Shown here: in pieces, positions 1 to 64,000 of the stretch
Numbering within the stretch: position 1 is the stretch's first letter
How the letters are laid out: each line of letters begins with the position of its first letter
Assembly: GCF_008281175.1 (NCBI RefSeq)
Contig: NZ_CP036524.1
Location: 1,116,001 to 1,180,000 of the forward strand
DNA length: 64,000 nt
Direction of reading: 5' to 3'
Source: [Clostridium] hylemonae DSM 15053
Lineage (GTDB): Bacteria; Bacillota; Clostridia; Lachnospirales; Lachnospiraceae
Made by a program: the position numbers and the translations under genes
Notes under the pieces: generated by a model
Seen by the model: only the letters and a program-made list of their open reading frames with translations
The model's database searches: none
What the model was told of the DNA's origin: nothing

Positions 1-1
1 G

Positions 2-76
2 GCGGAAGATGCCGGTATGGTCTGCGGCGGGATCATTGAAGTGTGGATGGAATCAGTGCCCATTGACAAGGCCTGA
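2..76 (+). CDS. C-terminal end of XdhC/CoxI-family protein (partial)
   Basis: The reading frame entering the window ends at TGA 74-76 and gives AEDAGMVCGGIIEVWMESVP followed by IDKA. The segment MVCGG plus E-V-x-x-E is typical of the conserved C-terminal XdhC/CoxI domain, which helps insert or sulfurate molybdenum cofactor in xanthine dehydrogenase-type enzymes. Only 24 residues are visible, so the family call rests on that short motif and on the purine/molybdenum-hydroxylase genes that follow. The gene begins upstream of the window. Confidence 0.55.
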   Translation, partial: AEDAGMVCGGIIEVWMESVPIDKA

Positions 77-126
77 CAACGATGGTACTCTTTTGAAGTA
101 TGAGTTTTACACAGGAGGAAGAGAGA

Positions 127-1554
127 ATGGGAAATGAGAAAAACAAGACATATTCAAGTCCTTACGAGCTGGAGGGAAGGATCCCGTTTGGACAGGCGGC
201 AGTGCTGGGACTTCAGCACGTGCTGGCCATGTTTGTAGGGAACCTGACGCCTCTGCTCATCATCGGCGGGATGTGCGGGCTTGGAGATGCAGGTGTGCTA
301 AGAGATGTACTTCAAAGCGCCATGCTGATCGCAGGAGTGGTATCACTCGTCCAGCTGTTTACGATAGGGCCTGTCGGAGCCAGGCTGCCTATCATCATGG
401 GAACAAGTTCCGGATTTATCGGAGTGAGCAAGGGTATCTGCGCGTCCATGGGAGGCGGCGTGATCGCGTACGGCGCCATACTCGGGGCAAGTCTGATCGG
501 AGGACTGTTCGAGGGTGTGCTCGGTTTCTTTCTGAAGCCGCTGAGACGGTTTTTTCCGCCGGTCGTGACCGGTACGGTAGTCATGGCGATCGGTCTGTCA
601 CTCATATCGGTCGGGATCAATTCTTTCGGCGGAGGAAACACAAACGGGGATTTCGGATCGCCGGTGAATCTGCTTGTGGGAGCTGTCGTGCTCATAAGCA
701 TTATCCTTCTTAAGCATTTCACGAAGGGCATCAGCAGCGCGGCGTCTATCCTTTTCGGCATTATCATCGGATATATCGTATGTGCCATGCTGGCGCTGTT
801 TCTTCCGACTACATATGAGTACGTGGATGCAGAGACGCAGAAGACGATCACCGCCACATGTTCCTGGGTGCTCGACTGGGGCAAGGTGGCAGGAGCGGAC
901 TGGTTTTCGCTGCCGAAGATCATGCCGGTCAAATTTGTCTTTGACGTCAAAGCGGTCATTCCGATGCTGATCATGTTCGTCGTCACAGCTGTGGAGACGA
1001 TAGGAGATATTTCGGGTATCACGGAAGGCGGACTTGGCAGGGAAGCTACAGACAAGGAACTGTCCGGCGGCGTCATATGCGACGGGCTCGGCTCTTCTTT
1101 CGCCTCCTTCTTCGGAGTGCTGCCCAACACTACCTTCAGCCAGAATGTAGGCCTGGTAGGAATGACGAAGATCGTCAATCTGTTTGCGCTGTCCATAGGA
1201 GCGGGCATTCTTGTGTTGTGCGGCTTCTTCCCGAAGATCGCCGCCCTGTTCGAGATGATGCCTCAGTCTGTACTTGGAGGGGCTGCTGTTATGATGTTTT
1301 CATCTATCGTGGTCAGCGGCATTCAGCTTGTGACGAAGAGAGGCGTCAACAACAGAGTTGTCACGATCGTGGCCGTTGCGCTCGGCTTTGGATATGGGCT
1401 TGGCTCTACGGCGGACGTGCTGAATCAGCTCCCGCAGTGGGTAGGATATGTGTTCGGAGGTTCGGGCATCGTGCCGGCGGCTCTCGTGGCCATGGCGCTC
1501 AACATAGCGATCCCGGAAGGAAGAGACCCGTTTGCAGGAGAAAATGAGGGATAA
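127..1554 (+). CDS. NCS2-family purine (xanthine/uracil-type) permease
   Basis: This 475-residue polytopic membrane protein of the nucleobase-cation symporter-2 family probably imports xanthine, urate or guanine. ALGLQHVLAMFVGNLTP at the N terminus and GDISGITEGGLGRE, followed by LPNTTFSQNVGLV, match the family signature around TM8-TM10; about 12-14 hydrophobic segments are visible. I take ATG 127 (AGGAGGA at 113-119, 8-nt spacing) rather than the in-frame ATG at 100, which has no ribosome site. It is followed within a few bases by an ABC-F gene and then by guanine deaminase and xanthine dehydrogenase, so purine uptake is likely. A second NCS2 permease lies at 21136-22470. The exact substrate cannot be read from sequence. 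Confidence 0.88.
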   Translation: MGNEKNKTYSSPYELEGRIPFGQAAVLGLQHVLAMFVGNLTPLLIIGGMCGLGDAGVLRDVLQSAMLIAGVVSLVQLFTIGPVGARLPIIMGTSSGFIGVSKGICASMGGGVIAYGAILGASLIGGLFEGVLGFFLKPLRRFFPPVVTGTVVMAIGLSLISVGINSFGGGNTNGDFGSPVNLLVGAVVLISIILLKHFTKGISSAASILFGIIIGYIVCAMLALFLPTTYEYVDAETQKTITATCSWVLDWGKVAGADWFSLPKIMPVKFVFDVKAVIPMLIMFVVTAVETIGDISGITEGGLGREATDKELSGGVICDGLGSSFASFFGVLPNTTFSQNVGLVGMTKIVNLFALSIGAGILVLCGFFPKIAALFEMMPQSVLGGAAVMMFSSIVVSGIQLVTKRGVNNRVVTIVAVALGFGYGLGSTADVLNQLPQWVGYVFGGSGIVPAALVAMALNIAIPEGRDPFAGENEG

Positions 1555-1557
1555 GAG

Positions 1558-3357
1558 ATGAACTTACTGACAATGGAAGGGGTCACGAAGTCCTATACAG
1601 ACAAGATTCTGCTGGACAAAGTGGACTTCGCGGTCAATGACCATGAAAAGATAGGGATCGTCGGTGTCAACGGCGCGGGCAAGAGTACGCTGCTCAAGGT
1701 CGTGTCCGGCTTGGAGGCGGCGGACGGCGGCAGTGTAAGTTCCGGCAAGAATGTGAAGCTGCGCTATCTGCCCCAGACCCCGGTGTTTGACGGGGGCGCC
1801 ACAATACTGGAGGCGGTTCTGAAAGATAATGCAGACAAAAGTAACGAATGGACGATCGAGAGTGAAGCCAGGGCGATGATAAACCGCCTTGGCCTTCCGT
1901 CCTATGACACAAAAGTGGATACACTGTCCGGAGGACAGAAGAAACGCGTAGCGCTGGCGGGGGCGCTTCTGGCGCCGGTGGAAATACTTGTGCTCGATGA
2001 GCCGACCAATCATCTGGACGGGGCGATGGCCGAGTGGCTGGAGCAGTATTTGATCAGATTTAAAGGCGCTATCGTGATGGTGACACATGACCGGTATTTT
2101 CTGGACAGAGTCGCTACGAGGATCGTGGAGATCGAGCGGGCCAGGCTCTACAATTATCCGGGCAATTATTCGGAGTATGTGAGCCTGAAGATGCAGCGTC
2201 AGTCTATGGAGAACGCGGCCGAGAGGAAGAGGCAGAGCCTGCTTCGTACAGAGCTTAAGTGGCTCGCGCGCGGCGCGCGGGCAAGGTCCACGAAACAGAA
2301 GGCCCACATCCAGAGGATCGAGACACTTAAGGAACAGAGCGCGCCGGAACAGGAAAAGCAGGTTGCCATGAGTTCTGTCTCGTCCCGAATGGGGAAAAAG
2401 ACGATCGAGGTGTCACACATAGCCAAATCATACGGCGGGCGCACTGTGATCGAAGATTATTCTTATATCTTTCTCAGAGATGACCGTATCGGTATCGTAG
2501 GGGAGAACGGGTGCGGCAAAAGTACGCTGCTGAAGATCATTACCGGGAACCTGGCGCCTGATTCAGGTTTTGTGGACATGGGAGAGACCATCAGAGTCGG
2601 TTACTTTTCCCAGGAAAATGAGTATATGGACGACTCGAAACGGGTCATAGATTATGTGAAGGAAGCCGGCGAGTATGTCACGATACCGGAGGGGACGGTC
2701 AGCGCCTCCCAGATGCTGGAGCGGTTTCTGTTTGACGGGGCGCTTCAGTGGAGCCGGATCGAAAAACTGTCCGGTGGAGAGAAGCGCAGGCTGTATCTGC
2801 TCCGTATTCTCATGGAAGCCCCGAATGTACTCGTGCTTGATGAGCCGACGAATGATCTCGATATCCAGACGCTGAATGTGCTGGAGGATTATCTGGACAG
2901 ATTCGACGGCATCGTCATAACCGTATCTCACGACCGGTATTTTCTCGACCGTATCGTGAACAGGATCTTCGCCTTTGAGGGAGAAGGCAGGATCGCCCAG
3001 TATGAGGGAGGCTATTCTGACTATCTTCTCAAAAGCGCCGATGCCGGGGAGGCCGCGGCGCCGGGACCGGAGAGAGAGAAGAAGGCGAAAGAAGAGAGGT
3101 CATGGAAGTCCGGCCCAAAGAAATTAAGATTTACTTATAAGGAGCAGCGGGAATTTGAAGTGATCGATGAAAAGATCGCTGAACTGGAGGAGAATATCGG
3201 TGAGCTGGAAGAGCGTATCACCTTAAATGCCACGAATTCCGCGGCTTTGAATGAACTGATGAAAGAGAAGGAAGAGGCGGAACAGAAACTGGAAGATATG
3301 GTGGAGCGCTGGGTGTATCTGAATGACCTGAATGACAGGATAAACAGCCAGAGTTAG
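1558..3357 (+). CDS. ABC-F family ATPase (Uup-like)
   Basis: The 599-residue protein has two ATP-binding cassettes and no membrane segments, so it is an ABC-F ribosome-associated ATPase rather than a transporter. Walker A motifs are GVNGAGKST (about residue 36) and GENGCGKST (about 315). Signatures are LSGGQKKRVAL and LSGGEKRRLYL, and Walker B motifs are VLDEPTNHLD and VLDEPTNDLD. A charged linker joins the domains. The last 80 residues (ELEENIGELEERI and onward) form a coiled coil typical of the Uup branch. It starts 3 nt after the permease stop, so it is probably cotranscribed, although no purine role is evident. Antibiotic-protection members exist in the family, but the C-terminal coiled coil favours a housekeeping Uup-type factor. 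Confidence 0.85.
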   Translation: MNLLTMEGVTKSYTDKILLDKVDFAVNDHEKIGIVGVNGAGKSTLLKVVSGLEAADGGSVSSGKNVKLRYLPQTPVFDGGATILEAVLKDNADKSNEWTIESEARAMINRLGLPSYDTKVDTLSGGQKKRVALAGALLAPVEILVLDEPTNHLDGAMAEWLEQYLIRFKGAIVMVTHDRYFLDRVATRIVEIERARLYNYPGNYSEYVSLKMQRQSMENAAERKRQSLLRTELKWLARGARARSTKQKAHIQRIETLKEQSAPEQEKQVAMSSVSSRMGKKTIEVSHIAKSYGGRTVIEDYSYIFLRDDRIGIVGENGCGKSTLLKIITGNLAPDSGFVDMGETIRVGYFSQENEYMDDSKRVIDYVKEAGEYVTIPEGTVSASQMLERFLFDGALQWSRIEKLSGGEKRRLYLLRILMEAPNVLVLDEPTNDLDIQTLNVLEDYLDRFDGIVITVSHDRYFLDRIVNRIFAFEGEGRIAQYEGGYSDYLLKSADAGEAAAPGPEREKKAKEERSWKSGPKKLRFTYKEQREFEVIDEKIAELEENIGELEERITLNATNSAALNELMKEKEEAEQKLEDMVERWVYLNDLNDRINSQS

Positions 3358-3360
3358 TCA

Positions 3361-3389
3361 TTGACTCGTACCTTTTCGTGTGATACGAT
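3361..3389 (+). promoter_or_regulatory. Candidate sigma-A promoter of the guanine deaminase operon
   Basis: TTGACT at 3361-3366 and TACGAT at 3384-3389 are separated by exactly 17 nt. Transcription would begin near 3396, about 20 nt before the riboswitch-like aptamer. The position directly after the ABC-F stop codon is consistent with a new transcription unit. Confidence 0.5.
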
Positions 3390-3417
3390 GAAATCAGAAA
3401 AAACAAAAAACATGGAG

Positions 3418-3481
3418 ACTTATATAGGTTCATAATCGGTTGAACGTTTCTACCAACTACCGTAAATAGTTGTCTATAAGT
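3418..3481 (+). promoter_or_regulatory. Purine riboswitch aptamer (guanine-type specificity base)
   Basis: A three-way junction matches the purine riboswitch. P1 is ACTTATA 3418-3424 with TATAAGT 3475-3481. P2 is GTTCA 3428-3432 with TGAAC 3441-3445. J2/3 is GTTTCTAC 3446-3453. P3 is CAACTA 3454-3459 with TAGTTG 3467-3472, and its loop is CCGTAAA. The L2 GG and L3 CC can form the known loop-loop pairs. The ligand-reading base (position 74 in the B. subtilis xpt RNA) is C at 3474, predicting guanine or a related oxopurine. Deviations are T instead of A at the preceding base (3473), G at the end of J1/2 and a short P2. It lies just upstream of guanine deaminase. Confidence 0.8.
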
Positions 3482-3523
3482 ATCCGCAGAGGTAAAAGTC
3501 TGCGGGTATGTGCAGACTTTTAC
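3481..3523 (+). promoter_or_regulatory. Riboswitch expression platform: two mutually exclusive hairpins
   Basis: Hairpin 1 pairs TATCCGCAGA (3481-3490) with TCTGCGGGTA (3499-3508). Hairpin 2 pairs GTAAAAGTCTGC (3492-3503) with GCAGACTTTTAC (3512-3523), a perfect 12-bp stem. They share bases 3499-3503, so only one can form, and hairpin 1 abuts the P1 closing strand. Neither is followed by a T-run. Hairpin 2 ends 6 nt before the Shine-Dalgarno sequence AAGGAGG (3529-3535). The switching mechanism (transcription or translation) is therefore unresolved. Confidence 0.5.
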
Positions 3524-3543
3524 GGAAGAAGGAGGTTTGACCG

Positions 3544-4827
3544 GTGAATGAATCTGTTTTTATTTTACGAGGAGATATCTGCTGCAGCAGGAGCCTGACG
3601 GAGCTTACGGTGCAGAAAGACGGGTATGTCGTATGCAGGGACGGAATATCAGAAGGAATATATGAGCGTCTTCCCGACAGATATAAGGACTGTCCGGTGC
3701 GGGATACGAAGGGGGCGCTCATCTTGCCGGGACTTGTGGATCTGCATATTCACGCCCCGCAGTATACATTCCGGGGGCTTGGAATGGATCTGGAGCTTCT
3801 GGAATGGCTGAATGAGCATACATTTCCGGAGGAGGCAAAGTATGCGGATATCGAATACGCGAAGGAAGCCTACGGAAGGTTTGTGGAGAAGCTTAAGTAC
3901 AGCGCCACAACACGGGCATGTATCTTCGGGACGATCCACGTGCCTGCCACGGAGTATTTGATGGATCTGCTGGAACAGTCGGGTCTTTGTACGATGGTGG
4001 GCAAGGTGAACATGGACCGCAATGCTCCGGATCCTCTTACGGAACAGAGCGCGGATAAGTCGGCTTATGATACGGTGGAATGGGTCAAGGACTGTCTGAA
4101 GCGGTACCGGAAGACGAAGCCGATACTGACGCCCCGGTTTATTCCTACGTGTACGGATGCGTTGATGGAGAATCTGAAAAAGATACAGATGCGGTACGGA
4201 CTTCCGGTACAGTCGCATCTGTCGGAGAACGTAAGCGAGGTGGGCTGGGTGCAGGAACTCTGCCCGGGATCAGAGTTCTACGGGGATGCGTACGACAGAT
4301 TCGGCCTGTTCGGGGCGGATACAAGGACCGTCATGGCGCACTGTGTATATTCCGGCGTGCAGGAGCGCAGGCGGATGAAGGAGAATGGAGTGTTTGCCGC
4401 CCACTGTCCGGAATCAAATATGAATCTGTCGTCCGGGATCGCGCCTGTCAGGGCATTTCTGGACGAAGGAATACCGACAGGGCTTGGCAGCGACGTGGCG
4501 GGCGGAAGTACGGAGGATCTGTTTGCCGCCATGGCCCATGCCATACAGGCATCCAAGCTTCGGTGGAGGCTCGTGGATGATACGTTAAAGCCGTTGACAG
4601 CGGCGGAGAGTTTTTATCTGGCGACAAAAGGCGGCGGCGAATTTTTCGGCAGGGTCGGAAGTCTGGAGGAAGGCTATGAGTTTGACGCTGTCGTTATTGA
4701 CGACAGCGCGGTGTCGGACCGGGAGAAGGCAGAGATATCGGAACGCCTTGAACGGCTCATATATTTAAGCAGCGAGTCAAAGATCACCGGCAAATTTGCC
4801 GCAGGTGAAGAGATTTTCTGGAGGTGA
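3544..4827 (+). CDS. guaD: Guanine deaminase
   Basis: The 427-residue amidohydrolase should hydrolyse guanine to xanthine and ammonia. The metal-site motif LHIHAPQYTFRGLGMDL (about residues 65-81) is characteristic of guanine deaminase, as are PRFIPTC, QSHLSEN, AHCVYSG and GLGSDVAGGS (about 314-323), which supply the remaining zinc and substrate ligands. It starts with GTG 3544, placed 8 nt after AAGGAGG; no ATG is available in frame nearby. It follows the purine-riboswitch-like leader. Its stop codon lies 4 nt before the xanthine dehydrogenase start, which couples guanine deamination to xanthine processing. Confidence 0.93.
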   Translation: MNESVFILRGDICCSRSLTELTVQKDGYVVCRDGISEGIYERLPDRYKDCPVRDTKGALILPGLVDLHIHAPQYTFRGLGMDLELLEWLNEHTFPEEAKYADIEYAKEAYGRFVEKLKYSATTRACIFGTIHVPATEYLMDLLEQSGLCTMVGKVNMDRNAPDPLTEQSADKSAYDTVEWVKDCLKRYRKTKPILTPRFIPTCTDALMENLKKIQMRYGLPVQSHLSENVSEVGWVQELCPGSEFYGDAYDRFGLFGADTRTVMAHCVYSGVQERRRMKENGVFAAHCPESNMNLSSGIAPVRAFLDEGIPTGLGSDVAGGSTEDLFAAMAHAIQASKLRWRLVDDTLKPLTAAESFYLATKGGGEFFGRVGSLEEGYEFDAVVIDDSAVSDREKAEISERLERLIYLSSESKITGKFAAGEEIFWR

Positions 4828-4831
4828 GCAG

Positions 4832-7135
4832 ATGGAGCAGCGCAGGAGAGCAGTGGGAACGAGTGTCAACCGGGTGGACGCATATGACAAAGTGACAGGC
4901 CGGGCCAGATACACGGATGACCTGTGCGGGAAAGAGGCGTATATTGCGCGGGTGGTACATTCTACCGTGGCGAACGGCAGAGTATTGTCTGTGGATAAGT
5001 CGGAGGCAGAGAAGCTGCCGGGTGTTATCCGGGTAGTCTCCTGCTTTGACGTGCCGAAAAATTATTATCCGACGGCGGGCCATCCATGGTCTGTAGAGGA
5101 GGCGCATCAGGATGTGTCGGACCGGCTCATGCTGACGGACCGCGTGCGGTTTTACGGAGATGACGTGGCGGCGGTCGTGGCGGAGGATGAAGTGACGGCG
5201 GCCAGGGCGGCGGGGATGGTGAAGATAGAGTACGAGGAATACCCGTTTGTTCTCGATGTCCGGGAGGCTATGGAAGACGGCGCGCCGCAGCTGCACGAAG
5301 ACTATCCGGGCAATGTGCTGAACCACACAAGTATCCGAAGCGGCAGCTATGAGGAGGCCATAAAGGAGCCGGGACTTATTAAGGTGGAAGGATGGTATGA
5401 TACCCCTTCCGTCCAGCACTGCCACATCGAGAATTTTATCTGTTACGCGTATGAGGCGGATCATAAGATCAACGTGACGTCATCGACACAGATCCCTCAT
5501 ATCGTGCGAAGGGTCGTAGGGCAGGCGCTTGGGATCCCGTGGGGCCGGGTGCGCGTCATAAAGCCGTATATCGGCGGCGGATTCGGCAACAAGCAGGATG
5601 TCCTCTATGAACCGCTCTGCGCTTTTTTAAGTACATTGTGCGGCGGACATCTTGTGAAGCTGGATGTGAGCCGTGAGGAGGCGTTCAACTGTACAAGAGT
5701 GCGCCACGCCATACGCAGCCATATCATATCGTGGGTGAGGCCGGACGGTACATTTGCCGCCCGCAAGCTTACTGCGTATTCCAATCAGGGAGCCTATGCC
5801 TCCCATGGGCACGGCGTTGTCGCAAAGGGGATGGGAGCGTTCCCGCAGCTGTATCCGTGTCCGAATGTGGAGGCGGATTCGTATACGGTCTTTACAAACA
5901 GGCCGGTAGCCGGCGCCATGCGGGGATATGGGATTCCACAGGCCATGTTTGCGGTGGAGAGTCATACAGATGATGTGGCGAAGGCGGTCGGCATGTCCCC
6001 GCTGGAATTCAGGAGAAAGAATCTGATGCCGCAAGGCTATGTGGACGCATTTTCCAAAAATGAAAATTATTTTGACACATTCAATCAATGTATGGCCAAG
6101 GCGGCGGCCTATATGGATTATGACAGGAAGATAAAGGAGTATGACGGGCAGGACGGAAATATCCGCAGGGGCATCGGCCTTGCCGTATTCTGGTATAACA
6201 CGGCCGTATGGCCCATCTCACTCGAGACGTCCTCGTGCAGGATGGTGCTGAATCAGGACGGTTCGATCCAGGTGCAGGTAGGGGAGACGGAGATTGGCCA
6301 GGGGGCGGACACCGCGTTTTCCCAGATGGCGGCGGACGCCCTCGGCATACCGTTTGAGGACGTACATATCATCTCGTCCCAGGATACGGATGTGACGCCG
6401 TTCGGCACGGGAGCGTATGCCTCCAGGCAGACGTATACGGCAGGCTTCTCCATAGAGCAGACGGCGGGGCTTCTGAAAGGACGCATACTTTCCTATGCAC
6501 AGGAACTGACGCGGATGCCTGCAAGCCAGCTTGAGCTGGTGGACGGCGTGATCGTGAGAAAGAGCGACGCCCGTCCGATGATGACGCTGGGAGAGCTGGC
6601 GTCGGAGGCATTGTACAGCTTAAGCCACAGCGAGCATCTGACGGCGGAGAGCACCTATCAGATCAAGAGCAATGCGTATTCCTTCGGCTGCACGATGGCG
6701 GAGGTGGAAGTGGATATTGAGGCGTGTAAGATAAGCCTTATGGACATCGTAAATGTCCACGACTGCGGGAAACTGATCAACCCTGCCCTTGCCCTGGCGC
6801 AGGTGCACGGCGGCATGAGCATGGGGATCGGATACGGCCTGTCCGAGATGGAGAAGTTCGACGCTGCCACCGGGCGGACGCTGAACGGCAATCTGCTCGA
6901 TTACAAGCTGTCCACGGCCATGGACCATCCTCACCTGGAAGGGCAGTTCGTGAAAAATTATGAGCCTACGAGCGCATTCGGCACAAAGGCGCTCGGGGAA
7001 CCTCCGGTCTGTTCGGTAGCGCCTGCCATACGTAATGCGGTGCTCCAGGCGACCGGCATCGGCATAGACCAGATTCCGTTGAATCCACATGTCCTGTTTG
7101 AGGAATTTAAGAAGGGAGGCCTGCTGGATGTATGA
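4832..7135 (+). CDS. xdhA: Xanthine dehydrogenase, molybdopterin-binding subunit
   Basis: This is the 767-residue large subunit of a three-gene xanthine dehydrogenase (molybdenum hydroxylase). It contains the aldehyde oxidase/xanthine dehydrogenase a/b hammerhead domain near the N terminus (VDAYDKVTGRARYTDDL). Cofactor-binding motifs are GGGFGNKQD, GAMRGYGIPQ and QVGETEIGQGADT, and the catalytic-glutamate region is KALGEPPVC near the C terminus. ATG 4832 follows GGAGG at 4820-4824; an upstream in-frame extension to 4796 has no support. The stop overlaps the next gene's start. The subunit hydroxylates hypoxanthine or xanthine, although nicotinate or related heterocycles cannot be excluded from sequence alone. 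Confidence 0.88.
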   Translation: MEQRRRAVGTSVNRVDAYDKVTGRARYTDDLCGKEAYIARVVHSTVANGRVLSVDKSEAEKLPGVIRVVSCFDVPKNYYPTAGHPWSVEEAHQDVSDRLMLTDRVRFYGDDVAAVVAEDEVTAARAAGMVKIEYEEYPFVLDVREAMEDGAPQLHEDYPGNVLNHTSIRSGSYEEAIKEPGLIKVEGWYDTPSVQHCHIENFICYAYEADHKINVTSSTQIPHIVRRVVGQALGIPWGRVRVIKPYIGGGFGNKQDVLYEPLCAFLSTLCGGHLVKLDVSREEAFNCTRVRHAIRSHIISWVRPDGTFAARKLTAYSNQGAYASHGHGVVAKGMGAFPQLYPCPNVEADSYTVFTNRPVAGAMRGYGIPQAMFAVESHTDDVAKAVGMSPLEFRRKNLMPQGYVDAFSKNENYFDTFNQCMAKAAAYMDYDRKIKEYDGQDGNIRRGIGLAVFWYNTAVWPISLETSSCRMVLNQDGSIQVQVGETEIGQGADTAFSQMAADALGIPFEDVHIISSQDTDVTPFGTGAYASRQTYTAGFSIEQTAGLLKGRILSYAQELTRMPASQLELVDGVIVRKSDARPMMTLGELASEALYSLSHSEHLTAESTYQIKSNAYSFGCTMAEVEVDIEACKISLMDIVNVHDCGKLINPALALAQVHGGMSMGIGYGLSEMEKFDAATGRTLNGNLLDYKLSTAMDHPHLEGQFVKNYEPTSAFGTKALGEPPVCSVAPAIRNAVLQATGIGIDQIPLNPHVLFEEFKKGGLLDV

Positions 7136-8012
7136 TATAAAAGCCTTATATGAGGCGGAAAATATATCGCATGCAATTCAATTACTGGAGGAACACCCGG
7201 ACGCCAGAGTGATCGCTGGAGGAAGCGATATTCTGATCAAGATACGGGAGGGAAAGCTGAGACAGCCGGAGCTCGTGAGTATCTACGGTCTTGACGAACT
7301 TAGGGGCGTCAGCGTAAAAGAGGGTGGGACACTGCGCATCGGCTCGCTCACAAGCTTTTCCCACATAACAAAGAATCCGCTCATACAGAAGCATATACCG
7401 GTGCTCGGCGAGGCGGTCGATAAAGTGGGCGGTCCCCAGATACGAAATATCGGGACGATCGGCGGCAATACGTGCAACGGCGTCACATCTGCCGACTCTG
7501 CGTCCACTCTTTTTGCATATGACGCGCAGGTGGAACTGGCCGGGCCGAAGGGAGTGCGCACCGTTCCTGTCCAGGAATTTTATATCAAGGCAGGAACCGT
7601 GGATCTGCAGCACGGGGAGATAGAGACTGCCATACTGATACGAAAAGATTCCTATGAAGGGTACGCCGGACATTATATCAAATATGCCATGAGAAATGCG
7701 ATGGACATTGCAACGCTTGGCTGTTCCGTGAACGTTAAACTTGCAGCCGGCGGGAAGCATCTGGAAGATGTGCGGATCGCGTTTGGCGTGGCCGGCCCCG
7801 TACCGCTTCGCTGTCCGGCGGCAGAGCAGGCGGTGAAGGGAAGGGCGGCAGGCGAAGAGACGTATAGACTGGCTGCTGAAGCCATCCTTCAGGATATCCA
7901 TCCAAGGGACAGCTGGAGGGCAAGCAGGGCATTCCGGGAACACATCTCGCAGGTGCTCGTCAAAAGAGCGCTTGCGGAGGCAGTGCTGCGGGCGGGAGGT
8001 GAAGCGCGGTGA
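7128..8012 (+). CDS. xdhB: Xanthine dehydrogenase, FAD-binding subunit
   Basis: The 294-residue subunit has the FAD-binding fold of molybdopterin dehydrogenases. VIAGGSDILIKIREG near the N terminus and GGPQIRNIGTIGGNTCNG contact FAD, and a CO-dehydrogenase flavoprotein C-terminal domain follows. ATG 7128 overlaps the large subunit's stop and has GGAGG 8 nt upstream. It passes electrons from the Fe-S subunit to NAD or another acceptor. The order large-FAD-FeS is the same as in E. coli xdhABC. Confidence 0.9.
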   Translation: MYDIKALYEAENISHAIQLLEEHPDARVIAGGSDILIKIREGKLRQPELVSIYGLDELRGVSVKEGGTLRIGSLTSFSHITKNPLIQKHIPVLGEAVDKVGGPQIRNIGTIGGNTCNGVTSADSASTLFAYDAQVELAGPKGVRTVPVQEFYIKAGTVDLQHGEIETAILIRKDSYEGYAGHYIKYAMRNAMDIATLGCSVNVKLAAGGKHLEDVRIAFGVAGPVPLRCPAAEQAVKGRAAGEETYRLAAEAILQDIHPRDSWRASRAFREHISQVLVKRALAEAVLRAGGEAR

Positions 8013-8527
8013 ATGATAACAGATATGGAGGAAGGACGGCTTTGGAGAGACAGTACAAACATGTACGATGTACGATCAATGGCAAAGCGGTGGAGACTAT
8101 GGTCGATGTGCGCGCTTCCCTGACAGATCTGTTGAGGAACGACTATCATCTCACGAGTGTGAAAAAGGGCTGCGAGGTCGGTGAATGCGGCGCCTGCAAT
8201 GTGATCATAGACGGCGAGTGCTATAACTCCTGCATCTATCTCGCCGTGTGGGCGGACGGAAAAGATATCCGCACGCTGGAAGGGCTCATGGGCCCGGACG
8301 GAGAACTGTCCGATATCCAGCAGGCTTTCATAGACGAGGCTGCCGTGCAGTGCGGCTTCTGTACCCCCGGGTTCATTATGAGCGCCGTGGAGATACTCGA
8401 GTCGGGCAGGGAGTATACGAGAGAAGAATTGAGGAAGCTGCTGTCCGGCCATCTGTGCAGATGTACCGGTTATGAAAATATTCTGAACGCGGTGGAAAAG
8501 ACGATGAAAAAACGGCTTTCACTGTGA
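8009..8527 (+). CDS. xdhC: Xanthine dehydrogenase, [2Fe-2S] subunit
   Basis: This is a 172-residue iron-sulfur subunit. The plant-type ferredoxin cluster ligands lie in GCEVGECGACN and the following Cys of GECYNSC. The second, helical cluster ligands lie in QCGFCTPGF (about residue 113) and GHLCRCTGYENI (about 148). The GTG at 8009 overlaps the FAD-subunit stop (GTGA) and follows GGAGG; a TTG at 8042 is a possible alternative start. This E. coli-style xdhC name denotes the Fe-S subunit, not the XdhC maturation factor whose tail opens the window. A rho-independent terminator follows 26 nt later. Confidence 0.9.
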   Translation: MNDNRYGGRTALERQYKHVRCTINGKAVETMVDVRASLTDLLRNDYHLTSVKKGCEVGECGACNVIIDGECYNSCIYLAVWADGKDIRTLEGLMGPDGELSDIQQAFIDEAAVQCGFCTPGFIMSAVEILESGREYTREELRKLLSGHLCRCTGYENILNAVEKTMKKRLSL

Positions 8528-8553
8528 CTGTGATATAAAGGTAGAATAAAATG

Positions 8554-8592
8554 GCTGCGCGTATCCCGGAGGGATACGCGCAGCGGTTTTTT
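8554..8592 (+). terminator. Rho-independent terminator after the guaD-xdh operon
   Basis: A perfect 14-bp stem GCTGCGCGTATCCC (8554-8567) pairs with 8571-8584 around a GGA loop. It is followed by GG and six T residues. It closes the plus-strand operon, and the facing pucR-like gene ends 10 nt beyond. Confidence 0.93.
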
Positions 8593-8601
8593 GTGTTCCT
8601 G

Positions 8602-10170
8602 CTACTGTCCGTCGCCGGACAGCATCTGTTTTTTCATATCTAATATCATAAAGGAGAGCTGCAGCCGGAAAATAGTCTGCGCGTCGCCAAAATCCAGGCC
8701 GGTCATCTCCACGATCCTGTTTATCCGGTACTTCAGTGTGTTATAGTTCAGATACATCTTCTTGGAGGCCGCGGAGATTTCGGTGCCGTTGTTGATGTAT
8801 CCCCGTATCGTATCGAGAAAAAGCTCCCGTTTATCGGCGTCCATCTTTAATATGTCCGATATGGCCGGATGCACGAGATAATTCAGCGATTCCCTGTCCG
8901 CGTAATTTAAAAATATGTGCTGGAGAAGGTAATCGGAATATTTGACGATCCGTTCTTTGTGGTGCAGCTTCCATGAGGTGTTCAGGGCGGATACCGCCTG
9001 GGAAAACTGTTCCGGCAGAGAGTAAAGATTTTTACACGTGTAGCTGATGCCGGCGCGGCAGTTCTGCTTTTCCAGCAGATTGGCGAACTGCCTCTCATCC
9101 GATTCGGAAAACAGGGTGTCTGTCTTTGTGTCAAACACGGCGACGAGATAGCCTTTATAGTAGATGATCGTATTTCTGGCAAGAAAGTTCTGAAGGACTC
9201 TTTTCAGCATATAGACTTTGCTGATATCCTGCATATAGTCTTCCGTCAGTTCGATCACGAGGAGAGTGATGTAATCATAAAGTTTGATATTAAACTGATG
9301 GATGCGTTCCTCGACCGCGTCCTCGTCATACAGCTTTTCGTTCAGCAGGGCGATGAAAAATGACTCGGCGAGCGGAGAACTTGGCGTGTAAGTATTGGTG
9401 GATTCCAGTAAAAAATACAGGATACAGTTGCCGAGCGCCTCCACGATCTCCTGATCCGATCCGGAGATCGGCTTGTTGAGCGCCAATACTTTCAGATATG
9501 CCAGCGGCTTGCCGTTATCATTTATTTTATACACAAGCTGATTGTGGTTTAGAATACCCTTTTCCCAGATGAAATCATTTCTCGGAGAATCAGAGTTCAA
9601 GTCCTCCATCATATCCATATGGATCTGTTCTATGTACTGATCGGATACATATCCCCGGCTCAAGGTCCACTCCCACAGCGGCTCCTGGCTGGAACTGTTG
9701 CCGCCTGCGTGGGCGATAAAACAGAGGGAAACGTCCACAAGAAGAAGCGGGTTCCCGAGTATCTCATATCCAAGGTCCATCAGTTCCTGTAAGGTCGTCT
9801 TGCTTTTTTTGACTTTCAGCAGTTTTAATATATTTTTTGAAGTGTGCACCTCTTCCTCCAGAAGCTTCCACACGGTGTTGCATAGCAGATGCGTATCAGC
9901 GCTTTCCGACACAGTGACAAGAGTACATCCTGCTTCCGGCCGGAGATAGGATTCCGGGACGTCACTGCCGGCGACGAGAAAGGAAATCCGTCCTACAGGA
10001 GGAATATCGGGCAGTTCTTCAGCCCGCCCTATAAAAAGCACGCCCTGTTCCGCGGAAAGCTCTTTTCTGCTGAAGAGGCGAACGGCCGAGATTGGATAAC
10101 CGCAGTCCTGCACTATGTCCGGAGAGTATCGTTCCAGTTCTTTTACCAGTTCTTTAAGTGTTAATGTCAT
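8602..10170 (-). CDS. PucR-family transcriptional regulator
   Basis: The 522-residue regulator begins with a PucR N-terminal sensory region (TLTLKELVKELERYSPD), carries a central GGDEF-like/CdaR-type segment and ends in a PucR C-terminal helix-turn-helix (SAASKKMYLNYNTLKYRINRI, about residues 470-490). Members of this family control purine and other catabolic operons. ATG 10170 is chosen because it has a purine-rich AAAGGGGG upstream; the longer frame from 10203 lacks a site. It faces the xdh operon and is divergent from the MFS/flavin-enzyme cassette, so either could be its target. Inverted repeats in 10216-10305 are candidate binding sites. Confidence 0.8.
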   Translation of the reverse strand: MTLTLKELVKELERYSPDIVQDCGYPISAVRLFSRKELSAEQGVLFIGRAEELPDIPPVGRISFLVAGSDVPESYLRPEAGCTLVTVSESADTHLLCNTVWKLLEEEVHTSKNILKLLKVKKSKTTLQELMDLGYEILGNPLLLVDVSLCFIAHAGGNSSSQEPLWEWTLSRGYVSDQYIEQIHMDMMEDLNSDSPRNDFIWEKGILNHNQLVYKINDNGKPLAYLKVLALNKPISGSDQEIVEALGNCILYFLLESTNTYTPSSPLAESFFIALLNEKLYDEDAVEERIHQFNIKLYDYITLLVIELTEDYMQDISKVYMLKRVLQNFLARNTIIYYKGYLVAVFDTKTDTLFSESDERQFANLLEKQNCRAGISYTCKNLYSLPEQFSQAVSALNTSWKLHHKERIVKYSDYLLQHIFLNYADRESLNYLVHPAISDILKMDADKRELFLDTIRGYINNGTEISAASKKMYLNYNTLKYRINRIVEMTGLDFGDAQTIFRLQLSFMILDMKKQMLSGDGQ

Positions 10171-10215
10171 ATTAATACGCCCCCTTTCTTCTGAATATAA
10201 CATTCATTATTCGTG

Positions 10216-10305
10216 CCTGACAATAAAAAGACAATGGTATTGTCAGGAAATTCATTTGCAGTATATTGCAAATACTCCAGCGTGAATCTGTCAGATATTG
10301 CAAAT
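10216..10305. promoter_or_regulatory. Cluster of inverted and direct repeats in pucR/MFS divergent region
   Basis: CCTGACAAT (10216-10224) pairs with ATTGTCAGG (10239-10247) and contains a nested GACAAT/ATTGTC. ATTTGCA (10254-10260) pairs with TGCAAAT (10267-10273). TATTGCAAAT occurs as a direct repeat at 10264-10273 and 10296-10305, a 32-bp period that places both on the same helix face. These are plausible operators for the PucR-like protein, but binding is inferred only from position. Confidence 0.4.
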
Positions 10306-10394
10306 GGATTTTTCATTATAACAACAAAATAAATTTTATTTTGAAAATTATTGATAATGATTTAACAAATATAATGAGATAAGATAATAACATA

Positions 10395-10406
10395 AACGAT
10401 ATCGTT
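10395..10406. promoter_or_regulatory. Perfect 12-bp palindrome upstream of MFS gene
   Basis: AACGATATCGTT is a perfect palindrome 46 nt before the MFS start codon in an AT-rich promoter region. It resembles a compact repressor half-site pair. No cognate regulator is identified. Confidence 0.3.
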
Positions 10407-10451
10407 AAATAGAAAACAAATAAAGCAGCAGAGGAAGGAAAGGAAAAAGAT

Positions 10452-11633
10452 ATGAGTAATGCAAAAAGCAGGATCAAGATAAGTATATATGCAATCGCAC
10501 TGCTTATGATGGGGGTTATCGGGATCACAAGCGCACTGGCAACGATTGGGGCCAATTTTCCCGACGCGTCACAGACAATGATCCAGAACCTGATCTCAGT
10601 GCCGTGTTTTGCGATCATACCCACTACACTTATTGTAGGAAAGCTGATGGAGTATGTGCCGAAAAAAATAATCGCGGCGGCGGGGGCAGTCTGCTTCCTG
10701 GCGGGAGGATTGATCCCCGCGTTTGTCACCACGTCATTCGGACTGATCCTTGTCATGAGAGCAGTTCTCGGTATTGGCGTAGGCATATCACAGGTAGTGA
10801 GCACCGCGCTGGTGGCGGATAACTTTTCGGGGGAAGAACAGCAGAAAGTGCAGGGAACGCTGCAGGCATCCCAGATGGGAGGAGTTGCCGTCATGGTGTT
10901 TGCGGGCGGCTGGCTTGCGGATATCCAATGGAATTACGTATTCTACGTACATATTATAGCAGTTTTGACGCTGGCTGCGGTTGTGTTTGTCCTCCCTATG
11001 CAGAAGGTGGCAGTCAAGAAAGAAGCTTCAGGAGAGAAGCAGTCTGTACATCTAACAAAGGCTACATGGCTCTGGGTCGTATTCATGTTTGCGGTCTTTG
11101 TGGCTATACAGGTATACTCCATCTTTCTGTCGTTCCTTGTACAGGAAAGAGGGCTTGGCACCGCCGCGGATGCGGGACTTGGGCTTGCCTTTTTCGCGGC
11201 GGGCGGAGTTGTGATGGGACTTTTGTACAGCAGGCTCGTCAAGGCGTCCAGAAATTGTTCCGTGGCTGTGGGCTGCCTGATGCTGGCGGTATCTTATTTT
11301 ATTATGGCTTACGCGGGCAATATGATCCTGTGCCATATCGGTAGTCTTCTCTTAGGCATGGCAGTGTCGGTGATCGTTCCGGGCGTCATGATCTATACAG
11401 GGCACACGGTTGATCCGTTTTCCGTAGGGATGGCGATCTCACTCGTGACATGTGCTCAGAATTTTGGACAGTGCGTCTGTGCTTATATTGTCAATCCGCT
11501 TACGACACTGTTCGGCAGCAGTTCTAATGTCAATTTTACCGCTTTCATTCTGGCCGGTATCCTGTCCGGCGCGCTTACGGTCGTAATGCTGATCTGGGGG
11601 ATGCGCAGAAATAAGGCGGAAGTGAATTCATAG
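10452..11633 (+). CDS. MFS transporter
   Basis: This 393-residue integral membrane protein has about 12 hydrophobic helices. It begins KISIYAIALLMMGVIGITSALATIGANFPDASQTMIQ, a style shared with drug/metabolite MFS carriers. A conserved MRAVLGIGVGIS segment lies in TM4, and a basic cytoplasmic loop (MQKVAVKKEASGEKQ) separates the halves. AGGAAGGAAAGG precedes the ATG. It abuts the flavin enzyme gene and probably imports the substrate of that cassette. Substrate unknown. Confidence 0.82.
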   Translation: MSNAKSRIKISIYAIALLMMGVIGITSALATIGANFPDASQTMIQNLISVPCFAIIPTTLIVGKLMEYVPKKIIAAAGAVCFLAGGLIPAFVTTSFGLILVMRAVLGIGVGISQVVSTALVADNFSGEEQQKVQGTLQASQMGGVAVMVFAGGWLADIQWNYVFYVHIIAVLTLAAVVFVLPMQKVAVKKEASGEKQSVHLTKATWLWVVFMFAVFVAIQVYSIFLSFLVQERGLGTAADAGLGLAFFAAGGVVMGLLYSRLVKASRNCSVAVGCLMLAVSYFIMAYAGNMILCHIGSLLLGMAVSVIVPGVMIYTGHTVDPFSVGMAISLVTCAQNFGQCVCAYIVNPLTTLFGSSSNVNFTAFILAGILSGALTVVMLIWGMRRNKAEVNS

Positions 11634-11654
11634 ATGAAAAAAGGAGAGACTCAT

Positions 11655-13631
11655 ATGTACAATACATTATTTTCAAGCTGTAATATCGGGACGTTAGAGA
11701 TACCAAACAGGGCGGTGATGACTGCCATGGGCAATCACATCGCAGAGGAAGACGGCACTGTGTCGGATGCGGATATAGCCTTCTATGGGGCAAGGGCAAA
11801 GGGCGGCGTCGGTCTTGTCATAACAGAGTGTGCCTGTGTCGACTTCAGGACTGGAAAGGGAAATCTGAGGCAGATAGCGGTGGATGACGACAAATATATT
11901 CCGGGCTTAAAAAAGCTTGCGGACGAAGTTCATAAATATGGCTCTGTTCTGGCTGTCCAGATCTATCATCCAGGCCGCCAGGGAATAGCAGAGCTTAACG
12001 GAGTGGAAAGTATGAAGTCCGCAAGCAAGACAGAGTGCAGGTGTGTGCATCAGCCGGCGCATGAGATGACAACAGATGAAATAAAAGAGATGACAGAACT
12101 GTTTGCGGCCGGGGCAAAGCGGTTAAAAGAAGCAGGCGTGGACGCGGTGGAACTTCACGGGGCACACGGCTACCTTATCGGGCAGTTTTTGAGCCCTTAT
12201 ACAAATAAGCGGACCGACAGGTACGGCGGTTCCTTTGAGAACCGCATGCGTTTCCTGGATGAGATCTTAGACGCGGTGCGCAGGGAGTGCGGTGGAGATT
12301 ATCCGGTGATCGTACGCTTTTCCGCGGATGAGCATATGGAATATGCCGGACTGCCGGGGGAAGGCCTCTGCCTGGAAGACGGAGTGAAGATCGCGAAGCA
12401 TCTTGCAGGTAAGGGAGTGGACGCCCTTGATGTCAGCGCCGGTATCTATGAGACGATGAACACAGCCTGGGAACCGGTAGGATTTGACCAGGGGTGGAAG
12501 ATGAACGGGGCAGAGGCCGTGAAAAAGGCAGTCCGTATACCGGTCATTGCCGCTTCGGTCATCCGTGAGCCCGGGTATGCGGAGGAAGTGCTGAAAGAAG
12601 GGAAATGTGATTTTATCGGCTCAGCCCGCGCCTTTTTTGCAGATCCGGACTGGATGAGGAAAGCGCGGGAAGGTAAAGAGAAGGAAATCCGCAAGTGTAT
12701 TTCCTGTCTGTACTGTATGGAGACGCTGATGGCGGCAGATATGAGCGGGACACCCATGGGATGCGCCATCAATTTTCAAGGGTGCCGGGAAGATAAGTAC
12801 AGTGATGAAATGCTTAAAAAAGACGGGGAGAAAAGAGTCGTGGCGGTGATCGGCGCAGGGCCTGCCGGGATGGAAGCGGCAAGGATCCTGGCGATGAGAG
12901 GTTTTTCTCCGGTAGTCTTTGAGAAGCAGGGCGAAGTGGGCGGACAGATCGCGCTTGCGTCAAAGCCGCCAAAAAAGGAGAAGACAGGCTGGCTTATTGA
13001 CTATCAGAAATACCAGATGGAAAAGCTCGGTGTAGAAGTGCGGCTGAACAAAGCGCCAACACTGGAAGAGCTGAAAGCGTTACACCCGTATGCCGTATTC
13101 GTATCCCACGGCTCCAATCCGATCATGCCGAAGTCTATCCGGGGTATCGGCGGGGCAAACGTATATACACCGGTAGAGATATTAAACGGAACGGTCACCC
13201 TTGAGAATAAAAATGTAGCGGTTGTCGGCTCCGGAATGACCGGGATCGAGACTGCGGAACTTCTGGGCGACAGGGGAAACAAGGTGACTGTATTTGAGAT
13301 GGCGGACGATATCGGACCGGGCATTTTCTTCCAGAATCTGATCGATGTGATGGGCCGTGTGAGCACGCATGGGACAAAGCTATATCCAAAACACCGGCTC
13401 GTGGAGATCGACGGGACAACGGCTGCTTTTGAAAATACGGAGACAAAGGAACAGGAGCGCTTCGACTTTGACGCCATTGTCGTTTCGCTCGGAACGTCGT
13501 CCAATACGGAATTGAAAGAGGAACTGGACAAGGAGTTTGAAAGAGTTGTGTATCTGGGAGACGCGAAACAGGCAGGGAGAATTGAGAACGCGGTCCGCAC
13601 CGGTTATCTAGCGGCGGCACAGTTAAATTGA
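11655..13631 (+). CDS. Fe-S flavin oxidoreductase, old yellow enzyme/2,4-dienoyl-CoA reductase type
   Basis: The 658-residue multidomain enzyme reduces activated C=C bonds. Residues 1-340 form an FMN TIM barrel (HPGRQ, VELHGAHGYLIGQFLSPYTN, ENRMRF). A [4Fe-4S] motif C-x2-C-x2-C plus a later Cys is near residue 346. An FAD motif GAGPAGMEAARIL starts at about 399 and an NAD(P) motif VGSGMTGIETAELL at about 523. Known relatives include 2-enoate reductases, dienoyl-CoA reductase FadH and BaiCD/BaiH-type steroid reductases. ATG 11655 follows AAGGAGA; the longer 11634 start has none. Together with the two adjacent iron alcohol dehydrogenases it suggests reduction/oxidation of an unsaturated alcohol or ketone, which is inference. 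Confidence 0.85.
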   Translation: MYNTLFSSCNIGTLEIPNRAVMTAMGNHIAEEDGTVSDADIAFYGARAKGGVGLVITECACVDFRTGKGNLRQIAVDDDKYIPGLKKLADEVHKYGSVLAVQIYHPGRQGIAELNGVESMKSASKTECRCVHQPAHEMTTDEIKEMTELFAAGAKRLKEAGVDAVELHGAHGYLIGQFLSPYTNKRTDRYGGSFENRMRFLDEILDAVRRECGGDYPVIVRFSADEHMEYAGLPGEGLCLEDGVKIAKHLAGKGVDALDVSAGIYETMNTAWEPVGFDQGWKMNGAEAVKKAVRIPVIAASVIREPGYAEEVLKEGKCDFIGSARAFFADPDWMRKAREGKEKEIRKCISCLYCMETLMAADMSGTPMGCAINFQGCREDKYSDEMLKKDGEKRVVAVIGAGPAGMEAARILAMRGFSPVVFEKQGEVGGQIALASKPPKKEKTGWLIDYQKYQMEKLGVEVRLNKAPTLEELKALHPYAVFVSHGSNPIMPKSIRGIGGANVYTPVEILNGTVTLENKNVAVVGSGMTGIETAELLGDRGNKVTVFEMADDIGPGIFFQNLIDVMGRVSTHGTKLYPKHRLVEIDGTTAAFENTETKEQERFDFDAIVVSLGTSSNTELKEELDKEFERVVYLGDAKQAGRIENAVRTGYLAAAQLN

Positions 13632-13649
13632 GAGTGAGGAGGAGATCAT

Positions 13650-14813
13650 ATGTTAAAATCAGGAATGTACACACAGCTTGCGCCGGTTCTGTTCGGTTCT
13701 GGAACAGCCGGGCAGGCGGGAGAGATCGTAAAGAGTTTCGGATGCAGTAAGGTTATGCTTGTAAGTGATGAGGGCGTGCTTGAGGCGGGGGCTGCCGGCA
13801 AGGTGCGCCGTGTTCTGGAACGATCCGGGATCGAAGTCGTCATGTGGGCAGAGGCGGAGACGGACTGTCCGGAGGAGAGTGTGAAAAGAGCGGCCGCGGT
13901 CGGAAGAAGAGAGAAGATAGACGGAGTGGTCGGCGTCGGCGGAGGAAGTGTGCTGGATACGGCAAAGGCAGTGTCGGCAGTCGTGCCCAATGACGACCAG
14001 GTGCTGGACGATATCGTTCTGTATCTGACCGGCCAGAAGGAGTATGCAAATGCGCCCGTGCCTGTGATCGAGATACCGACGACGGCGGGAACCGGTTCGG
14101 AGAGTACGTTTGTCGCTGTCGTTACATCAGACAAACTGGACTGTAAGATAGGTCTTCCGGTGCCTCCTTCCTACGGTATCGTAGATTCTGAGCTTATGAA
14201 GACAGTGCCGCCTTATATCACCGCATTTACCGGTATGGATGCGCTCTCGCATGCCAGTGAAGCGCTGACCGAGCAGAAGAATACGCCTCATTCCGATCTG
14301 CTTGCCTGCGAAGCGATACGGCTTATTAAAGAGAATCTGCCGGCTGCGGTGAAGGACGCGGCGGATATGGAGGCAAGAGACCGTCTGGCATTTGCGAGCA
14401 GTATTGCGGGCATTTCCTTTAACGAATCAGGAGTCCACATCGGACACTCGGCGGCACATGCGCTCGGGCATCTTTATCATATTCCGCACGGTGTCTGCTG
14501 TGCGAATCTGACGCCGGCTGTGATCCGTTTTGCGGCAAAGACATATCCGCAGAAGATGAAACGGCTTGGAGAGCTGATGGGAGCGGCTATCACTTCGGAT
14601 GACCCGGAAGTGATAGGAAAAGAGGCGGCAGACGCAGTGCGAAGCTTTGCCAGGGCGGTCGGGATCAAGTCTTTTAAAGAACTTGGACTGACGAAGGAAC
14701 AGATGATGGCCGCAAAACCAATGTTCTATGGCGATGCGCTCTGTATGGCCTTCGGGGGTGAAGTGACGGAGCAGGACGCCGCTGATATTCTGGCGGATGC
14801 ATATGAAGGGTAA
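13650..14813 (+). CDS. Iron-containing alcohol dehydrogenase (copy 1)
   Basis: This 387-residue group III (Fe-ADH) dehydrogenase has a Rossmann-like nucleotide domain with GVGGGSVLDTAKA, then TTAGTGSESTFVAVVT. Its metal-binding C-terminal half carries FTGMDALSHASEA and the His ligands in HIGHSAAHALGHLYHIPHG. AGGAGG precedes ATG 13650. It is closely related to the next gene, from which it is separated by only 16 nt (stop to ATG), so the pair arose by tandem duplication. It probably interconverts an alcohol and an aldehyde or ketone with NAD(P). Confidence 0.88.
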   Translation: MLKSGMYTQLAPVLFGSGTAGQAGEIVKSFGCSKVMLVSDEGVLEAGAAGKVRRVLERSGIEVVMWAEAETDCPEESVKRAAAVGRREKIDGVVGVGGGSVLDTAKAVSAVVPNDDQVLDDIVLYLTGQKEYANAPVPVIEIPTTAGTGSESTFVAVVTSDKLDCKIGLPVPPSYGIVDSELMKTVPPYITAFTGMDALSHASEALTEQKNTPHSDLLACEAIRLIKENLPAAVKDAADMEARDRLAFASSIAGISFNESGVHIGHSAAHALGHLYHIPHGVCCANLTPAVIRFAAKTYPQKMKRLGELMGAAITSDDPEVIGKEAADAVRSFARAVGIKSFKELGLTKEQMMAAKPMFYGDALCMAFGGEVTEQDAADILADAYEG

Positions 14814-14829
14814 AAGTGAGGTGAGAGCA

Positions 14830-16008
14830 ATGCTGAGACCAGGAGTATATAAGCAGATAGCGCCGGTCCTGTTTGGCAGCAAAATGGCCGCACAGGCGGG
14901 GAAAAAGGCTAAAGAGCTGGGAGTGGGCAGGCTCCTGCTCGTCTGTGACGAAGGAATCAGACAGACAGGGATGGACAGCAAAATGGAACATATCCTGAAG
15001 GAGAGCGGCCTTATCGTCACAACGTGGTACGGTGTGCAGACCGACTGCCCGGACGGTACTGTGGAAGAAGCTGTAAGGATCATCGGAGAGAACCATATCG
15101 ACGGAGTGCTTGGGCTTGGCGGGGGGAGCGTGCTGGATACGGCAAAGGTGATCGCCGCGGCCGCAGCCAACGGGCTTGAAATTCTCGGGGAGGTGCTGGA
15201 ATACCTGTCGGGGGCAAAGAGCTATGCACACCATCCTCTTCCGCTGATCCTCATGCCGACGACGACGGGAACCGGTTCGGAAAGCACCTTTGTGGCAGTC
15301 GTGACGTCAAGTGCGCTGGATGCGAAAGTAGGACTTCCGTGCGCCGCGGACTGTGCCATCGTGGACCCTGAACTCACAATGTCGGTACCTCCCTTTGTCA
15401 CCGCGTTTACAGGGCTGGATGCCCTGTCCCACGCAAACGAGGCACTGGCAGAAAAGAAAAACACTCCTCATTCCGATCTTCTCGCTTTTGAGGTCGTTCG
15501 TCTTATAAAGACATATCTGCCTGCGGCCGTTGCAGACGGAAGCGACAGGGAGGCGAGGGAACACCTTGCCTTTGCGAGCAATCTTGCGGGGATCGCATTT
15601 AATGAGTCGGGGGTCCATATCGGCCATGCATGCGCGCACGCGCTGGGACATTTATATCACGTGCCCCACGGCGTCTGCTGCGCCAACCTGACCCCTGCTG
15701 TGATAGAACTGCAGGCCCGGGCGTATCCGGAAAAGATGAAGAGACTGGGACTGATCATGGGGGCCAAAATCAGCACAGACGAGCCCGGAGAAATAGGAAA
15801 AAAAGCAGCGGACGCTGTCCGCGCCTTTGCAAAAGAGCTGGGGATCCCTTCGTTAAACGAACAGGGGTTTACGGAAGCGCAGATCTTGGAGGCGCTGCCG
15901 ATAGTGCTTAATGATCCGCTCGGGTATGCGTATGACGGACAGATCACGGAAGAGGAGATCCGTTTTATCCTGAAGAGGGCGTATCGCGGATCATATGGCG
16001 GAAATTAA
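14830..16008 (+). CDS. Iron-containing alcohol dehydrogenase (copy 2)
   Basis: The 392-residue paralog of the preceding gene retains GLGGGSVLDTAKV, TTTGTGSESTFVAVVTS, FTGLDALSHANEA and HIGHACAHALGHLYHVPHG. By eye about two thirds of the central and C-terminal residues match copy 1, whereas the N-terminal third and C-terminal tail differ more. This suggests different substrate or cofactor preference. ATG 14830 aligns with copy 1's start (MLRPGVYKQIAPVLFGS) and follows GAGGTGAG; the upstream in-frame ATG 14797 lies inside copy 1. No clear terminator follows. Confidence 0.88.
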   Translation: MLRPGVYKQIAPVLFGSKMAAQAGKKAKELGVGRLLLVCDEGIRQTGMDSKMEHILKESGLIVTTWYGVQTDCPDGTVEEAVRIIGENHIDGVLGLGGGSVLDTAKVIAAAAANGLEILGEVLEYLSGAKSYAHHPLPLILMPTTTGTGSESTFVAVVTSSALDAKVGLPCAADCAIVDPELTMSVPPFVTAFTGLDALSHANEALAEKKNTPHSDLLAFEVVRLIKTYLPAAVADGSDREAREHLAFASNLAGIAFNESGVHIGHACAHALGHLYHVPHGVCCANLTPAVIELQARAYPEKMKRLGLIMGAKISTDEPGEIGKKAADAVRAFAKELGIPSLNEQGFTEAQILEALPIVLNDPLGYAYDGQITEEEIRFILKRAYRGSYGGN

Positions 16009-16026
16009 AACAGAAGAAAATAAATG

Positions 16027-16055
16027 TTGACAATACGGCATACTTCTCATATAAT
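16027..16055 (+). promoter_or_regulatory. Consensus sigma-A promoter for the P-type ATPase leader
   Basis: TTGACA (16027-16032) and TATAAT (16050-16055) are both perfect and are spaced by 17 nt. Transcription from about 16062 would give a 250-nt untranslated leader before the ATPase start, which is unusually long and structured. Confidence 0.85.
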
Positions 16056-16110
16056 AAAGCACAAATAATTCTATCAGATGTTTTTTAGAAGAAAGGATAT
16101 TACCGACACT

Positions 16111-16251
16111 ATGGACGACGCCGACAGTAGCGACGCTGACCAATGTATTTATTATAATGTTTTAGATAAGAGATCAACAGGGATAACAGGCATGATCTGC
16201 GCTTCTTTACAGAGGCGGCAGGTTGTGCTTTTTTGTGTTTTTTACCGCTGA
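16111..16251 (+). CDS. Possible acidic leader peptide (46 aa)
   Basis: Between the promoter and the ATPase a short frame begins MDDADSSDADQCIYYNVLDK and runs 46 codons to TGA 16249-16251. AGAAAGGA lies upstream at 16089-16096, a somewhat long 14 nt from the ATG. Six of the first ten residues are acidic or Asp-flanking (five Asp). Asp-rich nascent chains are known to destabilise ribosomes at low magnesium, as in E. coli mgtL upstream of mgtA. The coding status is unproven: the frame has no homolog I recognise and its 3' half overlaps RNA stems. Confidence 0.3.
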   Translation: MDDADSSDADQCIYYNVLDKRSTGITGMICASLQRRQVVLFCVFYR

Positions 16252-16272
16252 TCCTGCCTGTTGAGGCAATCA
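16185..16272 (+). promoter_or_regulatory. Leader with competing RNA stems upstream of cation ATPase
   Basis: Segment 16185-16197 (AACAGGCATGATC) pairs with 16250-16262 over 13 positions with one mismatch. GGCAGG 16217-16222 can alternatively pair with CCTGCC 16253-16258. A third fold pairs CTGAT 16248-16252 and GCCT 16256-16259 with AGGC 16263-16266 and ATCAG 16268-16272. T-runs at 16231-16243 lie inside the first stem's loop. The three folds are mutually exclusive, as expected of an attenuator. The rest of 16009-16313 contains only the promoter and leader frame. Confidence 0.45.
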
Positions 16273-16313
16273 GATAAATTATATTAAAAAAAGAAGGGAG
16301 TGGTATATCCAAT

Positions 16314-18971
16314 ATGGATAATCACAGACAGATGCCTTGGCATTCCATGCAGATCGAGGAAGTTTACCGGACACTCGGTACTTCCGTGGAAGGTCTAAGT
16401 GATGCTGAGGCGGCCGAAAGGTTAAGAAAGAACGGGCGCAATGAGCTGCGCCGGAAACCGCCGAAAACAATTTCTCAGATGCTCAGAGAGCAGGTGACAG
16501 ACCCTATGGTGCTCATACTGATAGGAGCTGCCGCGTTTTCAGCTGTTCTGGGAGAATGGACGGAGGCGGCGGTGATCTTTACAATTGTAATCATCAACGC
16601 AGTTATCGGAATCGTACAGGAGAAGAAGGCACAGTCATCTCTTGAGGCGCTCCGCAATATGAGCGCACTCACTGCCCGGGCACTGCGGCAGAAGGAGGAG
16701 AGCATCATCCCGGCAGCAGAACTGGTGGAGGGAGATGTGGTGTACTTAAGCGACGGCGATATGGTGCCGGCCGACATAAGGCTGACTGAATCGGCCAATC
16801 TGAAGGTACAGGAGGCTTCCCTTACCGGTGAGTCGCTGCCGTCAGAAAAAGAGGCAGATGCGGTCCTTCCGGGAGAGACCGTTCTCGGAGACCGACGCAA
16901 CATGTTATATCGTTCTTCTATTGTCACTTACGGCCGGGCGGTGGGGGTTGTGGCGGCCACCGGTATGCAGACGGAAGTGGGCGGTATCGCAGGCATGCTC
17001 GAAAGCGAGGATGAGCTGGATACTCCGCTGAAGCGCAAATTGAATGCGGTGGGCAGGACATTGACGGCAGCAGGTCTTATCGTCTGTGTGTTGATATTTG
17101 TGCTCGGAGCATTGTATGAACGTCCGATCATCCCGCAGTTTCTCGTGGCCATTTCCCTTGCCATATCCATCATTCCGGAAGGTCTCCCGGCCACGGCGAC
17201 GATCGTGATGGCGCTTGGCGTCCAGCGCATGGCAAAACAAAATGCGCTTATCCGGAAGCTTCCCGCAGTGGAGACGCTCGGCGAAGCGACAGTGATCTGC
17301 AGCGATAAGACAGGTACGCTGACCTTGAATAAGATGACCGTGACCCATGCTGCGGCAAACGGGGACTTTGAGGCGGGCAGGGCGATACCTGTAGGAGAGG
17401 CTGCAAGACAGCATCCGGACGTCTACCGGGAGATCGTCTATGCGGCGGCGCTCTGCAATGACGCAAGCCTTGACCCGGATGAGAGCGGTGGAATCATCGG
17501 GGACCCCACAGAGGGCGCGCTCATATATATGGCGCAGGAATTCGGTATTGACCATGAGTCGCTGGAAGATACGTATCCGCGTCTGTTTGAACAGCCTTTT
17601 GACTCGGAGCGGAAGCGAATGACGACGGTTCACCGGATAGACGGCAGTTATGTGGCTTACACGAAGGGAGCGGTGGATGAGATGCTGCCTCTTTGCAGCC
17701 ATATTCTGACCGCGCAGGGCGTACGTCCCATGACGGAAGACGACCGGGCCAATATCCTGGCGCTCTGCCGGAAGATGTCGGAAGATGCCCTGCGGGTGCT
17801 TGGATTCGCTCTGAGGACAATACGTGACATACCCGATAAGGACGGGGAAAATGTAGAAGCAGACATGACTTTTGCAGGCGCGCTCGGCATGATCGACCCG
17901 CCCCGTCAGGAAGTGGCCGATTCGGTGCGTATCTGCCGGAAGGCGGGAATCCGTACGGTTATGATAACCGGAGACCATAAGGTGACTGCGCTTGCCATAG
18001 CGAAGGAGCTTGGTATATATAAAGAAGGGGATATGGTCATATCCGGAGAAGAACTGGATGCCATGGACGACGAGGCACTGATGGCTTCGGCGGGCTCCGC
18101 CGCAGTATTCGCCCGCGTGTCGCCTGCAGATAAACTGCGCATCATAAAAGCATTAAAGCGCGCCGGAGAGATCGTCGCCATGACCGGGGACGGCGTGAAT
18201 GATTCGCCTGCGCTGAAGGCGGCAGACATCGGAGTCGCCATGGGAAAGACAGGTACAGATGTCGCCAGAGAAGCCTCCGATATGATACTGCTCGACGACA
18301 GCTTTACTACCATTGCCTTTGCCATCAAGGAAGGACGGCGCGTGTACCGGAATATACAGAAGGTAATACAGTTCCTGCTTGTGGGTAATATCGCGGAAAT
18401 ACTGACCTTATTCGCGGCGACGGTCTTTAACTTTGACGCGCCCCTGCTTGCGGTTCATATTCTCTGGGTGAATCTGGCCACGGCTACGCTGCCGGCGCTG
18501 GCCCTCGGCGTCGATCCTGCCAGCAGAAATATCATGAAACACCAGCCGGTAAAGTCAGGCACTTTATTTGAAAAAGACCTCGTGCGGAGGGTTATTGTAC
18601 AGGGGATTTTTGTGGCGGCCATGACGACCGCTGCTTACTGGACGGGTGCTGCGACCGGCGGCCATGCGGCAGGACAGACGATGGCATTTTGCACACTGGC
18701 ATTTTCCCAGATGCTGAGGTCCTTTAATGAGCGCTCCAACACGGAGCCCGTCTGGGTGAGGGCGGAGGGAGCAAACCCGTGGCTGCTTGCCGCCTTTGCG
18801 GTATCGGCGGCTCTTATGGCGTGTATCCTGTTTCTGCCGGCGCTTAGAGAAGCGTTCAGACTTGTGCCCCTTTCTGGCATACAGTGGGCTGCCGCTGCCG
18901 GCTTTTCTGTGATGACTGTCGTTCAGGCAGAGCTGGAAAAATGGATAAAGCGGCTTAAAAGATCAAGATAG
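16314..18971 (+). CDS. Cation-translocating P-type ATPase (P2A, Ca2+-ATPase-like)
   Basis: The 885-residue P2-type pump has an N-terminal cation ATPase domain, LTGESLPSEK in the actuator domain (about 170), the phosphorylation site CSDKTGTLT (Asp about 331), KGAVDEM in the nucleotide domain and MTGDGVNDSPALK (about 622). M4 carries IIPEGLPA, typical of calcium pumps, and M5 keeps N and E (GNIAEILTLF). M6 reads NLATATLPALALG, where SERCA-type pumps have NLVTDGLPA, so the M6 calcium-coordinating Asp is Ala; Ca2+ specificity is therefore uncertain. AAGGGAG lies about 13 nt before the ATG. Its long leader suggests cation-responsive control. Its 3' end overlaps the convergent MATE gene by 9 bp. 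Confidence 0.88.
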   Translation: MDNHRQMPWHSMQIEEVYRTLGTSVEGLSDAEAAERLRKNGRNELRRKPPKTISQMLREQVTDPMVLILIGAAAFSAVLGEWTEAAVIFTIVIINAVIGIVQEKKAQSSLEALRNMSALTARALRQKEESIIPAAELVEGDVVYLSDGDMVPADIRLTESANLKVQEASLTGESLPSEKEADAVLPGETVLGDRRNMLYRSSIVTYGRAVGVVAATGMQTEVGGIAGMLESEDELDTPLKRKLNAVGRTLTAAGLIVCVLIFVLGALYERPIIPQFLVAISLAISIIPEGLPATATIVMALGVQRMAKQNALIRKLPAVETLGEATVICSDKTGTLTLNKMTVTHAAANGDFEAGRAIPVGEAARQHPDVYREIVYAAALCNDASLDPDESGGIIGDPTEGALIYMAQEFGIDHESLEDTYPRLFEQPFDSERKRMTTVHRIDGSYVAYTKGAVDEMLPLCSHILTAQGVRPMTEDDRANILALCRKMSEDALRVLGFALRTIRDIPDKDGENVEADMTFAGALGMIDPPRQEVADSVRICRKAGIRTVMITGDHKVTALAIAKELGIYKEGDMVISGEELDAMDDEALMASAGSAAVFARVSPADKLRIIKALKRAGEIVAMTGDGVNDSPALKAADIGVAMGKTGTDVAREASDMILLDDSFTTIAFAIKEGRRVYRNIQKVIQFLLVGNIAEILTLFAATVFNFDAPLLAVHILWVNLATATLPALALGVDPASRNIMKHQPVKSGTLFEKDLVRRVIVQGIFVAAMTTAAYWTGAATGGHAAGQTMAFCTLAFSQMLRSFNERSNTEPVWVRAEGANPWLLAAFAVSAALMACILFLPALREAFRLVPLSGIQWAAAAGFSVMTVVQAELEKWIKRLKRSR

Positions 18972-20351
18972 AGGTATATCCGTACGTGCGGCAAAAGAAT
19001 GTGCTTTTGCCGCACGTAATTCTTTGCGGAGACGGACCGCCATAACGATGGCTGCGCCGGCGGACAGGATGTCAGCTGCCGGCTGCGCGTAAAGAATGCC
19101 GTTCAGTCCCCAGACGGCAGGAAAGATGAGTATGACCGGCACAAAGCAGATCCCCTGGCGGCAGGCGCCGAGGAGACAGCCTTCTTTTGCTCTTCCCATT
19201 GAAAGGAACAGAGTGGAATATACGGTATAGAAACCAAACACTGCAAAGGACAGGCCGCTTGCCCTCAATGCAGCGGCGCCTGTTGTTATCATGTCCAGGT
19301 CTGTATTCGTAAACAGGGCCATAATGTCTCCGGCGAACAGGGAAGCGGTCAGACCGAACAGAATACAGAAAATGGTAGACCATATGACGGATGTTCTGAC
19401 TGCCTGCATGAGGCGGTCATATTTTTTTGCTCCGAAGCTGTATCCGGCGATCGGCTGTAAACCTTTCAGGAATCCAAATACCATGAGACTTCCAACAGAC
19501 ATGATCTTCGTTACAGGCCCCATCGCGGCCAGCGCAAAATCCCCATATTCCTTTGCCGCATGATTTATCATAGTGATGGAAAGACTTGTGAGCACCTGGA
19601 AAGCAAGTGTGGGAATTCCGATCTTCAGGATCTCGGACAAAAGTTCCTTTGAGAATGAGCAGTTTTTTATGCTGAAACTGAACACACTCTTTTTTGTAAA
19701 GATATAGAGCAGATAGACAAGCGTTGAGACAAACTGCGATACTGCGGTGGCAGCTGCCGCTCCGGCGACGCCGAGGTGAAATCCGTAGATGAGTACAGGG
19801 TCCAGTATTACATTGATGACAGCGCCTGTCATTAATACACACATGGTCGTTCTGGCGGCGCCTTCGCTTGATACGATATTGTTCATCGTGACATTAAATA
19901 CATTAAAGATGGAGGAGACGATATAGATGCCCGTATATGTGACGGCATAAGGCATAACGCTTTTTGTTGCCCCCAGCTGTTTTAAAACCGGTTCCAGAAA
20001 CAAAATAATACAAAGGATGACGGTGGATCCAACGAGAATACTGCTGTACAGGGCGGTGCTGGCAGCTTTGTCCGCGGTTTCCCTGTCCCCGTTGCCGAGC
20101 AACCTGGAAAGGTAAGAGGCGGCTCCGTTGCCGAACAGAAGTCCGAGGCCTACGACGATCTGCCCAAGCGGATACGCCACAGTGATCGCTCCCATCTGGC
20201 TCGTACCGAGTCCTCCGACAAAGTAGGCGTCGACAAGATTGTACAGGGCGTTGATCATCATACCTGTCATAGTAGGAAGACCAAGCGCCAGCAATGCTCT
20301 CGGCACAGGCACGCTTCCGAGTAATTCCATCTTTCTGTTTTGTCCGTTCAT
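18963..20351 (-). CDS. MATE-family multidrug/metabolite efflux transporter
   Basis: The 462-residue protein has 12 hydrophobic helices in two MatE repeats (for example LGLPTMTGMMINALYNLVDAYFV and the related segment after residue 230). ATG 20351 has AAGGAGAA 7 nt upstream; the longer frame to 20483 runs through the AT-rich promoter and overlaps the divergent regulator. The protein should export a drug or metabolite using a Na+ or H+ gradient. The divergent PadR-type gene is its probable regulator. The 3' end overlaps the ATPase gene tail to tail. Confidence 0.88.
   Translation of the reverse strand: MNGQNRKMELLGSVPVPRALLALGLPTMTGMMINALYNLVDAYFVGGLGTSQMGAITVAYPLGQIVVGLGLLFGNGAASYLSRLLGNGDRETADKAASTALYSSILVGSTVILCIILFLEPVLKQLGATKSVMPYAVTYTGIYIVSSIFNVFNVTMNNIVSSEGAARTTMCVLMTGAVINVILDPVLIYGFHLGVAGAAAATAVSQFVSTLVYLLYIFTKKSVFSFSIKNCSFSKELLSEILKIGIPTLAFQVLTSLSITMINHAAKEYGDFALAAMGPVTKIMSVGSLMVFGFLKGLQPIAGYSFGAKKYDRLMQAVRTSVIWSTIFCILFGLTASLFAGDIMALFTNTDLDMITTGAAALRASGLSFAVFGFYTVYSTLFLSMGRAKEGCLLGACRQGICFVPVILIFPAVWGLNGILYAQPAADILSAGAAIVMAVRLRKELRAAKAHSFAARTDIPLS
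18983..19018. terminator. 15-bp perfect inverted repeat, likely terminator inside MATE 3' end
   Basis: TACGTGCGGCAAAAG (18983-18997) pairs perfectly with 19004-19018 around a 6-nt loop, starting 12 nt after the ATPase stop. On the plus strand it is followed by ATTCTTT, a weak T-tract, so it may terminate the ATPase transcript although it is embedded in the last codons of the opposing MATE gene. Confidence 0.5.
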
Positions 20352-20386
20352 GTAAGTTCTCCTTTCGCTTGACACTGATTGTTTGA

Positions 20387-20445
20387 TATAGTAGTATAAA
20401 TTATAGTAAATAAAACGCAAGGCTATACTACTATAAATTATAGTA
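20387..20445. promoter_or_regulatory. PadR-type operator in MATE/PadR divergent promoter
   Basis: TATAGTAGTAT (20387-20397) and ATACTACTATA (20425-20435) form an 11-bp perfect inverted repeat. TATAAATTATAGTA is directly repeated at 20395-20408 and 20432-20445. TACTATAAATTATAGTA (20429-20445) is itself a 17-bp perfect palindrome. Such ATACT/AGTAT symmetry is common for PadR operators, and its location between the two divergent genes suggests control of both. Confidence 0.55.
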
Positions 20446-20472
20446 TTTGTCAAATGAAAAAAGGAGGAGATT

Positions 20473-21006
20473 ATGGCGACCATAGATCTGATCGTGCTCG
20501 GTATGCTTAAAAATGAATCGCTGAGCGCTTATGATATTCAGAAACTGGTAGAGTACAGAAATATATCGAGATGGGTGAAGATCAGTACACCATCTATCTA
20601 TAAGAAAGTAATCCAGCTGGAAGAAAAGGGATTCATTGAGAGTAATATCGTCAAAGAGGGAAAAATGCCGGAGAAGGCCGTCTATTCCCTCACCGGAGCC
20701 GGAGAAAAACAATTTGAAAAACTGATGATGGAGATTTCTTCAAAACCGCTTCGCATCTTTCTGGACTTTAACGCAGTGATCGTAAATCTGACAGAGCTCG
20801 CCCCAGAGAAGAGGGAGATATGTCTGGGGCAGATCGGAGAAAGCGTTAAAACGTTAAAAGCATATCTGGAAGAAAATATGAAGATAAAAGAAAATATACC
20901 GGATATTCCCGAGACGGGAAAAGCTGTCCTTAGGCAACAGATGATACTCGTTCAGGCGATCGAAACATGGCTGGATTCCCTGAAGGGCAGTTTTGAGGAA
21001 CAATGA
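20473..21006 (+). CDS. PadR-family transcriptional regulator
   Basis: This 177-residue protein has the PadR winged-helix domain: LIVLGMLKNESLSAYDIQKLVEYR, then the recognition region ISTPSIYKKVIQLEEKGFIES and a beta wing ending in YSLTGAGEKQF. A C-terminal helical dimerisation domain follows (residues about 90-177). AGGAGG precedes the ATG. It is divergent from the MATE transporter, the usual arrangement for a ligand-responsive repressor of an efflux pump. The effector is unknown. Confidence 0.87.
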   Translation: MATIDLIVLGMLKNESLSAYDIQKLVEYRNISRWVKISTPSIYKKVIQLEEKGFIESNIVKEGKMPEKAVYSLTGAGEKQFEKLMMEISSKPLRIFLDFNAVIVNLTELAPEKREICLGQIGESVKTLKAYLEENMKIKENIPDIPETGKAVLRQQMILVQAIETWLDSLKGSFEEQ

Positions 21007-21030
21007 CCGCCCGGCTGTTTCAGAGGCCTG

Positions 21031-21102
21031 TAAAAAATACCCCGGCGTCCTTTTTTGCGGAAACCACGTTTAACGACATGGTCCGGAGGGCGTCCGGGGT
21101 AT
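21031..21102 (-). terminator. Terminator of the minus-strand purine operon
   Basis: ATACCCCGG (21037-21045) pairs with CCGGGGTAT (21094-21102). Read on the minus strand, the stem is followed by a T-run, the complement of 21031-21037. The long inner arm can form a second small stem. It lies just downstream of the last minus-strand gene of the operon. On the plus strand no T-run follows. Confidence 0.55.
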
Positions 21103-21135
21103 AAAAAGTTGTACGGTATCTGCCTGGCCGCAGCT

Positions 21136-22470
21136 TCAGGAACCTGCCTCCAGATCTTTCGGCAGTATGATGTTCAGCAGTACGGCGATCAATGTTGCGA
21201 TCACTACCGGTGATTTCCCGAATATCATCACAAACCAGTCCGGGAAATTCTGGAGCGCCTCTGTTGCCTGTGATATACCCATGCCGAGTGCGGCGGCCAG
21301 TCCGACGATGGAGGTGTTCCGGTAGGACATGTTTTCGGATGTTATAAGTTTCATCCCGGTCATGGCGATCGATGCAAACACGGATACGGTCGCGCCTCCG
21401 AGCACTGCGTACGGGATCGTCGTCAGGAGGGATGAAAACTTCGGTATAAATCCCGCCGCGAGCAGAAGCACGGCTGCAAGGCCGAGGACACAGCGGTTTA
21501 CAACTTTTGTGGTGGCCACGATACCCACGTTCTGGCTGTAGGTGGCTGTCGGCAGTCCCCCGGCCAGTGAACAGAGGATATTGGTGATCCCGTATCCGAC
21601 GATGCCGCCCTGAAGCTCTCCGTCCGTCGGCATCCGGTCGAGCCCTCCGCTTGTCGTGGCGGAGAAGTCACCGATCGCCTGGATGGAGTTGATGGCAAAC
21701 AGCAGGCCGATGGCGACGCACGAAGAGATTTCAAACTTTACGCCGAAATGCAGCGGCATCGGCAGCTGGAACGCAGAGGCCTGCGCGATGGGAGAGAAGT
21801 CGACCATTCCCATACAGAGGGCCGCCGCGTACCCGCCTATGATCCCGATCAGTATAGAGGCCAGCTTGAATATCCCTCTGCCGAAGTGGTTCAGAAGCGT
21901 CACGATGACGAGGGTGATCACAGCTATGATCCAGTTCCTGTAGGAGCCGTAATCCGGACTTCCCACGCCGCCGGCCATATAGTTGATGGCGGTCGGGTAG
22001 AGGGAGAGGCCTATGGTGAATACGACGGTTCCGGCGATGAGCGGAGGAAAGAACCTGCGGATCCTCTTAATGTTCAGCCCAACGAATACTGCCACACATC
22101 CGCCCACGATCTGGGCGCCGAGTATTGTCGGTATATCAAATTCTGCCGCGATCGTCTGCATGCTCGGCAGGTAGGCAAAGCTGATCCCCATTATGATCGG
22201 AAGACCGGAACCTATCGTAAACCACCGCGTGTGTATAAACGGAAACAGCTGGATCAATGTGGATATTCCGGACACGATCAAAGCCGCCTGAATGAGAATG
22301 ACAGAGTCCTTCTCCGACAGGCCGGCTACGCCTGCGACGATGATCGCAGGCGTGACACAGCCGACGATCATGGCAACCACATGCTGGAGGGCAAGCGGCA
22401 GCGCCTGCTTTATGTCCGGGACACCTTTCAGGTCAAATATAGAAGAGCGGGTCCGCTCTTTGTCTGTCAT
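21136..22470 (-). CDS. NCS2-family xanthine/urate-type permease
   Basis: The 444-residue nucleobase-cation symporter is the last gene of the minus-strand operon dpaL-ygeY-ygeW-arcC-permease. LALQHVVAMIVGCVTP, GSGLPIIMGISFAYLP and the signature GDFSATTSGGLDRMPTDGEL plus GLPTATYSQNVGIVATTK place it with bacterial xanthine/uric acid transporters. AAGGAGGGG precedes the ATG with about 7 nt spacing. It differs clearly from the permease at 127-1554, so the two probably have different substrates or expression. Operon position suggests the substrate opened by the Yge pathway, which is inference. Confidence 0.88.
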   Translation of the reverse strand: MTDKERTRSSIFDLKGVPDIKQALPLALQHVVAMIVGCVTPAIIVAGVAGLSEKDSVILIQAALIVSGISTLIQLFPFIHTRWFTIGSGLPIIMGISFAYLPSMQTIAAEFDIPTILGAQIVGGCVAVFVGLNIKRIRRFFPPLIAGTVVFTIGLSLYPTAINYMAGGVGSPDYGSYRNWIIAVITLVIVTLLNHFGRGIFKLASILIGIIGGYAAALCMGMVDFSPIAQASAFQLPMPLHFGVKFEISSCVAIGLLFAINSIQAIGDFSATTSGGLDRMPTDGELQGGIVGYGITNILCSLAGGLPTATYSQNVGIVATTKVVNRCVLGLAAVLLLAAGFIPKFSSLLTTIPYAVLGGATVSVFASIAMTGMKLITSENMSYRNTSIVGLAAALGMGISQATEALQNFPDWFVMIFGKSPVVIATLIAVLLNIILPKDLEAGS

Positions 22471-22484
22471 ATGCGTCCCCTCCT

Positions 22485-23432
22485 TTAGTCTAGGGTGATG
22501 AGCGTTCCGGTCGTACCGTTGATACCTTCCTTTGCTTTTTCAAGAAGAGTGATGAGCGCGCACCGTCCCGGCCTGGAGGCCGCGAAGTCGACTGCGGCCT
22601 GAACTTTCGGAAGCATGGAGCCCGGGGCAAAGTGCCCTTCTTCCATATACTGACGCATCTCGGAGACGGTGACTTTGTCAAGCCACTTTTCATCCGGCTG
22701 TCCAAAGCGGATGGCTGCTTTTTCCACAGCGGTCAGTATGATCAGAAAGTCTGCATCCAGCTCTTTTGCCAGAAGGCAGCTGGCGAAGTCCTTATCGATG
22801 ACCGCGCTGGCGCCCCGCAGGTGATTTCCCTGACGGATGACGGGGATCCCGCCGCCTCCGCAGGCGATCACGAGTTCTCCGGAATCAACCATGGCTTTTA
22901 TCGTACCTGTCTCAATAATTTCCACCGGCTTTGGAGAGGCGACCACACGGCGGTAGCCGCGGCCTGCGTCTTCCTTCATTATATAGTCATATTTCAGCGC
23001 CATTTCTTTCGCCTGCTCTTTTGTAACAAATTTGCCGATCGGTTTGGACGGGCTGTCGAAGGCAGGGTCATTTTCATCGACCCGCACCTGTGTGATCATG
23101 GTGGCGACGGGGATGTTGTCGATCCCTCTGTCCAGAAGTTCTTCACGCAGGGCATTCTGAAGGTCATATCCGATATATGCCTGGCTCATGGCAACGCAGA
23201 CAGACAGCGGAGTGTTCGGCTGCTCTTTATCTTCGTGGGTCAGGGCGAGCATGGCATTGTTGACCATGCCCACCTGGGGGCCGTTGCCGTGGGCGACAAC
23301 GACTTCGCAGCCTTCTTCGATCAGGTCTACAATGGCGCGGGCTGTTATCTTCACAGCTGCCATCTGTTCCGGGAGTGTATTGCCGAGCGCGTTTCCGCCC
23401 AGGGCGATCACGACCCTTTTTTTCTTTGTCAT
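22485..23432 (-). CDS. arcC: Carbamate kinase
   Basis: The 315-residue amino-acid kinase-fold enzyme converts carbamoyl phosphate and ADP to ATP, CO2 and ammonia. VIALGGNALG at the N terminus, AHGNGPQVGMV near residue 49 and ACGGGGIPV near residue 190 are family hallmarks; the length is standard. AAGGAGG precedes the ATG. It lies directly downstream of the YgeW carbamoyltransferase, which should release carbamoyl phosphate by phosphorolysis, so this step is the likely energy yield of the purine pathway. Confidence 0.93.
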   Translation of the reverse strand: MTKKKRVVIALGGNALGNTLPEQMAAVKITARAIVDLIEEGCEVVVAHGNGPQVGMVNNAMLALTHEDKEQPNTPLSVCVAMSQAYIGYDLQNALREELLDRGIDNIPVATMITQVRVDENDPAFDSPSKPIGKFVTKEQAKEMALKYDYIMKEDAGRGYRRVVASPKPVEIIETGTIKAMVDSGELVIACGGGGIPVIRQGNHLRGASAVIDKDFASCLLAKELDADFLIILTAVEKAAIRFGQPDEKWLDKVTVSEMRQYMEEGHFAPGSMLPKVQAAVDFAASRPGRCALITLLEKAKEGINGTTGTLITLD

Positions 23433-23451
23433 AGTTATGCCTCCTTATCCC

Positions 23452-24648
23452 TTACTTGAGTATTCTCGGGGTCCCCTTTTCGTCAAGCTTTTTCAGGATA
23501 TCGGCGGGATCGGCAAATTTGGCCAGGAAGATCATGGCCGCTATGATATACGGCTTAAAGCTGGCTTCCTTATATAACGGTTCCCGGTAACGGTCAAATA
23601 CACTTGCGTCCACTTCACCTTCCTCACAGCTCACGCCTGTGATGTCTGCCGGCAGACAGTGGAGATACAGCGCTTTGCCGTCCTTTGTCGTCTTCATGAG
23701 CTCCTCTGTACATGCCCAGTCTTTGTGCTGCGCATTCTGGGAGAGCAGTTCTTTTTCCAGAGCATCGATGCCGGCCTGGTCGCCTTTGGCATAGAGGTCG
23801 GTCCGTTTTTCCATGGCGGCAAAGGGAGCCCAGCTCTTCGGATATACGATGTCCGCGTCTTGGAAGGCTTCTTTCATATCATTTGTCTTTGTGTAGGAAC
23901 CGCCGGACTTACTGGCATTTTCCGCGGCAACTGCCTCTACTTCGGGGAAGACTTCATAGCCTTCCGGGTGGGCGAGGACGACGTCCATGCCGAAGCGGGT
24001 CATGAGACCGATGACTCCCTGCGGGACAGAGAGCGGTTTTCCGTAGGAAGGAGAGTAAGCCCATGTCATGGCGAGCTTCTTGCCCTTTAAGTTTTCCACA
24101 CCGCCGAATTCGTGGATAATGTGCAGCATATCCGCCATCACCTGCGTCGGATGGTCGATATCGCACTGTAGATTCACAAGCGTCGGTTTCTGGGCCAGGA
24201 TCCCTGCTTTATTTCCTTCTGTCACCGCATCGGCAACATCGTGCATGTAGGCATTTCCTTTTCCGATGTACATGTCGTCGCGGATACCGATGACGTCCGC
24301 CATGAAGGAGATCATGTTGGCCGTCTCGCGGACGGTCTCGCCGTGGGCGATCTGGGATTTCCCTTCGTCCAGGTCCTGTACCTCCAGGCCGAGCAGGTTG
24401 CAGGCGGAAGCGAAGGAGAAGCGGGTGCGGGTGGAATTGTCGCGGAACAAAGAGATGCCAAGGCCGCTTTCAAATACTTTTGTTGAGATGTTGTGTTCGC
24501 GCATGAAGCGGAGCGCGTCCGCCAGTGTGAACACGGCCTCCAGCTCGTCGTCAGTCTTCTCCCACGTGAGGAAGAAGTCACCGTTGTACATTTCTTTAAA
24601 GTTCAGGGAATTTAATTTATCGATATAATCTTGTAACGTTTTCATCAT
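23452..24648 (-). CDS. ygeW: Carbamoyltransferase YgeW
   Basis: This 398-residue aspartate/ornithine carbamoyltransferase-fold protein matches YgeW. The carbamoyl phosphate motif is FRDNSTRTRFSFASACNLLG (about residue 68), with DIDHPTQVMADML in the middle and the LHCLPADITG motif near the C terminus. YgeW proteins are linked to anaerobic purine degradation and are thought to use a ureido substrate. GGAGGT lies 6 nt before ATG 24648, and a second ATG follows immediately. It sits between ygeY and arcC with short gaps. Confidence 0.93.
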   Translation of the reverse strand: MMKTLQDYIDKLNSLNFKEMYNGDFFLTWEKTDDELEAVFTLADALRFMREHNISTKVFESGLGISLFRDNSTRTRFSFASACNLLGLEVQDLDEGKSQIAHGETVRETANMISFMADVIGIRDDMYIGKGNAYMHDVADAVTEGNKAGILAQKPTLVNLQCDIDHPTQVMADMLHIIHEFGGVENLKGKKLAMTWAYSPSYGKPLSVPQGVIGLMTRFGMDVVLAHPEGYEVFPEVEAVAAENASKSGGSYTKTNDMKEAFQDADIVYPKSWAPFAAMEKRTDLYAKGDQAGIDALEKELLSQNAQHKDWACTEELMKTTKDGKALYLHCLPADITGVSCEEGEVDASVFDRYREPLYKEASFKPYIIAAMIFLAKFADPADILKKLDEKGTPRILK

Positions 24649-24672
24649 TTATTACCTCCGGTCATTTATGGT

Positions 24673-25983
24673 TTATTTACAGTACACAGATGGGAGAGCG
24701 GCATATACCGCTGCGCATCTGACAAGGTCGTCTTTCCATGTCTTTTCGTTCGGGGCATGAGCCTGTGCTTCCGCGCCCGGTCCGAACCCGATACAAGGAA
24801 TGCCGTTGCGGCCCATGATGGATACGCCGTTTGTGGAAAATGTCCATTTGTCGGTAAGAGGACGGTCTTTTCTCTCTGCTTCTGTCTGCGCATTGCCGAG
24901 ACGGCTGCTGCCGTAAAGTCCTTTGTATGCTTCTTCCAGAGCTCTGGTCACTTCATGGTCCTCAGGAATGACCCAGGTTGGGAAATAACATTCGATCGGA
25001 TAGACACAGCCGGTATAGGAAGGCCGGTCGTATGTATACATGGACACCTTTACGTCATCGCCGTACTTTTTCACGCTCGGGAGCGCGCGGATCTCATCAA
25101 GGCAGCTTTCCCATGTCTCACCCGCTGTCATGCGGCGGTCCAGGGAGACGGCGCAGGAGTCGGCAACCGCGCAGCGGCTCGGCGAGGTGAAGAAGATCTC
25201 AGATACCGTGACTGTGCCCCGTCCGAGGAAGTTGGCTTCCTTCCACTGCGGGTTGTACGTTTCGTTCAGCATTTTTACGAGTCCTTTGATCTTTGTACCG
25301 TCACTGTCGTCATTTTCATTCAGGGCGCGCACATCCTGCAGGATGTCGGCCATCTTATAGATGGCATTGTCGCCCCGCTCCGGCGCGGAGCCGTGGCATG
25401 ATACGCCCTGGACATCCACGCGGATCTCCATGCGGCCGCGCTGTCCCCGGTAGATGCCGCCGTCGGTCGGCTCCGTGGATACGACGAATGCCGGGCGGAC
25501 GTTGTCTTCATTGATGATGTACTGCCAGCAGAGGCCGTCGCAGTCCTCCTCCTGGACCGTGCCGGTCACGAGCACCTGGTACTTGTCGGACAGCAGCCCG
25601 AGATCCTTCATGATCCTCGCCCCGTACACTGCCGAGACGATGCCGCCGAGCTGGTCGGATACCCCCCGGCCGCCGATTTCCGTCTCCGTCTCATACCCTT
25701 CATACGGGTCGAAGTCCCAGTTGTCTATATTTCCGATCCCCACATTGTCGATATGGGCGTCAAAACCGATTAGGGTACTGCCCGTACCCATGTAGCCGAG
25801 CACATTCCCCTGGGGATCGATCTCGACCTTGTCAAACGCAAGCTTTCGCATTTCCCCGGCTATGCGCTCAATGTGCGCCTTCTCATCGCAGCTCTCGCCA
25901 GGTTCCCTGACGATGTCCCGTAAAAATCTGGTCATGTCGGCTTCGTAATTTTTTGCAGTTTCTTTAATTTTATTAAAATCCAT
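24673..25983 (-). CDS. ygeY: M20-family metallohydrolase YgeY
   Basis: The 436-residue M20/DapE-type peptidase matches YgeY, described as a selenium-metabolism-linked hydrolase. Metal-ligand motifs are [25 protein letters not shown] and [10 protein letters not shown], with [11 protein letters not shown] in the lid region and PCIGFGPG near the end. AAAGGAGGAA precedes the ATG. It probably hydrolyses an acyclic ureido or amide intermediate formed after purine ring opening. A palindromic repeat separates it from dpaL. Confidence 0.92.
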
Positions 25984-26000
25984 GAAAGTTCCTCCTTTTT

Positions 26001-26044
26001 CATAGGGGTCAGACCCCTCTTGCGAAAGGGGTCTGACCCCTATG
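26001..26044. repeat. Palindromic repeat, GGGGTCAGACCCC type (copy 1)
   Basis: CATAGGGGTCAGACCCCT (26001-26018) pairs perfectly with 26027-26044 around an 8-nt loop. Each arm contains the self-complementary core GGGGTCAGACCCC. The same core occurs at 44575-44623. It lies between dpaL and ygeY within one operon, so it may affect mRNA stability or be a mobile REP-like unit. Confidence 0.85.
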
Positions 26045-26050
26045 GCAATT

Positions 26051-27301
26051 TTACAACAATTCTGAAAATGGTTCTTTGTCTGTTCCGCACAGACCTTCCC
26101 ATACGATCTCGTGGTAACGCTCCGGGTCCGTGTCTCCCTCGGATGACACGAGCAGTACGTCGGAGTTGCCGTCGAGTTTGAGCGCTTCCTTTAATTCACT
26201 GTATTCCGGCCGGGTCATAAGAGCGGCTACGAGGCCCATGCACACGGAGCCGGACTCGCCGGATATGACCTGGCTGTCGCCGCGCAGCGGCGCTGCGTAA
26301 ATGCGGCAGCCGTTGGCGCTTACCCAGTCCGGGCAAGATACGAAGGCGTCCGCGTGGTTTCTCAGGATATCCCAGGACACGGTGTTGGCTTCCCCGCAGG
26401 CGAGGCCGGCCATGATGGTGAGCATGTCGCCGGTCACGTCGACACAGCTTCCGTCGCCTCTTACGGCGGAGCGGTAGAGGCAGTCCGCGGCTTTGGCCTC
26501 CACGACGACCATCACCGGAGGATGCTCTTTAAAGCGGTTGGCAAAGTAACCGATGACTGCGCCCGCAAGGGAACCGACGCCTGCCTGGATGAATATATGT
26601 GTCGGCCGTTTTACGCCGTCTTCTTCCAGCTGTTCGGCAGCTTCCGTGGCGAGTGTTCCATACCCCTGCATGATCCAGGTCGGGATCTCTTCATAACCTT
26701 CCCAGGCTGTGTCCTGCACCATGATGCCGTATTCTGTCTCCTCTGCCTCTTTCGCGGCTTTGCGCACACAGTCGTCATAGTTCAGGTCTTCGATCGTCAC
26801 GGTGGCATTTTCTCTCGCGATATTTTCTAGTCTCGTCTGCGTTGTGCCTTTTGGCATGCGCACGACACATTTCTGTCCGAGCTTGTTGGCCGCCCAGGCG
26901 ATGCCACGTCCGTGGTTGCCGTCTGTCGCGGTGAAGAAGGTGGCCTGCCCGAACTCCCTGCGCAGTTTTTCGGAGGTAAGTACACCGTAGGGCACGTCGC
27001 TTACATCTTTACCGAGCTGTTTTGCTATGTATCTGGCAATGGCGTAAGAGCCGCCGAGCACTTTGAAGGCGTTCAGCCCGAAGCGGTAAGATTCGTCCTT
27101 TACGTACAGACTCCGAAGGCCGAGATAGTCTGCCAGCCCGGATAGCTTTGTAAGCGGTGTTACGCTGTACTGTGGAAAGCTCTGATGAAAGCTGCGTGCT
27201 TTTTTCATTTCCTCTTCAGACATGCTGGCAAGCTGAAGGTCATCACTTTCCGGCATGTTGTTCAGTGTCCATTTTAATTCAGTTTCACTTGGTCTGCTCA
27301 C
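26051..27301 (-). CDS. dpaL: Diaminopropionate ammonia-lyase
   Basis: This 416-residue fold-type II PLP enzyme matches YgeX/DpaL, which splits 2,3-diaminopropionate to pyruvate and two ammonia. [17 protein letters not shown] carries the PLP lysine (about residue 78) and [14 protein letters not shown] the phosphate-binding and substrate residues. [12 protein letters not shown]-type glycine loops ([13 protein letters not shown]) follow. GTG 27301 is the start, 9 nt after GGAGGG. It follows the YheO-family regulator in the same direction, 29 nt apart. Confidence 0.93.
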
Positions 27302-27330
27302 GGTATCGTACCCTCCAATTCCATATTTGT

Positions 27331-27981
27331 TTATTTGTTGATTTCCACATAACTATATAAAGTATATTTGGAGATGCCAAAGTATTTGGCCACTTTATCC
27401 CCTGATTTCGTGATGAGAAACGCGCCTGCATCGTTCAGAAATCTGATGGCTTTTATTTTCTCGTCTTTTGTCATGAGAGCCGCCGGTACTCCTACGAGTT
27501 CGACGGATTCCTCGATGAGTTCATCCAGAAGTTCACTGACGTCGTGGGTGATCTTTTTCGGCGGGTTCCCGGCCTTACTGTCTTCCTCCTCCGGCGGGCA
27601 GCTGGTGAGCGCGTGGATGCTTCCCTCCAGCGCCATAAGATTCGTAATGTCGTAATTGATGGAGAGGATGTAACGCGGTCTGCCCTTGTCGTCATTGATG
27701 TAAATGGTGCTGCATTTCAGGATGCGGCCGTTATCTGTCTTGATCAGATAGGCCAGGTGGTCTTCAAGCGGCCCGTTCTGATGCTTCACCGCATTCAGGA
27801 CCGCGGCGGACGGCCCGTCGCCAAGCCTCCGGCCTGTGATGTGGCCGTTTTCTATATGCACGATGGAACTGTCAATGGAACTTTTCGTCAGATCGTGCAC
27901 GACTACTTCACAGTTTTCACCGAACTGGGCGGCCATCCCCGCAGCTATCTGTTTTAACATTTCCAGTCTGGAATCTGCCAT
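27331..27981 (-). CDS. YheO/DauR-family transcriptional regulator
   Basis: The 216-residue protein has a PAS-like YheO domain (residues about 5-120: CEVVVHDLTKSSIDSSIVHIENGHITGR) and a C-terminal helix-turn-helix (AGAFLITKSGDKVAKYFGISKYTLYSYV). ATG 27981 has GAGGAGG 10 nt upstream; the longer open frame runs into AT-rich promoter DNA. Its place at the head of the minus-strand operon and opposite ssnA suggests it senses a purine-pathway metabolite and controls both sides. The palindromes at 28206-28239 are candidate sites. Confidence 0.82.
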   Translation of the reverse strand: MADSRLEMLKQIAAGMAAQFGENCEVVVHDLTKSSIDSSIVHIENGHITGRRLGDGPSAAVLNAVKHQNGPLEDHLAYLIKTDNGRILKCSTIYINDDKGRPRYILSINYDITNLMALEGSIHALTSCPPEEEDSKAGNPPKKITHDVSELLDELIEESVELVGVPAALMTKDEKIKAIRFLNDAGAFLITKSGDKVAKYFGISKYTLYSYVEINK

Positions 27982-28104
27982 TTTCTTCTGTGCCTCCTCA
28001 TATACTTCTACTGTCTCCCTAAACTCATCATAGCACAGAAAAAAGAAAAAGCAATACAAAAATAAAAAAATATTTAGCATACAAAAATATTTTTGTATAT
28101 AGCG

Positions 28105-28133
28105 TTGCAATTTATATATATTGATGATAGAAT
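28105..28133 (+). promoter_or_regulatory. Candidate promoter toward ssnA
   Basis: TTGCAA (28105-28110) and TAGAAT (28128-28133) are spaced by 17 nt in a very AT-rich stretch. This would give a leader of about 280 nt that contains the operator and the folded RNA described separately. The match is moderate. Confidence 0.35.
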
Positions 28134-28205
28134 GAAGGAAACAAACGGAATGTTTGTGTAAATTATACGAAATAATTCGGTTGCATGGACTTCTTTGAAT
28201 GTGAA

Positions 28206-28239
28206 ATATGTTCAAATACACAAGATGTTCTGAACATAT
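28206..28239. promoter_or_regulatory. Operator-like ATGTTC/GAACAT repeats
   Basis: ATATGTTC (28206-28213) is inverted as GAACATAT (28232-28239), and ATGTTCTGAACAT (28225-28237) is a perfect 13-bp palindrome sharing the second arm. Three half-sites in 34 bp between divergent purine operons suggest binding of a dimeric or tetrameric regulator, probably the adjacent YheO-type protein. Confidence 0.45.
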
Positions 28240-28269
28240 ATGCGTACAGAGGAGAACCGAAAAGGGCTG

Positions 28270-28391
28270 CCGCGCGGACGATCTGTCTCCCTGTCCGGGC
28301 GGTGCCGGGCAACAGGTAAATATATCATTGTAAAAGTAAAAAAAGCGTTCAGAATACCGGCAGGCGCCATGGGAACGGCCGAGAGTTCTGG
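28270..28391 (+). ncRNA. Structured mRNA leader upstream of ssnA (possible Moco/Tuco-type riboswitch)
   Basis: The GC-rich 5' leader of ssnA folds into a compact domain. CCGCGCGGAC (28270-28279) pairs with 28293-28302 with one mismatch. TGCCGG (28303-28308) pairs with CCGGCA (28357-28362). A third stem uses CCA 28367-28369 and GAAC 28373-28376 with GTTC 28385-28388 and TGG 28389-28391, enclosing GGCCGAGA. The operon encodes molybdenum-hydroxylase proteins, so a molybdenum or tungsten cofactor riboswitch is a reasonable guess, but I could not verify the consensus. An open frame across 28240-28428 is not considered a gene. Confidence 0.4.
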
Positions 28392-28418
28392 AACAAGCGG
28401 TAAAGAGGAGGCGACATT

Positions 28419-29750
28419 ATGCTCGTAATAGGCAGCGGAAAGACTATTACATTAGACGCGCAGAATCCTTATATTGAGAATGGCGCGGTTGCCATGGACG
28501 GGAACCGTATCATTGCCGTCGGGCCGGCGGACGATATAAGGAAGAGCTACCCGGATGCACAGTTCATTGATGCCGGAGGCAATGTTATCATGCCGGCGTT
28601 CATCAACGCACACGAACACATCTACAGCGCCATGGCGAGGGGGCTTAGCATCAAAGGATACAGTCCGAAGGGATTTCTGGACATTCTGGACGGACAGTGG
28701 TGGACGATCGACCGCCATCTCACACTGGAGCAGACAAGATACAGCGCGGTGGACACGATGATATCCTGTATCAGAAACGGAGTGACGACGATCTTTGACC
28801 ACCATGCAAGCTACGGACATATTACAGACAGTCTGTTTACGATAGCGGAGGTGGCGAAGGAATTGGGCATACGGGCCTGTCTCTGCTATGAGGTGTCAGA
28901 CAGGGACGGACAGGACAAGGCGAGGGAGGCGGTCAGGGAAAATGCAGCCTTCATCCGCCATGCGCTGAAGGATGATACAGATATGCTGGCGGGTATGATG
29001 GGAATGCACGCACAGTTTACCATTTCGGATGAGACATTTGAGCTGGCGGCGGCGAATAAGCCTGCGGAAGCCGGCTACCACATACACGTGGCCGAGGGGA
29101 TCGAGGACCTGCATGACTGTCTGAACAAGTACGGGAAACGTATTGTGGACCGTCTCATGGACCATGGGGTGCTCGGGGAAAAGACGCTGCTCGGTCATTG
29201 TATCTATATCAACCCGCATGAGATGGAGCTTCTGAAAGAGACGGACACGATGGTCGTACATAATCCGGAATCCAATATGGGAAATGCCTGCGGCTGTCCT
29301 CCGACGATGGAGCTCGTGCGCAGGGGGATACTGACCGGTCTTGGCACCGACGGCTACACGCATGATATGACAGAGTCTTTTAAGGTCGCGAATGTGCTGC
29401 ACAAGCATCATCTGTGTGACCCGAACGCAGCGTGGAGCGAGGTGCCGAAGATGCTGTTTGAAAATAATGCCGCCATAGCGAACCGCTATTTCAAAGCGCC
29501 GCTCGGCGTCCTGAGAGAAGGGGCGGCCGCAGATGTGATCATCGTTGCTTATGATCCGCCGACCCGCCTGACAAAGGATAACATATACGGACACATCTTA
29601 TTTGGCATGACGGGCCGCGATGTGGTGACGACAGTCGGAAACGGGCGCATTCTCATGCAGGACAGAGAAGTAAAAGTGATCGACGTAAAAGAGGCCATGG
29701 AGAAATGCAGAGAACAGTCCGACATATTGTGGAAGAGTATCAACGGGTGA
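28419..29750 (+). CDS. ssnA: Aminohydrolase SsnA
   Basis: The 443-residue amidohydrolase-superfamily enzyme matches SsnA of selenium/purine clusters. Metal-site motifs are NAHEHIYSAMARG (about residue 66), FDHHASYG, HVAEGIED, GHCIYINPHE and GLGTDGYTHDM. AGAGGAGG precedes the ATG. It opens the plus-strand operon ssnA-ygfK-hyuA-yqeC-yqeB/mocA-xdhD. It likely acts on a purine-derived ring or amidine; the precise substrate is not established. Confidence 0.92.
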   Translation: MLVIGSGKTITLDAQNPYIENGAVAMDGNRIIAVGPADDIRKSYPDAQFIDAGGNVIMPAFINAHEHIYSAMARGLSIKGYSPKGFLDILDGQWWTIDRHLTLEQTRYSAVDTMISCIRNGVTTIFDHHASYGHITDSLFTIAEVAKELGIRACLCYEVSDRDGQDKAREAVRENAAFIRHALKDDTDMLAGMMGMHAQFTISDETFELAAANKPAEAGYHIHVAEGIEDLHDCLNKYGKRIVDRLMDHGVLGEKTLLGHCIYINPHEMELLKETDTMVVHNPESNMGNACGCPPTMELVRRGILTGLGTDGYTHDMTESFKVANVLHKHHLCDPNAAWSEVPKMLFENNAAIANRYFKAPLGVLREGAAADVIIVAYDPPTRLTKDNIYGHILFGMTGRDVVTTVGNGRILMQDREVKVIDVKEAMEKCREQSDILWKSING

Positions 29751-29772
29751 TGTATAATGAGGAGGAAATAAT

Positions 29773-32763
29773 ATGAGTGATAAGATGACGTGTATGCCAT
29801 TTTCCCAGTTGATGGAATGGATACGCGCGGAACATGACACGAAGGGAACTGTGTTCGGAGTCCACCGTCCTTATAAGGCTGACGCCTCCCGTTCTCTTAC
29901 GATATTCGGAAGAAACCTGGAGACCGTCATCGGACCGGCCGCGGGGCCGAACAGCCAGCTGGCACAGAATATCGCGGCGTCCTACTACGCGGGCGCGCGG
30001 TTTTTTGAACTGAAGACCGTGCAGATAATGGACGGCGACGAGCTGGCGGCCTGTGTCAATAAACCGTGTATCAAGGCGGACGATGAATGCTATAACTGTG
30101 AGTGGTCCACGGAGCTTTATGTGCCGCAGGCGCAGGAAGAGTATATAAAGGCATGGTTTCTTCTGTCGTTTATGGCAAAGGAATATGGGCTTGGGAGCAT
30201 GGACGGCTTCCAGTTCAACATCAGTGTGGGATATGACCTTGCAGGCATTAAATCTCCGAAGATCGACCATTTTATAGAGAGCATGAAGTATGCCGGACAT
30301 ACGGACACCTTCCGGGAATGCAGACAGTATCTGCTGGAGCATGCAGAGGAGTTTGGGCGGATGACGGCAGAGGACATTGAAGCCATTTCTCCTGATATAT
30401 GTAATTCCGCCACGATCTCTACACTGCACGGATGTCCGCCGCAGGAGATCGAGAGCATTGCGGACTATCTTCTGAAAGAAAAGAGGATGCACACATTTAT
30501 CAAGTGCAATCCTACGCTGCTTGGCTATGATTTCGCGCGCGCGACGCTCGATAAGATGGGATATGACTATGTGGCCTTTGGAAGGTTCCATTTTGAGGAT
30601 GACCTTCAGTACGCAGACGCAGTGCCGATGCTTAAAAGGCTTATGAAGCTGTCCGCAAGCCTCGGACTGGAATTCGGCGTCAAGATCACGAATACCTTTC
30701 CGGTGGATGTCAAGGCGGGAGAACTGCCGAGCGAGGAAATGTATATGTCCGGAAAGTCGCTTTATCCGCTGTCGATCTCACTTGCGGCAAAGCTTTCACA
30801 GGAGTTCGCGGGAAGACTCAGGATCGCGTATTCGGGAGGCGCGGATGCATTCAATATTGAGCGCATCGCCGGATGCGGCGTATGGCCGGTCACGGTGGCG
30901 ACGACGATACTTAAGCCGGGCGGATACCAGAGGCTTCTGCAGATGGCGGAAGTTCTGGATGATATGGGAATGAAGCCGTTTGATAAGACAGATACAGAGG
31001 GGCTCATAAAGGCAGCGCAGGATGCTGTGTGTGACAGGCATCACATGAAACCGGCCAAGATGCCGGCCTCCAGAAAGTCTTCTGAGAAAGTGCCGCTGCT
31101 TGACTGTTATACGGCTCCGTGTGAGGACGCCTGTCCGATCCACCAGGAAGTGTCGACATATATGAGACTTTCCGGGGAAGGGAGATACGAGGAGGCGATG
31201 CAGGTCATTTTAAATGAGAATGCACTGCCGTTTATCACCGGGACGATCTGTGCACACGGGTGTATGAGCCACTGCACGAGAAACTTCTATGAATCACCGG
31301 TACAGATAAGGGACACAAAGCTGCTCTGTGCCGGGAAGGCGTATGAGGCGGCCCTGTCTTCGCTTGAACCGGCCAAAAGCTGCGGGAGACGGGCAGCTGT
31401 AGTCGGGGGAGGTCCCTCCGGCATGGCGGCGGCGTTTTATATGGCCAGGGCGGGCGTACAGGTGACGATATATGAGAAGCGTCCGGTGCTGGGTGGTATT
31501 GTCAGCAGCGTCATACCGGATTTCCGCATCGATGACACGGTGATCGCAAAAGACGTGTCCTTTCTTGAAAAGCTGGGCGTGGAGATAAAGTGTAATACGC
31601 AGGCGCCGCCGGTCAGCGAGCTGAAGCGCGCAGGTTATGACTCCGTTATTCTGGCGGTGGGGGCTTATAAGAGAAGCAGCCTTAAGCTGGAAGGAGGGAC
31701 GCCGGTCAATGCCCTTGCGTTTCTGGAAGAATTTAATGAGACGAAGGGAACAATTAGACCGGGCAGAAACGTCGTGGTGATCGGCGGAGGAAATACGGCG
31801 ATGGATACGGCAAGAGCCGCGGTGCGCTGTCCGGGTGTAGAACATGTATATCTCGTATACCGGAGGACAAAGCGCTATATGCCGGCGGATGAACATGAGC
31901 TTTTGCAGGCTGTCGCGGACGGAGTGGAATTCAGGGAGCTGCTTGCGCCTGCCCGCATGGAAAAAGGGGCGCTCATCTGCAGGAAGACGACGCTTGGCGC
32001 ACCGGATGCTTCCGGCCGTGCCGGTGTGAGGGAGACAGAGGAGACAGAGAAGATCCCGGCGGATATGGTCATAGCTGCAGTGGGCGAGAAGGTGCCTGCT
32101 GACTATTATGAAGAAAACGGTATCTGTGTGGATGAAAAGGGCCGCCCGAAGGTGGACAGTAACCTCGGGACGAACGTGCCAGGCGTGTATGTCATCGGAG
32201 ACGGGCTTAACGGTCCCTCGCTCGTAGTCAAAGGCATGGCTGACGCAAAGACTGCGGCGGAAGCTGCCGCGGGGAAGCCGGTGTCCGGACATAGGAGCAG
32301 TCCGGCCGTTAAATCTGATGTCTATGCCAGAAAAGGCATTCTGGCGGAGCCGTCCGATAAGAAGGAAGCACAGCGCTGTCTGAGCTGTTCCACTGTGTGT
32401 GAGAACTGTGTGGATGTCTGTCCGAACCGGGCCAATATATCGGTGCACGTGCCTGGGATGGAGAAGGAACAAGTCATCCATGTAGATTATATGTGTAATG
32501 AATGCGGCAACTGCAGGAGTTTCTGTCCGTATGACAGTGCGCCGTATCTGGATAAATTTACCCTGTTTGCAAAAGAAGCGGACATGGAAGAGAGTAAAAA
32601 CGACGGATTTGCCGTGACTGACCAGGCGGCCGGTCTGTGCCGGGTGCGTTATCTTGGCCGGATGCATACGGTAAATGCGGCGGAGGCAAAAGAACTCCCG
32701 GAAGGGATCGCGCGGCTTATAGAAACGATACTTAAGGACTATACATATTTGATCTCATCATAA
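29773..32763 (+). CDS. ygfK: Fe-S flavoprotein reductase YgfK
   Basis: This 996-residue protein matches YgfK, annotated as a putative selenate reductase subunit. Residues 1-430 form a dihydroorotate-dehydrogenase-like barrel. From about 445 there is a glutamate-synthase-type Fe-S helical domain (CEDACPIHQ, CAHGCMSHCTR). An FAD site GGGPSGMAAAF is near 544 and an NAD(P) site VIGGGNTAMDTARA near 670. The C terminus carries ferredoxin cysteines CLSCSTVCENCVDVCPN and CNECGNCRSFCP (about 870-920). It probably supplies low-potential electrons for reductive purine ring chemistry. AGGAGG precedes the ATG. Confidence 0.92.
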   Translation: MSDKMTCMPFSQLMEWIRAEHDTKGTVFGVHRPYKADASRSLTIFGRNLETVIGPAAGPNSQLAQNIAASYYAGARFFELKTVQIMDGDELAACVNKPCIKADDECYNCEWSTELYVPQAQEEYIKAWFLLSFMAKEYGLGSMDGFQFNISVGYDLAGIKSPKIDHFIESMKYAGHTDTFRECRQYLLEHAEEFGRMTAEDIEAISPDICNSATISTLHGCPPQEIESIADYLLKEKRMHTFIKCNPTLLGYDFARATLDKMGYDYVAFGRFHFEDDLQYADAVPMLKRLMKLSASLGLEFGVKITNTFPVDVKAGELPSEEMYMSGKSLYPLSISLAAKLSQEFAGRLRIAYSGGADAFNIERIAGCGVWPVTVATTILKPGGYQRLLQMAEVLDDMGMKPFDKTDTEGLIKAAQDAVCDRHHMKPAKMPASRKSSEKVPLLDCYTAPCEDACPIHQEVSTYMRLSGEGRYEEAMQVILNENALPFITGTICAHGCMSHCTRNFYESPVQIRDTKLLCAGKAYEAALSSLEPAKSCGRRAAVVGGGPSGMAAAFYMARAGVQVTIYEKRPVLGGIVSSVIPDFRIDDTVIAKDVSFLEKLGVEIKCNTQAPPVSELKRAGYDSVILAVGAYKRSSLKLEGGTPVNALAFLEEFNETKGTIRPGRNVVVIGGGNTAMDTARAAVRCPGVEHVYLVYRRTKRYMPADEHELLQAVADGVEFRELLAPARMEKGALICRKTTLGAPDASGRAGVRETEETEKIPADMVIAAVGEKVPADYYEENGICVDEKGRPKVDSNLGTNVPGVYVIGDGLNGPSLVVKGMADAKTAAEAAAGKPVSGHRSSPAVKSDVYARKGILAEPSDKKEAQRCLSCSTVCENCVDVCPNRANISVHVPGMEKEQVIHVDYMCNECGNCRSFCPYDSAPYLDKFTLFAKEADMEESKNDGFAVTDQAAGLCRVRYLGRMHTVNAAEAKELPEGIARLIETILKDYTYLISS

Positions 32764-32783
32764 ACAGAAAGAAGGCAGGCAGT

Positions 32784-34166
32784 ATGAAGCGTTTATTCCG
32801 GGGCGGAACTGTGGTTGGCCCAGAGAGAACGGAAAAGTTGGATATTCTTGTAAAGGGGGAAAAGATTCTTGCCATGGGCGAGAATCTTGACTTCCACGGC
32901 GCGGAGGTCATTGATGTGGAGGGAAAGCTTTTGTTTCCCGGATTTATCGACGCCCACACTCATATGGACCTGGAAGTGTCGGGTACGGTGACTGCGGACG
33001 GGTTTGATACGGGGACGAAGGCAGAGCTTTCAGGGGGCACCACATGCATCGTGGACTTTGCCACACAGAACAAGGGGGAGAGTCTTGCGTATGCGCTTTC
33101 CTGCTGGCATGAGAAAGCCGGCGGCAGATCGTCCTGTGATTATGCGTTTCACCTCGCCATGTCGGACTGGAATGAGGAGGTGTCGGAAGAACTGGCACAG
33201 GTGACGGCGTCGGGGATCCATTCCTTTAAGTTATATATGACTTACGACGCCATGGTGGTGGATGACAGAACGATATATGAAATATTGTCAAGGCTTAAAG
33301 AGCTCGGAGGGATCGCGGGAGTACACTGCGAGAACAAAGGGATCATCGACGCCCGGACAGCGGAAGTGATGAAGAAGAAAGGAAACCGGGAACATGTATC
33401 GGACTATCCGGGAACACGCCCTGCGGCCACGGAGGCGGAAGCGGTCGGGAGACTTCTCAAGATAGCCGGATGTGTGGATACGCCGGTCATCGTCGTGCAC
33501 TTAAGCTCCAAAGAAGGACTTGCAGAGGTGAGAAGGGCGAGAGAGTCGGGGCAGACAGTGTATGTGGAGACGTGTCCCCAGTATCTTGTCATGGATGAAA
33601 GCAAGTATCACCTGCCTGACAACGAGGGCAGAAATTATATGATAGCGCCGCCGCTGCGGACGAAGGAGGACCAGCAGGAACTGTGGAAGGCGCTGCGTGA
33701 GAATGAGATCCAGACAGTGTGCACAGATCACTGCAGCTTTACAACGAGCCAGAAGAAGATGGGTGAGAGCGATTTTTCTCTCGTGCCGTGCGGAATGCCG
33801 GGGGCGGAGGAGCGCCCGGCGCTTATGTATCATTTCGGCGTAAGGCAGGGAAGGATCACGTTAGAGCAGATGTGCGCATATCTGTCGTACGGGCCGGCGA
33901 GGCTTTACCATCTGTATCCCAAAAAGGGGGCGCTGGAGCCGGGATGTGACGCAGATATCGTCGTGTGGGATCCTGAGGCGGAGTGGACGTTGTCCGCAGA
34001 GAGCCAGAAGTCGGCGGCGGATTACTGTCCGCTTGAAGGCACGGTGCTCAAAGGACGCGCGGAAAAGGTGTATCTGCGCGGAGAGCTGGCGGCGGAAAAT
34101 GGAGCGATCGTAAGGGAATACGGCGGGCGGTATGTGACCGCACAGGAAGCAGCAGACATCGGATAA
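32784..34166 (+). CDS. hyuA: Dihydropyrimidinase-type cyclic amidohydrolase
   Basis: The 460-residue enzyme opens cyclic ureides such as hydantoins or dihydropyrimidines. Zinc-ligand motifs are DAHTHMDLEVSG (about residue 57), the carbamylated lysine in HSFKLYMTYD (about 150), GVHCENKGI, VVHLSSKEGL and VCTDHCSFT. The gene follows ygfK by 20 nt. In this cluster it presumably hydrolyses the ring formed after YgfK-dependent reduction of the purine; that order is inferred. Confidence 0.92.
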   Translation: MKRLFRGGTVVGPERTEKLDILVKGEKILAMGENLDFHGAEVIDVEGKLLFPGFIDAHTHMDLEVSGTVTADGFDTGTKAELSGGTTCIVDFATQNKGESLAYALSCWHEKAGGRSSCDYAFHLAMSDWNEEVSEELAQVTASGIHSFKLYMTYDAMVVDDRTIYEILSRLKELGGIAGVHCENKGIIDARTAEVMKKKGNREHVSDYPGTRPAATEAEAVGRLLKIAGCVDTPVIVVHLSSKEGLAEVRRARESGQTVYVETCPQYLVMDESKYHLPDNEGRNYMIAPPLRTKEDQQELWKALRENEIQTVCTDHCSFTTSQKKMGESDFSLVPCGMPGAEERPALMYHFGVRQGRITLEQMCAYLSYGPARLYHLYPKKGALEPGCDADIVVWDPEAEWTLSAESQKSAADYCPLEGTVLKGRAEKVYLRGELAAENGAIVREYGGRYVTAQEAADIG

Positions 34167-34180
34167 TGTGAGGCATGAAT

Positions 34181-34945
34181 ATGATACGAAGTTACAGAAG
34201 CAGCAGACCAATTGAGAATGAGAGCCTGAAGTCAGCACTTTTGCTGGACGGGTTTTCTGCGCCTATCATTTCCATCGTGGGCGCGGGGGGCAAGACGACG
34301 ATCATCCGGCAGCTTGCCCGGGAATATGAGGCAGAAGGGCAGCCGGTCATCGTTACGACGACGACGCATATGTGGCAGCCGGACGATGGCTTTTATCTAA
34401 GTTCTCCGGATCTGGAGCTTTTGTACCGGATGCTTAAGCATAAGAGGCCGGTGTGGGCAGGGTATCCTGAACCGGACGGAAAGATGAGCGCGTTTCCGAC
34501 GGCATTTCTGGAAGCGGTCAGAATGCTGGCCGTGCCGGTCATCATAGAAGCGGACGGGGCGAAAGGGCAGCCGCTTAAAGTACCCGGCGCGCATGAGCCG
34601 GTACTATGGGGCAAGACGATGGTGCTTCTGGGCGTGGCCGGCCTGGACGCTGTGGGCGGACGTATCAGGGAGGTATGCCACCGGCCGGAAGAGGCGGCCG
34701 CATTTCTCGGAAAGGATATGGACGACAGGCTGGAGTGCGAGGACATCGCAGCGATCGGCCTGAGTGATATGGGGATGAAGAAAAGTATGGATCCGTTTAT
34801 GAAGTTTCACATTATTCTGAATAAGGCAGACAACGCAGAGCGTATCCGTATGGGAGAAAGAGTTGCCGGTCTGTTTGCGGAAAAAGGATTTTATAATGTA
34901 GTCCTCACGGCGGGACTTGGAGGCACATATGAATGTACTGATTAA
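34181..34945 (+). CDS. yqeC: Selenium-dependent hydroxylase accessory protein YqeC
   Basis: The 254-residue protein matches YqeC of labile-selenium molybdenum hydroxylase systems. A P-loop-like SIVGAGGKTTIIRQLA begins near residue 28, then TTTTHMW and IIEADGAKGQPLKVP. ATG 34181 is preferred (GTGAGG 7 nt upstream) over ATG 34175, which is too close to that site. It overlaps the next gene by 17 bp, so the two are translationally coupled. Its proposed role is to help insert selenium or mature the cofactor of the downstream xanthine dehydrogenase. Confidence 0.85.
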   Translation: MIRSYRSSRPIENESLKSALLLDGFSAPIISIVGAGGKTTIIRQLAREYEAEGQPVIVTTTTHMWQPDDGFYLSSPDLELLYRMLKHKRPVWAGYPEPDGKMSAFPTAFLEAVRMLAVPVIIEADGAKGQPLKVPGAHEPVLWGKTMVLLGVAGLDAVGGRIREVCHRPEEAAAFLGKDMDDRLECEDIAAIGLSDMGMKKSMDPFMKFHIILNKADNAERIRMGERVAGLFAEKGFYNVVLTAGLGGTYECTD

Positions 34946-36284
34946 AGGAGCCGGCGACCTGGCGACAGGGATCGCGTACGAACTGTTCCGGCGCGGGCAC
35001 AGGATCATAATGACGGAGCTGCCGGTCCCTCTCACGGTGAGAAGGTCGGTGGCCATGTCGAGGGCTGTCTGTGAAGGCAGCGCCGTGGTGGAAGGAATGA
35101 CAGGCGTACTCGTGACAGATATAGAGGAAGCACAGGCGGTGATGGACAGCGGGAAGATCGCTGTCATCGTGGATGAGGCGGCGGATATCCGGAAGGAATT
35201 CTGCCCGGATGTGCTCGTTGACGCCATCCTGGCCAAAAAGAACACGGGTACATCCAGGGAGGACGCCCCGCTTGTCATAGCAGCCGGTCCCGGATTTACA
35301 GCCGGCGTGGATTGCCACTGTGTCATAGAGACGAAGCGGGGACATACGCTGGGCTGTGCCATATGGGAGGGCAGTGCGCTCCCGAATACAGGCGTGCCCG
35401 GAGAGGTGGGCGGCTATTCGAGAGAGCGGCTCATACAGGCTTCTGCGGACGGAGTGATGGAGCAGGAAGCTGAGATCGGGGATGAAGTGTCGGCCGGCCA
35501 GATCGTGGCAGTGACCGGAGGGAAACCGGTCTATGCAAAGATGTCCGGCATGATAAGAGGGATGCTGCAAAGCAAAGCGCCGGTCAAAAAGGGAATGAAG
35601 ATCGGGGATATTGACGCCCGTCTTGACCGCCGCTATTGTGTCACGATCTCCGACAAGGCAAGATGCGTCGGAGCAGGGGCGGTGCGCGCGGCAGAGCAGT
35701 ATTATGGGACATACGCGGTCGTAGTGCTGGCAGCAGGACAGGGGCTCCGGTTTGGCGGCGGCAAGCTGCTTGCGGATGTGGAAGGCAGGCCTTTGTACCG
35801 GCATCTGTTCGATACGCTGGCAGAACTTCCGGATGTGTGGAAAGTTGTTGTCACGGGGGAGAAAGCCATTATGGAAGATGCCGCAAAGAGGGGGATGGCG
35901 GTCGTTAAGAACACGCAGCCGGAAAGAGGCAGTTCCCGCTCTATGAAGCTCGGGCTTAAAGCATGTCTCGATACACTTCCGAATCTGAGAGGCGTTCTGT
36001 TTACCGTCTGTGATCAGCCGCGGCTGACTGCCGGTACCTTTGTAAGGCTTCTTCGGACGGCCGAACAGAATCCGGGACGGATCGTGCGCGCGTCCGCAGG
36101 CGGCCGGGGCGGGAATCCGGTCGTATGGGACGCGGCATATGCCGGGGAACTCCTGGCAGCAACCGGGGACAGGGGCGGCCGGCCGGTAATGGAAAAACAT
36201 GCGGAAGAAATCATTTTAGTAGAGATAGAAAAGGAAGAGTTGCATGACATAGACAGGAAAGCTGACCTTACTGGGGAACAGTGA
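34929..36284 (+). CDS. YqeB-type selenium/molybdenum maturation protein fused to MocA-like nucleotidyltransferase
   Basis: Two modules are fused in 451 residues. Residues 1 to about 262 are the YqeB (EF2563) family: VLIKGAGDLATGIAYELFRRG, VDEAADIRKEF and IAAGPGFTAGVDCHCVIET. Residues about 266-451 are a MobA/MocA-like transferase (VVLAAGQGLRFGGGKLL, FTVCDQPRLT, GGNPVVW), which in other systems makes molybdopterin cytosine dinucleotide. Usually these are separate genes. ATG 34929 has GGAGG 5 nt upstream. The fusion lies between yqeC and the xanthine dehydrogenase it probably matures. Confidence 0.85.
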   Translation: MNVLIKGAGDLATGIAYELFRRGHRIIMTELPVPLTVRRSVAMSRAVCEGSAVVEGMTGVLVTDIEEAQAVMDSGKIAVIVDEAADIRKEFCPDVLVDAILAKKNTGTSREDAPLVIAAGPGFTAGVDCHCVIETKRGHTLGCAIWEGSALPNTGVPGEVGGYSRERLIQASADGVMEQEAEIGDEVSAGQIVAVTGGKPVYAKMSGMIRGMLQSKAPVKKGMKIGDIDARLDRRYCVTISDKARCVGAGAVRAAEQYYGTYAVVVLAAGQGLRFGGGKLLADVEGRPLYRHLFDTLAELPDVWKVVVTGEKAIMEDAAKRGMAVVKNTQPERGSSRSMKLGLKACLDTLPNLRGVLFTVCDQPRLTAGTFVRLLRTAEQNPGRIVRASAGGRGGNPVVWDAAYAGELLAATGDRGGRPVMEKHAEEIILVEIEKEELHDIDRKADLTGEQ

Positions 36285-36303
36285 GGCAGTAAGGAGGTGC
36301 CGT

Positions 36304-38862
36304 ATGTACACATTGGTGGTCAACGGACAGACATATGAGGTCACGAATGATAAGAGACTGATCCGGTTCCTGCGGGATGACCTGCACCTGACCTCCGTTA
36401 AAGACGGGTGCAGCGAGGGCGCCTGCGGGACATGTACCGTCATCATAGACGGGAAGACGAACCGGGCGTGCATCCCGCTTGTGTCAAAATTGGCAGGGAA
36501 ACAGATCGTTACAGTGGAGGGGCTCAGTGACAGGGAAAAGGACGTGTACGGATATGCGTTCGCCAAAGCGGGGGCGGTTCAGTGCGGCTTCTGTATTCCC
36601 GGAATGGTCATGTGCGCCAAGGCGCTCATCGATGAACATCCGGATCCTTCCAGGCTGGAGGCAGCGGCGGCCATAAAAAACAATGTGTGCCGCTGTACAG
36701 GATATAAAAAGATCATAGACGCTGTCCTGCTCAGTGCAAAGCTGTTCAGGGAAGAGGCGGATGTGGGAGAGGATAAAGGGATCGCCCCGACAGGCAGGGC
36801 CATCCAGCGGATCGATGCCAGGCAGAAGGTGCTTGGAACAGGGGAGTACGTAGATGATATGTATCTGGACGGAATGATATATGCCAGCGCGCTCCGCTCG
36901 GCGTATCCGCGCGCCAGAGTGACAGCCATACATACAAAGGAGGCGAAAGCGCTGCCGGGCGTTGCCGGCGTGTTTACGGCTGCGGATATCCCGGGAAGCG
37001 TAAAGGTCGGGCATCTGAAACAGGACTGGGACACGATGATACCGGTCGGAAAAGAGACGCATTATCTCGGCGACGCGGTCTGTATCGTGGCGGCGGAGAC
37101 GCCGGAGATCGTGGAGGAGGCCAAGAAGCTTGTCAAGGTGGAGTACGAGGAGCTGACGCCGGTGCTTGATCCGTTTGACGCCATGAGGGAAGACGCTCCA
37201 AAAGTACACAGTGACGGCAATATCCTTGCGCACGAGCATCTCGTGCGGGGAAACGCGGATGAGGTGATCCAGGCCTCCCGATACAAAGTGACAAATCACT
37301 ATGAGACACCGTGGACGGAGCATGCGTTTCTCGAACCGGAGGCGGCCGTAGCCATGCCGTTTGACGGCGGGGTGTTCATTTATTCCACGGACCAGGGAAC
37401 CTATGATACACAGCACGAATGTGCCATGATGCTCGGGATCCCCCGGGAAAAGGTCATTGTGGAAAATAAGCTTGTCGGCGGAGGCTTTGGCGGCAAGGAA
37501 GATGTGACGGTGCAGCATCACGCGGCGCTTGTGGCCTATCTGACAGGCCGTACAGTGAAGGTGAAGCTTACGAGAAAGGAAAGTATTCTCATTCATCCGA
37601 AGCGGCATCCGATGTGGATGGACGTGACGACGGCCTGTGATGAGAACGGATACCTGACAGCCATGAAGGCGGTCGTCGTATCGGACACGGGGGCATATGC
37701 GTCGCTCGGGGGTCCGGTGCTCCAGAGGGCGTGCACCCACGCGGCAGGGCCCTATAACTTTCAGACGGTAGATATCGACGGCAGAGCTGTGTATACAAAT
37801 AATCCGCCGGCCGGCGCGTTTCGAGGTTTTGGTGTGACGCAGACGTGCTTTGCGTCGGAGATGAATCTGAATCAGCTGGCAGATATGGTTGGCATCACAC
37901 CGTGGGAGATCCGGTACCGGAACGCCATACGTCCGGGGCAGGTGCTGCCGAACGGCCAGACAGCCGATGCGTCAACCGCAGTGGCGGAGGCACTGGAGGC
38001 GTTGAAGGAGCGGTACGACAGGGAACCTTATGCCGGAATCGCCTGTGCCATGAAAAATGCCGGCGTCGGCGTCGGACTTCCGGACTGGGGCCGGTGCCGT
38101 CTGCTTGTGAACGCCGGGAAGGCAGAGATACACGCCGGGGCGTCCTGCATCGGGCAGGGACTAGGAACAGTGCTGACTCAGATCGTCTCAGAGACTGCCG
38201 GCCTTAAGCTGGAAGAGATCTCTTACGAGCAGCCGAACACGTCCAGGGCGCCGGATTCCGGAACGACGTCCGGTTCCAGACAGACGCTTGTGACCGGCGA
38301 GGCGGCAAGGCGGGCGGCAGAAGAGCTGCGTGCGGATCTGTCAGAGTACGGCCTGAAAGAGCTGGAGGGAAGAGAGTATTTCGGCTCGTATCTGGCAAAG
38401 ACAGATAAGATGGGAAGCGATATTCTGCATCCGGTATCCCACGTGGCCTATGGTTATGCGGCCCAGCTGTGCGCACTCAATGAGGATGGCACGGTGAAAC
38501 TGCTGGCGGCGGCCCACGATGTGGGGAAGGCGGTCAATCCGGTCAGTGTGGAAGGACAGATAGAAGGCGGCGTCGTGATGGGGATGGGGTTTGCCCTGAC
38601 AGAACAGTACGTGCTCGAGAACGGTGAGCCGAAATCAAAGTTTGGCACCCTTGGTCTTTTGAAGGCCGACAAAGTGCCGGAAATAGAACCGATCATCATA
38701 GAAAAGCCGGGAGTTGAGGCGGCGTACGGGGCGATCGGCATCGGAGAGATCACATCCATACCGACGGCGCCGGCCATAGCGGGAGCATTTTATAAATGGA
38801 ACGGACAGTTTCAGACAAAACTGCCGCTTTCAGGCACGCCTTATGAGAAAAAGAAAAAGTAG
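36304..38862 (+). CDS. xdhD: Selenium-type xanthine dehydrogenase, fused Fe-S and molybdopterin domains
   Basis: The 852-residue protein joins a [2Fe-2S] subunit (residues 1-155) to a molybdopterin subunit (about 165-852). Cluster ligands lie in GCSEGACGTC, then QCGFCIPGM and NVCRCTGYKK. Mo-domain motifs are GGGFGGKEDV, AGAFRGFGV, GQGLGTVL and the catalytic-Glu region GIGEITSIPT. There is no FAD domain, unlike the three-gene xdh at 4832-8527. Architecture and neighbours match the selenium-dependent xanthine dehydrogenase family, which carries labile selenium rather than selenocysteine. It may interconvert xanthine and urate or hypoxanthine. A terminator-like hairpin follows. Confidence 0.9.
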   Translation: MYTLVVNGQTYEVTNDKRLIRFLRDDLHLTSVKDGCSEGACGTCTVIIDGKTNRACIPLVSKLAGKQIVTVEGLSDREKDVYGYAFAKAGAVQCGFCIPGMVMCAKALIDEHPDPSRLEAAAAIKNNVCRCTGYKKIIDAVLLSAKLFREEADVGEDKGIAPTGRAIQRIDARQKVLGTGEYVDDMYLDGMIYASALRSAYPRARVTAIHTKEAKALPGVAGVFTAADIPGSVKVGHLKQDWDTMIPVGKETHYLGDAVCIVAAETPEIVEEAKKLVKVEYEELTPVLDPFDAMREDAPKVHSDGNILAHEHLVRGNADEVIQASRYKVTNHYETPWTEHAFLEPEAAVAMPFDGGVFIYSTDQGTYDTQHECAMMLGIPREKVIVENKLVGGGFGGKEDVTVQHHAALVAYLTGRTVKVKLTRKESILIHPKRHPMWMDVTTACDENGYLTAMKAVVVSDTGAYASLGGPVLQRACTHAAGPYNFQTVDIDGRAVYTNNPPAGAFRGFGVTQTCFASEMNLNQLADMVGITPWEIRYRNAIRPGQVLPNGQTADASTAVAEALEALKERYDREPYAGIACAMKNAGVGVGLPDWGRCRLLVNAGKAEIHAGASCIGQGLGTVLTQIVSETAGLKLEEISYEQPNTSRAPDSGTTSGSRQTLVTGEAARRAAEELRADLSEYGLKELEGREYFGSYLAKTDKMGSDILHPVSHVAYGYAAQLCALNEDGTVKLLAAAHDVGKAVNPVSVEGQIEGGVVMGMGFALTEQYVLENGEPKSKFGTLGLLKADKVPEIEPIIIEKPGVEAAYGAIGIGEITSIPTAPAIAGAFYKWNGQFQTKLPLSGTPYEKKKK

Positions 38863-38888
38863 TACCGGCTGACAGGCAGGTAAGTGTA

Positions 38889-38927
38889 CAGGGACAGACG
38901 TTTCCGTCCGGACAAAGTCTGTCCCTG
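38889..38927 (+). terminator. Hairpin after the ssnA-xdhD operon
   Basis: CAGGGACAGAC (38889-38899) pairs perfectly with 38917-38927. It lies 27 nt after the xdhD stop and before the mod promoter. There is no T-run downstream, so it may be a pause, a processing stem or an inefficient terminator. Confidence 0.4.
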
Positions 38928-38941
38928 CAAATAAGCAATCG

Positions 38942-38972
38942 AGTTGTTTTTAAAAACAACTTGATGTATAAT
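38942..38972 (+). promoter_or_regulatory. modABC promoter with overlapping palindromic operator
   Basis: AGTTGTTTTTAAAAACAACT (38942-38961) is a perfect 20-bp palindrome. It covers a -35-like TTGTTT (38944-38949) and most of the 17-nt spacer before a consensus TATAAT (38967-38972). A bound regulator would block RNA polymerase. The ModE-like protein encoded at the end of the operon is the obvious candidate for molybdate-dependent repression. Confidence 0.55.
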
Positions 38973-39030
38973 TTAGCTGAATGAAGTATGTTGTGTTCAG
39001 ATGAAATGAGAAGGAGGAGGATCACAAGTT

Positions 39031-39879
39031 ATGAAAAAAAGAAGCAGAATACTCGGGGTACTTATGGCAGCAGTTCTTGCGGGCACATTTGTGAGCGGAT
39101 GCGCCGGCGCCGGGGATGCGGACGAGAAGGCGGATACGAAAGAAGAGAAGCAGGAGACGAAGACGGACGGCAAAGAACCGGTGACGATCCTGGCGGCAGC
39201 GGCGGCCAGTCTGGAATATTCTTATACGGACGAGCTTATCCCCATGTTCGAGAAGAAGTATCCTTATATTACCGTGAAGGGTACGTACGACAGTTCCGGA
39301 AAGCTGCAGACGCAGATCGAGGAGGGGCTTGAGGCGGACGTATTCATGTCAGCTGCCGCAAAGCAGATGAACGCACTGGCGGAGGAGGCACTGGTGGACA
39401 AGGACTCGGTCGTGGATCTGCTCAAGAATAAGATCGTACTGATCACCGCCCGGGACTCTGATCTGGACCTGAAAGAATTTACAGATATCACGAAGGCAGA
39501 TTCGATCGCCATCGGCGATCCGGCCAGTGTTCCTGTCGGCCAGTATTCTGAAGAGTCACTGACGAGCCTCGGCATCTGGGATGAAGTGTCCGCAAAGGCA
39601 AGTCTTGGCACAAATGTGACGGAGGTACTGAACTGGGTGGCGGAAGGAAGCGCCCAGGCAGGGATCGTATATGCCACAGATGCGGCGACCACGGACAAGG
39701 TAAAAGTAGTGGCGGAGGCGCCAAAAGACAGTCTGGCGGAACCGGCCGTCTATCCGGCAGGTATTGTCTCCGCCTCTTCGCACAAGGAGGAGGCCCGGCT
39801 GTTCCTGGATTTCCTTAAAAGCGACGAGGCCATCGCTGTATTTGAAAAGTATGGATTTACAGATAACAATGCAGACTAA
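39031..39879 (+). CDS. modA: Molybdate ABC transporter substrate-binding lipoprotein
   Basis: The 282-residue lipoprotein has a signal peptide ending in VSGC (Cys24) and an acidic linker, then the ModA fold: TILAAAAASLEYSYTDEL, TYDSSGKLQTQIEEG, ADVFMSAAAKQM and the late ASSHKEEARLFLDFL. It captures molybdate or tungstate outside the membrane. AGGAGGAGG precedes the ATG. It is the first gene of modA-modB-modC-modE-like, placed right after the molybdoenzyme operon. Confidence 0.92.
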   Translation: MKKRSRILGVLMAAVLAGTFVSGCAGAGDADEKADTKEEKQETKTDGKEPVTILAAAAASLEYSYTDELIPMFEKKYPYITVKGTYDSSGKLQTQIEEGLEADVFMSAAAKQMNALAEEALVDKDSVVDLLKNKIVLITARDSDLDLKEFTDITKADSIAIGDPASVPVGQYSEESLTSLGIWDEVSAKASLGTNVTEVLNWVAEGSAQAGIVYATDAATTDKVKVVAEAPKDSLAEPAVYPAGIVSASSHKEEARLFLDFLKSDEAIAVFEKYGFTDNNAD

Positions 39880-39924
39880 GGGAAGTACATCTCATAAAAG
39901 ACCACAGGACAGAAGGAGGATGAC

Positions 39925-40602
39925 ATGGATATAGCCCCTGTAATGATCTCTCTTAAAACAGCAGTTTTCTCCATTGTGTTTACATTTTTTGCCGGGATTC
40001 TGGCCGCATATCTCGTAGTGCGCATCCAAAACGAGAAGGTGAAAATGGTGTGGGATGGTCTTTTAACGCTTCCGCTCGTTCTTCCCCCGACGGTTGCAGG
40101 CTTTTTTCTGTTGTATATATTTGGGGTGAAACGGCCGGTGGGCAGTTTCTTTGTGGAGTATTTCGGCGTGAAGATCGCTTTTTCCTGGGGCGCGACGGTA
40201 CTCGCGGCGGCGGTGATCTCTTTTCCGCTTATGTACCGTTCCGCCAGAGGAGCGTTCGAGCAGGTGGATGAGAATCTTATTTATGCCGGAAGGACACTGG
40301 GCATGTCAGAGGCTTTCATTTTCCGCAGAGTGCTTCTGCCGAATGCGCTCCCGGGGGTACTCTCCGGCGGAATACTTGCCTTTGCCAGAGGGCTTGGCGA
40401 ATTCGGAGCCACGGCCATGATCGCGGGCAATATCGCGGGCAGGACGCGGACGCTTCCGCTGGCCGTCTATTCTGAGGTGGCGGCGGGAAATATGGAAGGC
40501 GCTTACAAATATGTGCTCATACTCGTGCTCATTTCGTTCCTTGCAGTATCTGGAATGAACGTGGCGGCGGGGATGTTCAGAAAGCAGGGCCGGAGGAGAT
40601 GA
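39925..40602 (+). CDS. modB: Molybdate ABC transporter permease
   Basis: This 225-residue inner-membrane permease has five to six helices and the EAA-type motif GRTLGMSEAFIFRRVLLPNALPG, followed by GLGEFGATAMIAG, typical of ModB. AAGGAGG precedes the ATG. Its stop codon overlaps the start of modC. Confidence 0.92.
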   Translation: MDIAPVMISLKTAVFSIVFTFFAGILAAYLVVRIQNEKVKMVWDGLLTLPLVLPPTVAGFFLLYIFGVKRPVGSFFVEYFGVKIAFSWGATVLAAAVISFPLMYRSARGAFEQVDENLIYAGRTLGMSEAFIFRRVLLPNALPGVLSGGILAFARGLGEFGATAMIAGNIAGRTRTLPLAVYSEVAAGNMEGAYKYVLILVLISFLAVSGMNVAAGMFRKQGRRR

Positions 40603-41615
40603 TGGGACAGATATATGCACGTATTCACAAAGAATATAAGAATTTCAGACTGAACATGGAACTTTCCGTGCCGGGACAGGTACTCGGTGTCCTCGGGGCA
40701 TCGGGATGCGGCAAGAGTATGACGCTGAAGGCCATAGCGGGTATTATCACTCCGGATAAAGGAAAGGCTGCCGTCGGCGAAAGGATTGTTTATGACAGTG
40801 ACAGGAAGATCGATCTGCCGCCACAGAAACGCAAGGTCGGATATTTGTTTCAAAACTATGCGCTTTTTCCCAATATGACAGTGTATGAGAATATAGCGGC
40901 TGCGGCGGGGAAGGACAAGTCCCTCGTCAAGAGTCTCATCCGCCGGTTTCATCTGGAGGAGACGCAGGGGCTCTATCCGGACAGGCTGTCGGGGGGACAG
41001 CAGCAGAGGACGGCTCTTGCAAGAATTCTTGCATCCGGGCCGGAGGCGCTGCTGCTGGACGAGCCGTTTTCTGCGCTGGACAGCTATATGAAGGAAGAGC
41101 TTCAGATGGAACTAAAAGAGCGTCTCCAGGAGTTTGGCGGGCCGGTCATGATCGTAAGCCATGACCGGGATGAACTGTACAGACTCTGTGACCATATTAT
41201 GGTCATGTCCGCAGGTGAAAATCTTATCTGCAAAGGGACGAAAGAGTTGTTTGAGGATCCTGAGAAAATGGAGGCCGCCAGGCTTACCGGCTGTAAGAAT
41301 ATCACGCCTGCGGTCCGCGCCGGTGAGCGGGAAGTGGAGGCCAAGGAGTGGGGCGTGCGGTTTACGCTGAACAGGAAGATTCCGGAACGGCTTAAGTATA
41401 TCGGCATCCGGGCGCATGATTTCCGGCCGGCCGGGGCGGACGGCCAGATACGTGTAGAGGCGGTGAGCGTGACGGACGCGCCGTTTGAGCGGAATGTATT
41501 ATTTAAAAATGCGGACTGTCCGCGCGGTACGATGTGGATGAAGCTGGATGGAAGGGACGGGCAGATCCCGGAGCGGGTCAGTGTGCGGGAAGATAAAATA
41601 TTATTGTTGGAGTGA
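40602..41615 (+). CDS. modC: Molybdate ABC transporter ATPase
   Basis: The 337-residue ATPase has Walker A GASGCGKSM (Met replaces the usual Thr after GKS), the signature LSGGQQQRTALARI and Walker B ALLLDEPFSALD, then the switch His in IVSHDRDEL. The C-terminal third is a divergent TOBE-like regulatory segment. Two adjacent ATG codons (40599 and 40602) overlap the modB stop; the second gives a better distance from GGAGGAG. It energises molybdate uptake. Confidence 0.88.
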   Translation: MGQIYARIHKEYKNFRLNMELSVPGQVLGVLGASGCGKSMTLKAIAGIITPDKGKAAVGERIVYDSDRKIDLPPQKRKVGYLFQNYALFPNMTVYENIAAAAGKDKSLVKSLIRRFHLEETQGLYPDRLSGGQQQRTALARILASGPEALLLDEPFSALDSYMKEELQMELKERLQEFGGPVMIVSHDRDELYRLCDHIMVMSAGENLICKGTKELFEDPEKMEAARLTGCKNITPAVRAGEREVEAKEWGVRFTLNRKIPERLKYIGIRAHDFRPAGADGQIRVEAVSVTDAPFERNVLFKNADCPRGTMWMKLDGRDGQIPERVSVREDKILLLE

Positions 41616-41620
41616 TGGGT

Positions 41621-41989
41621 ATGCTTCACGTGGAAGTGAAAATTAAAATATGCGGGAAGGAGCAGGTGTTCGGTCCCGGGATCGCGCAGCTTTTAACAAA
41701 TGTCAGGAAGTCCGGTTCTGTGAAAGAGGCCTGCGGGCGGATGGGCATGTCGTACAGCAAAGGGTGGAAGATCGTCAACCGGGCGGAGAAAGAGCTTGGG
41801 ATCAGGCTCATAGAACGGCAGCACGGCGGGAAAAGCGGAGGGAGCTGCCAGGTGACGGAGCAGGGCTTAAAGATGCTGGAACGGTTTGAGAGTATGGAAA
41901 AAGAGCTGGAAGGGACCGCCGCAGAGATGTTCCGAACGTATTTTCCGGAATATGAAGCGGAGCGCCGCACAGAAGCAGAAACTTTGTAA
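41621..41989 (+). CDS. ModE-like molybdate-responsive regulator (HTH domain only)
   Basis: The 122-residue protein has the winged helix-turn-helix of ModE/LysR type: GPGIAQLLTNVRKSGSVKEACGRMGMSYSKGWKIVNRAEKELG, then GGKSGGSCQVTEQG. It lacks the two TOBE/MOP molybdate-binding domains of E. coli ModE, so if it senses molybdate it does so indirectly. ATG 41621 lies 8 nt after TTGGAG; the overlapping GTG 41612 is less likely. It is the fourth gene of the mod operon, and its stop lies inside the operon's terminator stem. Confidence 0.85.
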   Translation: MLHVEVKIKICGKEQVFGPGIAQLLTNVRKSGSVKEACGRMGMSYSKGWKIVNRAEKELGIRLIERQHGGKSGGSCQVTEQGLKMLERFESMEKELEGTAAEMFRTYFPEYEAERRTEAETL

Positions 41990-42005
41990 AGTTTCTGCTT
42001 TTTAT
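41975..42005 (+). terminator. Terminator of the mod operon, overlapping the stop codon
   Basis: GCAGAAACT (41975-41983) pairs with AGTTTCTGC (41990-41998) and can extend into the loop, followed by TTTTTAT. The TAA stop of the ModE-like gene lies in the loop and stem. Confidence 0.85.
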
Positions 42006-42085
42006 AGATTTCACTCTTCGTCTGGAGTATAATGGATTCAATATTATAAACAACAAACATGTATAAACGAGGAGGAAACTATAAT

Positions 42086-42838
42086 ATGTGGAACAGAGTG
42101 GAACTAAAGATGCGGGGAAAGCAGGCGTTTCAATATAATTACTGGCCGTGTGTCGGGGCGGCGTTCATTATGTCGGTCATATCCATGGTATTCAATTCCG
42201 GCGGGGCAGGACGGAGCACGCAGACTCTGAGGCAGACAACGTATTACCATGACAGTACGGACTTGTGGAACGGATCATCCTATGCGGATACTTTTTCCGG
42301 GGGACTGCCTGCGCTTGGAGCGTTATTCGGAGCTGTCGCAGTCATGATGGCGCTGTTTGGCACGCTGCTGATGATATTCGTGGGAAATGTGCTGGAAGTC
42401 GGAGGAAAACGGTTTTTTGTCCGCAACCAGACAGAGCGTGTGAGCGTAGGTACGGTACTGGACGGTTTCCGGTCGGGACATTACGGCAATATCGTGCTCA
42501 CAATGTTTTTGAGGGATCTGTTTACATTTCTCTGGTCATTGCTTTTCATCATACCGGGCATTGTAAAGTCATATGAATACCGGATGATCCCGTATATTCT
42601 CTCTGAGAATCCGGGCATGAGTTATAAAGAGGCGTTCGCCATCAGCAAGCGGATGATGACAGGACAGAAGCTGGAGACATTTATCATGGACCTGTCTTTT
42701 ATCGGCTGGTATCTGCTCGGCGGGATCACCTGTGGTATCGTGAACATTTTTTATGTTATGCCTTATGTGGAGGCGTCGTTTGCGGAGATGTATTCCTTTA
42801 ACCGTGCAAAAGCTTATGGAGAAGGTTATATCAGATAA
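42086..42838 (+). CDS. DUF975-family membrane protein
   Basis: This 250-residue integral membrane protein resembles the DUF975 family. It starts MWNRVELKMRGKQAFQYNYWP, the typical N-terminal amphipathic segment, and has about five hydrophobic helices plus the conserved IPGIVKSYEYRMIPYILSENPGMSYKEAF. ATG 42086 has GAGGAGG upstream; the 42059 ATG does not. Its function is unknown. It stands between the mod operon and adenine deaminase with no obvious link to either. Confidence 0.78.
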   Translation: MWNRVELKMRGKQAFQYNYWPCVGAAFIMSVISMVFNSGGAGRSTQTLRQTTYYHDSTDLWNGSSYADTFSGGLPALGALFGAVAVMMALFGTLLMIFVGNVLEVGGKRFFVRNQTERVSVGTVLDGFRSGHYGNIVLTMFLRDLFTFLWSLLFIIPGIVKSYEYRMIPYILSENPGMSYKEAFAISKRMMTGQKLETFIMDLSFIGWYLLGGITCGIVNIFYVMPYVEASFAEMYSFNRAKAYGEGYIR

Positions 42839-42875
42839 TTCAATCATAAATTCATTTACGTAAGGGGGCAGCGTT

Positions 42876-44573
42876 ATGGAACTGAAAGAATACCGGCGGT
42901 GCGCCGATGTGGCCAGACATCATGAGAAAGCAGAGCTTGTGCTGAAGAACGCAAATGTGGTGAATGTATTTACCGGAGAGATCCTGTCCGCCGACGTGGC
43001 GGTCTCGGACGGGAAGATCGCGGGTATCGGAACTTATGAGGGAGAAAAAGAGGAAGACCTTGGCGGGAAGTATCTCTGCCCCGGTTTTATAGACAGTCAT
43101 CTTCATCTGGAATCTACGCTCGTTACCCCGGCGGAGTTGATCGTCCAGGCGGCCAAATGCGGGACGACGACGTTTATCGTAGACCCGCACGAGTCGGCCA
43201 ATGTGGCCGGGGAGGCGGGGATCGGCTATATCCTGGAACAGACGGAAGACGTGCCTGCGAATGTGTACGTTATGATGCCGTCCTGCGTGCCGGCCACCGC
43301 TGTGGATGATAATGGGTGTGAGTTTACGGCCGACAGGATGAGGCCGTATCTCGGACATCCGAGAGTGCTTGGGCTTGGCGAGGTGATGGACTATGTGTCT
43401 GTCGTGGGCGGAGACGCCCGCATGCATGAAAAGCTTGGGTTATTTGAAGGCAGGACGCTGGACGGTCATGCGCCCGGGCTTTCGGACGATGATATCCAGG
43501 CTTATGCCATGGCCGGAATCGGCACGGATCATGAGTGCATTGATTTTGAGTATGCGCTGAAGGAGCGCCGGTGCGGCATGACGATACTCATACGGGAGGG
43601 CAGTGCGGCCAGAAATCTGGACGCCATTGTAAAAGGGATCGTGGAGCGTGGAACCGGTACGGAGGGATTCTGCTTCTGTACAGACGACAAACATATTGAA
43701 GATATACAAAGAGACGGGCATATTAACTATAATGTCAGGAAAGCGGCTTCTCTTGGAATTCCTGTTATCCATGCCATACAGATGGCCACCATCAACGCGG
43801 CAAGGTGTTACGGCCTGCGGCACCTCGGCGCCATTGCGCCCGGATATCAGGCGGATATGATCGTGTTCGACGATCTGGAGAAGATGAACGTTCTGGACGT
43901 GTACCACAGGGGAGTGAAGGTGGCGCGAAATGGAAGCGGCGGGGTCAGAGCCTGCCCGGAAGAGCTGAAGCATACGGTGCGTCTGGAACATTTTTCCCGG
44001 GAAAGCCTGAGGCTTCTGAAACCGGACGGACCGTACCATGTGATCCAGATGCAGGAAGGCCAGATAGTCACGAAAGATATCGTATGTGAGATTCCGGGGA
44101 AAAAAGAGTTTACAGCGGACAGAGAATATAATAAAATTGCAGTTGTGGAGCGTCATAAGGGAACCGGAAAGACGGGCGTCGCAGTTGTGTCCGGGTTCAA
44201 TCTGAGCGGCGGGGCGGTGGCATCCAGCGTGTCCCACGATTCCCATAATATCATCGTCATCGGTGATAATGATGCGGATATGGAGCTGGCGGTAAATGAA
44301 CTTATACGCACCCAGGGCGGCTACACCGTTGTAGAAAACGGCAAGGTATATGAGACGCTGGCGCTGCCCATTATGGGACTGATGAGTGACGCAGGGTATG
44401 AAAACGTAGATAAATTATTAAAAAAAATGATAAGAAAGGCACACGAGATGGGAGTGCCGGAAACCATGGAGCCGTTCATCACACTGTCGTTCATGGCGCT
44501 TCCCGTTATCCCGGAACTTCGCATTACACCGAGAGGACTTTTCAATGTAAAAGAGTTCAAATTGTGTGAATAA
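42876..44573 (+). CDS. ade: Adenine deaminase
   Basis: The 565-residue amidohydrolase converts adenine to hypoxanthine and ammonia. Motifs are [14 protein letters not shown] (about residue 71), [28 protein letters not shown] and the C-terminal adenine deaminase domain with [14 protein letters not shown] and LPIMGLMSD. Length and layout match the Ade family (iron/manganese binuclear site). It feeds the hypoxanthine/xanthine enzymes upstream. AAGGGGG precedes the ATG. Confidence 0.94.
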
Positions 44574-44574
44574 A

Positions 44575-44623
44575 TTCAAAGGGGTCAGACCCCTGTGCAT
44601 ACAGGGGGTCTGACCCCTTTGAA
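44575..44623. repeat. Palindromic repeat, GGGGTCAGACCCC type (copy 2)
   Basis: Positions 44575-44596 pair with 44601-44623 in a 22-bp stem with one bulged base and a 4-nt loop. Both arms carry the core AGGGGTCAGACCCC also found at 26001-26044. It lies immediately after the adenine deaminase stop and could double as a transcript-end structure. Confidence 0.85.
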
Positions 44624-44638
44624 AAATGAGGAAATTGT

Positions 44639-45556
44639 ATGACAATAAACAAATCAATGAGAAGGGTCCTGAAGGCGCTGTCTTTTGACGGCATTGAGGT
44701 GGAGGCATCGAGGAATCTGGCCAATCTGAAGGCGATCGATCCGATGAAGATATTTCACAAGACGATCGACTATAAGATATATAACGGCGAATATGAGATA
44801 CCGGTGAGGATCTATCTGCCGAAAGAGAAGGTGGTGGACGGACTTCCTGTACTTCTGTTTTTCCACGGCGGCGGATGGGTGACGGAGAGCATAGACAATT
44901 ATGAGCGTATCTGTGCGAGAATGGCTGCCGATACCGATCACATCGTTGTGTCGGTGGATTACCGGCTGGCGCCTGAGTACAGGTTCCCGACCGGCCTGGA
45001 AGACTGTTATGCGGTCGCGGAGGCTATATTTACGAAGCGGTTCATCCTGAACGTGGATCCGGAACAGATCACCATAATCGGTGACAGCGCCGGAGGGAAT
45101 CTGGCGGCGGCGGTATCGCTCATGGCCAGAGACAGGGGCGTGTTTCTCCCGAAGAAGCAGATCCTCATATACCCTGCGGTCAACTGGGATTACAGCGAAG
45201 CCTCGCCGTTTGCCTCCGTCAGGGAAAATGGGTCGGACTATCTGCTTACTGCGGGAAAAATGCGGGATTATATAGAACTTTACCTGTCGTGTGAGGACGA
45301 TAAGAAGAATAAATATTTTGCCCCTTTGATGGAGACTGATTACAGTGATCAGCCGAAAACGCTTGTGCTGACTGCCGAGTATGATCCGCTCCGGGATGAG
45401 GGTGAGGAATATGGGCACCGTCTGAGAAAGGCGGGGAATGAAGTTGAAATTCACCGGATAAAGGACGCCCTGCATGGTTATTTTGCTCTGGGGATAAAAT
45501 ATTACCATGTACAGGAGAGTTTTGAACTGATCAATAATTTTTTAAGGGAGGACTAA
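44639..45556 (+). CDS. Alpha/beta hydrolase, HSL-type esterase/lipase
   Basis: This 305-residue alpha/beta hydrolase has the hormone-sensitive-lipase oxyanion motif FFHGGGWV (about residue 77), the nucleophile elbow GDSAGGNLA (Ser near 146), EYDPLRDEG with the acid and DALHGYF with the catalytic His. No signal peptide is seen. ATGAGGA lies 7 nt before the ATG. It overlaps nothing but is only 4 nt from the next gene, so the two form a unit that probably acts on an acyl ester. Confidence 0.87.
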   Translation: MTINKSMRRVLKALSFDGIEVEASRNLANLKAIDPMKIFHKTIDYKIYNGEYEIPVRIYLPKEKVVDGLPVLLFFHGGGWVTESIDNYERICARMAADTDHIVVSVDYRLAPEYRFPTGLEDCYAVAEAIFTKRFILNVDPEQITIIGDSAGGNLAAAVSLMARDRGVFLPKKQILIYPAVNWDYSEASPFASVRENGSDYLLTAGKMRDYIELYLSCEDDKKNKYFAPLMETDYSDQPKTLVLTAEYDPLRDEGEEYGHRLRKAGNEVEIHRIKDALHGYFALGIKYYHVQESFELINNFLRED

Positions 45557-45560
45557 CGAG

Positions 45561-47381
45561 GTGTTCCAGCAGAAGAGGGCATACTGGAGAAATCTGGACA
45601 ATGCCGCGAAACTTTTTTCAGCCACAAGCAGCGCCAGGGATACGAGAGTATTCCGGTTTTACTGTGTACTAAAAGAAAATATTGACAGGGATATTCTGCA
45701 GGAAGCTTTAAACCGGACGATTAAAAAGTATCCGGTCTTTCTGTCGGTCATGAGAAAGGGACTGTTCTGGCATTATCTGGAGAGAAGCGAGCTGCGCCCG
45801 GAAGTAAGGGAAGAGTATAAGGAACCGTGCAGTTGTCTGTACGTGCGCGATAAGAAGGCGCTTCTTTTTGAAGTAACATATTTTGAAAAGCGTATCAACT
45901 TTGAAGTGTTCCATGCACTGACGGACGGAACGGGAGCGACGGAATTCCTAAAAGAGCTCGTGGGGAACTATCTCAGTCTGGCGCACGGAGGGGAAAGGCC
46001 GGCTGCTGCGGACTTTAAAGAAGCCGGTCCTACGGTGCAGGATCAGGAAAATGACAGCTTTTTGAAATATTATTCTCCGGATGCAAAGCGTAAGAAAAAG
46101 AAAAAGATCCGTGCCTATCAGATTAAAATGATGAAGAAAGAGTACGGTGAACTGCAGGTGACGGAAGGGACTGTCTCTGTCCGGGAGCTTCTTGCGGTAT
46201 CGCGCGAAAAAGGCGTGTCCATGACAGTGCTGATGACCGCCGCGCTCATGTGCGCGATCCATGAGGAAATGACGAAGATCCAGGAGAAGAAAACGGTCGT
46301 ACTTATGGTGCCCGTGAATCTGCGGAAGTTTTTTCCGTCGGAATCCATGCTCAACTTCTTCGGCTGGATAGAGCCGGGCCACCGTTTCGGTGAAGGGAGG
46401 GACAGCTTTGATGAAATACTTAATGAGGTAAAAAAATATTTCAGCGACTATCTGACGAAGGAACATATCGCCGGGCACATGAATGAGCTTATCGCGTTTG
46501 AAAAGCACAAGGTGCTGAAATGGGCGCCGCTGGAGATCAAGAACCGCTGCATCAGGGCAGGGGCAAAGCTGGCGGAAAAAGAAGTTACCGCTGTGTTTTC
46601 CAACATGAGCGCGGTAAAAATGCCTGCGGAGTATGAACCTTATATCGAAAGGTTCGGTGTGTTCACAAGTACGCCAAAGGTGGAATTATGCGTCTGTTCG
46701 TACAACGATACGCTGACTTTCGGTTTCACATCCCGTTACGACAGCTCAAATATCCAGAGAAATTTTTTCCGTATTCTGTCGGAGCTCGGGGCGGACACGG
46801 AAGTGGAAGCGCCTGTATATCCGCAGGAGGTTAAGCCGAATTATGAGGGAAAGAAATTCTTTAAATATTTTTCCTTCTGCTGCATCGCCGCGATCGTGGT
46901 CGGCGTTATGCTGAATGCTATCATATCGCCCGAACGGCGATGGGCAGTGTTTGTGGCGGCGGGCGCATTCAGTATGTGGCTCGCGCTGGCCATCGGATTT
47001 TTCAAACGGAATAATCTGCTGAAAAATGCCATGTGGCAGCTGCTCGTCGTCAGCATCGGATGTATCATATGGGATGCGTTTACCGGCTGGCATAAATGGT
47101 CTGTGAACTTTGTCCTGCCTGCCGTCTGTGTCATAATAGAGCTGTCCATGCTTATTATCTCAAAGCTTCAGTCACATACGGCAAGGGAATATATGATCTA
47201 TTACGTGATGGCATCCGCGTACAGTATATTCGTTCCGTTCATACTGCTTCTGACGAAGGTGATAACAGTGACAACTCCGGCCGTGCTCTGCGCCGGGCTG
47301 AGTTTTCTGTTCCTGCTTGCGCTCATCATATTCAAAGCGCGGGAATTCAAAGAAGAAATGCAGAAAAAATTTCATGTATAG
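45561..47381 (+). CDS. Condensation-fold acyltransferase-like membrane protein
   Basis: The 606-residue protein has an N-terminal acyltransferase/condensation domain of the alcohol acetyltransferase type, with the HxxxD motif in VFHALTDGTGATEF (His near residue 116) and MVPVNLRKFFPS. The last 170 residues form about six hydrophobic helices (from YFSFCCIAAIVVGVMLNAI), as in DUF6320-type proteins. GTG 45561 follows AAGGGAGGA by 8 nt. Pairing with an esterase suggests synthesis and turnover of a lipid or acylated metabolite at the membrane. The substrate is unknown. Confidence 0.72.
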   Translation: MFQQKRAYWRNLDNAAKLFSATSSARDTRVFRFYCVLKENIDRDILQEALNRTIKKYPVFLSVMRKGLFWHYLERSELRPEVREEYKEPCSCLYVRDKKALLFEVTYFEKRINFEVFHALTDGTGATEFLKELVGNYLSLAHGGERPAAADFKEAGPTVQDQENDSFLKYYSPDAKRKKKKKIRAYQIKMMKKEYGELQVTEGTVSVRELLAVSREKGVSMTVLMTAALMCAIHEEMTKIQEKKTVVLMVPVNLRKFFPSESMLNFFGWIEPGHRFGEGRDSFDEILNEVKKYFSDYLTKEHIAGHMNELIAFEKHKVLKWAPLEIKNRCIRAGAKLAEKEVTAVFSNMSAVKMPAEYEPYIERFGVFTSTPKVELCVCSYNDTLTFGFTSRYDSSNIQRNFFRILSELGADTEVEAPVYPQEVKPNYEGKKFFKYFSFCCIAAIVVGVMLNAIISPERRWAVFVAAGAFSMWLALAIGFFKRNNLLKNAMWQLLVVSIGCIIWDAFTGWHKWSVNFVLPAVCVIIELSMLIISKLQSHTAREYMIYYVMASAYSIFVPFILLLTKVITVTTPAVLCAGLSFLFLLALIIFKAREFKEEMQKKFHV

Positions 47382-47423
47382 AGCGTGGCAGGCCCGGCAT
47401 ACTAACCATGAGGTGATGTCACA

Positions 47424-47603
47424 ATGATAGATAACAGTGAACTTCCAATCGGTTTTACGATGGAGCTGGCGATGCACTCAGATATCCTGAGTGAATTTGC
47501 GTCCATGCCAAAGGCAAAGCAGGACGAGATCGTGGAAGGCGCCAGAAAGGTAAAAAGCCGGGAAGAGATGAGAAGCTATGTGGAAAATATAGCGGTCTTC
47601 TAA
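47424..47603 (+). CDS. Small conserved-looking protein (59 aa)
   Basis: A 59-residue frame begins MIDNSELPIGFTMELAMHSD and continues with FASMPKAKQDEIVEGARKVK, ending VENIAVF. The ribosome site GAGGTGATG lies upstream. The amphipathic, helix-rich composition resembles short uncharacterised proteins of Clostridia, and codon use fits a gene. It lies 42 nt after the membrane acyltransferase and its stop touches the long palindrome. Function unknown. Confidence 0.6.
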   Translation: MIDNSELPIGFTMELAMHSDILSEFASMPKAKQDEIVEGARKVKSREEMRSYVENIAVF

Positions 47604-47686
47604 AAGGGGACAGGTTAAAACGAAGTTGGGGACGGGGGAAAATTAATTTTCCCCCGTCCCCAATTTCGTTTTAACCTGTCCCCTTT
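47603..47686. repeat. 84-nt near-perfect palindrome (42-bp arms)
   Basis: The arms 47603-47644 and 47645-47686 are complementary over 42 positions with a single G-T wobble and no loop. Both arms contain GGGGACAGGTTAAAACGAA-type sequence and a G-rich inner part. It fills the gap between convergent genes and could serve as a bidirectional terminator, but its sequence character is that of a REP/MITE-like mobile unit. Confidence 0.9.
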
Positions 47687-47691
47687 GGATG

Positions 47692-48459
47692 TCATATTGA
47701 CAGCTCCCTCGGTTCAATGCCTTTGTAGGCAATGGAATAGTCGCAGCGGTAAGTGAGCCGGAGTCTGACGTTATACTCCAGGATAGAATCCCTGGCGTAG
47801 GTGATGCGGTCTATCCGAAGGGCCGGAGTCCCGGCAGCTACATTCAGGCAGGAGGCGTCTTCTGTTGTGAGAGCCACTGCCGTAAATGTTTCGCTTACCC
47901 GGTTGAGAGCGCCCCTCATCTTGGCATCGATGGAATACACATGGGCAGCCTGGTTCTCGGCAAACTTTGCGCGTTCGTCTTCTGTGAGAGAGGCGGTGGG
48001 TACATAAGTGCAGTCTACTGCGACAGGAGTGTCGTTGGAAAGCCGCACTCTTTTCACATAATAAAGCTCATCATTTTCCGTGATCCTCAGCTGTTCCATG
48101 ATCTGCGCCGCTTCCGGAAGATCTTTTACAAGCGTAAAGGTCTGGGTAATATATTCGGATCTTGGCCTCATGCCCCAGTGTACGGTTTCTTCTGCCAAAC
48201 TGTAATATTTCTTTGTATGCATTTCAAGCGCGTAATAATTCACAAAGCTTCCTCGTCCGGGTATCCGCTTTATATACCCTTCATTCGCCAGGTTGTTGAG
48301 TGTTCTCCTGGCTGTTATTCTGCTTACATTATAGTGTTCGCAGATTTCTGACTCTGACATGATCCTGTCCCCTTCTTTTAATTCCCCGAGACGAATCTTT
48401 GATTTCAAGTCTTCCTGAATTATAAAATACAGAGATTCTGTTGCCTTTTTCTTAGCCAT
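47692..48459 (-). CDS. GntR-family regulator with UTRA domain (HutC subfamily), copy 1
   Basis: The 255-residue regulator has an N-terminal winged helix-turn-helix (LYFIIQEDLKSKIRLGELKEGDRI, ICEHYNVSRITARRTLNNL, IPGRGSFV) and a UTRA ligand domain (residues about 85-250). It is clearly paralogous to the regulator at 62453-63217: the helix-turn-helix regions differ at only a minority of positions. It is divergent from the MFS gene at 48674 and probably controls it and the SDR-ABC operon. The ligand is likely a carbohydrate or phosphorylated intermediate (family knowledge). Confidence 0.88.
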   Translation of the reverse strand: MAKKKATESLYFIIQEDLKSKIRLGELKEGDRIMSESEICEHYNVSRITARRTLNNLANEGYIKRIPGRGSFVNYYALEMHTKKYYSLAEETVHWGMRPRSEYITQTFTLVKDLPEAAQIMEQLRITENDELYYVKRVRLSNDTPVAVDCTYVPTASLTEDERAKFAENQAAHVYSIDAKMRGALNRVSETFTAVALTTEDASCLNVAAGTPALRIDRITYARDSILEYNVRLRLTYRCDYSIAYKGIEPRELSI

Positions 48460-48517
48460 AATCCTAACCTTCCTTACATGCTCTGTGATCCTTACATTGA
48501 TGTCTGACCTTATATGA

Positions 48518-48555
48518 GATGTTTAATTATAACATCTTAAGTAAAATATATACAA
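48518..48555 (-). promoter_or_regulatory. Minus-strand promoter of the GntR gene with internal inverted repeat
   Basis: On the minus strand TTGTAT (48550-48555) and TATAAT (48526-48531) are spaced by 18 nt. GATGTT (48518-48523) and AACATC (48531-48536) form an inverted repeat spanning the -10, a plausible autoregulatory operator. Confidence 0.45.
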
Positions 48556-48592
48556 GGAATTGTTAAATGTCAATAGTAAAATTAAAAACATA

Positions 48593-48621
48593 TTGACATA
48601 AATGGTATATAAACATATAAT
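48593..48621 (+). promoter_or_regulatory. Consensus promoter with GntR-type operator motif
   Basis: TTGACA (48593-48598) and TATAAT (48616-48621) are perfect and spaced by 17 nt. AAATGGTATATA (48600-48611) occupies the spacer. The same 12-mer lies in the spacer of the promoter at 49916, pointing to a shared regulator, most likely the adjacent GntR/UTRA protein. Confidence 0.75.
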
Positions 48622-48673
48622 AGCTTTAAAAGTTATGTATATATATGACAAATAGAAAGAGAGTGAGGAACAT

Positions 48674-49876
48674 ATGCAGAGATTAAAAAATGGCAGCAGA
48701 TATATGGCTCTTGCAGGCGGGATCATTGTACAGATCTTTGTGGGCATCATCTATATATGGAGTATTTTCCAGGAACCGGTGATCGAATATTTCAACTGGA
48801 CACATTCAGGGGCGGCGCTTACCTTCTCTGTTATGCTCCCGATGAATGTTCTCGGCGTTACAGCAGGAGGAATACTGAACGACAGAAAAGGGGCCCGCTT
48901 TGTCCTTCATACAGGAGGTATCCTTATGACGGCCGGGCTTCTGTTGTCATCGCTGATCCCAAAAGGACAGCCGTGGCTTCTGTATATCTTCTATGCGGGG
49001 ATGGGAGGATTTGGCGGCGGTCTGGCCTACAATGCCACTGTGTCCTGTGCCCAGAAGTGGTGGCTGGATAGGAAGGGACTGGCAGGCGGGATCATTGTCT
49101 GCGCCTATGGAATGTCCACGGTCGTGTTTACGCCTGTAGTCAATATGCTGCTTGGGGAGAACGGCGTGGGGGTAAAAAATACGTTCCGTATCCTGGCGGC
49201 AGTATTTGCTGTGATCGTTCTCACAGTCGGCTGGTTTGTTGTCAATCCGGACGAAGAATATATGGATAACTGTGTAAAAGACAGTAAAGAATGGATAGGA
49301 AAGAAACAGTATAAGCCCGGCGACGTACTGAGGTCAGGGAAGTATTATATGGTCCTTATCTGCCTGTTGTGTCTGACGCCGGCGTATCTGATGCTGAATC
49401 CGATGATAAAATCATTGGGAGAATTAAGAGGGCTTTCAGAGGAAATTGCAGTCATAAGCGTTATGATAACCGGTCTGGCGTCTGCGCTCGGAAGGCTGAC
49501 GGCCGCCTGGCTGTCAGATAAGATAGGGTGTAAAAGAGTGCTCTTAATGCTGTACACAATTACTTTTGTCAGTATTTTACTTCTCTGGAATATACACGGA
49601 AATATGTTTATCGTGCTGATAGCTCTCATAACATATGCGTACGGAGGATGCGCGGGAGTGACTCCTGTTCTTGCCACAGATTTTTTCGGCACAAAGTATA
49701 TGAGTTCTAATTTCGGCCTGGTCATGATCTCGGTCATGATTTCAGGGATTGCATATCCCACTCTGGGCACGGCAGTCAGCCCGGCGGGAATCCCTGCGGC
49801 GCAGGTCTTTCTCATACCTGCAGTATTATGCGTGGCCGGCTTCGTCACATTACACTTTTTGTACGGTAAAGACTGA
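48674..49876 (+). CDS. MFS transporter, OFA (oxalate/formate antiporter) type
   Basis: This 400-residue protein has 12 hydrophobic helices. MALAGGIIVQIFVGIIYIWSIFQEPV at the start and GGILNDRKGARFVLHTGG, then FGGGLAYNATVSCAQKWW, are typical of the OFA branch, which moves small carboxylates. GTGAGGA precedes the ATG. It may import a carboxylate substrate or export a product of the downstream pathway. It shares a promoter motif with the SDR-ABC operon. Confidence 0.85.
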   Translation: MQRLKNGSRYMALAGGIIVQIFVGIIYIWSIFQEPVIEYFNWTHSGAALTFSVMLPMNVLGVTAGGILNDRKGARFVLHTGGILMTAGLLLSSLIPKGQPWLLYIFYAGMGGFGGGLAYNATVSCAQKWWLDRKGLAGGIIVCAYGMSTVVFTPVVNMLLGENGVGVKNTFRILAAVFAVIVLTVGWFVVNPDEEYMDNCVKDSKEWIGKKQYKPGDVLRSGKYYMVLICLLCLTPAYLMLNPMIKSLGELRGLSEEIAVISVMITGLASALGRLTAAWLSDKIGCKRVLLMLYTITFVSILLLWNIHGNMFIVLIALITYAYGGCAGVTPVLATDFFGTKYMSSNFGLVMISVMISGIAYPTLGTAVSPAGIPAAQVFLIPAVLCVAGFVTLHFLYGKD

Positions 49877-49915
49877 CAGAAAATAAAGAGAAATTGAATT
49901 TTCTGAAAATATAAG

Positions 49916-49944
49916 TTGACAAATTAAATGGTATATATTAATAT
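49916..49944 (+). promoter_or_regulatory. Promoter of the SDR-VOC-ABC-TIM barrel operon
   Basis: TTGACA (49916-49921) is followed after 17 nt by TAATAT (49939-49944). AAATGGTATATA (49926-49937) repeats exactly the motif in the MFS promoter. Transcription should start about 85 nt before the SDR gene. The rest of the 161-nt gap holds only an AT-rich weak stem (49877-49905) and the ribosome site. Confidence 0.6.
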
Positions 49945-50037
49945 AACGTTATAAAAATATATAACAGATAATCTGTATATATAACTGACGTCAGAAGAAA
50001 GTTCCAGTAAACAAATTCAATGTAAGGAGGAAGAATT

Positions 50038-50871
50038 ATGGGAAGGGTTGACGGAAAAACAGCAGTCATAACAGGAGGAGGCTCCGGATTTGGACAGGCA
50101 TCGGTGCTGACCTTCGCAGGAGAAGGGGCAAACGTAGTCGTAGTTGATATCAGTGAAGCCAATGGCACGCAGGTGACAGAAAAGGTAAAGGCATCCGGCG
50201 GCGAGGCAGTCTTCGTAAAGGCAGACGTGACATCAGAGAAAGACTGGGAAAATGTTCGGGACACTGCGCTGAAAACTTACGGGCAGATAGATATACTTTT
50301 TAACAACGCGGGTATATGTCTGATGCCGGAAAATGCGGATATCGCACATGTCGACATGAGCATATTTGACAGAACTATGGACATAAATGTCAGAGGCGTC
50401 TGGCTTGGTGTAAGAACTATGGCGGAAGAGCTGGTCAAATCAAAAGGGTACATAGTGAATACGGCCTCTGTAGCCGCATTTAAAGGTCCTCTCGGGGCGG
50501 CTGCTTATGCCACATCAAAAGGGGCAGTTGTGGCTATGACATACGCGATCGCCAATGAATTAGGACTCTGGGGTGTGCGCTGCAACTGCATCTCACCGTA
50601 TGCCGCTGACACTCCGATCGGAGCCAATGTACCTGTTGAGATGGTCAGAAAGGCCAGGACCGGTAATCCGCTTTATACAACGATCGACCCGTATGATGTG
50701 GCAAAAACGGCATTGTTTTTGACATCAGGGGAATGCAGATGTATCAACGGTTCCAATTATTTTGTTGATGCGGGCGCTGTGACCATGACTCAGCCTTGCA
50801 GTATAAAAGATTTTGTCGATGCAAATGCAAAGTATTATGAAGGCGCAGAGTGTACACATACATTTGAATGA
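50038..50871 (+). CDS. Short-chain dehydrogenase/reductase (SDR)
   Basis: The 277-residue classical SDR has the cofactor motif TGGGSGFGQ (about residue 12), VVDIS after beta-2 suggesting NAD preference, NNAG, the catalytic Ser in NTASVAA and AYATSKGAV with the Tyr-x3-Lys pair. AAGGAGGAAG precedes the ATG. It is the first gene of the long operon and should oxidise a hydroxyl of the imported compound to a ketone. The substrate is unknown. Confidence 0.9.
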   Translation: MGRVDGKTAVITGGGSGFGQASVLTFAGEGANVVVVDISEANGTQVTEKVKASGGEAVFVKADVTSEKDWENVRDTALKTYGQIDILFNNAGICLMPENADIAHVDMSIFDRTMDINVRGVWLGVRTMAEELVKSKGYIVNTASVAAFKGPLGAAAYATSKGAVVAMTYAIANELGLWGVRCNCISPYAADTPIGANVPVEMVRKARTGNPLYTTIDPYDVAKTALFLTSGECRCINGSNYFVDAGAVTMTQPCSIKDFVDANAKYYEGAECTHTFE

Positions 50872-50891
50872 TGTGCAGAGAGGTGAGACGA

Positions 50892-51344
50892 ATGGGATGT
50901 AAATTTGAACATATCGGTATATTAGTTAAAAACAGGGAACTTGCCGTTACATCGCTTCAGCAGATGCCGGGCGCAGATGAAGCGGTGTATGTGGATAAAA
51001 TGAATTTTGATGAGACATGTGTACAGGTTGGGGCTCCATTTGCAATAAAAGGAGCAAATATAACGGTCGGCGGCGTTGAGTATGAAATCATTGAAGTTGT
51101 CCCGGAGGAAAGCAGAGGCTCGTACATGATGAACCGATTGGCAGAATACGGAGAGGGACTGCATCATATTGCATTTGAATATGATGACCTTGAGGAATTC
51201 AACGAAGCGGCAGAATCACTGATCCGGCAGGGATATATTGTCGGACATAAAGCGAGCATTCCTTTTATGGGAAAGACGGCTCACGTCTATTATCTCGACT
51301 GTCCGTTTGGCGGGCTTACCTATGAGATCAAATGTATGGTTTAG
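50892..51344 (+). CDS. VOC-family (glyoxalase/epimerase fold) protein
   Basis: The 150-residue protein has two vicinal-oxygen-chelate repeats: FEHIGILVKN at the N terminus, YEIIEVVP mid-way, LHHIAFEYDDLEEF and YEIK near the C terminus. The His and Glu residues at these places match the metal ligands of methylmalonyl-CoA epimerase and glyoxalase relatives. ATG 50892 follows GAGGTGAG; the earlier in-frame ATG 50868 overlaps the SDR stop and has no site. It may isomerise or epimerise the keto product of the SDR. Confidence 0.83.
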   Translation: MGCKFEHIGILVKNRELAVTSLQQMPGADEAVYVDKMNFDETCVQVGAPFAIKGANITVGGVEYEIIEVVPEESRGSYMMNRLAEYGEGLHHIAFEYDDLEEFNEAAESLIRQGYIVGHKASIPFMGKTAHVYYLDCPFGGLTYEIKCMV

Positions 51345-51362
51345 AAAGAGAGGAAAAATTAT

Positions 51363-52325
51363 ATGAAAAAGCGGATACTGAGCAGCGTATTGATGATAGC
51401 TTTGATGACGACTCTTATACTGGGCGGATGCGGGACAAAGTCCGGGGATAAAAAAGAGGATAATACTAAAGATAAAAAACGGACGATCGCATGTATCGTA
51501 GGGAACCAGACGATGGATTTCTTTGTCAACATCTCTAAGGGCGCGCAGGACGCAGCCGGTGAGGGAGACGAAGTGCTGGTCTACTCGTTTGACGATGATG
51601 CAAATAAGCAGAGCCAGATCTTTGAAGACTGTATCACAAAAAAGGTGGATGCTATCCTGACGACCATACTGGACAGCGAGGCTATCATAACGTCGCTTCG
51701 GAAGGCGGAACAGGCGGGTATTCCGGTGATCACAATGGATGCATACCCGGACGGTAAAGGAGTGGAGGATCTGTATGCCGCCGCTGTACTGGATGATTTA
51801 TATCAGGCAGGCCACGACCATGGTGTGGCGTTGTGTGAAGCGATCGGAGGAAAAGGCAAAATCGGCTGGGTATGGTACACCGGAGCAAGTGAAGTGGCAA
51901 AGCAGAGATGTGAAGGCTTTAAAGACGCGGTGGCCGAATATCCGGATGTAGAGATCGTTGCGTACAGCGAAGGCAGCGTTGATACAGAATCATGCCTGAG
52001 TCAGATCAGCGCGCAGCTGCAGAATTACAGTGATCTGGACGCATACTGGGCGCCGTGGGCGAATGCGGGCATGGCAGCGGTCACAGCTCTTGCCTCGGCC
52101 GGAATGTCAGACGTCAGGCTGGCTATCAGTGACTGCAACGAAGACCTTGTAAAATATGTTCTTGACGGGAAGGTGATCGCGCTGATGGACCTGAACGCAA
52201 GGGGAATCGGCGAGAAGGCAATGGAACTGGCCTGCGAATATCTGGACAAAGGGAAAGTCAGCGAACAGATCAATTACGTAGAAGTGATCAATGTAGATGA
52301 ATCCAATATTGCAGATTATCAGTAA
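51363..52325 (+). CDS. Sugar-type ABC transporter substrate-binding lipoprotein
   Basis: This 320-residue RbsB-like lipoprotein has a signal peptide ending LGGC (Cys23). A charged linker precedes the type I periplasmic-binding fold: ACIVGNQTMDFFVNISKGAQDAA, DAILTTILDSEAII, AGIPVITMDAYP and late DLNARGIGEKAMELA. It should capture a sugar, polyol or similar ligand for the ATPase and permease downstream. AGAGGAAA precedes the ATG. A stem between this gene and the ATPase may set unequal expression. Confidence 0.88.
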   Translation: MKKRILSSVLMIALMTTLILGGCGTKSGDKKEDNTKDKKRTIACIVGNQTMDFFVNISKGAQDAAGEGDEVLVYSFDDDANKQSQIFEDCITKKVDAILTTILDSEAIITSLRKAEQAGIPVITMDAYPDGKGVEDLYAAAVLDDLYQAGHDHGVALCEAIGGKGKIGWVWYTGASEVAKQRCEGFKDAVAEYPDVEIVAYSEGSVDTESCLSQISAQLQNYSDLDAYWAPWANAGMAAVTALASAGMSDVRLAISDCNEDLVKYVLDGKVIALMDLNARGIGEKAMELACEYLDKGKVSEQINYVEVINVDESNIADYQ

Positions 52326-52359
52326 TCCATGTATCAGTCATAGATAAAGAGTGAAAAGA

Positions 52360-52417
52360 GGCGGCCTGCTTAATTGTCGGATAACGGAGCGATCAAATAG
52401 ACAATATGCAGGCCGCC
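52360..52417 (+). other. Intercistronic RNA stem between binding-protein and ATPase genes
   Basis: GGCGGCCTGC (52360-52369) pairs perfectly with 52408-52417, and inside it ATTGTC (52373-52378) pairs with GACAAT (52400-52405). No T-run follows. Such stems after binding-protein genes usually protect the upstream mRNA or cause partial termination. Confidence 0.6.
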
Positions 52418-52436
52418 GCCAATTGAGGATGAACGT

Positions 52437-53960
52437 ATGAATAATGAAAAAACAGTTTTAAAGATGGAACATATAGTAAAATCCTTTTACGGCGTCAATG
52501 TGTTAAAAGATGTGAGTCTGTATTTAAAAGAAGGGGAGATCCAGGCACTTATGGGAGAAAACGGCGCCGGGAAATCTACGCTTATGAAAATATTAGGAGG
52601 CATCTATTCAAAGGACAGCGGTAAGATAACAGTGAATGGGAAAGAAGTTGAGATAAAGACTCCGCTCGCTGCCAGAGAACTGCATATATGTCTCGTACAT
52701 CAGGAGATTTCTCTTGTTCCTCAGCTAAGCATTGCGGATAATATTTTTCTCGGCTCGGAACTGAAGCGGGGACTGCTGGAGGATAAAAAGGCAATGAGGG
52801 AAAAGGCCAGGGAGGCGATAGAGACTCTGGAACTGAGGATTCCTGTCACCACAAAAGTGTACAAGCTGAGCGTAGCGCAGCAGCAACTGGTAGAGATCGC
52901 CAAAGCGCTCGTATTTGATGCGAAGATCATAGTGCTCGATGAACCTACGGCTGCCATATCCGAAAAAGAGGCGGAAAGCTTATTCGTATATTTGAAGAAA
53001 TTAAAAGAAAAAGGAATATCGATCATTTACATATCCCACCGCATGGAAGAAATATTTCGGGTATGCGATTCCATAACCATTATGCGGGACGGGCTTGTTG
53101 TGTCAAATAAAAGGGCAGAGGAAACAGATAAAAGTGAGGTCATATCGGCGATGGTCGGAAGGAGCATAACAGACTTTTTTGGCGATAACCATCCGCAGGG
53201 GACAGAGGATATATTGGAGGTGAAAGGACTAAATAACAGATATTTAAAGAATGTAAGCTTTACCCTGAAAAAAGGCGAGATCCTGGGGTTTGCCGGTCTG
53301 GTCGGAGCGGGGCGGACAGAACTTGCGAGGGCAATATTTGGTCTTGATAAGGCAGACAGCGGCGAAATATTTCTGAATGGGAAGAAGATCAATTGCAGTA
53401 AACCGTATGAGGCCATGAAATGCGGAATAGGGCTGATACCGGAAGACAGAAAGCAGTCAGGACTTTTTTTAGAGAAGTCGATCTCATATAATCTGACGCT
53501 TCTTGTTTTAAGAAAATTCATTAAAGGAATATTTGTGAATGATAAAAAGAGAAATGAGATTATCAGAGAGTATTCAGAAAAGCTGTCCATAAAAATGGCC
53601 GGCGTTGAACAGCATTGCGCACAGTTGTCCGGCGGCAATCAACAGAAAGTGGTTATATCAAAGTGGCTTGCATATGGTCCAAAGGTGCTGATCATGGATG
53701 AACCGACAAGAGGAGTCGATGTCGGTGCAAAAGCAGAAATATATCATTTAATAAACGATCTGGCCAATGAAGGATATTCCATAATCATGATCTCATCAGA
53801 ACTTCCGGAAATCATCAATATGAGCAGCCGGATCGTCGTGATGCACGAAGGAAGAATTACAGGTATCCTCGACGGAAAAGAAACAGAGTTTGTGCAGGAA
53901 GAGATCATGAATTACGCAATTGGAGGTAAAGTTGATGAAAAGTACGAAAACGAAAAATGA
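52437..53960 (+). CDS. Sugar-type ABC transporter ATPase (RbsA-like, two cassettes)
   Basis: The 507-residue protein has two ATPase domains. The first has GENGAGKSTLMKIL (about residue 40), LSVAQQQLVEIAKA and VLDEPTAAIS. The second is degenerate as usual for RbsA: GLVGAGRTELARAIFG (about 288), but with an intact LSGGNQQKVVISKW and MDEPTRGVDVGAK. It overlaps the permease gene by 26 bp. The coding sequence is visibly more AT-rich than the purine island. Confidence 0.92.
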   Translation: MNNEKTVLKMEHIVKSFYGVNVLKDVSLYLKEGEIQALMGENGAGKSTLMKILGGIYSKDSGKITVNGKEVEIKTPLAARELHICLVHQEISLVPQLSIADNIFLGSELKRGLLEDKKAMREKAREAIETLELRIPVTTKVYKLSVAQQQLVEIAKALVFDAKIIVLDEPTAAISEKEAESLFVYLKKLKEKGISIIYISHRMEEIFRVCDSITIMRDGLVVSNKRAEETDKSEVISAMVGRSITDFFGDNHPQGTEDILEVKGLNNRYLKNVSFTLKKGEILGFAGLVGAGRTELARAIFGLDKADSGEIFLNGKKINCSKPYEAMKCGIGLIPEDRKQSGLFLEKSISYNLTLLVLRKFIKGIFVNDKKRNEIIREYSEKLSIKMAGVEQHCAQLSGGNQQKVVISKWLAYGPKVLIMDEPTRGVDVGAKAEIYHLINDLANEGYSIIMISSELPEIINMSSRIVVMHEGRITGILDGKETEFVQEEIMNYAIGGKVDEKYENEK

Positions 53961-54912
53961 AAACAGACTGACTATAATGCTCAAAGATTTTATAAAAACG
54001 AACGGCGGTATCCTTATCGCTCTGGCGGCAATGTTTCTTTTCTTATCTTTTGCAAACCAATACTTTTTCACTTCTAATAATATGGCCAACCTTTTTAATT
54101 ATTTTACTACGAATTGTGTGCTGGCTATGTGTATGATGTGTGTGCTCATCACAGGGGAGATCGATCTGTCTATCAGTTCTTTCGTAGCTTTGAGCGGTAT
54201 TGTGCTCTGTGTTTTCCTGAACCGGGGAATGTCTTTTGGCATATCTTTACTGCTGACCATATTGATCGGCGCCCTGGTGGGGATCCTGACAGGCACGGTC
54301 ATAGCATTTTCAGGAATGCCGTCTTTTATCGTTACATTGGCGATGCAGGGGGTGATCAGAGGCTCTGCATACATAATAAGCGCCGGAGAGAGGATCTCAT
54401 CGGCGGATGAATGGCTTTTTAATCTGACGAGTAAAAGATATCTTGGTGTTCCCCTCCCGACTATTATCATACTCGTCATTGCGGTTCTGCTTGGACTCCT
54501 ATTGTACCGGACTTCCTTTGGGAAGCATATGTACGCCGCCGGCGGCAACCGGGAGGCCGCCATCTATTCCGGAATCAATGTAAAGAAGATCGTGATCGTC
54601 ACGTTTGCCATATCGGGCGCATTGGCCTGTCTCGCAGGCTCCTTTGTTGCTTCCCGGGTGACATCGGGGCAGCCGTCCGCAGGGGCGGGATATGAAGGAG
54701 ACGCGGTTGCCGCGGCAGTATTGGGCGGCACGGCATTTACCGGGGGGAGAGGGACTGTTTCCGGCGTCATAATCGGAGCGCTGGTGATCGGTACACTGAC
54801 AAACGGAATGAATCTGCTGGAGATCAACGCTTATTGGCAGCAGATATGCAAAGGGCTGATCATTATGCTGGCAGTTATGATAGACACTGTAAAACAAAGA
54901 CGCAGTAATTAA
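53935..54912 (+). CDS. Sugar-type ABC transporter permease (RbsC-like)
   Basis: This 325-residue permease of the branched-chain/ribose family has about eight to ten helices, with GEIDLSISSFVALSGIV, SFIVTLAMQGVIRGSAYI, YAAGGNREAAIYSGI and AAVLGGTAFTGGRGTVSG as conserved segments. ATG 53935 lies 8 nt after GGAGG and overlaps the ATPase gene; the 53920 frame start is upstream of that site. It completes the importer with the two genes before it and is followed at once by the TIM-barrel genes. Confidence 0.92.
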   Translation: MKSTKTKNENRLTIMLKDFIKTNGGILIALAAMFLFLSFANQYFFTSNNMANLFNYFTTNCVLAMCMMCVLITGEIDLSISSFVALSGIVLCVFLNRGMSFGISLLLTILIGALVGILTGTVIAFSGMPSFIVTLAMQGVIRGSAYIISAGERISSADEWLFNLTSKRYLGVPLPTIIILVIAVLLGLLLYRTSFGKHMYAAGGNREAAIYSGINVKKIVIVTFAISGALACLAGSFVASRVTSGQPSAGAGYEGDAVAAAVLGGTAFTGGRGTVSGVIIGALVIGTLTNGMNLLEINAYWQQICKGLIIMLAVMIDTVKQRRSN

Positions 54913-54929
54913 TTGGAGGAGGAAATGAC

Positions 54930-55763
54930 ATGACAGACCATTTAAAAAACAGAGCGGCACAGCACAAATTTATTTTAGGAGTGAGTGCGGGGATACCGCT
55001 GACTGCTAAAATAGCGCATGGTGCGGGAGCTGACTTTATCGTTACACATAAAGAGGAGATATTTGGCGCCGACGGCAGAATGCCGGTAATAGCCAGGACA
55101 GGTTATGGCGGCAACTGCAATGAGATCATAATGGAGCAGGCTGACAGATATGTGTCAGCTGCGGGGGATACGCCCGTCTTTGCAGGCATAGGTCCGGCAG
55201 AACCATATACAAATGTAGATCGTTTTACAGAAAAGCTCCTGGAAAAGGGAGTTACCGGCATTACAAACTATCCTACGGCAGGGGGATGGGTCGGCTCCTA
55301 TGGAAACGGCATACAGATGGCGGGAGTCGGCTATTCCCTGGAAGTAGATTATCTCAGAAGATGGAGCAGAAAAGGTGTTCCCGCCATCGGATATTGCTTT
55401 AATACGGAGCAGATAAAACAGATGACAGATGCAGGTGTAGAAATATTGAGTCTTTATATTCCGAGAACTGAAAAAGAAACGCACGGGTGGGACGATGCCC
55501 CTTCGGCGGAAAAAGCGGCGGAGGCGGCGGCAGAATTAGTTGAGACAGCCAGAAGAGAGAATAAAAACAGTGTCATATTGTGCAGCGGAGGTACGATCCG
55601 TCGGATCTCAGATATACATAATTACCTTAAGAGCGCCGCGGCTGACGGGTATATCTGTGATGAGTCAGTAGAATGTGCGGCGATAGACAGAGCGGTTTCG
55701 GAGACGGTAGGCGGATACAGAAGACTGGAGACCTGCCTGCGGCGTGAAGGAGGACAGAGATGA
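54930..55763 (+). CDS. TIM-barrel 'phosphoenolpyruvate hydrolase'-family protein, paralog 1
   Basis: The 277-residue protein is the first of six paralogs related to the C-terminal TIM-barrel half of plant Tm-1. Family landmarks are ILGVSAGIPLTAKIAHGAGAD near the start (beta-1/helix-1), GYGGNCNEI, FAGIGPAEPYTNVD, GITNYPTAGGWVG and, near the C terminus, CSGGTIRRISDI in place of the usual CHGGP. AGGAGG precedes the ATG. It directly follows the ABC permease and overlaps the next paralog. Its enzymatic role is unproven; the family name derives from weak similarity. Confidence 0.8.
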   Translation: MTDHLKNRAAQHKFILGVSAGIPLTAKIAHGAGADFIVTHKEEIFGADGRMPVIARTGYGGNCNEIIMEQADRYVSAAGDTPVFAGIGPAEPYTNVDRFTEKLLEKGVTGITNYPTAGGWVGSYGNGIQMAGVGYSLEVDYLRRWSRKGVPAIGYCFNTEQIKQMTDAGVEILSLYIPRTEKETHGWDDAPSAEKAAEAAAELVETARRENKNSVILCSGGTIRRISDIHNYLKSAAADGYICDESVECAAIDRAVSETVGGYRRLETCLRREGGQR

Positions 55764-56539
55764 AAAGATATTCAAGAGAAGAAATCATGGATCATTTACA
55801 GCAAAGAATAAAAAACCGGGAGCCGATAATAGCCTGCGGCGCCGGCACAGGACTATACGCCAGGGCGGCAGAACGGGAAAATGCAGACTTCATTCTGGCG
55901 GGGGCAAGATCCAAAGCACTCGTAAATGGTCTGGCCGCAGAAGAGTGTGTATTTCCTTTTCACGATGTAAATGAGGTATCCTGTGAACTTGCAAAACATC
56001 TGCTTCCTGTGATAAACAGAACTCCTGTGATAGCGGGGATTGGGGCTTACAATCCATATCTGGATGCAGGGCGGCTCATACATAATATAAAAAAACTTGG
56101 ATACAGCGGTGTGATCAACAGTCCGGGCAGCGGCGCGTACGCAGTCCAGCTTAAGCAGAACTGCTTTCAGAAGGAAATAGAGCTGATCGTTAAGGCAAGG
56201 GAAGAAAATGTTTTTTCCATGGCGGTGGTGAGAACGACAAAAGATATTGCATGTATGTGCGAGGCAGGAGCGGATGTGATCGTAATTCAATGTCAGGAAA
56301 CGGCAGAGGACTGTGAAGAATATATAAGTTACCAGAGCCGGCTTGCCAGAAGCGCATATGAACTCAGTAAAGAACTCATTGTACTTGCGGATATTGGTAA
56401 TCTGACAAATGAGAAAGAAATACAGAGGCTGTTAACGGAGACGAAGGCGGCAGGAATCGTCAGCGAGGAGGCGGTGGAGAGTCTGGCAGTGCAGAAAGAA
56501 ATGTCAAAAGTGCTGAGGGAAATCATGAATGTTCAGTAG
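55760..56539 (+). CDS. TIM-barrel 'phosphoenolpyruvate hydrolase'-family protein, paralog 2 (divergent)
   Basis: This 259-residue paralog is the shortest and most divergent. It keeps ACGAGTGLYARAAERENAD, PFHDVNEV (where others have an NCN motif), IAGIGAYNPYLDAG and GVINSPGSGA. However, its C-terminal loop reads ADIGNLTNEKEI, lacking the H-G-G-P motif of paralogs 3, 4 and 6. It may therefore be non-catalytic or act on another substrate, perhaps as a partner subunit. It overlaps paralog 1 by 4 bp (ATGA) and is followed 18 nt later by paralog 3. Confidence 0.75.
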   Translation: MKRYSREEIMDHLQQRIKNREPIIACGAGTGLYARAAERENADFILAGARSKALVNGLAAEECVFPFHDVNEVSCELAKHLLPVINRTPVIAGIGAYNPYLDAGRLIHNIKKLGYSGVINSPGSGAYAVQLKQNCFQKEIELIVKAREENVFSMAVVRTTKDIACMCEAGADVIVIQCQETAEDCEEYISYQSRLARSAYELSKELIVLADIGNLTNEKEIQRLLTETKAAGIVSEEAVESLAVQKEMSKVLREIMNVQ

Positions 56540-56557
56540 AAAGTGAGGAAAATGTGT

Positions 56558-57391
56558 ATGGGAAGTAAATTTACCAGACAGGAAGTCTTAGACAGATTAA
56601 ATAGAAAGAGAGCAGAGAAAAAACCGATAATCATCGGGGCGGGAGGCGTTGGGCTGATTGCCAAAGCCGCGGATAAAGCAGGAATAGACATTATAATGTC
56701 ATACTGCACAGGACCTGTCAGGATGAACGGCAATGCGGGGCAGCTGGGGTATATGCAGTATGTCGACTGTAACGGGATCTCTCTTGAGATGGGACACAAG
56801 ATAATCGGCCGTGTAAAAGACACTCCGATGGTGGCAGGGATCGGAGTGGGCGATCCATACAGGGATATAGACGATCTCATCGATGAACTGACCGGCATCG
56901 GATATTCCGGGATCACAAACGTTCCGACACTGGGAGGTCATTCCGGCGCGCTGCGCAAGAGCATGGAGAGGGAAGGAATCGGATTTAACGGTGAGGTAAA
57001 GCTTATACAGAAATGCCGCGGTAAAAATATATTTACGATCGCTTATGCATTTGACGAAGAGCAGGTAAAAGCTATGGTACAGGCCGGGACGGACATTATA
57101 TGTCCCCACGTAGGCGTCACACGTGATAAAGCATTTGATTTCAATGTACTTACAGTAGAGCAGGCGGCGGAAAAGATCAATCGTCTCTATGACGTGGCTG
57201 TAAAAGAAAACCCTGATGTGATCGTGGCATGCCATGGCGGGCCATTTGCAGATCCGGAGTCGGTGCAGAAAGGCTTCAGACTCACAAAAGCGGATGCCTT
57301 CGTAGGGGCGTCCACAGTGGAGCGGATACCGACGGAGGAAGCGATCTATGAGGTTGTAAAAGAATTTAGTTCACTGACGCTTGGGAAATAG
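56558..57391 (+). CDS. TIM-barrel 'phosphoenolpyruvate hydrolase'-family protein, paralog 3
   Basis: The 277-residue protein is a canonical member: GAGGVGLIAKAADKAGID, YCTGPVRMNG, YVDCNGI, VAGIGVGDPYRDID, GITNVPTLGGHSG, IAYAFDEEQVKAMVQAGTD and VACHGGPFADPESV. It is closest to paralog 4. ATG 56558 is preferred because GTGAGGA lies about 9 nt upstream; ATG 56552 is too close to it. It is followed by a Tm-1-like ATP-binding gene, reproducing as separate genes the two halves of Tm-1 proteins. Confidence 0.85.
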   Translation: MGSKFTRQEVLDRLNRKRAEKKPIIIGAGGVGLIAKAADKAGIDIIMSYCTGPVRMNGNAGQLGYMQYVDCNGISLEMGHKIIGRVKDTPMVAGIGVGDPYRDIDDLIDELTGIGYSGITNVPTLGGHSGALRKSMEREGIGFNGEVKLIQKCRGKNIFTIAYAFDEEQVKAMVQAGTDIICPHVGVTRDKAFDFNVLTVEQAAEKINRLYDVAVKENPDVIVACHGGPFADPESVQKGFRLTKADAFVGASTVERIPTEEAIYEVVKEFSSLTLGK

Positions 57392-57406
57392 CAGAGAGGA
57401 TTGCGG

Positions 57407-58621
57407 ATGGAGACAATAGCAGTGATCGGAGCTTTTGATACGAAGGGAACGGAATTTGAATATCTGCGGAAAAAAATAGAAGAATATGGCGCCGGCACTC
57501 TTATGATAGATGTCGGAGTGCTGGGGGAGCCTGAGTTTTGCCCGGATGTTGCGGCGGCGGAGGTGGCTTATTTATCCGGGGAGAAACTGGAAAGTCTCAG
57601 AAGACAGAGGAACCGGAAAAAGGCTAATGATGCTATGATACGCGGTATAAAGGCCCTGGTTAAAAAGCTGTATAAAGAAAATAGGATTCAAGGTGCAGTC
57701 TCTATGGGAGGCGGTCAGGGGACACATGTGGCTGCCGCTGCAATGTCTGTTCTGCCGGCCGGGTTTCCGAAAGTGATTCTCTCGACCGTGGCAACCGTGC
57801 CGCACGCACAGTCTCACTTTGAAAATATAAACGATACGATGGTAATGAATTCTCTTGTGGATATACAAGGGCTCAATTACCTTTTGCGGACTGTCATCCG
57901 GGAAACGGCGGCAGCCATTGCCGGGCTGGCCAGACATGCAGAAGAACCTTGTAAGACAGAAAAAGAAAAACGTATTGCCATGTCCATGTTCGGGATAACG
58001 ACGCCGTGCGTAAGCCGAATACAAAAAAGGCTGGAAAAGAGCGGCTGCGAAGTCCTTGTATTTCACACGACGGGAATGGGCGGCCGGCTGATGGAAAAGA
58101 CGATCCAGGAAGGCCATATCGACGGAGTCGTCGACGTGACGCTTGGGGAGATAACATCAGATGTCTTCGGACTCCCGGGCGGAGCGGGCAAAGAACGGCT
58201 CTGCGCCGCGGGAAAAAAGGGAATTCCACAAATTGTGATTCCGGGCGCTATGGATGTGCTGAATTTTATGCCCCCCGAATCCATGCCCCAGGCATATAAA
58301 GACCGCAAATATCTGATGCATAATGAGGACTTAAAAGTGGTGAGGACGAATGCGGAAGAAAACAAGATCCTGGGGGAAGAGACAGCCAGAAGACTGAACA
58401 GTTCATCCGGGAAAACAGCGGTTATTTTTCCGCTCAGAGGGCTGTCTTCCAATGATCAGGAAGGAAAAGAGTTTTATTCACCGGAAGCCGACCGGGAGTT
58501 ATTTGATGCCATTAGAACAAATCTGAAGCCGGGAATAAGAGTCATAGAGTTGGACTGTCATATAAATGATCCTGAATTTGCCGACTTTATCGCTGATTTT
58601 ATGGTGGAGGAAATGCTATGA
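57407..58621 (+). CDS. Tm-1-like ATP-binding (UPF0261) protein, copy 1
   Basis: This 404-residue protein is related to the N-terminal half of plant Tm-1, which binds ATP. Motifs are AVIGAFDTKGTEFEYLR (residues 4-20), SMGGGQGTHVAAAAM (about 106), FGITTPCVSRIQKRLE, IPGAMDVLNFMPPES, EDLKVVRTNAEEN and FPLRGLSSNDQEGKEF near the C terminus. AGAGGA lies 6 nt before ATG 57407. Its stop overlaps the start of paralog 4 (ATGA), so the pair is translationally coupled. Bacterial function is unknown; the conserved glycine-rich and Arg-Glu-rich motifs suggest nucleotide-dependent chemistry on a small molecule. Confidence 0.88.
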   Translation: METIAVIGAFDTKGTEFEYLRKKIEEYGAGTLMIDVGVLGEPEFCPDVAAAEVAYLSGEKLESLRRQRNRKKANDAMIRGIKALVKKLYKENRIQGAVSMGGGQGTHVAAAAMSVLPAGFPKVILSTVATVPHAQSHFENINDTMVMNSLVDIQGLNYLLRTVIRETAAAIAGLARHAEEPCKTEKEKRIAMSMFGITTPCVSRIQKRLEKSGCEVLVFHTTGMGGRLMEKTIQEGHIDGVVDVTLGEITSDVFGLPGGAGKERLCAAGKKGIPQIVIPGAMDVLNFMPPESMPQAYKDRKYLMHNEDLKVVRTNAEENKILGEETARRLNSSSGKTAVIFPLRGLSSNDQEGKEFYSPEADRELFDAIRTNLKPGIRVIELDCHINDPEFADFIADFMVEEML

Positions 58622-59460
58622 AACAAATGGAAAGGAAAGAGATCCTGAAGCGGCTCACTCTAAAAATAAAGGCCGGGAAACCGGTCATTGCCGGAGGCGC
58701 AGGCCTCGGCATCGTCGCCAAAATGCAGGAAACGGCCGGAATAGACATGATCATGGCGTACAATACAGGCCCTTACCGTATGGATGGTGTACCGTCCTTT
58801 GTCGGTCATATGCCGTACGGGAACTGCAACCGTGTAACCTTAGAGCTGGTTGATATACTGGCGAACCGTCTGACGGACACTCCTGTCATCGCCGGGGCAG
58901 GCGCAGGCGATCCGTTTCTGGATATACCGTATCATATTGAAACGCTGTGCCGCCGCGGAGCGTCCGGAATAACAAACGTGCCCACCGTGGGAGGGAAGAA
59001 AGCAGGAGCACTTAAGGGACCTGTGAGGGACGATATGGAATGGAACGGATTCGGATTTAAAAGAGAAGCCGAGATGATCCGGTACTGCAGAAAAAGAGAC
59101 ATTTTCAGTGTTGCTTATGCATTTGACGAAGAGCAGGTGAGAACGCTTGTACAGGCAGGGACAGATATTATAGCGCCCCATGTCGGCGGGACGGCAGGAG
59201 GCATGACCGGATTTGAAGCCGTATCCGTCGAGGAGGCGGCAGATAAGATCCAACGCATGTATATGGCGGCGGTGCAGGAGAATCCGGATATTATCGTTTT
59301 ATGCCATGGGGGTCCGCTCAAAGACGCAAAAACAGTGGAAGAGTGTATGAAACTTACAGACATACACGGATTTATCGGAACGTCGGCGCTGGAAAGAATA
59401 CCTGTTGAAAATGAACTGACTAAGATCGTCAGCGCATTTAAAGCGACACATCTGCGGTGA
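58618..59460 (+). CDS. TIM-barrel 'phosphoenolpyruvate hydrolase'-family protein, paralog 4
   Basis: The 280-residue canonical member has GGAGLGIVAKMQETAGID, YNTGPYRMDGVPS, YGNCNRV, IAGAGAGDPFLDI, GITNVPTVGGKKAG, VAYAFDEEQVRTLVQAGTD, HVGGTAGG and LCHGGPLKDAKTV. Compared with paralog 3 it has an extra HVGGTAGG segment that paralog 5 shares. GGAGG precedes the ATG, which overlaps the Tm-1-like stop by 4 bp. Confidence 0.87.
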   Translation: MKQMERKEILKRLTLKIKAGKPVIAGGAGLGIVAKMQETAGIDMIMAYNTGPYRMDGVPSFVGHMPYGNCNRVTLELVDILANRLTDTPVIAGAGAGDPFLDIPYHIETLCRRGASGITNVPTVGGKKAGALKGPVRDDMEWNGFGFKREAEMIRYCRKRDIFSVAYAFDEEQVRTLVQAGTDIIAPHVGGTAGGMTGFEAVSVEEAADKIQRMYMAAVQENPDIIVLCHGGPLKDAKTVEECMKLTDIHGFIGTSALERIPVENELTKIVSAFKATHLR

Positions 59461-59471
59461 GGAGGACATAT

Positions 59472-60302
59472 ATGAGACAGTATGCAAGAGAGGAACTTAT
59501 ACAGTCATTACAAAGTAAGATCAGAAAGAAGGAACCGGTCATAGCAAGCGGAGCAGGAGCGGGGATCGTTGCATCGGCCGGTGAAAAGGCCGGCCTGGAT
59601 CTGCTCATCATATATAGCACAGGACTGTTCCGTCAGGCCGGAGCACCGCTTCTGACTACGATGCTGCCCTACGGCAACTGTAATGATATCGTTTCTGCAC
59701 TTGGCAAAAAAGTGATTTTCCGGACCGTGGACATACCTGTTATCGGAGCGATCGGGGCGGCGGACCCTTTCAAAAGCTGGGATCTGATCATTGACGGACT
59801 GCAGGAGACAGGGTTCTCCGGTATGATCAATTATCCCGTGTTTACAGGAATCGACGGTTTTGCCGATGATTTGGAGGATTCCGGGATCGGATTTTCGAGA
59901 AATGTAAACTTGATACGAAAATGCAGAGAGCGGGATTTCTTCAGCGCCTCGTTTGCTTTTGAGGAAGCTCAGGCTGAAATGCTGGCGGCTGCAGGGGCAG
60001 ACATGATTTGCGCCATGGTTGGAGGGACTGCGGGGGGAACAAATGCGATTAAAGAAAACAAAGTGCGCTCCATGGAGGAAAGCTGCAGGATCATACAGAA
60101 CATTTATGAGGCTGCCACATCAGTAAATCCGGATATCATCGTCACATGCCGCGGCGGTCCGATCGTAGAGCCGAAGGATCTGCAGTGCTGCTTCGATAAT
60201 ACGGATGTACAGGGGTTTATCGGGGGCTCCAGTATCGAACGGATCCCGGTGGAGCGCGCGGTCTTTCATGCAACAGAAGAATTTCTTGGCATTAACGCAT
60301 AA
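59472..60302 (+). CDS. TIM-barrel 'phosphoenolpyruvate hydrolase'-family protein, paralog 5
   Basis: This 276-residue member has SGAGAGIVASAGEKAGLD, YSTGLFRQAGAP, YGNCNDI, IGAIGAADPFKSWD, GMINYPVFTGIDG, MVGGTAGGTNAI and TCRGGPIVEPKDL. The His of the CHGGP loop is replaced by Arg, which may alter catalysis. ATG 59472 follows GAGGAGG; the annotatable GTG at 59457 lies inside the previous gene. The order with paralogs 4 and 6 suggests successive tandem duplication and divergence. Confidence 0.84.
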   Translation: MRQYAREELIQSLQSKIRKKEPVIASGAGAGIVASAGEKAGLDLLIIYSTGLFRQAGAPLLTTMLPYGNCNDIVSALGKKVIFRTVDIPVIGAIGAADPFKSWDLIIDGLQETGFSGMINYPVFTGIDGFADDLEDSGIGFSRNVNLIRKCRERDFFSASFAFEEAQAEMLAAAGADMICAMVGGTAGGTNAIKENKVRSMEESCRIIQNIYEAATSVNPDIIVTCRGGPIVEPKDLQCCFDNTDVQGFIGGSSIERIPVERAVFHATEEFLGINA

Positions 60303-60317
60303 GTTGGGAGGACGTGG

Positions 60318-61142
60318 ATGGGAAAGCGAAGAATTGATATAAGAAGGAGGATGTCTGAGAGAATAAAAAGGCATCGTCCTGTACAGGGCGTCTGTGTGAG
60401 CTGCGGCCTGACAGCCAGGGCAGCTGAAAAAGCGGGAGCAGACTTTCTCGTTACATATGCCGGGGCGATGTTCCGGCGCGAAGGGGTGCCGGCCAGTCTC
60501 TGTGAGCTGTGCTATGACGACTGCAATACAGTGACGGAAGAGCTGGGAAGCCACATACTGCCTCGTTTAAAAGATATTCCGCTTATCGGAGGCATCGGGT
60601 GTCTGGATCCTTACAGAGACGTTGGACAGTTTATCGATCATCTTATTGCGAAAGGATTTTCAGGCGTGGCAAATCTTCCGAGTATAGGGGACTGGGAAGG
60701 CGATTACCGGACAATGCCCGAACAGCTCCATATGGGATATGAAAAAGAGATCGAGCTGATAAGAACGTGCCGCGGGCGGGATATCTTCACCCTTGCCAAC
60801 TGCTATACAGAAGAACAGGCAGTAAAAATGACCGAGGCCGGAGCGGATATGATCTGCATAGATATGGGCGCTACACAGGGAGGTCTTTTACAGTCGTCCT
60901 GTATTGTGACTTGCACAGAGGCTGCTGAAAAGATCAGTAAAATTGCGGATTGTGTACATGCGTGCGGGGAATCTCCGTTTATCCTATTTCACGGGGGACC
61001 CTTTGCAGAACCGGTGGATATGAACGTGTGTCTGCAAGGCGGCGCGGTCCACGGTGTATTAAATGGTTCGGCAGCAGAGCGGATACCAGTTGAAAGAGCA
61101 GTGATGGATACAGTTGCGCAGGTCGGCGCGCTGCGTCTTTGA
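60318..61142 (+). CDS. TIM-barrel 'phosphoenolpyruvate hydrolase'-family protein, paralog 6
   Basis: The 274-residue protein resembles the prototype TIM-barrel half of Tm-1 in its DCNTVTEELG, GGIGCLDPYRDVGQF and NLPSIGDWEGDYR motifs. It begins KRHRPVQGVCVSCGLTARAAEK and ends its barrel with LFHGGPFAEPVDM. GMGATQGG here replaces HVGGTAGG. TGGGAGGA precedes the ATG. It is followed 28 nt later by the second Tm-1-like gene, so again a barrel gene is paired with an ATP-binding gene. Confidence 0.85.
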   Translation: MGKRRIDIRRRMSERIKRHRPVQGVCVSCGLTARAAEKAGADFLVTYAGAMFRREGVPASLCELCYDDCNTVTEELGSHILPRLKDIPLIGGIGCLDPYRDVGQFIDHLIAKGFSGVANLPSIGDWEGDYRTMPEQLHMGYEKEIELIRTCRGRDIFTLANCYTEEQAVKMTEAGADMICIDMGATQGGLLQSSCIVTCTEAAEKISKIADCVHACGESPFILFHGGPFAEPVDMNVCLQGGAVHGVLNGSAAERIPVERAVMDTVAQVGALRL

Positions 61143-61170
61143 ATCTGAAAATGGAAAGGAAGCGTAACAC

Positions 61171-62385
61171 ATGAAGACAGTTGCAGTTATCGGTGCGCTC
61201 GACACGAAGAGTGATGAATTTCTATACTTAAAGACAAGGATCGAACAGGAAGACGTCCGTACCATCATGGTGGACACCGGCATTCTCGGAAGCCCCAAAT
61301 TCCGCCCGGACATAAGCGCGGCAATGGTGGCCCGTGAGGCAGGGGAGGACCTGGAGGAGATGCGCCGGGAGCAGTCCCGGCAGAAGTCCAACGACACTAT
61401 GCTGAAAGGGGCGGGTCTCATCATCCGCCGTCTGTACGGCGAAGGGAAGATAGACGGAGCGGTCACGATGGGCGGAGGCCGGGGAACGATCGTAGGGGGA
61501 GAAGTGATGCGGAGCCTCCCTGTGGGGTTCCCGAAAGTCTTGGTTTCCACCCAGGCCACAAACAGCTATGCCCAGCATATGTTCGAAGGGATCAATGACA
61601 CCTTTGTCATCAATTCTCTTGTGGATATCTCCGGTTTGAATGAGATATTGAAGATGGTCATGGATAAGGCGGCGGTCACGATAGCTGCTATGGTGAAAAT
61701 GGAGCAGGCCGCGCTTAAAAAGACGAGGCCGAGAATCGCCATGAGCATGCTCGGCATCACGACCCCGTGTGTGTCCGCAGTGCAGCGGAGGCTTGAGCAG
61801 GCCGGCTTTGAGACGCTCGTTTTTCACAGCAACGGACTTGGCGGAACCTGCATGGAGAAGATGATACGGCAGGGATGGATCGACGGCGCTGCAGATATTA
61901 CGACGGCGGAACTGACGCCGGGCGAACTGGGAGGCATAGGTTATGCCGGGCCAGAGCGCCTTACCGGGGCGGCCGATATGGGGATCCCGCAGGTCATAGT
62001 GCCGGGGGCGATGGATATCATTGACTTTGCGCCGCCGGAGTCTGTCCCGGAAAAGTATTTGAACCGGAGATACGTCATGCACGTCTCTGCGCTGAAAGTC
62101 GTGAGGACGTCGGCAGAAGAAAACAGGCATATGGGAAAGCTTATGGCAGAAAAGCTGAATCAGTCCCGGGGAAAAGTTGTGGTGGCCTTTCCGATGAGAG
62201 GGCTGTCCGCCAATGATCATGAGGGAGCCGCGTTCTACGACCGGGAGGCAGATATGGCGCTGCTTGAGACGCTGGAGAGAAACTTAAGAGAGGATATACC
62301 GGTCTGTAAATATGACTTCCACATCAACGATGAGGCATTTGCGGAGGAAGTGGCAAAACTTGTCCTAAACGTAATGCGGCGGTAA
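61171..62385 (+). CDS. Tm-1-like ATP-binding (UPF0261) protein, copy 2
   Basis: This 404-residue paralog of the gene at 57407 has the same length and motif order: AVIGALDTKSDEFLYLK, TMGGGRGTIVGGEVM, LGITTPCVSAVQRRLE, VPGAMDIIDFAPPES, ALKVVRTSAEENRHMG and FPMRGLSANDHEGAAF. By eye about half the aligned C-terminal residues are identical. AAGGAAG lies upstream of the ATG. It ends the catabolic gene series and is followed 67 nt later by the second GntR gene. Having two such proteins in one operon suggests two related ATP-dependent steps or a heteromeric complex. Confidence 0.88.
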   Translation: MKTVAVIGALDTKSDEFLYLKTRIEQEDVRTIMVDTGILGSPKFRPDISAAMVAREAGEDLEEMRREQSRQKSNDTMLKGAGLIIRRLYGEGKIDGAVTMGGGRGTIVGGEVMRSLPVGFPKVLVSTQATNSYAQHMFEGINDTFVINSLVDISGLNEILKMVMDKAAVTIAAMVKMEQAALKKTRPRIAMSMLGITTPCVSAVQRRLEQAGFETLVFHSNGLGGTCMEKMIRQGWIDGAADITTAELTPGELGGIGYAGPERLTGAADMGIPQVIVPGAMDIIDFAPPESVPEKYLNRRYVMHVSALKVVRTSAEENRHMGKLMAEKLNQSRGKVVVAFPMRGLSANDHEGAAFYDREADMALLETLERNLREDIPVCKYDFHINDEAFAEEVAKLVLNVMRR

Positions 62386-62452
62386 ATATATGGAAATAAA
62401 TGGAAAATTGTTGTAAGATGAATACAGAAAATGACAAGTCGGGGAGAAAGAT

Positions 62453-63217
62453 ATGGCGAACAAAAAAAGGAGTCAGTCTCTGTATTTTAAGATCAAAGAC
62501 GATTTGAAGGAACAGATCATTTCCAGGCAGCTGAAGGCAGATGACCGCATCATGTCAGAGGCGGAGATATGCGAGCATTATAAGGTGAGCAGGATCACGG
62601 CGAAGAGGGCGCTGGACGAACTTATGTGGGAAGGTTATATCACGAGGAAACCGGGGAAGGGCAGTTTTGTCACTTACCATGCGATCGAACATCTGCTGAA
62701 CGGCTTCTACAGTATCAGTGAGGAGATACGCAGAAACGGTCTGATACCGTCGGTAAAGCTTTTGGAGTTCCTCGTCCTCAAGGTGGAAGATACGGTCGTA
62801 TCGGAGGAACTAAAAGCAAGACTTGGGCTGTCGGGCAGTGACGGTGTGTATTATATAAGAAGACTCAGGCTCGCCAGTGACGAGATCATAGCACTGGAGA
62901 CGTCCTACATTCCGGCGCAGGATTTCCCGGGTCTTGTAGAGACAGACCTGCAGAGAGGAGCAGCGCTCTATGCAGTGCTGCAGGCGAGATATGGCTGTGA
63001 ACCGGACAGAAGCCAGGAGTTGTTTTCCGCCCATATGGTGAGCAAGAAGGAAGCGCAGGCGCTCGGCGTCCGCCCGGAATCTGCGGCGCTGAAGGTCGTG
63101 AGGATATCCTACGCGGCCGACAGGCCCGTGGAATATACGGAACGGCTCTTCCGGGGCGACACATATACCTATAAGGTAGAACTTAAAAAACACAAGACGG
63201 CCGGTGAAAACGAATAG
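62453..63217 (+). CDS. GntR-family regulator with UTRA domain (HutC subfamily), copy 2
   Basis: The 254-residue regulator is a clear paralog of the one at 47692. It has LYFKIKDDLKEQIISRQLKADDRI, ICEHYKVSRITAKRALDEL and KPGKGSFV in the helix-turn-helix, then a UTRA domain ending with AADRPVEYTERLFRGDTYTY. GGGGAGAAAG precedes the ATG. Two ATGGAAA repeats lie about 45-65 nt upstream. The two related regulators bracket the whole locus and may read different intermediates or compete for the same operators. Confidence 0.88.
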   Translation: MANKKRSQSLYFKIKDDLKEQIISRQLKADDRIMSEAEICEHYKVSRITAKRALDELMWEGYITRKPGKGSFVTYHAIEHLLNGFYSISEEIRRNGLIPSVKLLEFLVLKVEDTVVSEELKARLGLSGSDGVYYIRRLRLASDEIIALETSYIPAQDFPGLVETDLQRGAALYAVLQARYGCEPDRSQELFSAHMVSKKEAQALGVRPESAALKVVRISYAADRPVEYTERLFRGDTYTYKVELKKHKTAGENE

Positions 63218-63230
63218 CCGGCCATGTGAG

Positions 63231-63268
63231 GCAGAGGAGGGGAGTATATCCCTCCTCTGCTTTCTTTA
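63231..63268 (+). terminator. Rho-independent terminator after the second GntR gene
   Basis: GCAGAGGAGGG (63231-63241) pairs perfectly with 63250-63260 around an 8-nt loop and is followed by TTTCTTTA. It closes the Tm-1/TIM-barrel locus and separates it from the triosephosphate isomerase gene. Confidence 0.92.
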
Positions 63269-63310
63269 TTGGAACGTATACGGCAGAACATTTAAAGAGA
63301 AGGAGCAGTG

Positions 63311-64000
63311 ATGGAATATATGAAAACAAATAAAATCGTTATAGGAAACTGGAAAATGAATAAGAGTATCCGGGAATCAGCCGCTTGCGCAAAGGAACTG
63401 CTGGACGCAAGGTATGATCTTACTTCTGTTAAAAGTACGGACATCGTATTGACGCCGTCTTTTCTGGCATTAAATGAAGTAAAGAAGGTATGCGCAGGAA
63501 GAAACGGCATCTCGCTCGGAGCGCAGGACGTGTACTGGGGGACGGGAAATTACTGCGGCGCTGTCTCAGCCAAAATGCTGTCGGAGGTGTGCAGTTACGC
63601 GTTCGCCGGGCATTCCGAGCGGCGGATGCATTTTAATGACACGGATGAGATCGTAAACCGGAAGGTGAAGGCATGTATCGAAGCAGGCATCACGCCGATC
63701 TTCTGCATCGGCGAAGATGAAGAGGCAAACAACGCCGGAAAGACGAAAGAAGTTATCAGGCGTCAGATAGAGTCAGGTCTTGCGGGGGTGAGACCGTGTG
63801 AGATGGTCGTACTCTATGAGCCGGTGTGGGCTCTGGGCACGGGAAGGACTCCATGTACAGAGGATACAGAGGAAATCATGCGCTTTGTGAGAGAGATTCT
63901 TCATGAGCTGTTCGGCGCCGGGGCAGGCAGGGGGATAAGGGCGGTATATGCAGGGAGCGTCCGCCCGGAAAATGCGGCCGCATATGCGCGCCTGCCGCAT
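63311..64000 (+). CDS. tpiA: Triosephosphate isomerase (3' truncated by window end)
   Basis: The frame starting at ATG 63311 (AAGGAGCAG upstream) runs to the window end, 230 codons of an expected 250 or so. GNWKMNKS near the N terminus has the active-site Asn and Lys. FAGHSERR carries the electrophilic His (canonical members have LGHSERR), YEPVWALGTGR the catalytic Glu and flexible loop 6, and YAGSVRPENA the phosphate-binding segment. It lies alone after a terminator rather than in a gap-pgk-tpi operon, so it may be an extra copy or a relative that isomerises another ketose phosphate such as a tetrulose phosphate. Confidence 0.85.
   Translation, partial: MEYMKTNKIVIGNWKMNKSIRESAACAKELLDARYDLTSVKSTDIVLTPSFLALNEVKKVCAGRNGISLGAQDVYWGTGNYCGAVSAKMLSEVCSYAFAGHSERRMHFNDTDEIVNRKVKACIEAGITPIFCIGEDEEANNAGKTKEVIRRQIESGLAGVRPCEMVVLYEPVWALGTGRTPCTEDTEEIMRFVREILHELFGAGAGRGIRAVYAGSVRPENAAAYARLPH

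Follow-up and report, generated by a model that had tools for sequence, protein, structure and literature searches.

A guanine-type riboswitch upstream of a guanine-degradation operon, with a putative terminator across the guaD start codon

The guaD–xdhABC operon of [Clostridium] hylemonae DSM 15053 is preceded by a purine riboswitch that we interpret as a guanine ON switch of guanine catabolism, in which the OFF state would be an intrinsic terminator that spans the start codon of guaD, with the start also masked. We assign this interpretation a probability of about two in three; guanine as the ligand, the ON direction and termination as the main output are its inferred components. In the proposed mechanism the aptamer would fold first. 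With guanine bound, P1, P2 and P3 would be held, hairpin 2 would form and the guaD start would stay free. If guanine is absent, the aptamer would be displaced by hairpin 1 and afterwards by the Shine–Dalgarno (SD) and start region as these emerge, the J1/2–P2–L2 strand pairing with the end of the SD, the start codon and codons 2–5. This would create a long hairpin ending exactly at a U-tract in codons 5–8, that is, an intrinsic terminator across the start codon, and in transcripts escaping termination the start would be masked. The features are listed in Table 1 by their positions in the window, by which we mean the whole 64 000-nucleotide stretch of DNA that was analysed.

Table 1. Positions of the riboswitch, its predicted alternative structures and the operon in the window
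Feature	Position	Strand	Details
Promoter-like TTGACT-17-TACGAT	3361-3389	+	TG before -10; consensus scan alone, 2 found versus 0.8 expected
Purine aptamer core	3418-3481	+	P1 3418-3424/3475-3481; P2 3428-3432/3441-3445; P3 3454-3459/3467-3472
Aptamer junctions	J1/2 3425-3427; J2/3 3446-3453; J3/1 3473-3474	+	Read from sequence
Aptamer loops	L2 3433-3440; L3 3460-3466	+	Read from sequence
OFF helix, 5' arm	3424-3445 (3424-3433 + 3435-3445)	+	End of P1, J1/2, P2 and L2 strand
U73	3473	+	Pairs with A3516 in predicted OFF fold; A in most purine riboswitches; variable in relatives
Hairpin 1	3480-3490/3499-3509	+	Takes P1 3' strand; part of OFF fold
Hairpin 2	3492-3504/3511-3523	+	Aptamer-compatible; part of ON fold
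Shine-Dalgarno AGGAGG	3530-3535	+	Sequence
OFF helix, 3' arm	3535-3557 (3535-3545 + 3548-3557)	+	SD end, GTG start, codons 1-5
guaD GTG start codon	3544-3546	+	Inside OFF helix
U-tract UUUUUAUUUU	3557-3566	+	guaD codons 5-8; directly behind OFF helix, which ends at 3557
guaD	3544-4827	+	Guanine deaminase-like amidohydrolase, 427 aa; TIGR02967 and PF01979
xdhA	4796-7135	+	Molybdenum-binding subunit; start probably ATG 4832; NF043082, 1202 bits (cut-off 780)
xdhB	7089-8012	+	FAD subunit; start probably ATG 7128; NF043083, 439 bits (cut-off 310)
xdhC	8009-8527	+	Iron-sulfur subunit; NF043084, 262 bits (cut-off 217)

The genes downstream would form the pathway from guanine to xanthine and on to urate. 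The initial annotation had placed a guanine-degrading operon here, and profile matches to XdhA, XdhB, XdhC and a GuaD-like amidohydrolase bear this out; the guaD product scores 347 bits against TIGR02967 (E = 1e-103), just under the cut-off of 375. The association recurs in the bacterial family of the host, where guaD lies downstream of 43 of the 111 purine aptamers with an assigned gene. Two neighbours deserve mention. An ABC-F (ribosomal protection-like) gene occupies 1558–3357, between a pbuX-like permease (100–1554) and the riboswitch, and a gene for a PucR-type regulator (8602–10203, minus strand) converges on xdhC and may provide a further level of purine regulation.

Identification of the aptamer is secure. 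A covariance search of the window matched RF00167 (Rfam Purine) at 3400–3496 on the plus strand with 55.8 bits (E = 7e-7) against a gathering score of 37 bits, so that the search proposed in the initial annotation, which had judged the aptamer convincing, lies above threshold. It is the sole RNA family match in the 64 kb, and no other purine aptamer was found elsewhere in the 3.83 Mb genome. J1/2 consists of U3425, A3426 and G3427, the last being position 24 in xpt numbering; P2 is short, at 5 bp; J2/3 reads GUUUCUACC from 3446, without insertion; and J3/1 is U3473 (position 73) followed by C3474 (position 74). The peculiarities remarked on earlier, namely T at 3473, a J1/2 ending in G and the short P2, are therefore all as read in the sequence. 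Over 31 relatives, 99.1% of the cells in the P1/P2/P3 junction are paired, above every slid control, and four pairs have changed on both sides. The leader probably starts at about 3396.

When 3414–3575 is folded alone the aptamer is not kept. The predicted fold has −54.8 kcal/mol (z −5.0; none of 200 shuffles as stable) and contains a long helix, the OFF helix, between the aptamer and the start of guaD. Other pairings in the OFF fold join L3 (3460–3466) to 3519–3525 and G72-U73-C74-U75 to 3514–3517, and hairpin 1 forms. The duplex between the aptamer and the guaD start has −23.4 kcal/mol, which none of 200 shuffles equals. Its own complement apart, the best complement of the aptamer segment on either strand of the 64 kb is the guaD start; this and the z-score of the fold argue that the OFF helix is not a product of chance. 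The computed unpaired probability of the SD at this locus is 0.20 without ligand and 0.55 with the aptamer forced.

We were able to follow this helix through related genomes. Protein similarity gave 80 guaD loci, and a purine aptamer precedes 62 of them by no more than 700 bases. The start class, as we term those in which the aptamer pairs with the start, comprises 39 loci including that of the window and has a short leader of 86–100 nt from G46 to the start (119 nt in L090). All 39 pair with the start, at −13.3 to −25.6 kcal/mol, with 0–6 of 200 shuffles as good, whereas in most guaD loci with longer leaders the duplex is no stronger than in shuffles (L132–L134 and L161 are intermediate at −11.9). 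In guaD homologues without an adjacent aptamer the complement is mostly missing (−3.0 to −13.4 kcal/mol); an Rfam scan of nine such loci found an aptamer about 1.7 kb upstream in two and none in the rest. An alternative route, a start-pairing scan of the first 82 aptamers of the family, used a 330-nt search space, in which noise prevented short helices from being ranked.

The OFF helix has twelve core pairs, and across 35 distinct start-class sequences not one of their cells departs from standard pairing. Given 31 sequences, RNAalifold finds the helix without prompting; 97.8% of its cells are paired there, compared with 13–45% when slid. From the start codon on, the five paired positions that vary show pair-keeping changes only, despite the replacements M1V, N2S, E3G, S4P and I5V. 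The exchange of ATG and GTG preserves a U-A or U.G pair, and the unpaired coding position +3 has an A-to-T transversion. Third positions have zero entropy in codons 2–6, set against mostly 1–1.8 bits in codons 12–40. Ranked by pairing among their synonymous versions, the real codons 2–5 fall on average within the best 3.3% and are never first, one to four slightly better-pairing versions existing per locus. Two-sided covariation in the helix is thin: a single pair shows it, changing from C-G to A-U in two loci that are related. The comparison establishes the aptamer, the OFF helix with the U-tract behind it, and selection acting on the helix. By the same comparison, the start-pairing platform is present in Lachnospiraceae that include Dorea sp. 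D27, Faecalicatena, Mediterraneibacter and Muricomes, among others.

Conservation at the start of guaD might instead come from an operator in the DNA or from a peptide signal at the N-terminus, in which case pairing with the aptamer would be a by-product; the PucR-type regulator gene nearby speaks for this reading. We regard this as very improbable. The changes tolerated are only those compatible with G.U pairing, the pairing persists through amino-acid replacements, and guaD genes that have other platforms or lack an adjacent aptamer do not show the conservation.

Directly behind the helix, codons 5–8 of the start class read (A/G)UU UUU AUU UUA. The tract or a near copy occurs in 40 of 40 start-class loci, with 8.8 T in 11 positions where codon usage predicts 6.4, and its leucine is encoded by TTA or TTG in all 40, as against 13% elsewhere in the gene. 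The tract is not shared by guaD genes that have another platform or lack one. The layout is that of an intrinsic terminator, a stem followed at once by a U-tract. The base of the stem is not G+C-rich: the ten pairs beside the tract are mostly A-U and G.U, with two or three G-C. Such an A-U-rich stem with G.U pairs is weaker than that of a classic terminator and counts against termination. A terminator scan of 3300–3700 found none, and the region before the start is empty because the stem and U-tract reach into the open reading frame. The initial annotation had noted two mutually exclusive hairpins without a T-run. The hairpins exist and neither is followed by one; the T-run lies within the reading frame, behind the long-range helix. 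Its suspicion of a non-standard expression platform was well founded, the proposed platform being a helix between aptamer and start with a U-tract in codons 5–8.

Our own first reading was purely translational and was revised because codons 5–8 form a conserved, class-specific U-tract directly behind the helix. The earlier reading survives as the most serious competitor, although we consider it unlikely, with odds of about one in four. In it the same helix would act only by masking the start codon and SD, in the manner of Vibrio add, and the U-rich codons 5–8 would ease translation initiation without causing termination. The start codon does lie inside the helix in all relatives, accessibility shifts as this would require, and the proximal stem is A-U rich. 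However, pairing is poorly conserved over the SD and perfect deep into codons 2–5, up to the U-tract; the tract is of U, not merely A/U rich, and specific to the class; and the sister switches on guaD are mostly terminators. We therefore prefer termination across the start codon with masking as its accompaniment.

The two mutually exclusive hairpins appear, in the folding model, to be steps of one strand exchange, hairpin 1 towards OFF and hairpin 2 towards ON. The computed probability of P1 depends on the 3' end of the RNA: it is 0.99 at 3485–3500, 0.03 at 3510, where hairpin 1 is complete, 0.98 at 3524, where hairpin 2 is complete, and 0 once the end reaches 3536 or beyond. With the end at 3556, OFF leads by 15 kcal/mol, and across folds OFF is favoured by 5–23 kcal/mol, with ligand and loop–loop contact uncounted in either figure. 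Since OFF is energetically ahead, the switch would have to be kinetically controlled, as in pbuE. Two genus mates carry, by eye, a compensatory change in hairpin 2.

Hairpin 2 is compatible with the aptamer and its 3' arm ends in UUUUAC, and an OFF switch could be imagined in which guanine stabilizes P1 and hairpin 2 serves as a weak terminator (GUCUGC..GCAGAC-UUUU). We rejected hairpin 2 in this role and rate such a switch as hardly credible. The U residues lie inside the stem and are replaced in genus mates (CUGCUAC in L086, CUGCUGA in L085), the terminator scan detected nothing here, sister loci are built as ON switches, and repression of catabolism by its own substrate makes little sense.

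Several lines point to the ON direction that the initial annotation had expected of a catabolic operon. Computed over the start class, the mean unpaired probability of the start region is 0.15 unliganded and 0.51 with the aptamer forced, the corresponding averages for the SD being 0.27 and 0.50. Outside this class, most guaD/xdh loci have a T-run in the leader preceded by an arm complementary to aptamer strands. The arms are directed mostly against the P3 5' strand and L3 (AACUACCG with CGGUAGUU-UUUU) and in L024, L048, L050, L073, L090 and L149 against J3/1–P1. Pairing of the leader terminator arm beats all but at most ten of 200 shuffles in 45 of 68 loci, a set that includes some start-class loci. 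Because the folded aptamer excludes the terminator, ligand should turn the sister loci ON, and this predicted direction is the one expected for breakdown of the ligand.

Two sister arrangements are instructive in themselves. L090 and L048 (Faecalicatena faecalis) combine a leader terminator (CUUAUAGUCAUUUUUUU) with a start-codon helix and U-tract, and are possibly two-step or transitional. In L164 L3 is changed (CUACCUUAAU) and the terminator arm in the leader, AUUAAGGUAG, matches it; this natural compensation supports the aptamer-captured terminator.

The pocket bases U22, U51 and C74, the ligand contacts of guanine-I switches, are all kept, as judged from the sequence and the Rfam alignment, and we infer a guanine-type (guanine-I) riboswitch with guanine as the predicted ligand. 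The residue at position 74 is C3474, not the U of adenine riboswitches. Xanthine-II riboswitches are defined by U51G with insertions in J2/3 and J3/1, and none of these is seen in J2/3 (GUUUCUACC) or J3/1 (UC); nor does the same sequence have the one-base J2/3 insertion and other xanthine-II-like changes of guanine-II.

The odd bases in J3/1 and J1/2 had been taken as a hint of another ligand, and a switch to xanthine, urate, hypoxanthine or another purine would draw on U73, G24 and the catabolic operon. The gene association is atypical, and xanthine-II switches occur on similar genes (PMC9295807). Positions 24 and 73 stack on one another in the known structure of add, where A73 lies on one side of position 24 and the C54-G72 pair on the other (PMC9588036). 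As the final base of J1/2, position 24 is also part of the P2 tune box, which varies in nature and affects ligand-binding properties as it does so (PMC7707468). Against this, the pocket is unchanged and the two positions vary freely in the family while guaD stays. Among 107 purine aptamers of the family, a few rows of which were mis-parsed, position 73 is A, T, G or C in 71, 20, 9 and 7 cases and position 24 is T, A or G in 41, 38 and 28. On the GuaD protein tree, N73 has switched between A, T and C at least eight times while the downstream gene remained the same. The OFF helix, moreover, accounts for G24: J1/2 ends in G because G24 (G3427) pairs with C3554, a G-C pair in 31 of 31 relatives, and position 24 is G in 39 of 39 start-pairing guaD loci versus 1 of 23 other guaD riboswitches. 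We also considered, by eye, covariation of N73 with the terminator strands (A73-U in L090, U73-A in L157, C73-G in L066) and set it aside, as it leaves most N73 changes unexplained. On the sequences at hand G24 and U73 may tune affinity and do not indicate a new ligand; a changed ligand strikes us as improbable, and we retain guanine.

The riboswitch resembles guanine-I members of RF00167, the xpt-pbuX type, in its three-way junction, the U22/U51/C74 pocket and the residues of the L2–L3 contact (GG, CC). It differs in that a catabolic operon lies downstream, an ON switch is predicted, and A73 and A24 are replaced; the guanine-I switches known so far mostly act as repressors of synthesis, salvage or uptake (PMC9295807, PMC11477304). 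The adenine riboswitch of B. subtilis pbuE is a transcriptional ON switch, as is proposed here, and its terminator arises when strand exchange invades the aptamer and P1 and P3 are lost (PMC7707468). In our model, by contrast, the captured arm is the 5' half of the aptamer (J1/2, P2, L2), the 3' arm is the start-codon region and the U-tract is within the open reading frame. In V. vulnificus add the SD and AUG are sequestered without ligand and freed by it (PMC5847336, PMC8342710), as is predicted here. The masking P4 domain of add, however, begins with the P1 3' strand (nts 76–81), whereas here the J1/2–P2–L2 strand pairs with the start and codons 2–5, and a U-tract follows.

Xanthine-II and guanine-II riboswitches share the guanine-type scaffold and are predicted ON switches (PMC9295807). 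The former are associated with purine degradation genes and carry U51G with insertions in J2/3 and J3/1, and the latter have a J2/3 insertion (PMC9295807); all of these features are absent here. The xanthine-I (NMT1) riboswitch is also associated with purine oxidation genes, some of them guanine deaminase-like (PMC7373994), but its fold is unrelated, and the Rfam search gave no match to it in the window.

The purine riboswitch family and the guanine-I pocket are thus known. Within the open-access literature we found no paper on a purine riboswitch associated with both guanine deaminase and xanthine dehydrogenase, and provisionally we regard as new the start codon in a terminator stem with a U-tract in codons 5–8, the guanine-I ON switch on guaD and the breadth of the arrangement in Lachnospiraceae. 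The expression platform is left out of the Rfam purine alignment (PMC10907184), so that a platform reaching into codons is easily missed, and a reader who seeks a T-run only before the start codon will conclude that there is none.

We lean, by a little over even odds, towards a broader proposal: that across dozens of Lachnospiraceae the ligand-free purine riboswitch of guanine deaminase itself is the terminator, built from a J1/2–P2–L2 arm, an arm of the start and codons 2–5 and the U-tract of codons 5–8, with one helix stopping both transcription and translation and an N-terminus shaped by RNA. If this is true, a single RNA strand would serve under three constraints, as ligand pocket and P2, as terminator arm and as complement of a coding sequence, and the first residues of the enzyme would be set by RNA pairing. 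A guanine ON switch for guanine breakdown would then be common in gut Lachnospiraceae. The system would also lend itself to a clean test, since regulation should fail when codons are replaced by synonymous ones.

The survey brought to light further purine riboswitches in unusual settings. In L178 tandem purine aptamers lie upstream of guaD (G312:C5:124712-124810 and 124878-124974); the first has its own aptamer-complementary terminator, and J3/1 seems to be longer by one base in both. L032 and L012 (G164:C4:35336, 36886) are purine riboswitches separated by about 1.5 kb. One precedes guaD, the other the gene for the Mo subunit of xanthine dehydrogenase, and the second has a one-base J3/1 insertion. 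At 401–500 of L180 (G347:C1:1615679-1615782), upstream of a fused xdh FeS-FAD gene in a Lachnospiraceae genome, is a purine-like aptamer that resembles xanthine-II riboswitches, having U51G (GUUUUGACC) and an insertion in J3/1. Finally, the purine riboswitch of L174 (G328:C59) precedes a monomethylamine methyltransferase-like gene (MtmB), an unexpected association.

Follow-up and report, generated by a model that had tools for sequence, protein, structure and literature searches.

Why should one operon hold six divergent copies of a single TIM-barrel family, and do they all do the same work? The window analyzed here, a stretch of 64,000 nucleotides, carries six plus-strand open reading frames (p1 to p6) within positions 54930-61142, which a preliminary description made from the sequence had presented as an expansion of one family with changing active-site loops. 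A Pfam profile search assigned all six to PF09370 (PEP_hydrolase/TBST), so that the attribution to one TIM-barrel family stands. The matches were full length, with E values from 4e-43 to 7e-80 and scores of 148-268 bits against a curated cutoff of 33.8, and they make up the PF09370 total of the 3.83-Mb genome. Pairwise identity among the copies is 22-47%. PF05853 (BKACE) was considered as the family and rejected, as it had zero matches in the genome. The host is a gut-type bacterium.

The operon and its UPF0261 genes

The six copies form a cluster, as described, but they are not all adjacent: U1, a gene for a UPF0261 protein, parts p3 from p4, and a second such gene, U2, follows p6 (Table 1). 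The C-terminal loops had been quoted exactly. The G-x-G/A-x-x-x-P-[FY] segment ascribed to all six is found in each, except that the version in p5 starts with A. The N-C-N motif reads GNCN, HDVN, VDCN, GNCN, GNCN, and DDCN from p1 to p6, and in p2 the beta6-alpha6 loop is shortened. CHGGP is the ancestral motif of the family and no novel variant. For p5, an ATG at about 59472 is probably the start rather than the GTG at 59457, since a ribosome-binding-like GGAGG lies directly 5' of it. The six copies, aligned with one another, had diverged too far to be scanned for patterns.

Table 1. Features of the operon in gene order, with positions counted from the first letter of the window
Feature	Position	Strand	Pfam match	Loop (position)	Remark
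SDR	50038-50871	+	PF13561/PF00106		Short-chain dehydrogenase; same syntenic block
VOC	50868-51344	+	PF13669		VOC/glyoxalase-like protein
Binding protein	51363-52325	+	PF13407		Sugar-type periplasmic binding protein
ABC ATPase	52437-53960	+	PF00005, two stretches		Sugar-type ABC transporter
Permease	53920-54912	+	PF02653		Sugar-type ABC transporter
p1	54930-55763	+	PF09370, E 1.6e-48	CSGGT (55581-55595)	Catalytic-face motifs lost
p2	55760-56539	+	PF09370, E 4e-43	ADIGN (56387-56401)	Most degenerate copy
p3	56543-57391	+	PF09370, E 2e-77	CHGGP (57230-57244)	Likely catalytic
U1	57401-58621	+	PF06792 + PF23189		UPF0261, Tm-1 N-terminal-like ATP-binding type
p4	58618-59460	+	PF09370, E 1.6e-79	CHGGP (59302-59316)	Likely catalytic
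p5	59457-60302	+	PF09370, E 7e-80	CRGGP (60147-60161)	Intermediate
p6	60318-61142	+	PF09370, E 3.4e-71	FHGGP (60987-61001)	Intermediate
U2	61171-62385	+			Second UPF0261 protein
GntR-UTRA	62453-63217	+	PF00392, PF07702		Regulator
TIM	63308-64000	+	PF00121		Triosephosphate-isomerase paralog; runs past the window end to 64084

U1 has structural matches in 3wry and 3wrw, both of the Tm-1 N-terminal region, and is 51% identical to U2. The two are sisters (clade SH-aLRT 97) and the sole UPF0261 genes in the genome, giving a PF09370 to UPF0261 ratio of 6:2, and UPF0261, present here in two copies, is the likely partner of p1 to p6. From p1 to U2, neighboring genes either share four bases or lie no more than about 28 bases apart, and such tight packing suggests that these genes may be translationally coupled.

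Among the flanking genes, the SDR is 91% identical to the copy in the sister L029 and 44% identical to that of an uncultured Lachnospiraceae metagenome-assembled genome (L056, CANQGL010000005.1); homologs of the VOC protein are present in L056 and L035. The genome has three TIM genes, and the operon paralog, being the third and the weakest-scoring of them, is probably a dedicated copy. Taken with the transporter, the SDR, and the GntR-UTRA regulator, this paralog points to an imported sugar-like compound, or its phosphorylated product, as the probable substrate of the module. A link to the erythritol or isoapionate pathways was considered, as RuBisCO-like, TIM-like, and RpiB-like genes are present at a number of distant PF09370 loci. 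We claim no pathway because neither an RpiB nor a RuBisCO-like gene was found close to the operon of the window, the RuBisCO-like proteins score below every curated cutoff, and the TIM gene of the window encodes a generic paralog.

Elsewhere, the two families usually occur as a pair of adjoining genes, one PF09370 and one UPF0261, as a set of 80 named loci of many phyla shows. UPF0261 and TBST have been reported to co-evolve strongly, mostly with one copy of each per genome (PMC5028733). Our copy-number survey covered about 1,700 genomes in overlapping draws from genus to phylum level, among which six was the highest PF09370 count; the next highest, five, came from a fragmented genome that contained partial copies, and the majority had one to three. 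Smaller clusters, written with P for PF09370 and U for UPF0261, had the order P-U-P in three loci (L056, L094, and L102), P-P-U-P in G133, P-P-U in G688, and U-P-P in L131, and the arrangement of one conserved and one divergent PF09370 around a single UPF0261 recurred in L094, L102, and G133. The window cluster is an extreme variant of the known UPF0261-TBST module, unusual in degree. In the papers searched, we found no biochemical reaction for the module and no activity data for the phosphonopyruvate/PEP hydrolase activity of PF09370, a name that comes from annotation.

Ancestry of the copies and losses in the genus

In a 55-row tree, p1 to p6 grouped with three sister-species orthologs, one L056 copy, and one L057 copy in a single clade of 11 rows (support 100/96), whose internal branching order is weakly supported and which contains several long branches. 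The common clade argues against independent acquisition from unrelated sources and bears out the earlier view of a local family. Since the copies are so divergent and yet fall in one supported clade, their sequences indicate an old, lineage-specific radiation and not a fresh expansion.

Comparison with related genomes showed the cluster at different stages of loss. The operon is also found in the sister species G085, where p1 (78%), p2 (70%), p3 (93%), U1 (77%), and U2 (86%) are present and p4 to p6 are missing. Its U1-U2 spacer runs gap-free into the tail of p6, with six of 11 codons matching in register; a peptide match of this extent was reached in five of 200,000 shuffles, and the other paralogs match at no more than four positions. 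A DNA-only shuffle test of this tail was not significant inside the coding part. In a third species (G150), the operon is gone except for a 49-residue p6 fragment. This fragment carries FHGGP, matches p6 of the window with 71% identity across 52 residues, and is followed, at the same genomic site, by pieces of a broken TIM gene. The case for a p6 relic in G085 rests on the in-register peptide test and this third-species relic, not on the DNA-only shuffle. A fourth genome of the genus had zero PF09370 copies. Given the G085 tail, the G150 relic, and the fourth genome, p6 at least is older than the splits among the sister species and the cluster is shrinking, and p4 and p5 would also be ancestral. 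The word "expansion" in the preliminary description is, therefore, misleading: the radiation is old, and sister species have been losing the cluster.

These results bear directly on two explanations of how the array arose. Acquisition of six unrelated family members, independently, into one operon would be in keeping with the two L056 copies, which do fall on different branches of the tree, and with the outcome of constraining the window and sister copies alone to one clade, an arrangement that was neither favored nor rejected (p-AU 0.056); some of the duplications may be older than the divergence from L056 and L057. All six copies nevertheless lie within the 11-row clade, to which the only outsiders are the L056 and L057 sequences, and we regard such a mixed origin as very unlikely. 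Simple gene dosage through recent tandem amplification, suggested by the presence of six family members within 6.2 kb, is opposed by the low pairwise identity, by the age of p6, which was present before three species of the genus separated, and by the differences among the active-site loops. Recent amplification is ruled out by the divergence of p1 to p6, and to dosage as such we attach next to no probability.

Fold, residue decay, and selection

AlphaFold monomer models were obtained for p3 and p2. The p3 model forms a complete barrel (pLDDT 92.8) that superposes on the Mesorhizobium structure 2p10 with Z 38.2 at 1.6 Å, and the barrel of p2 is intact (pLDDT 87.3; Z 34.6, 1.9 Å). The next structural neighbors are 4ml9, an uncharacterized barrel with a phosphate site (Z 22.0), and then 2dua (Z 19.5). 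TIM barrels bear their sites on the C-terminal face. In p3, CHGGP (residues 230-234) starts at the end of beta7 (227-231) and extends into the next loop, and the other motifs follow beta1 (the glycine-rich loop), beta2 (YCTGPVR), beta3 (GDP), beta4 (N126-P128), beta6 (H189-x-G-x-T), and beta8 (GASTVER); all of them lie on this C-terminal face. The alignment to 2p10 thus places the variable loop after beta-strand 7 on the catalytic face and not remote from it.

As a reference for residue decay, we compared 76 canonical PF09370 members and took the 99 columns with at least 95% invariance among them. Canonical members keep 89-99 of these columns, whereas the window copies form a graded series: p4 keeps 61, p5 55, p3 53, p6 46, p1 37, and p2 32. 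By their invariance, D105, H190, and H233 (2p10 numbering) are candidate catalytic residues, and they occur together in p3 and p4 only. The changes are H190M and H233R in p5, H190D in p6, D105E, H190Y, and H233S in p1, and D105N, H190Q, and H233D in p2. None of the six has the complete canonical motif set (YNSGR, D105, H190, H233, and GASSxER), and on this evidence, they belong to the PF09370 family and stand outside its canonical, 2p10-type subfamily. Even the putatively active copies may have shifted chemistry, since the family YNSGR is altered to Y[CN]TGP in p3 and p4, only 53-61 of the 99 columns are kept there, and p5 slightly exceeds p3 in this respect.

Three copies could be compared with the sister species, and p3 evolves the slowest of them. 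The dN/dS estimates, rough in absolute terms as synonymous sites are near saturation, were 0.024 for p3, 0.107 for p1, and 0.118 for p2, with upper bootstrap bounds of 0.163 and 0.177 for p1 and p2. By these values, all three are under purifying selection, p1 and p2 with frames intact in both species and a constraint about five times looser than in p3. The copies p1 and p2 thus combine the loss of the putative catalytic residues with dN/dS well below 1. The loops drift between the sisters in p1 (CSGGT/CSGAT) and p2 (ADIGN/ADVGY) and are constant in p3 (CHGGP). The columns substituted in p1 and p2 are, however, conserved between sisters in 82 and 77% of the cases, versus 73 and 63% for the other columns, and a new function would also fit this pattern. 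The graded decay of invariant residues together with purifying selection supports the division of labor and the retention of pseudoenzymes that had been proposed, and it argues, as had been supposed, against simple dosage.

Roles of the copies and comparison with known systems

The reading we favor, in which our confidence is about evenly balanced with our doubt, is that the radiated TBST copies have divided their roles, with p3 and p4 catalytic and p1, p2, and perhaps, to some degree, p5 and p6 retained as noncatalytic partners working with UPF0261. The PF09370 half of the UPF0261-TBST module would have radiated inside an operon for substrate uptake and catabolism. The sites of p3 and p4 would most likely be the catalytic ones, the ancestral site having been lost from p1 and p2 and perhaps partly from p5 and p6, and the degenerate copies would give shape to, hold together, or regulate a complex made with the active copies and with U1/U2. 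The substrate may be a phosphorylated or ATP-activated intermediate of an imported sugar or polyol. That p1 and p2 are worth keeping is suggested by G085, which retained them with p3, U1, and U2 while p4 to p6 were lost. In a more specific form, which seems to us rather improbable, the operon would encode one large hetero-oligomer built from as many as six different TIM-barrel subunits and two ATP-binding UPF0261 subunits, with catalysis confined to one or two of the barrels and the remaining barrels acting as positional pseudoenzymes.

Two other explanations turn on what the changed copies do. If every copy were active with a specificity of its own, the changed loops would be new specificities, and a single transporter could import a mixture of substrates; N78, N127, and D50 are kept in all copies, the barrel is intact in the two modeled ones, and the partial conservation of substituted columns in p1 and p2 agrees with this. 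Against such substrate diversification, p1 and p2 lack nearly all of the polar residues of the catalytic face, those of the beta7 and beta8 loops among them, the letters of their loops change even from one sister to the other, and the block has just one transporter and one regulator. We consider it unlikely, though the strongest of the competitors. Alternatively, the array may be an old one in decay, with p1, p2, p5, and p6 persisting with little function, as could be expected from the loss of p4 to p6 in one sister, the p6 fragment and broken TIM gene in another, the absence of copies from the fourth genome, and the roughly fivefold faster evolution of p1 and p2 than of p3. Even at the upper bounds, however, the dN/dS values for p1 and p2 fall far short of 1, both frames have stayed open in the two species, and both genes were retained in the very sister that deleted p4 to p6, which makes decay a distinctly unlikely account. 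Division of roles between catalytic and noncatalytic copies remains our preferred reading.

The UPF0261-TBST module spans many bacteria, archaea, fungi, and land plants, including the tomato virus-resistance protein Tm-1. An operon in which selection has sorted the barrel into near-canonical and degenerate copies, together with the natural deletion series of the sister species, shows which residues are important, and it is a compact system in which to look for both the reaction of the module and the interface between its partners.

Of the known systems, the closest in family is Mll9387 of Mesorhizobium loti (2p10, "putative phosphonopyruvate hydrolase"), a PF09370 member matching p3 with a phmmer E value of 1.6e-45. 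It has the same barrel and shares the motifs [CS]HGGP, D-P, H-x-G-x-T, and G-A-S-x-x-E-R; it is, however, of the canonical one-copy type with the full YNSGR, whereas of the 99 canonical invariant columns, 32-61 remain in the window copies. The locus in L056 shares the SDR, the sugar ABC transporter, the VOC protein, UPF0261, and one window-clade PF09370, and differs in having a single UPF0261 and only two PF09370 copies, the other of which is near canonical. Plant Tm-1 and Tm-1-like proteins contain the same two domain families, UPF0261 and TBST, fused in one protein, while in the window they are encoded by separate genes, two for UPF0261 and six for TBST, within a transporter operon. The PEP mutase/isocitrate lyase superfamily, represented by the phosphonopyruvate hydrolase 2dua, has the same general fold at 16% identity and 3.3 Å, and a sequence-profile search recovered only one of its members, the methylisocitrate lyase 3eoo, at a marginal E value of 0.22. 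For the way in which the window copies may work, Arabidopsis PDX1.2/PDX1.3 provides an analogy from a different, nonhomologous family. PDX1.2 is a TIM-barrel paralog of its active partner, and the PDX1.2/PDX1.3 assembly is known. In Arabidopsis, PDX1.2 acts as a noncatalytic pseudoenzyme regulator of vitamin B6 synthesis (PMC6829848).

Operon remnant in a sister species

In G150, a sister species, the entire operon has been deleted, leaving a C-terminal relic of p6, the last PF09370 copy before the second UPF0261 gene, and broken fragments of the triosephosphate isomerase (TIM) paralog.

Coordinates of the remnant and of an example neighbor gene
Feature	Locus and positions	Strand
Remnant of p6 (C-terminal end) with pieces of the TIM gene, G150	L036:10711-11206	
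Cupin-like protein, example	L065:10832-11248	that of the PF09370 gene

Partner and neighbor proteins of the PF09370 family

At many loci, among them L031, L032, and L039, the canonical UPF0261–PF09370 pair is adjoined by a second, long-frame type of PF09370 gene (~400 to 650 aa), in which the barrel is fused to additional sequence; its product is perhaps a regulator sensing a ligand of the pathway. A small cupin-like protein (~138 aa; cluster 2) is encoded near the PF09370 gene and on the same strand at 18 loci. For the partner family, a solved structure titled "UPF0261 domain-containing protein" exists (PDB 9mpy), and no paper describing it was found in the literature searched.

RuBisCO-like neighbors

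RuBisCO-like genes are found near L030, L102, and L130. They also accompany a separate PF09370 and UPF0261 branch at the Clostridia loci L033, L034, L037, and L165, all but L034 additionally carrying TIM-like and RpiB-like genes; these neighbors hint at an uncharacterized sugar-acid pathway for the branch.
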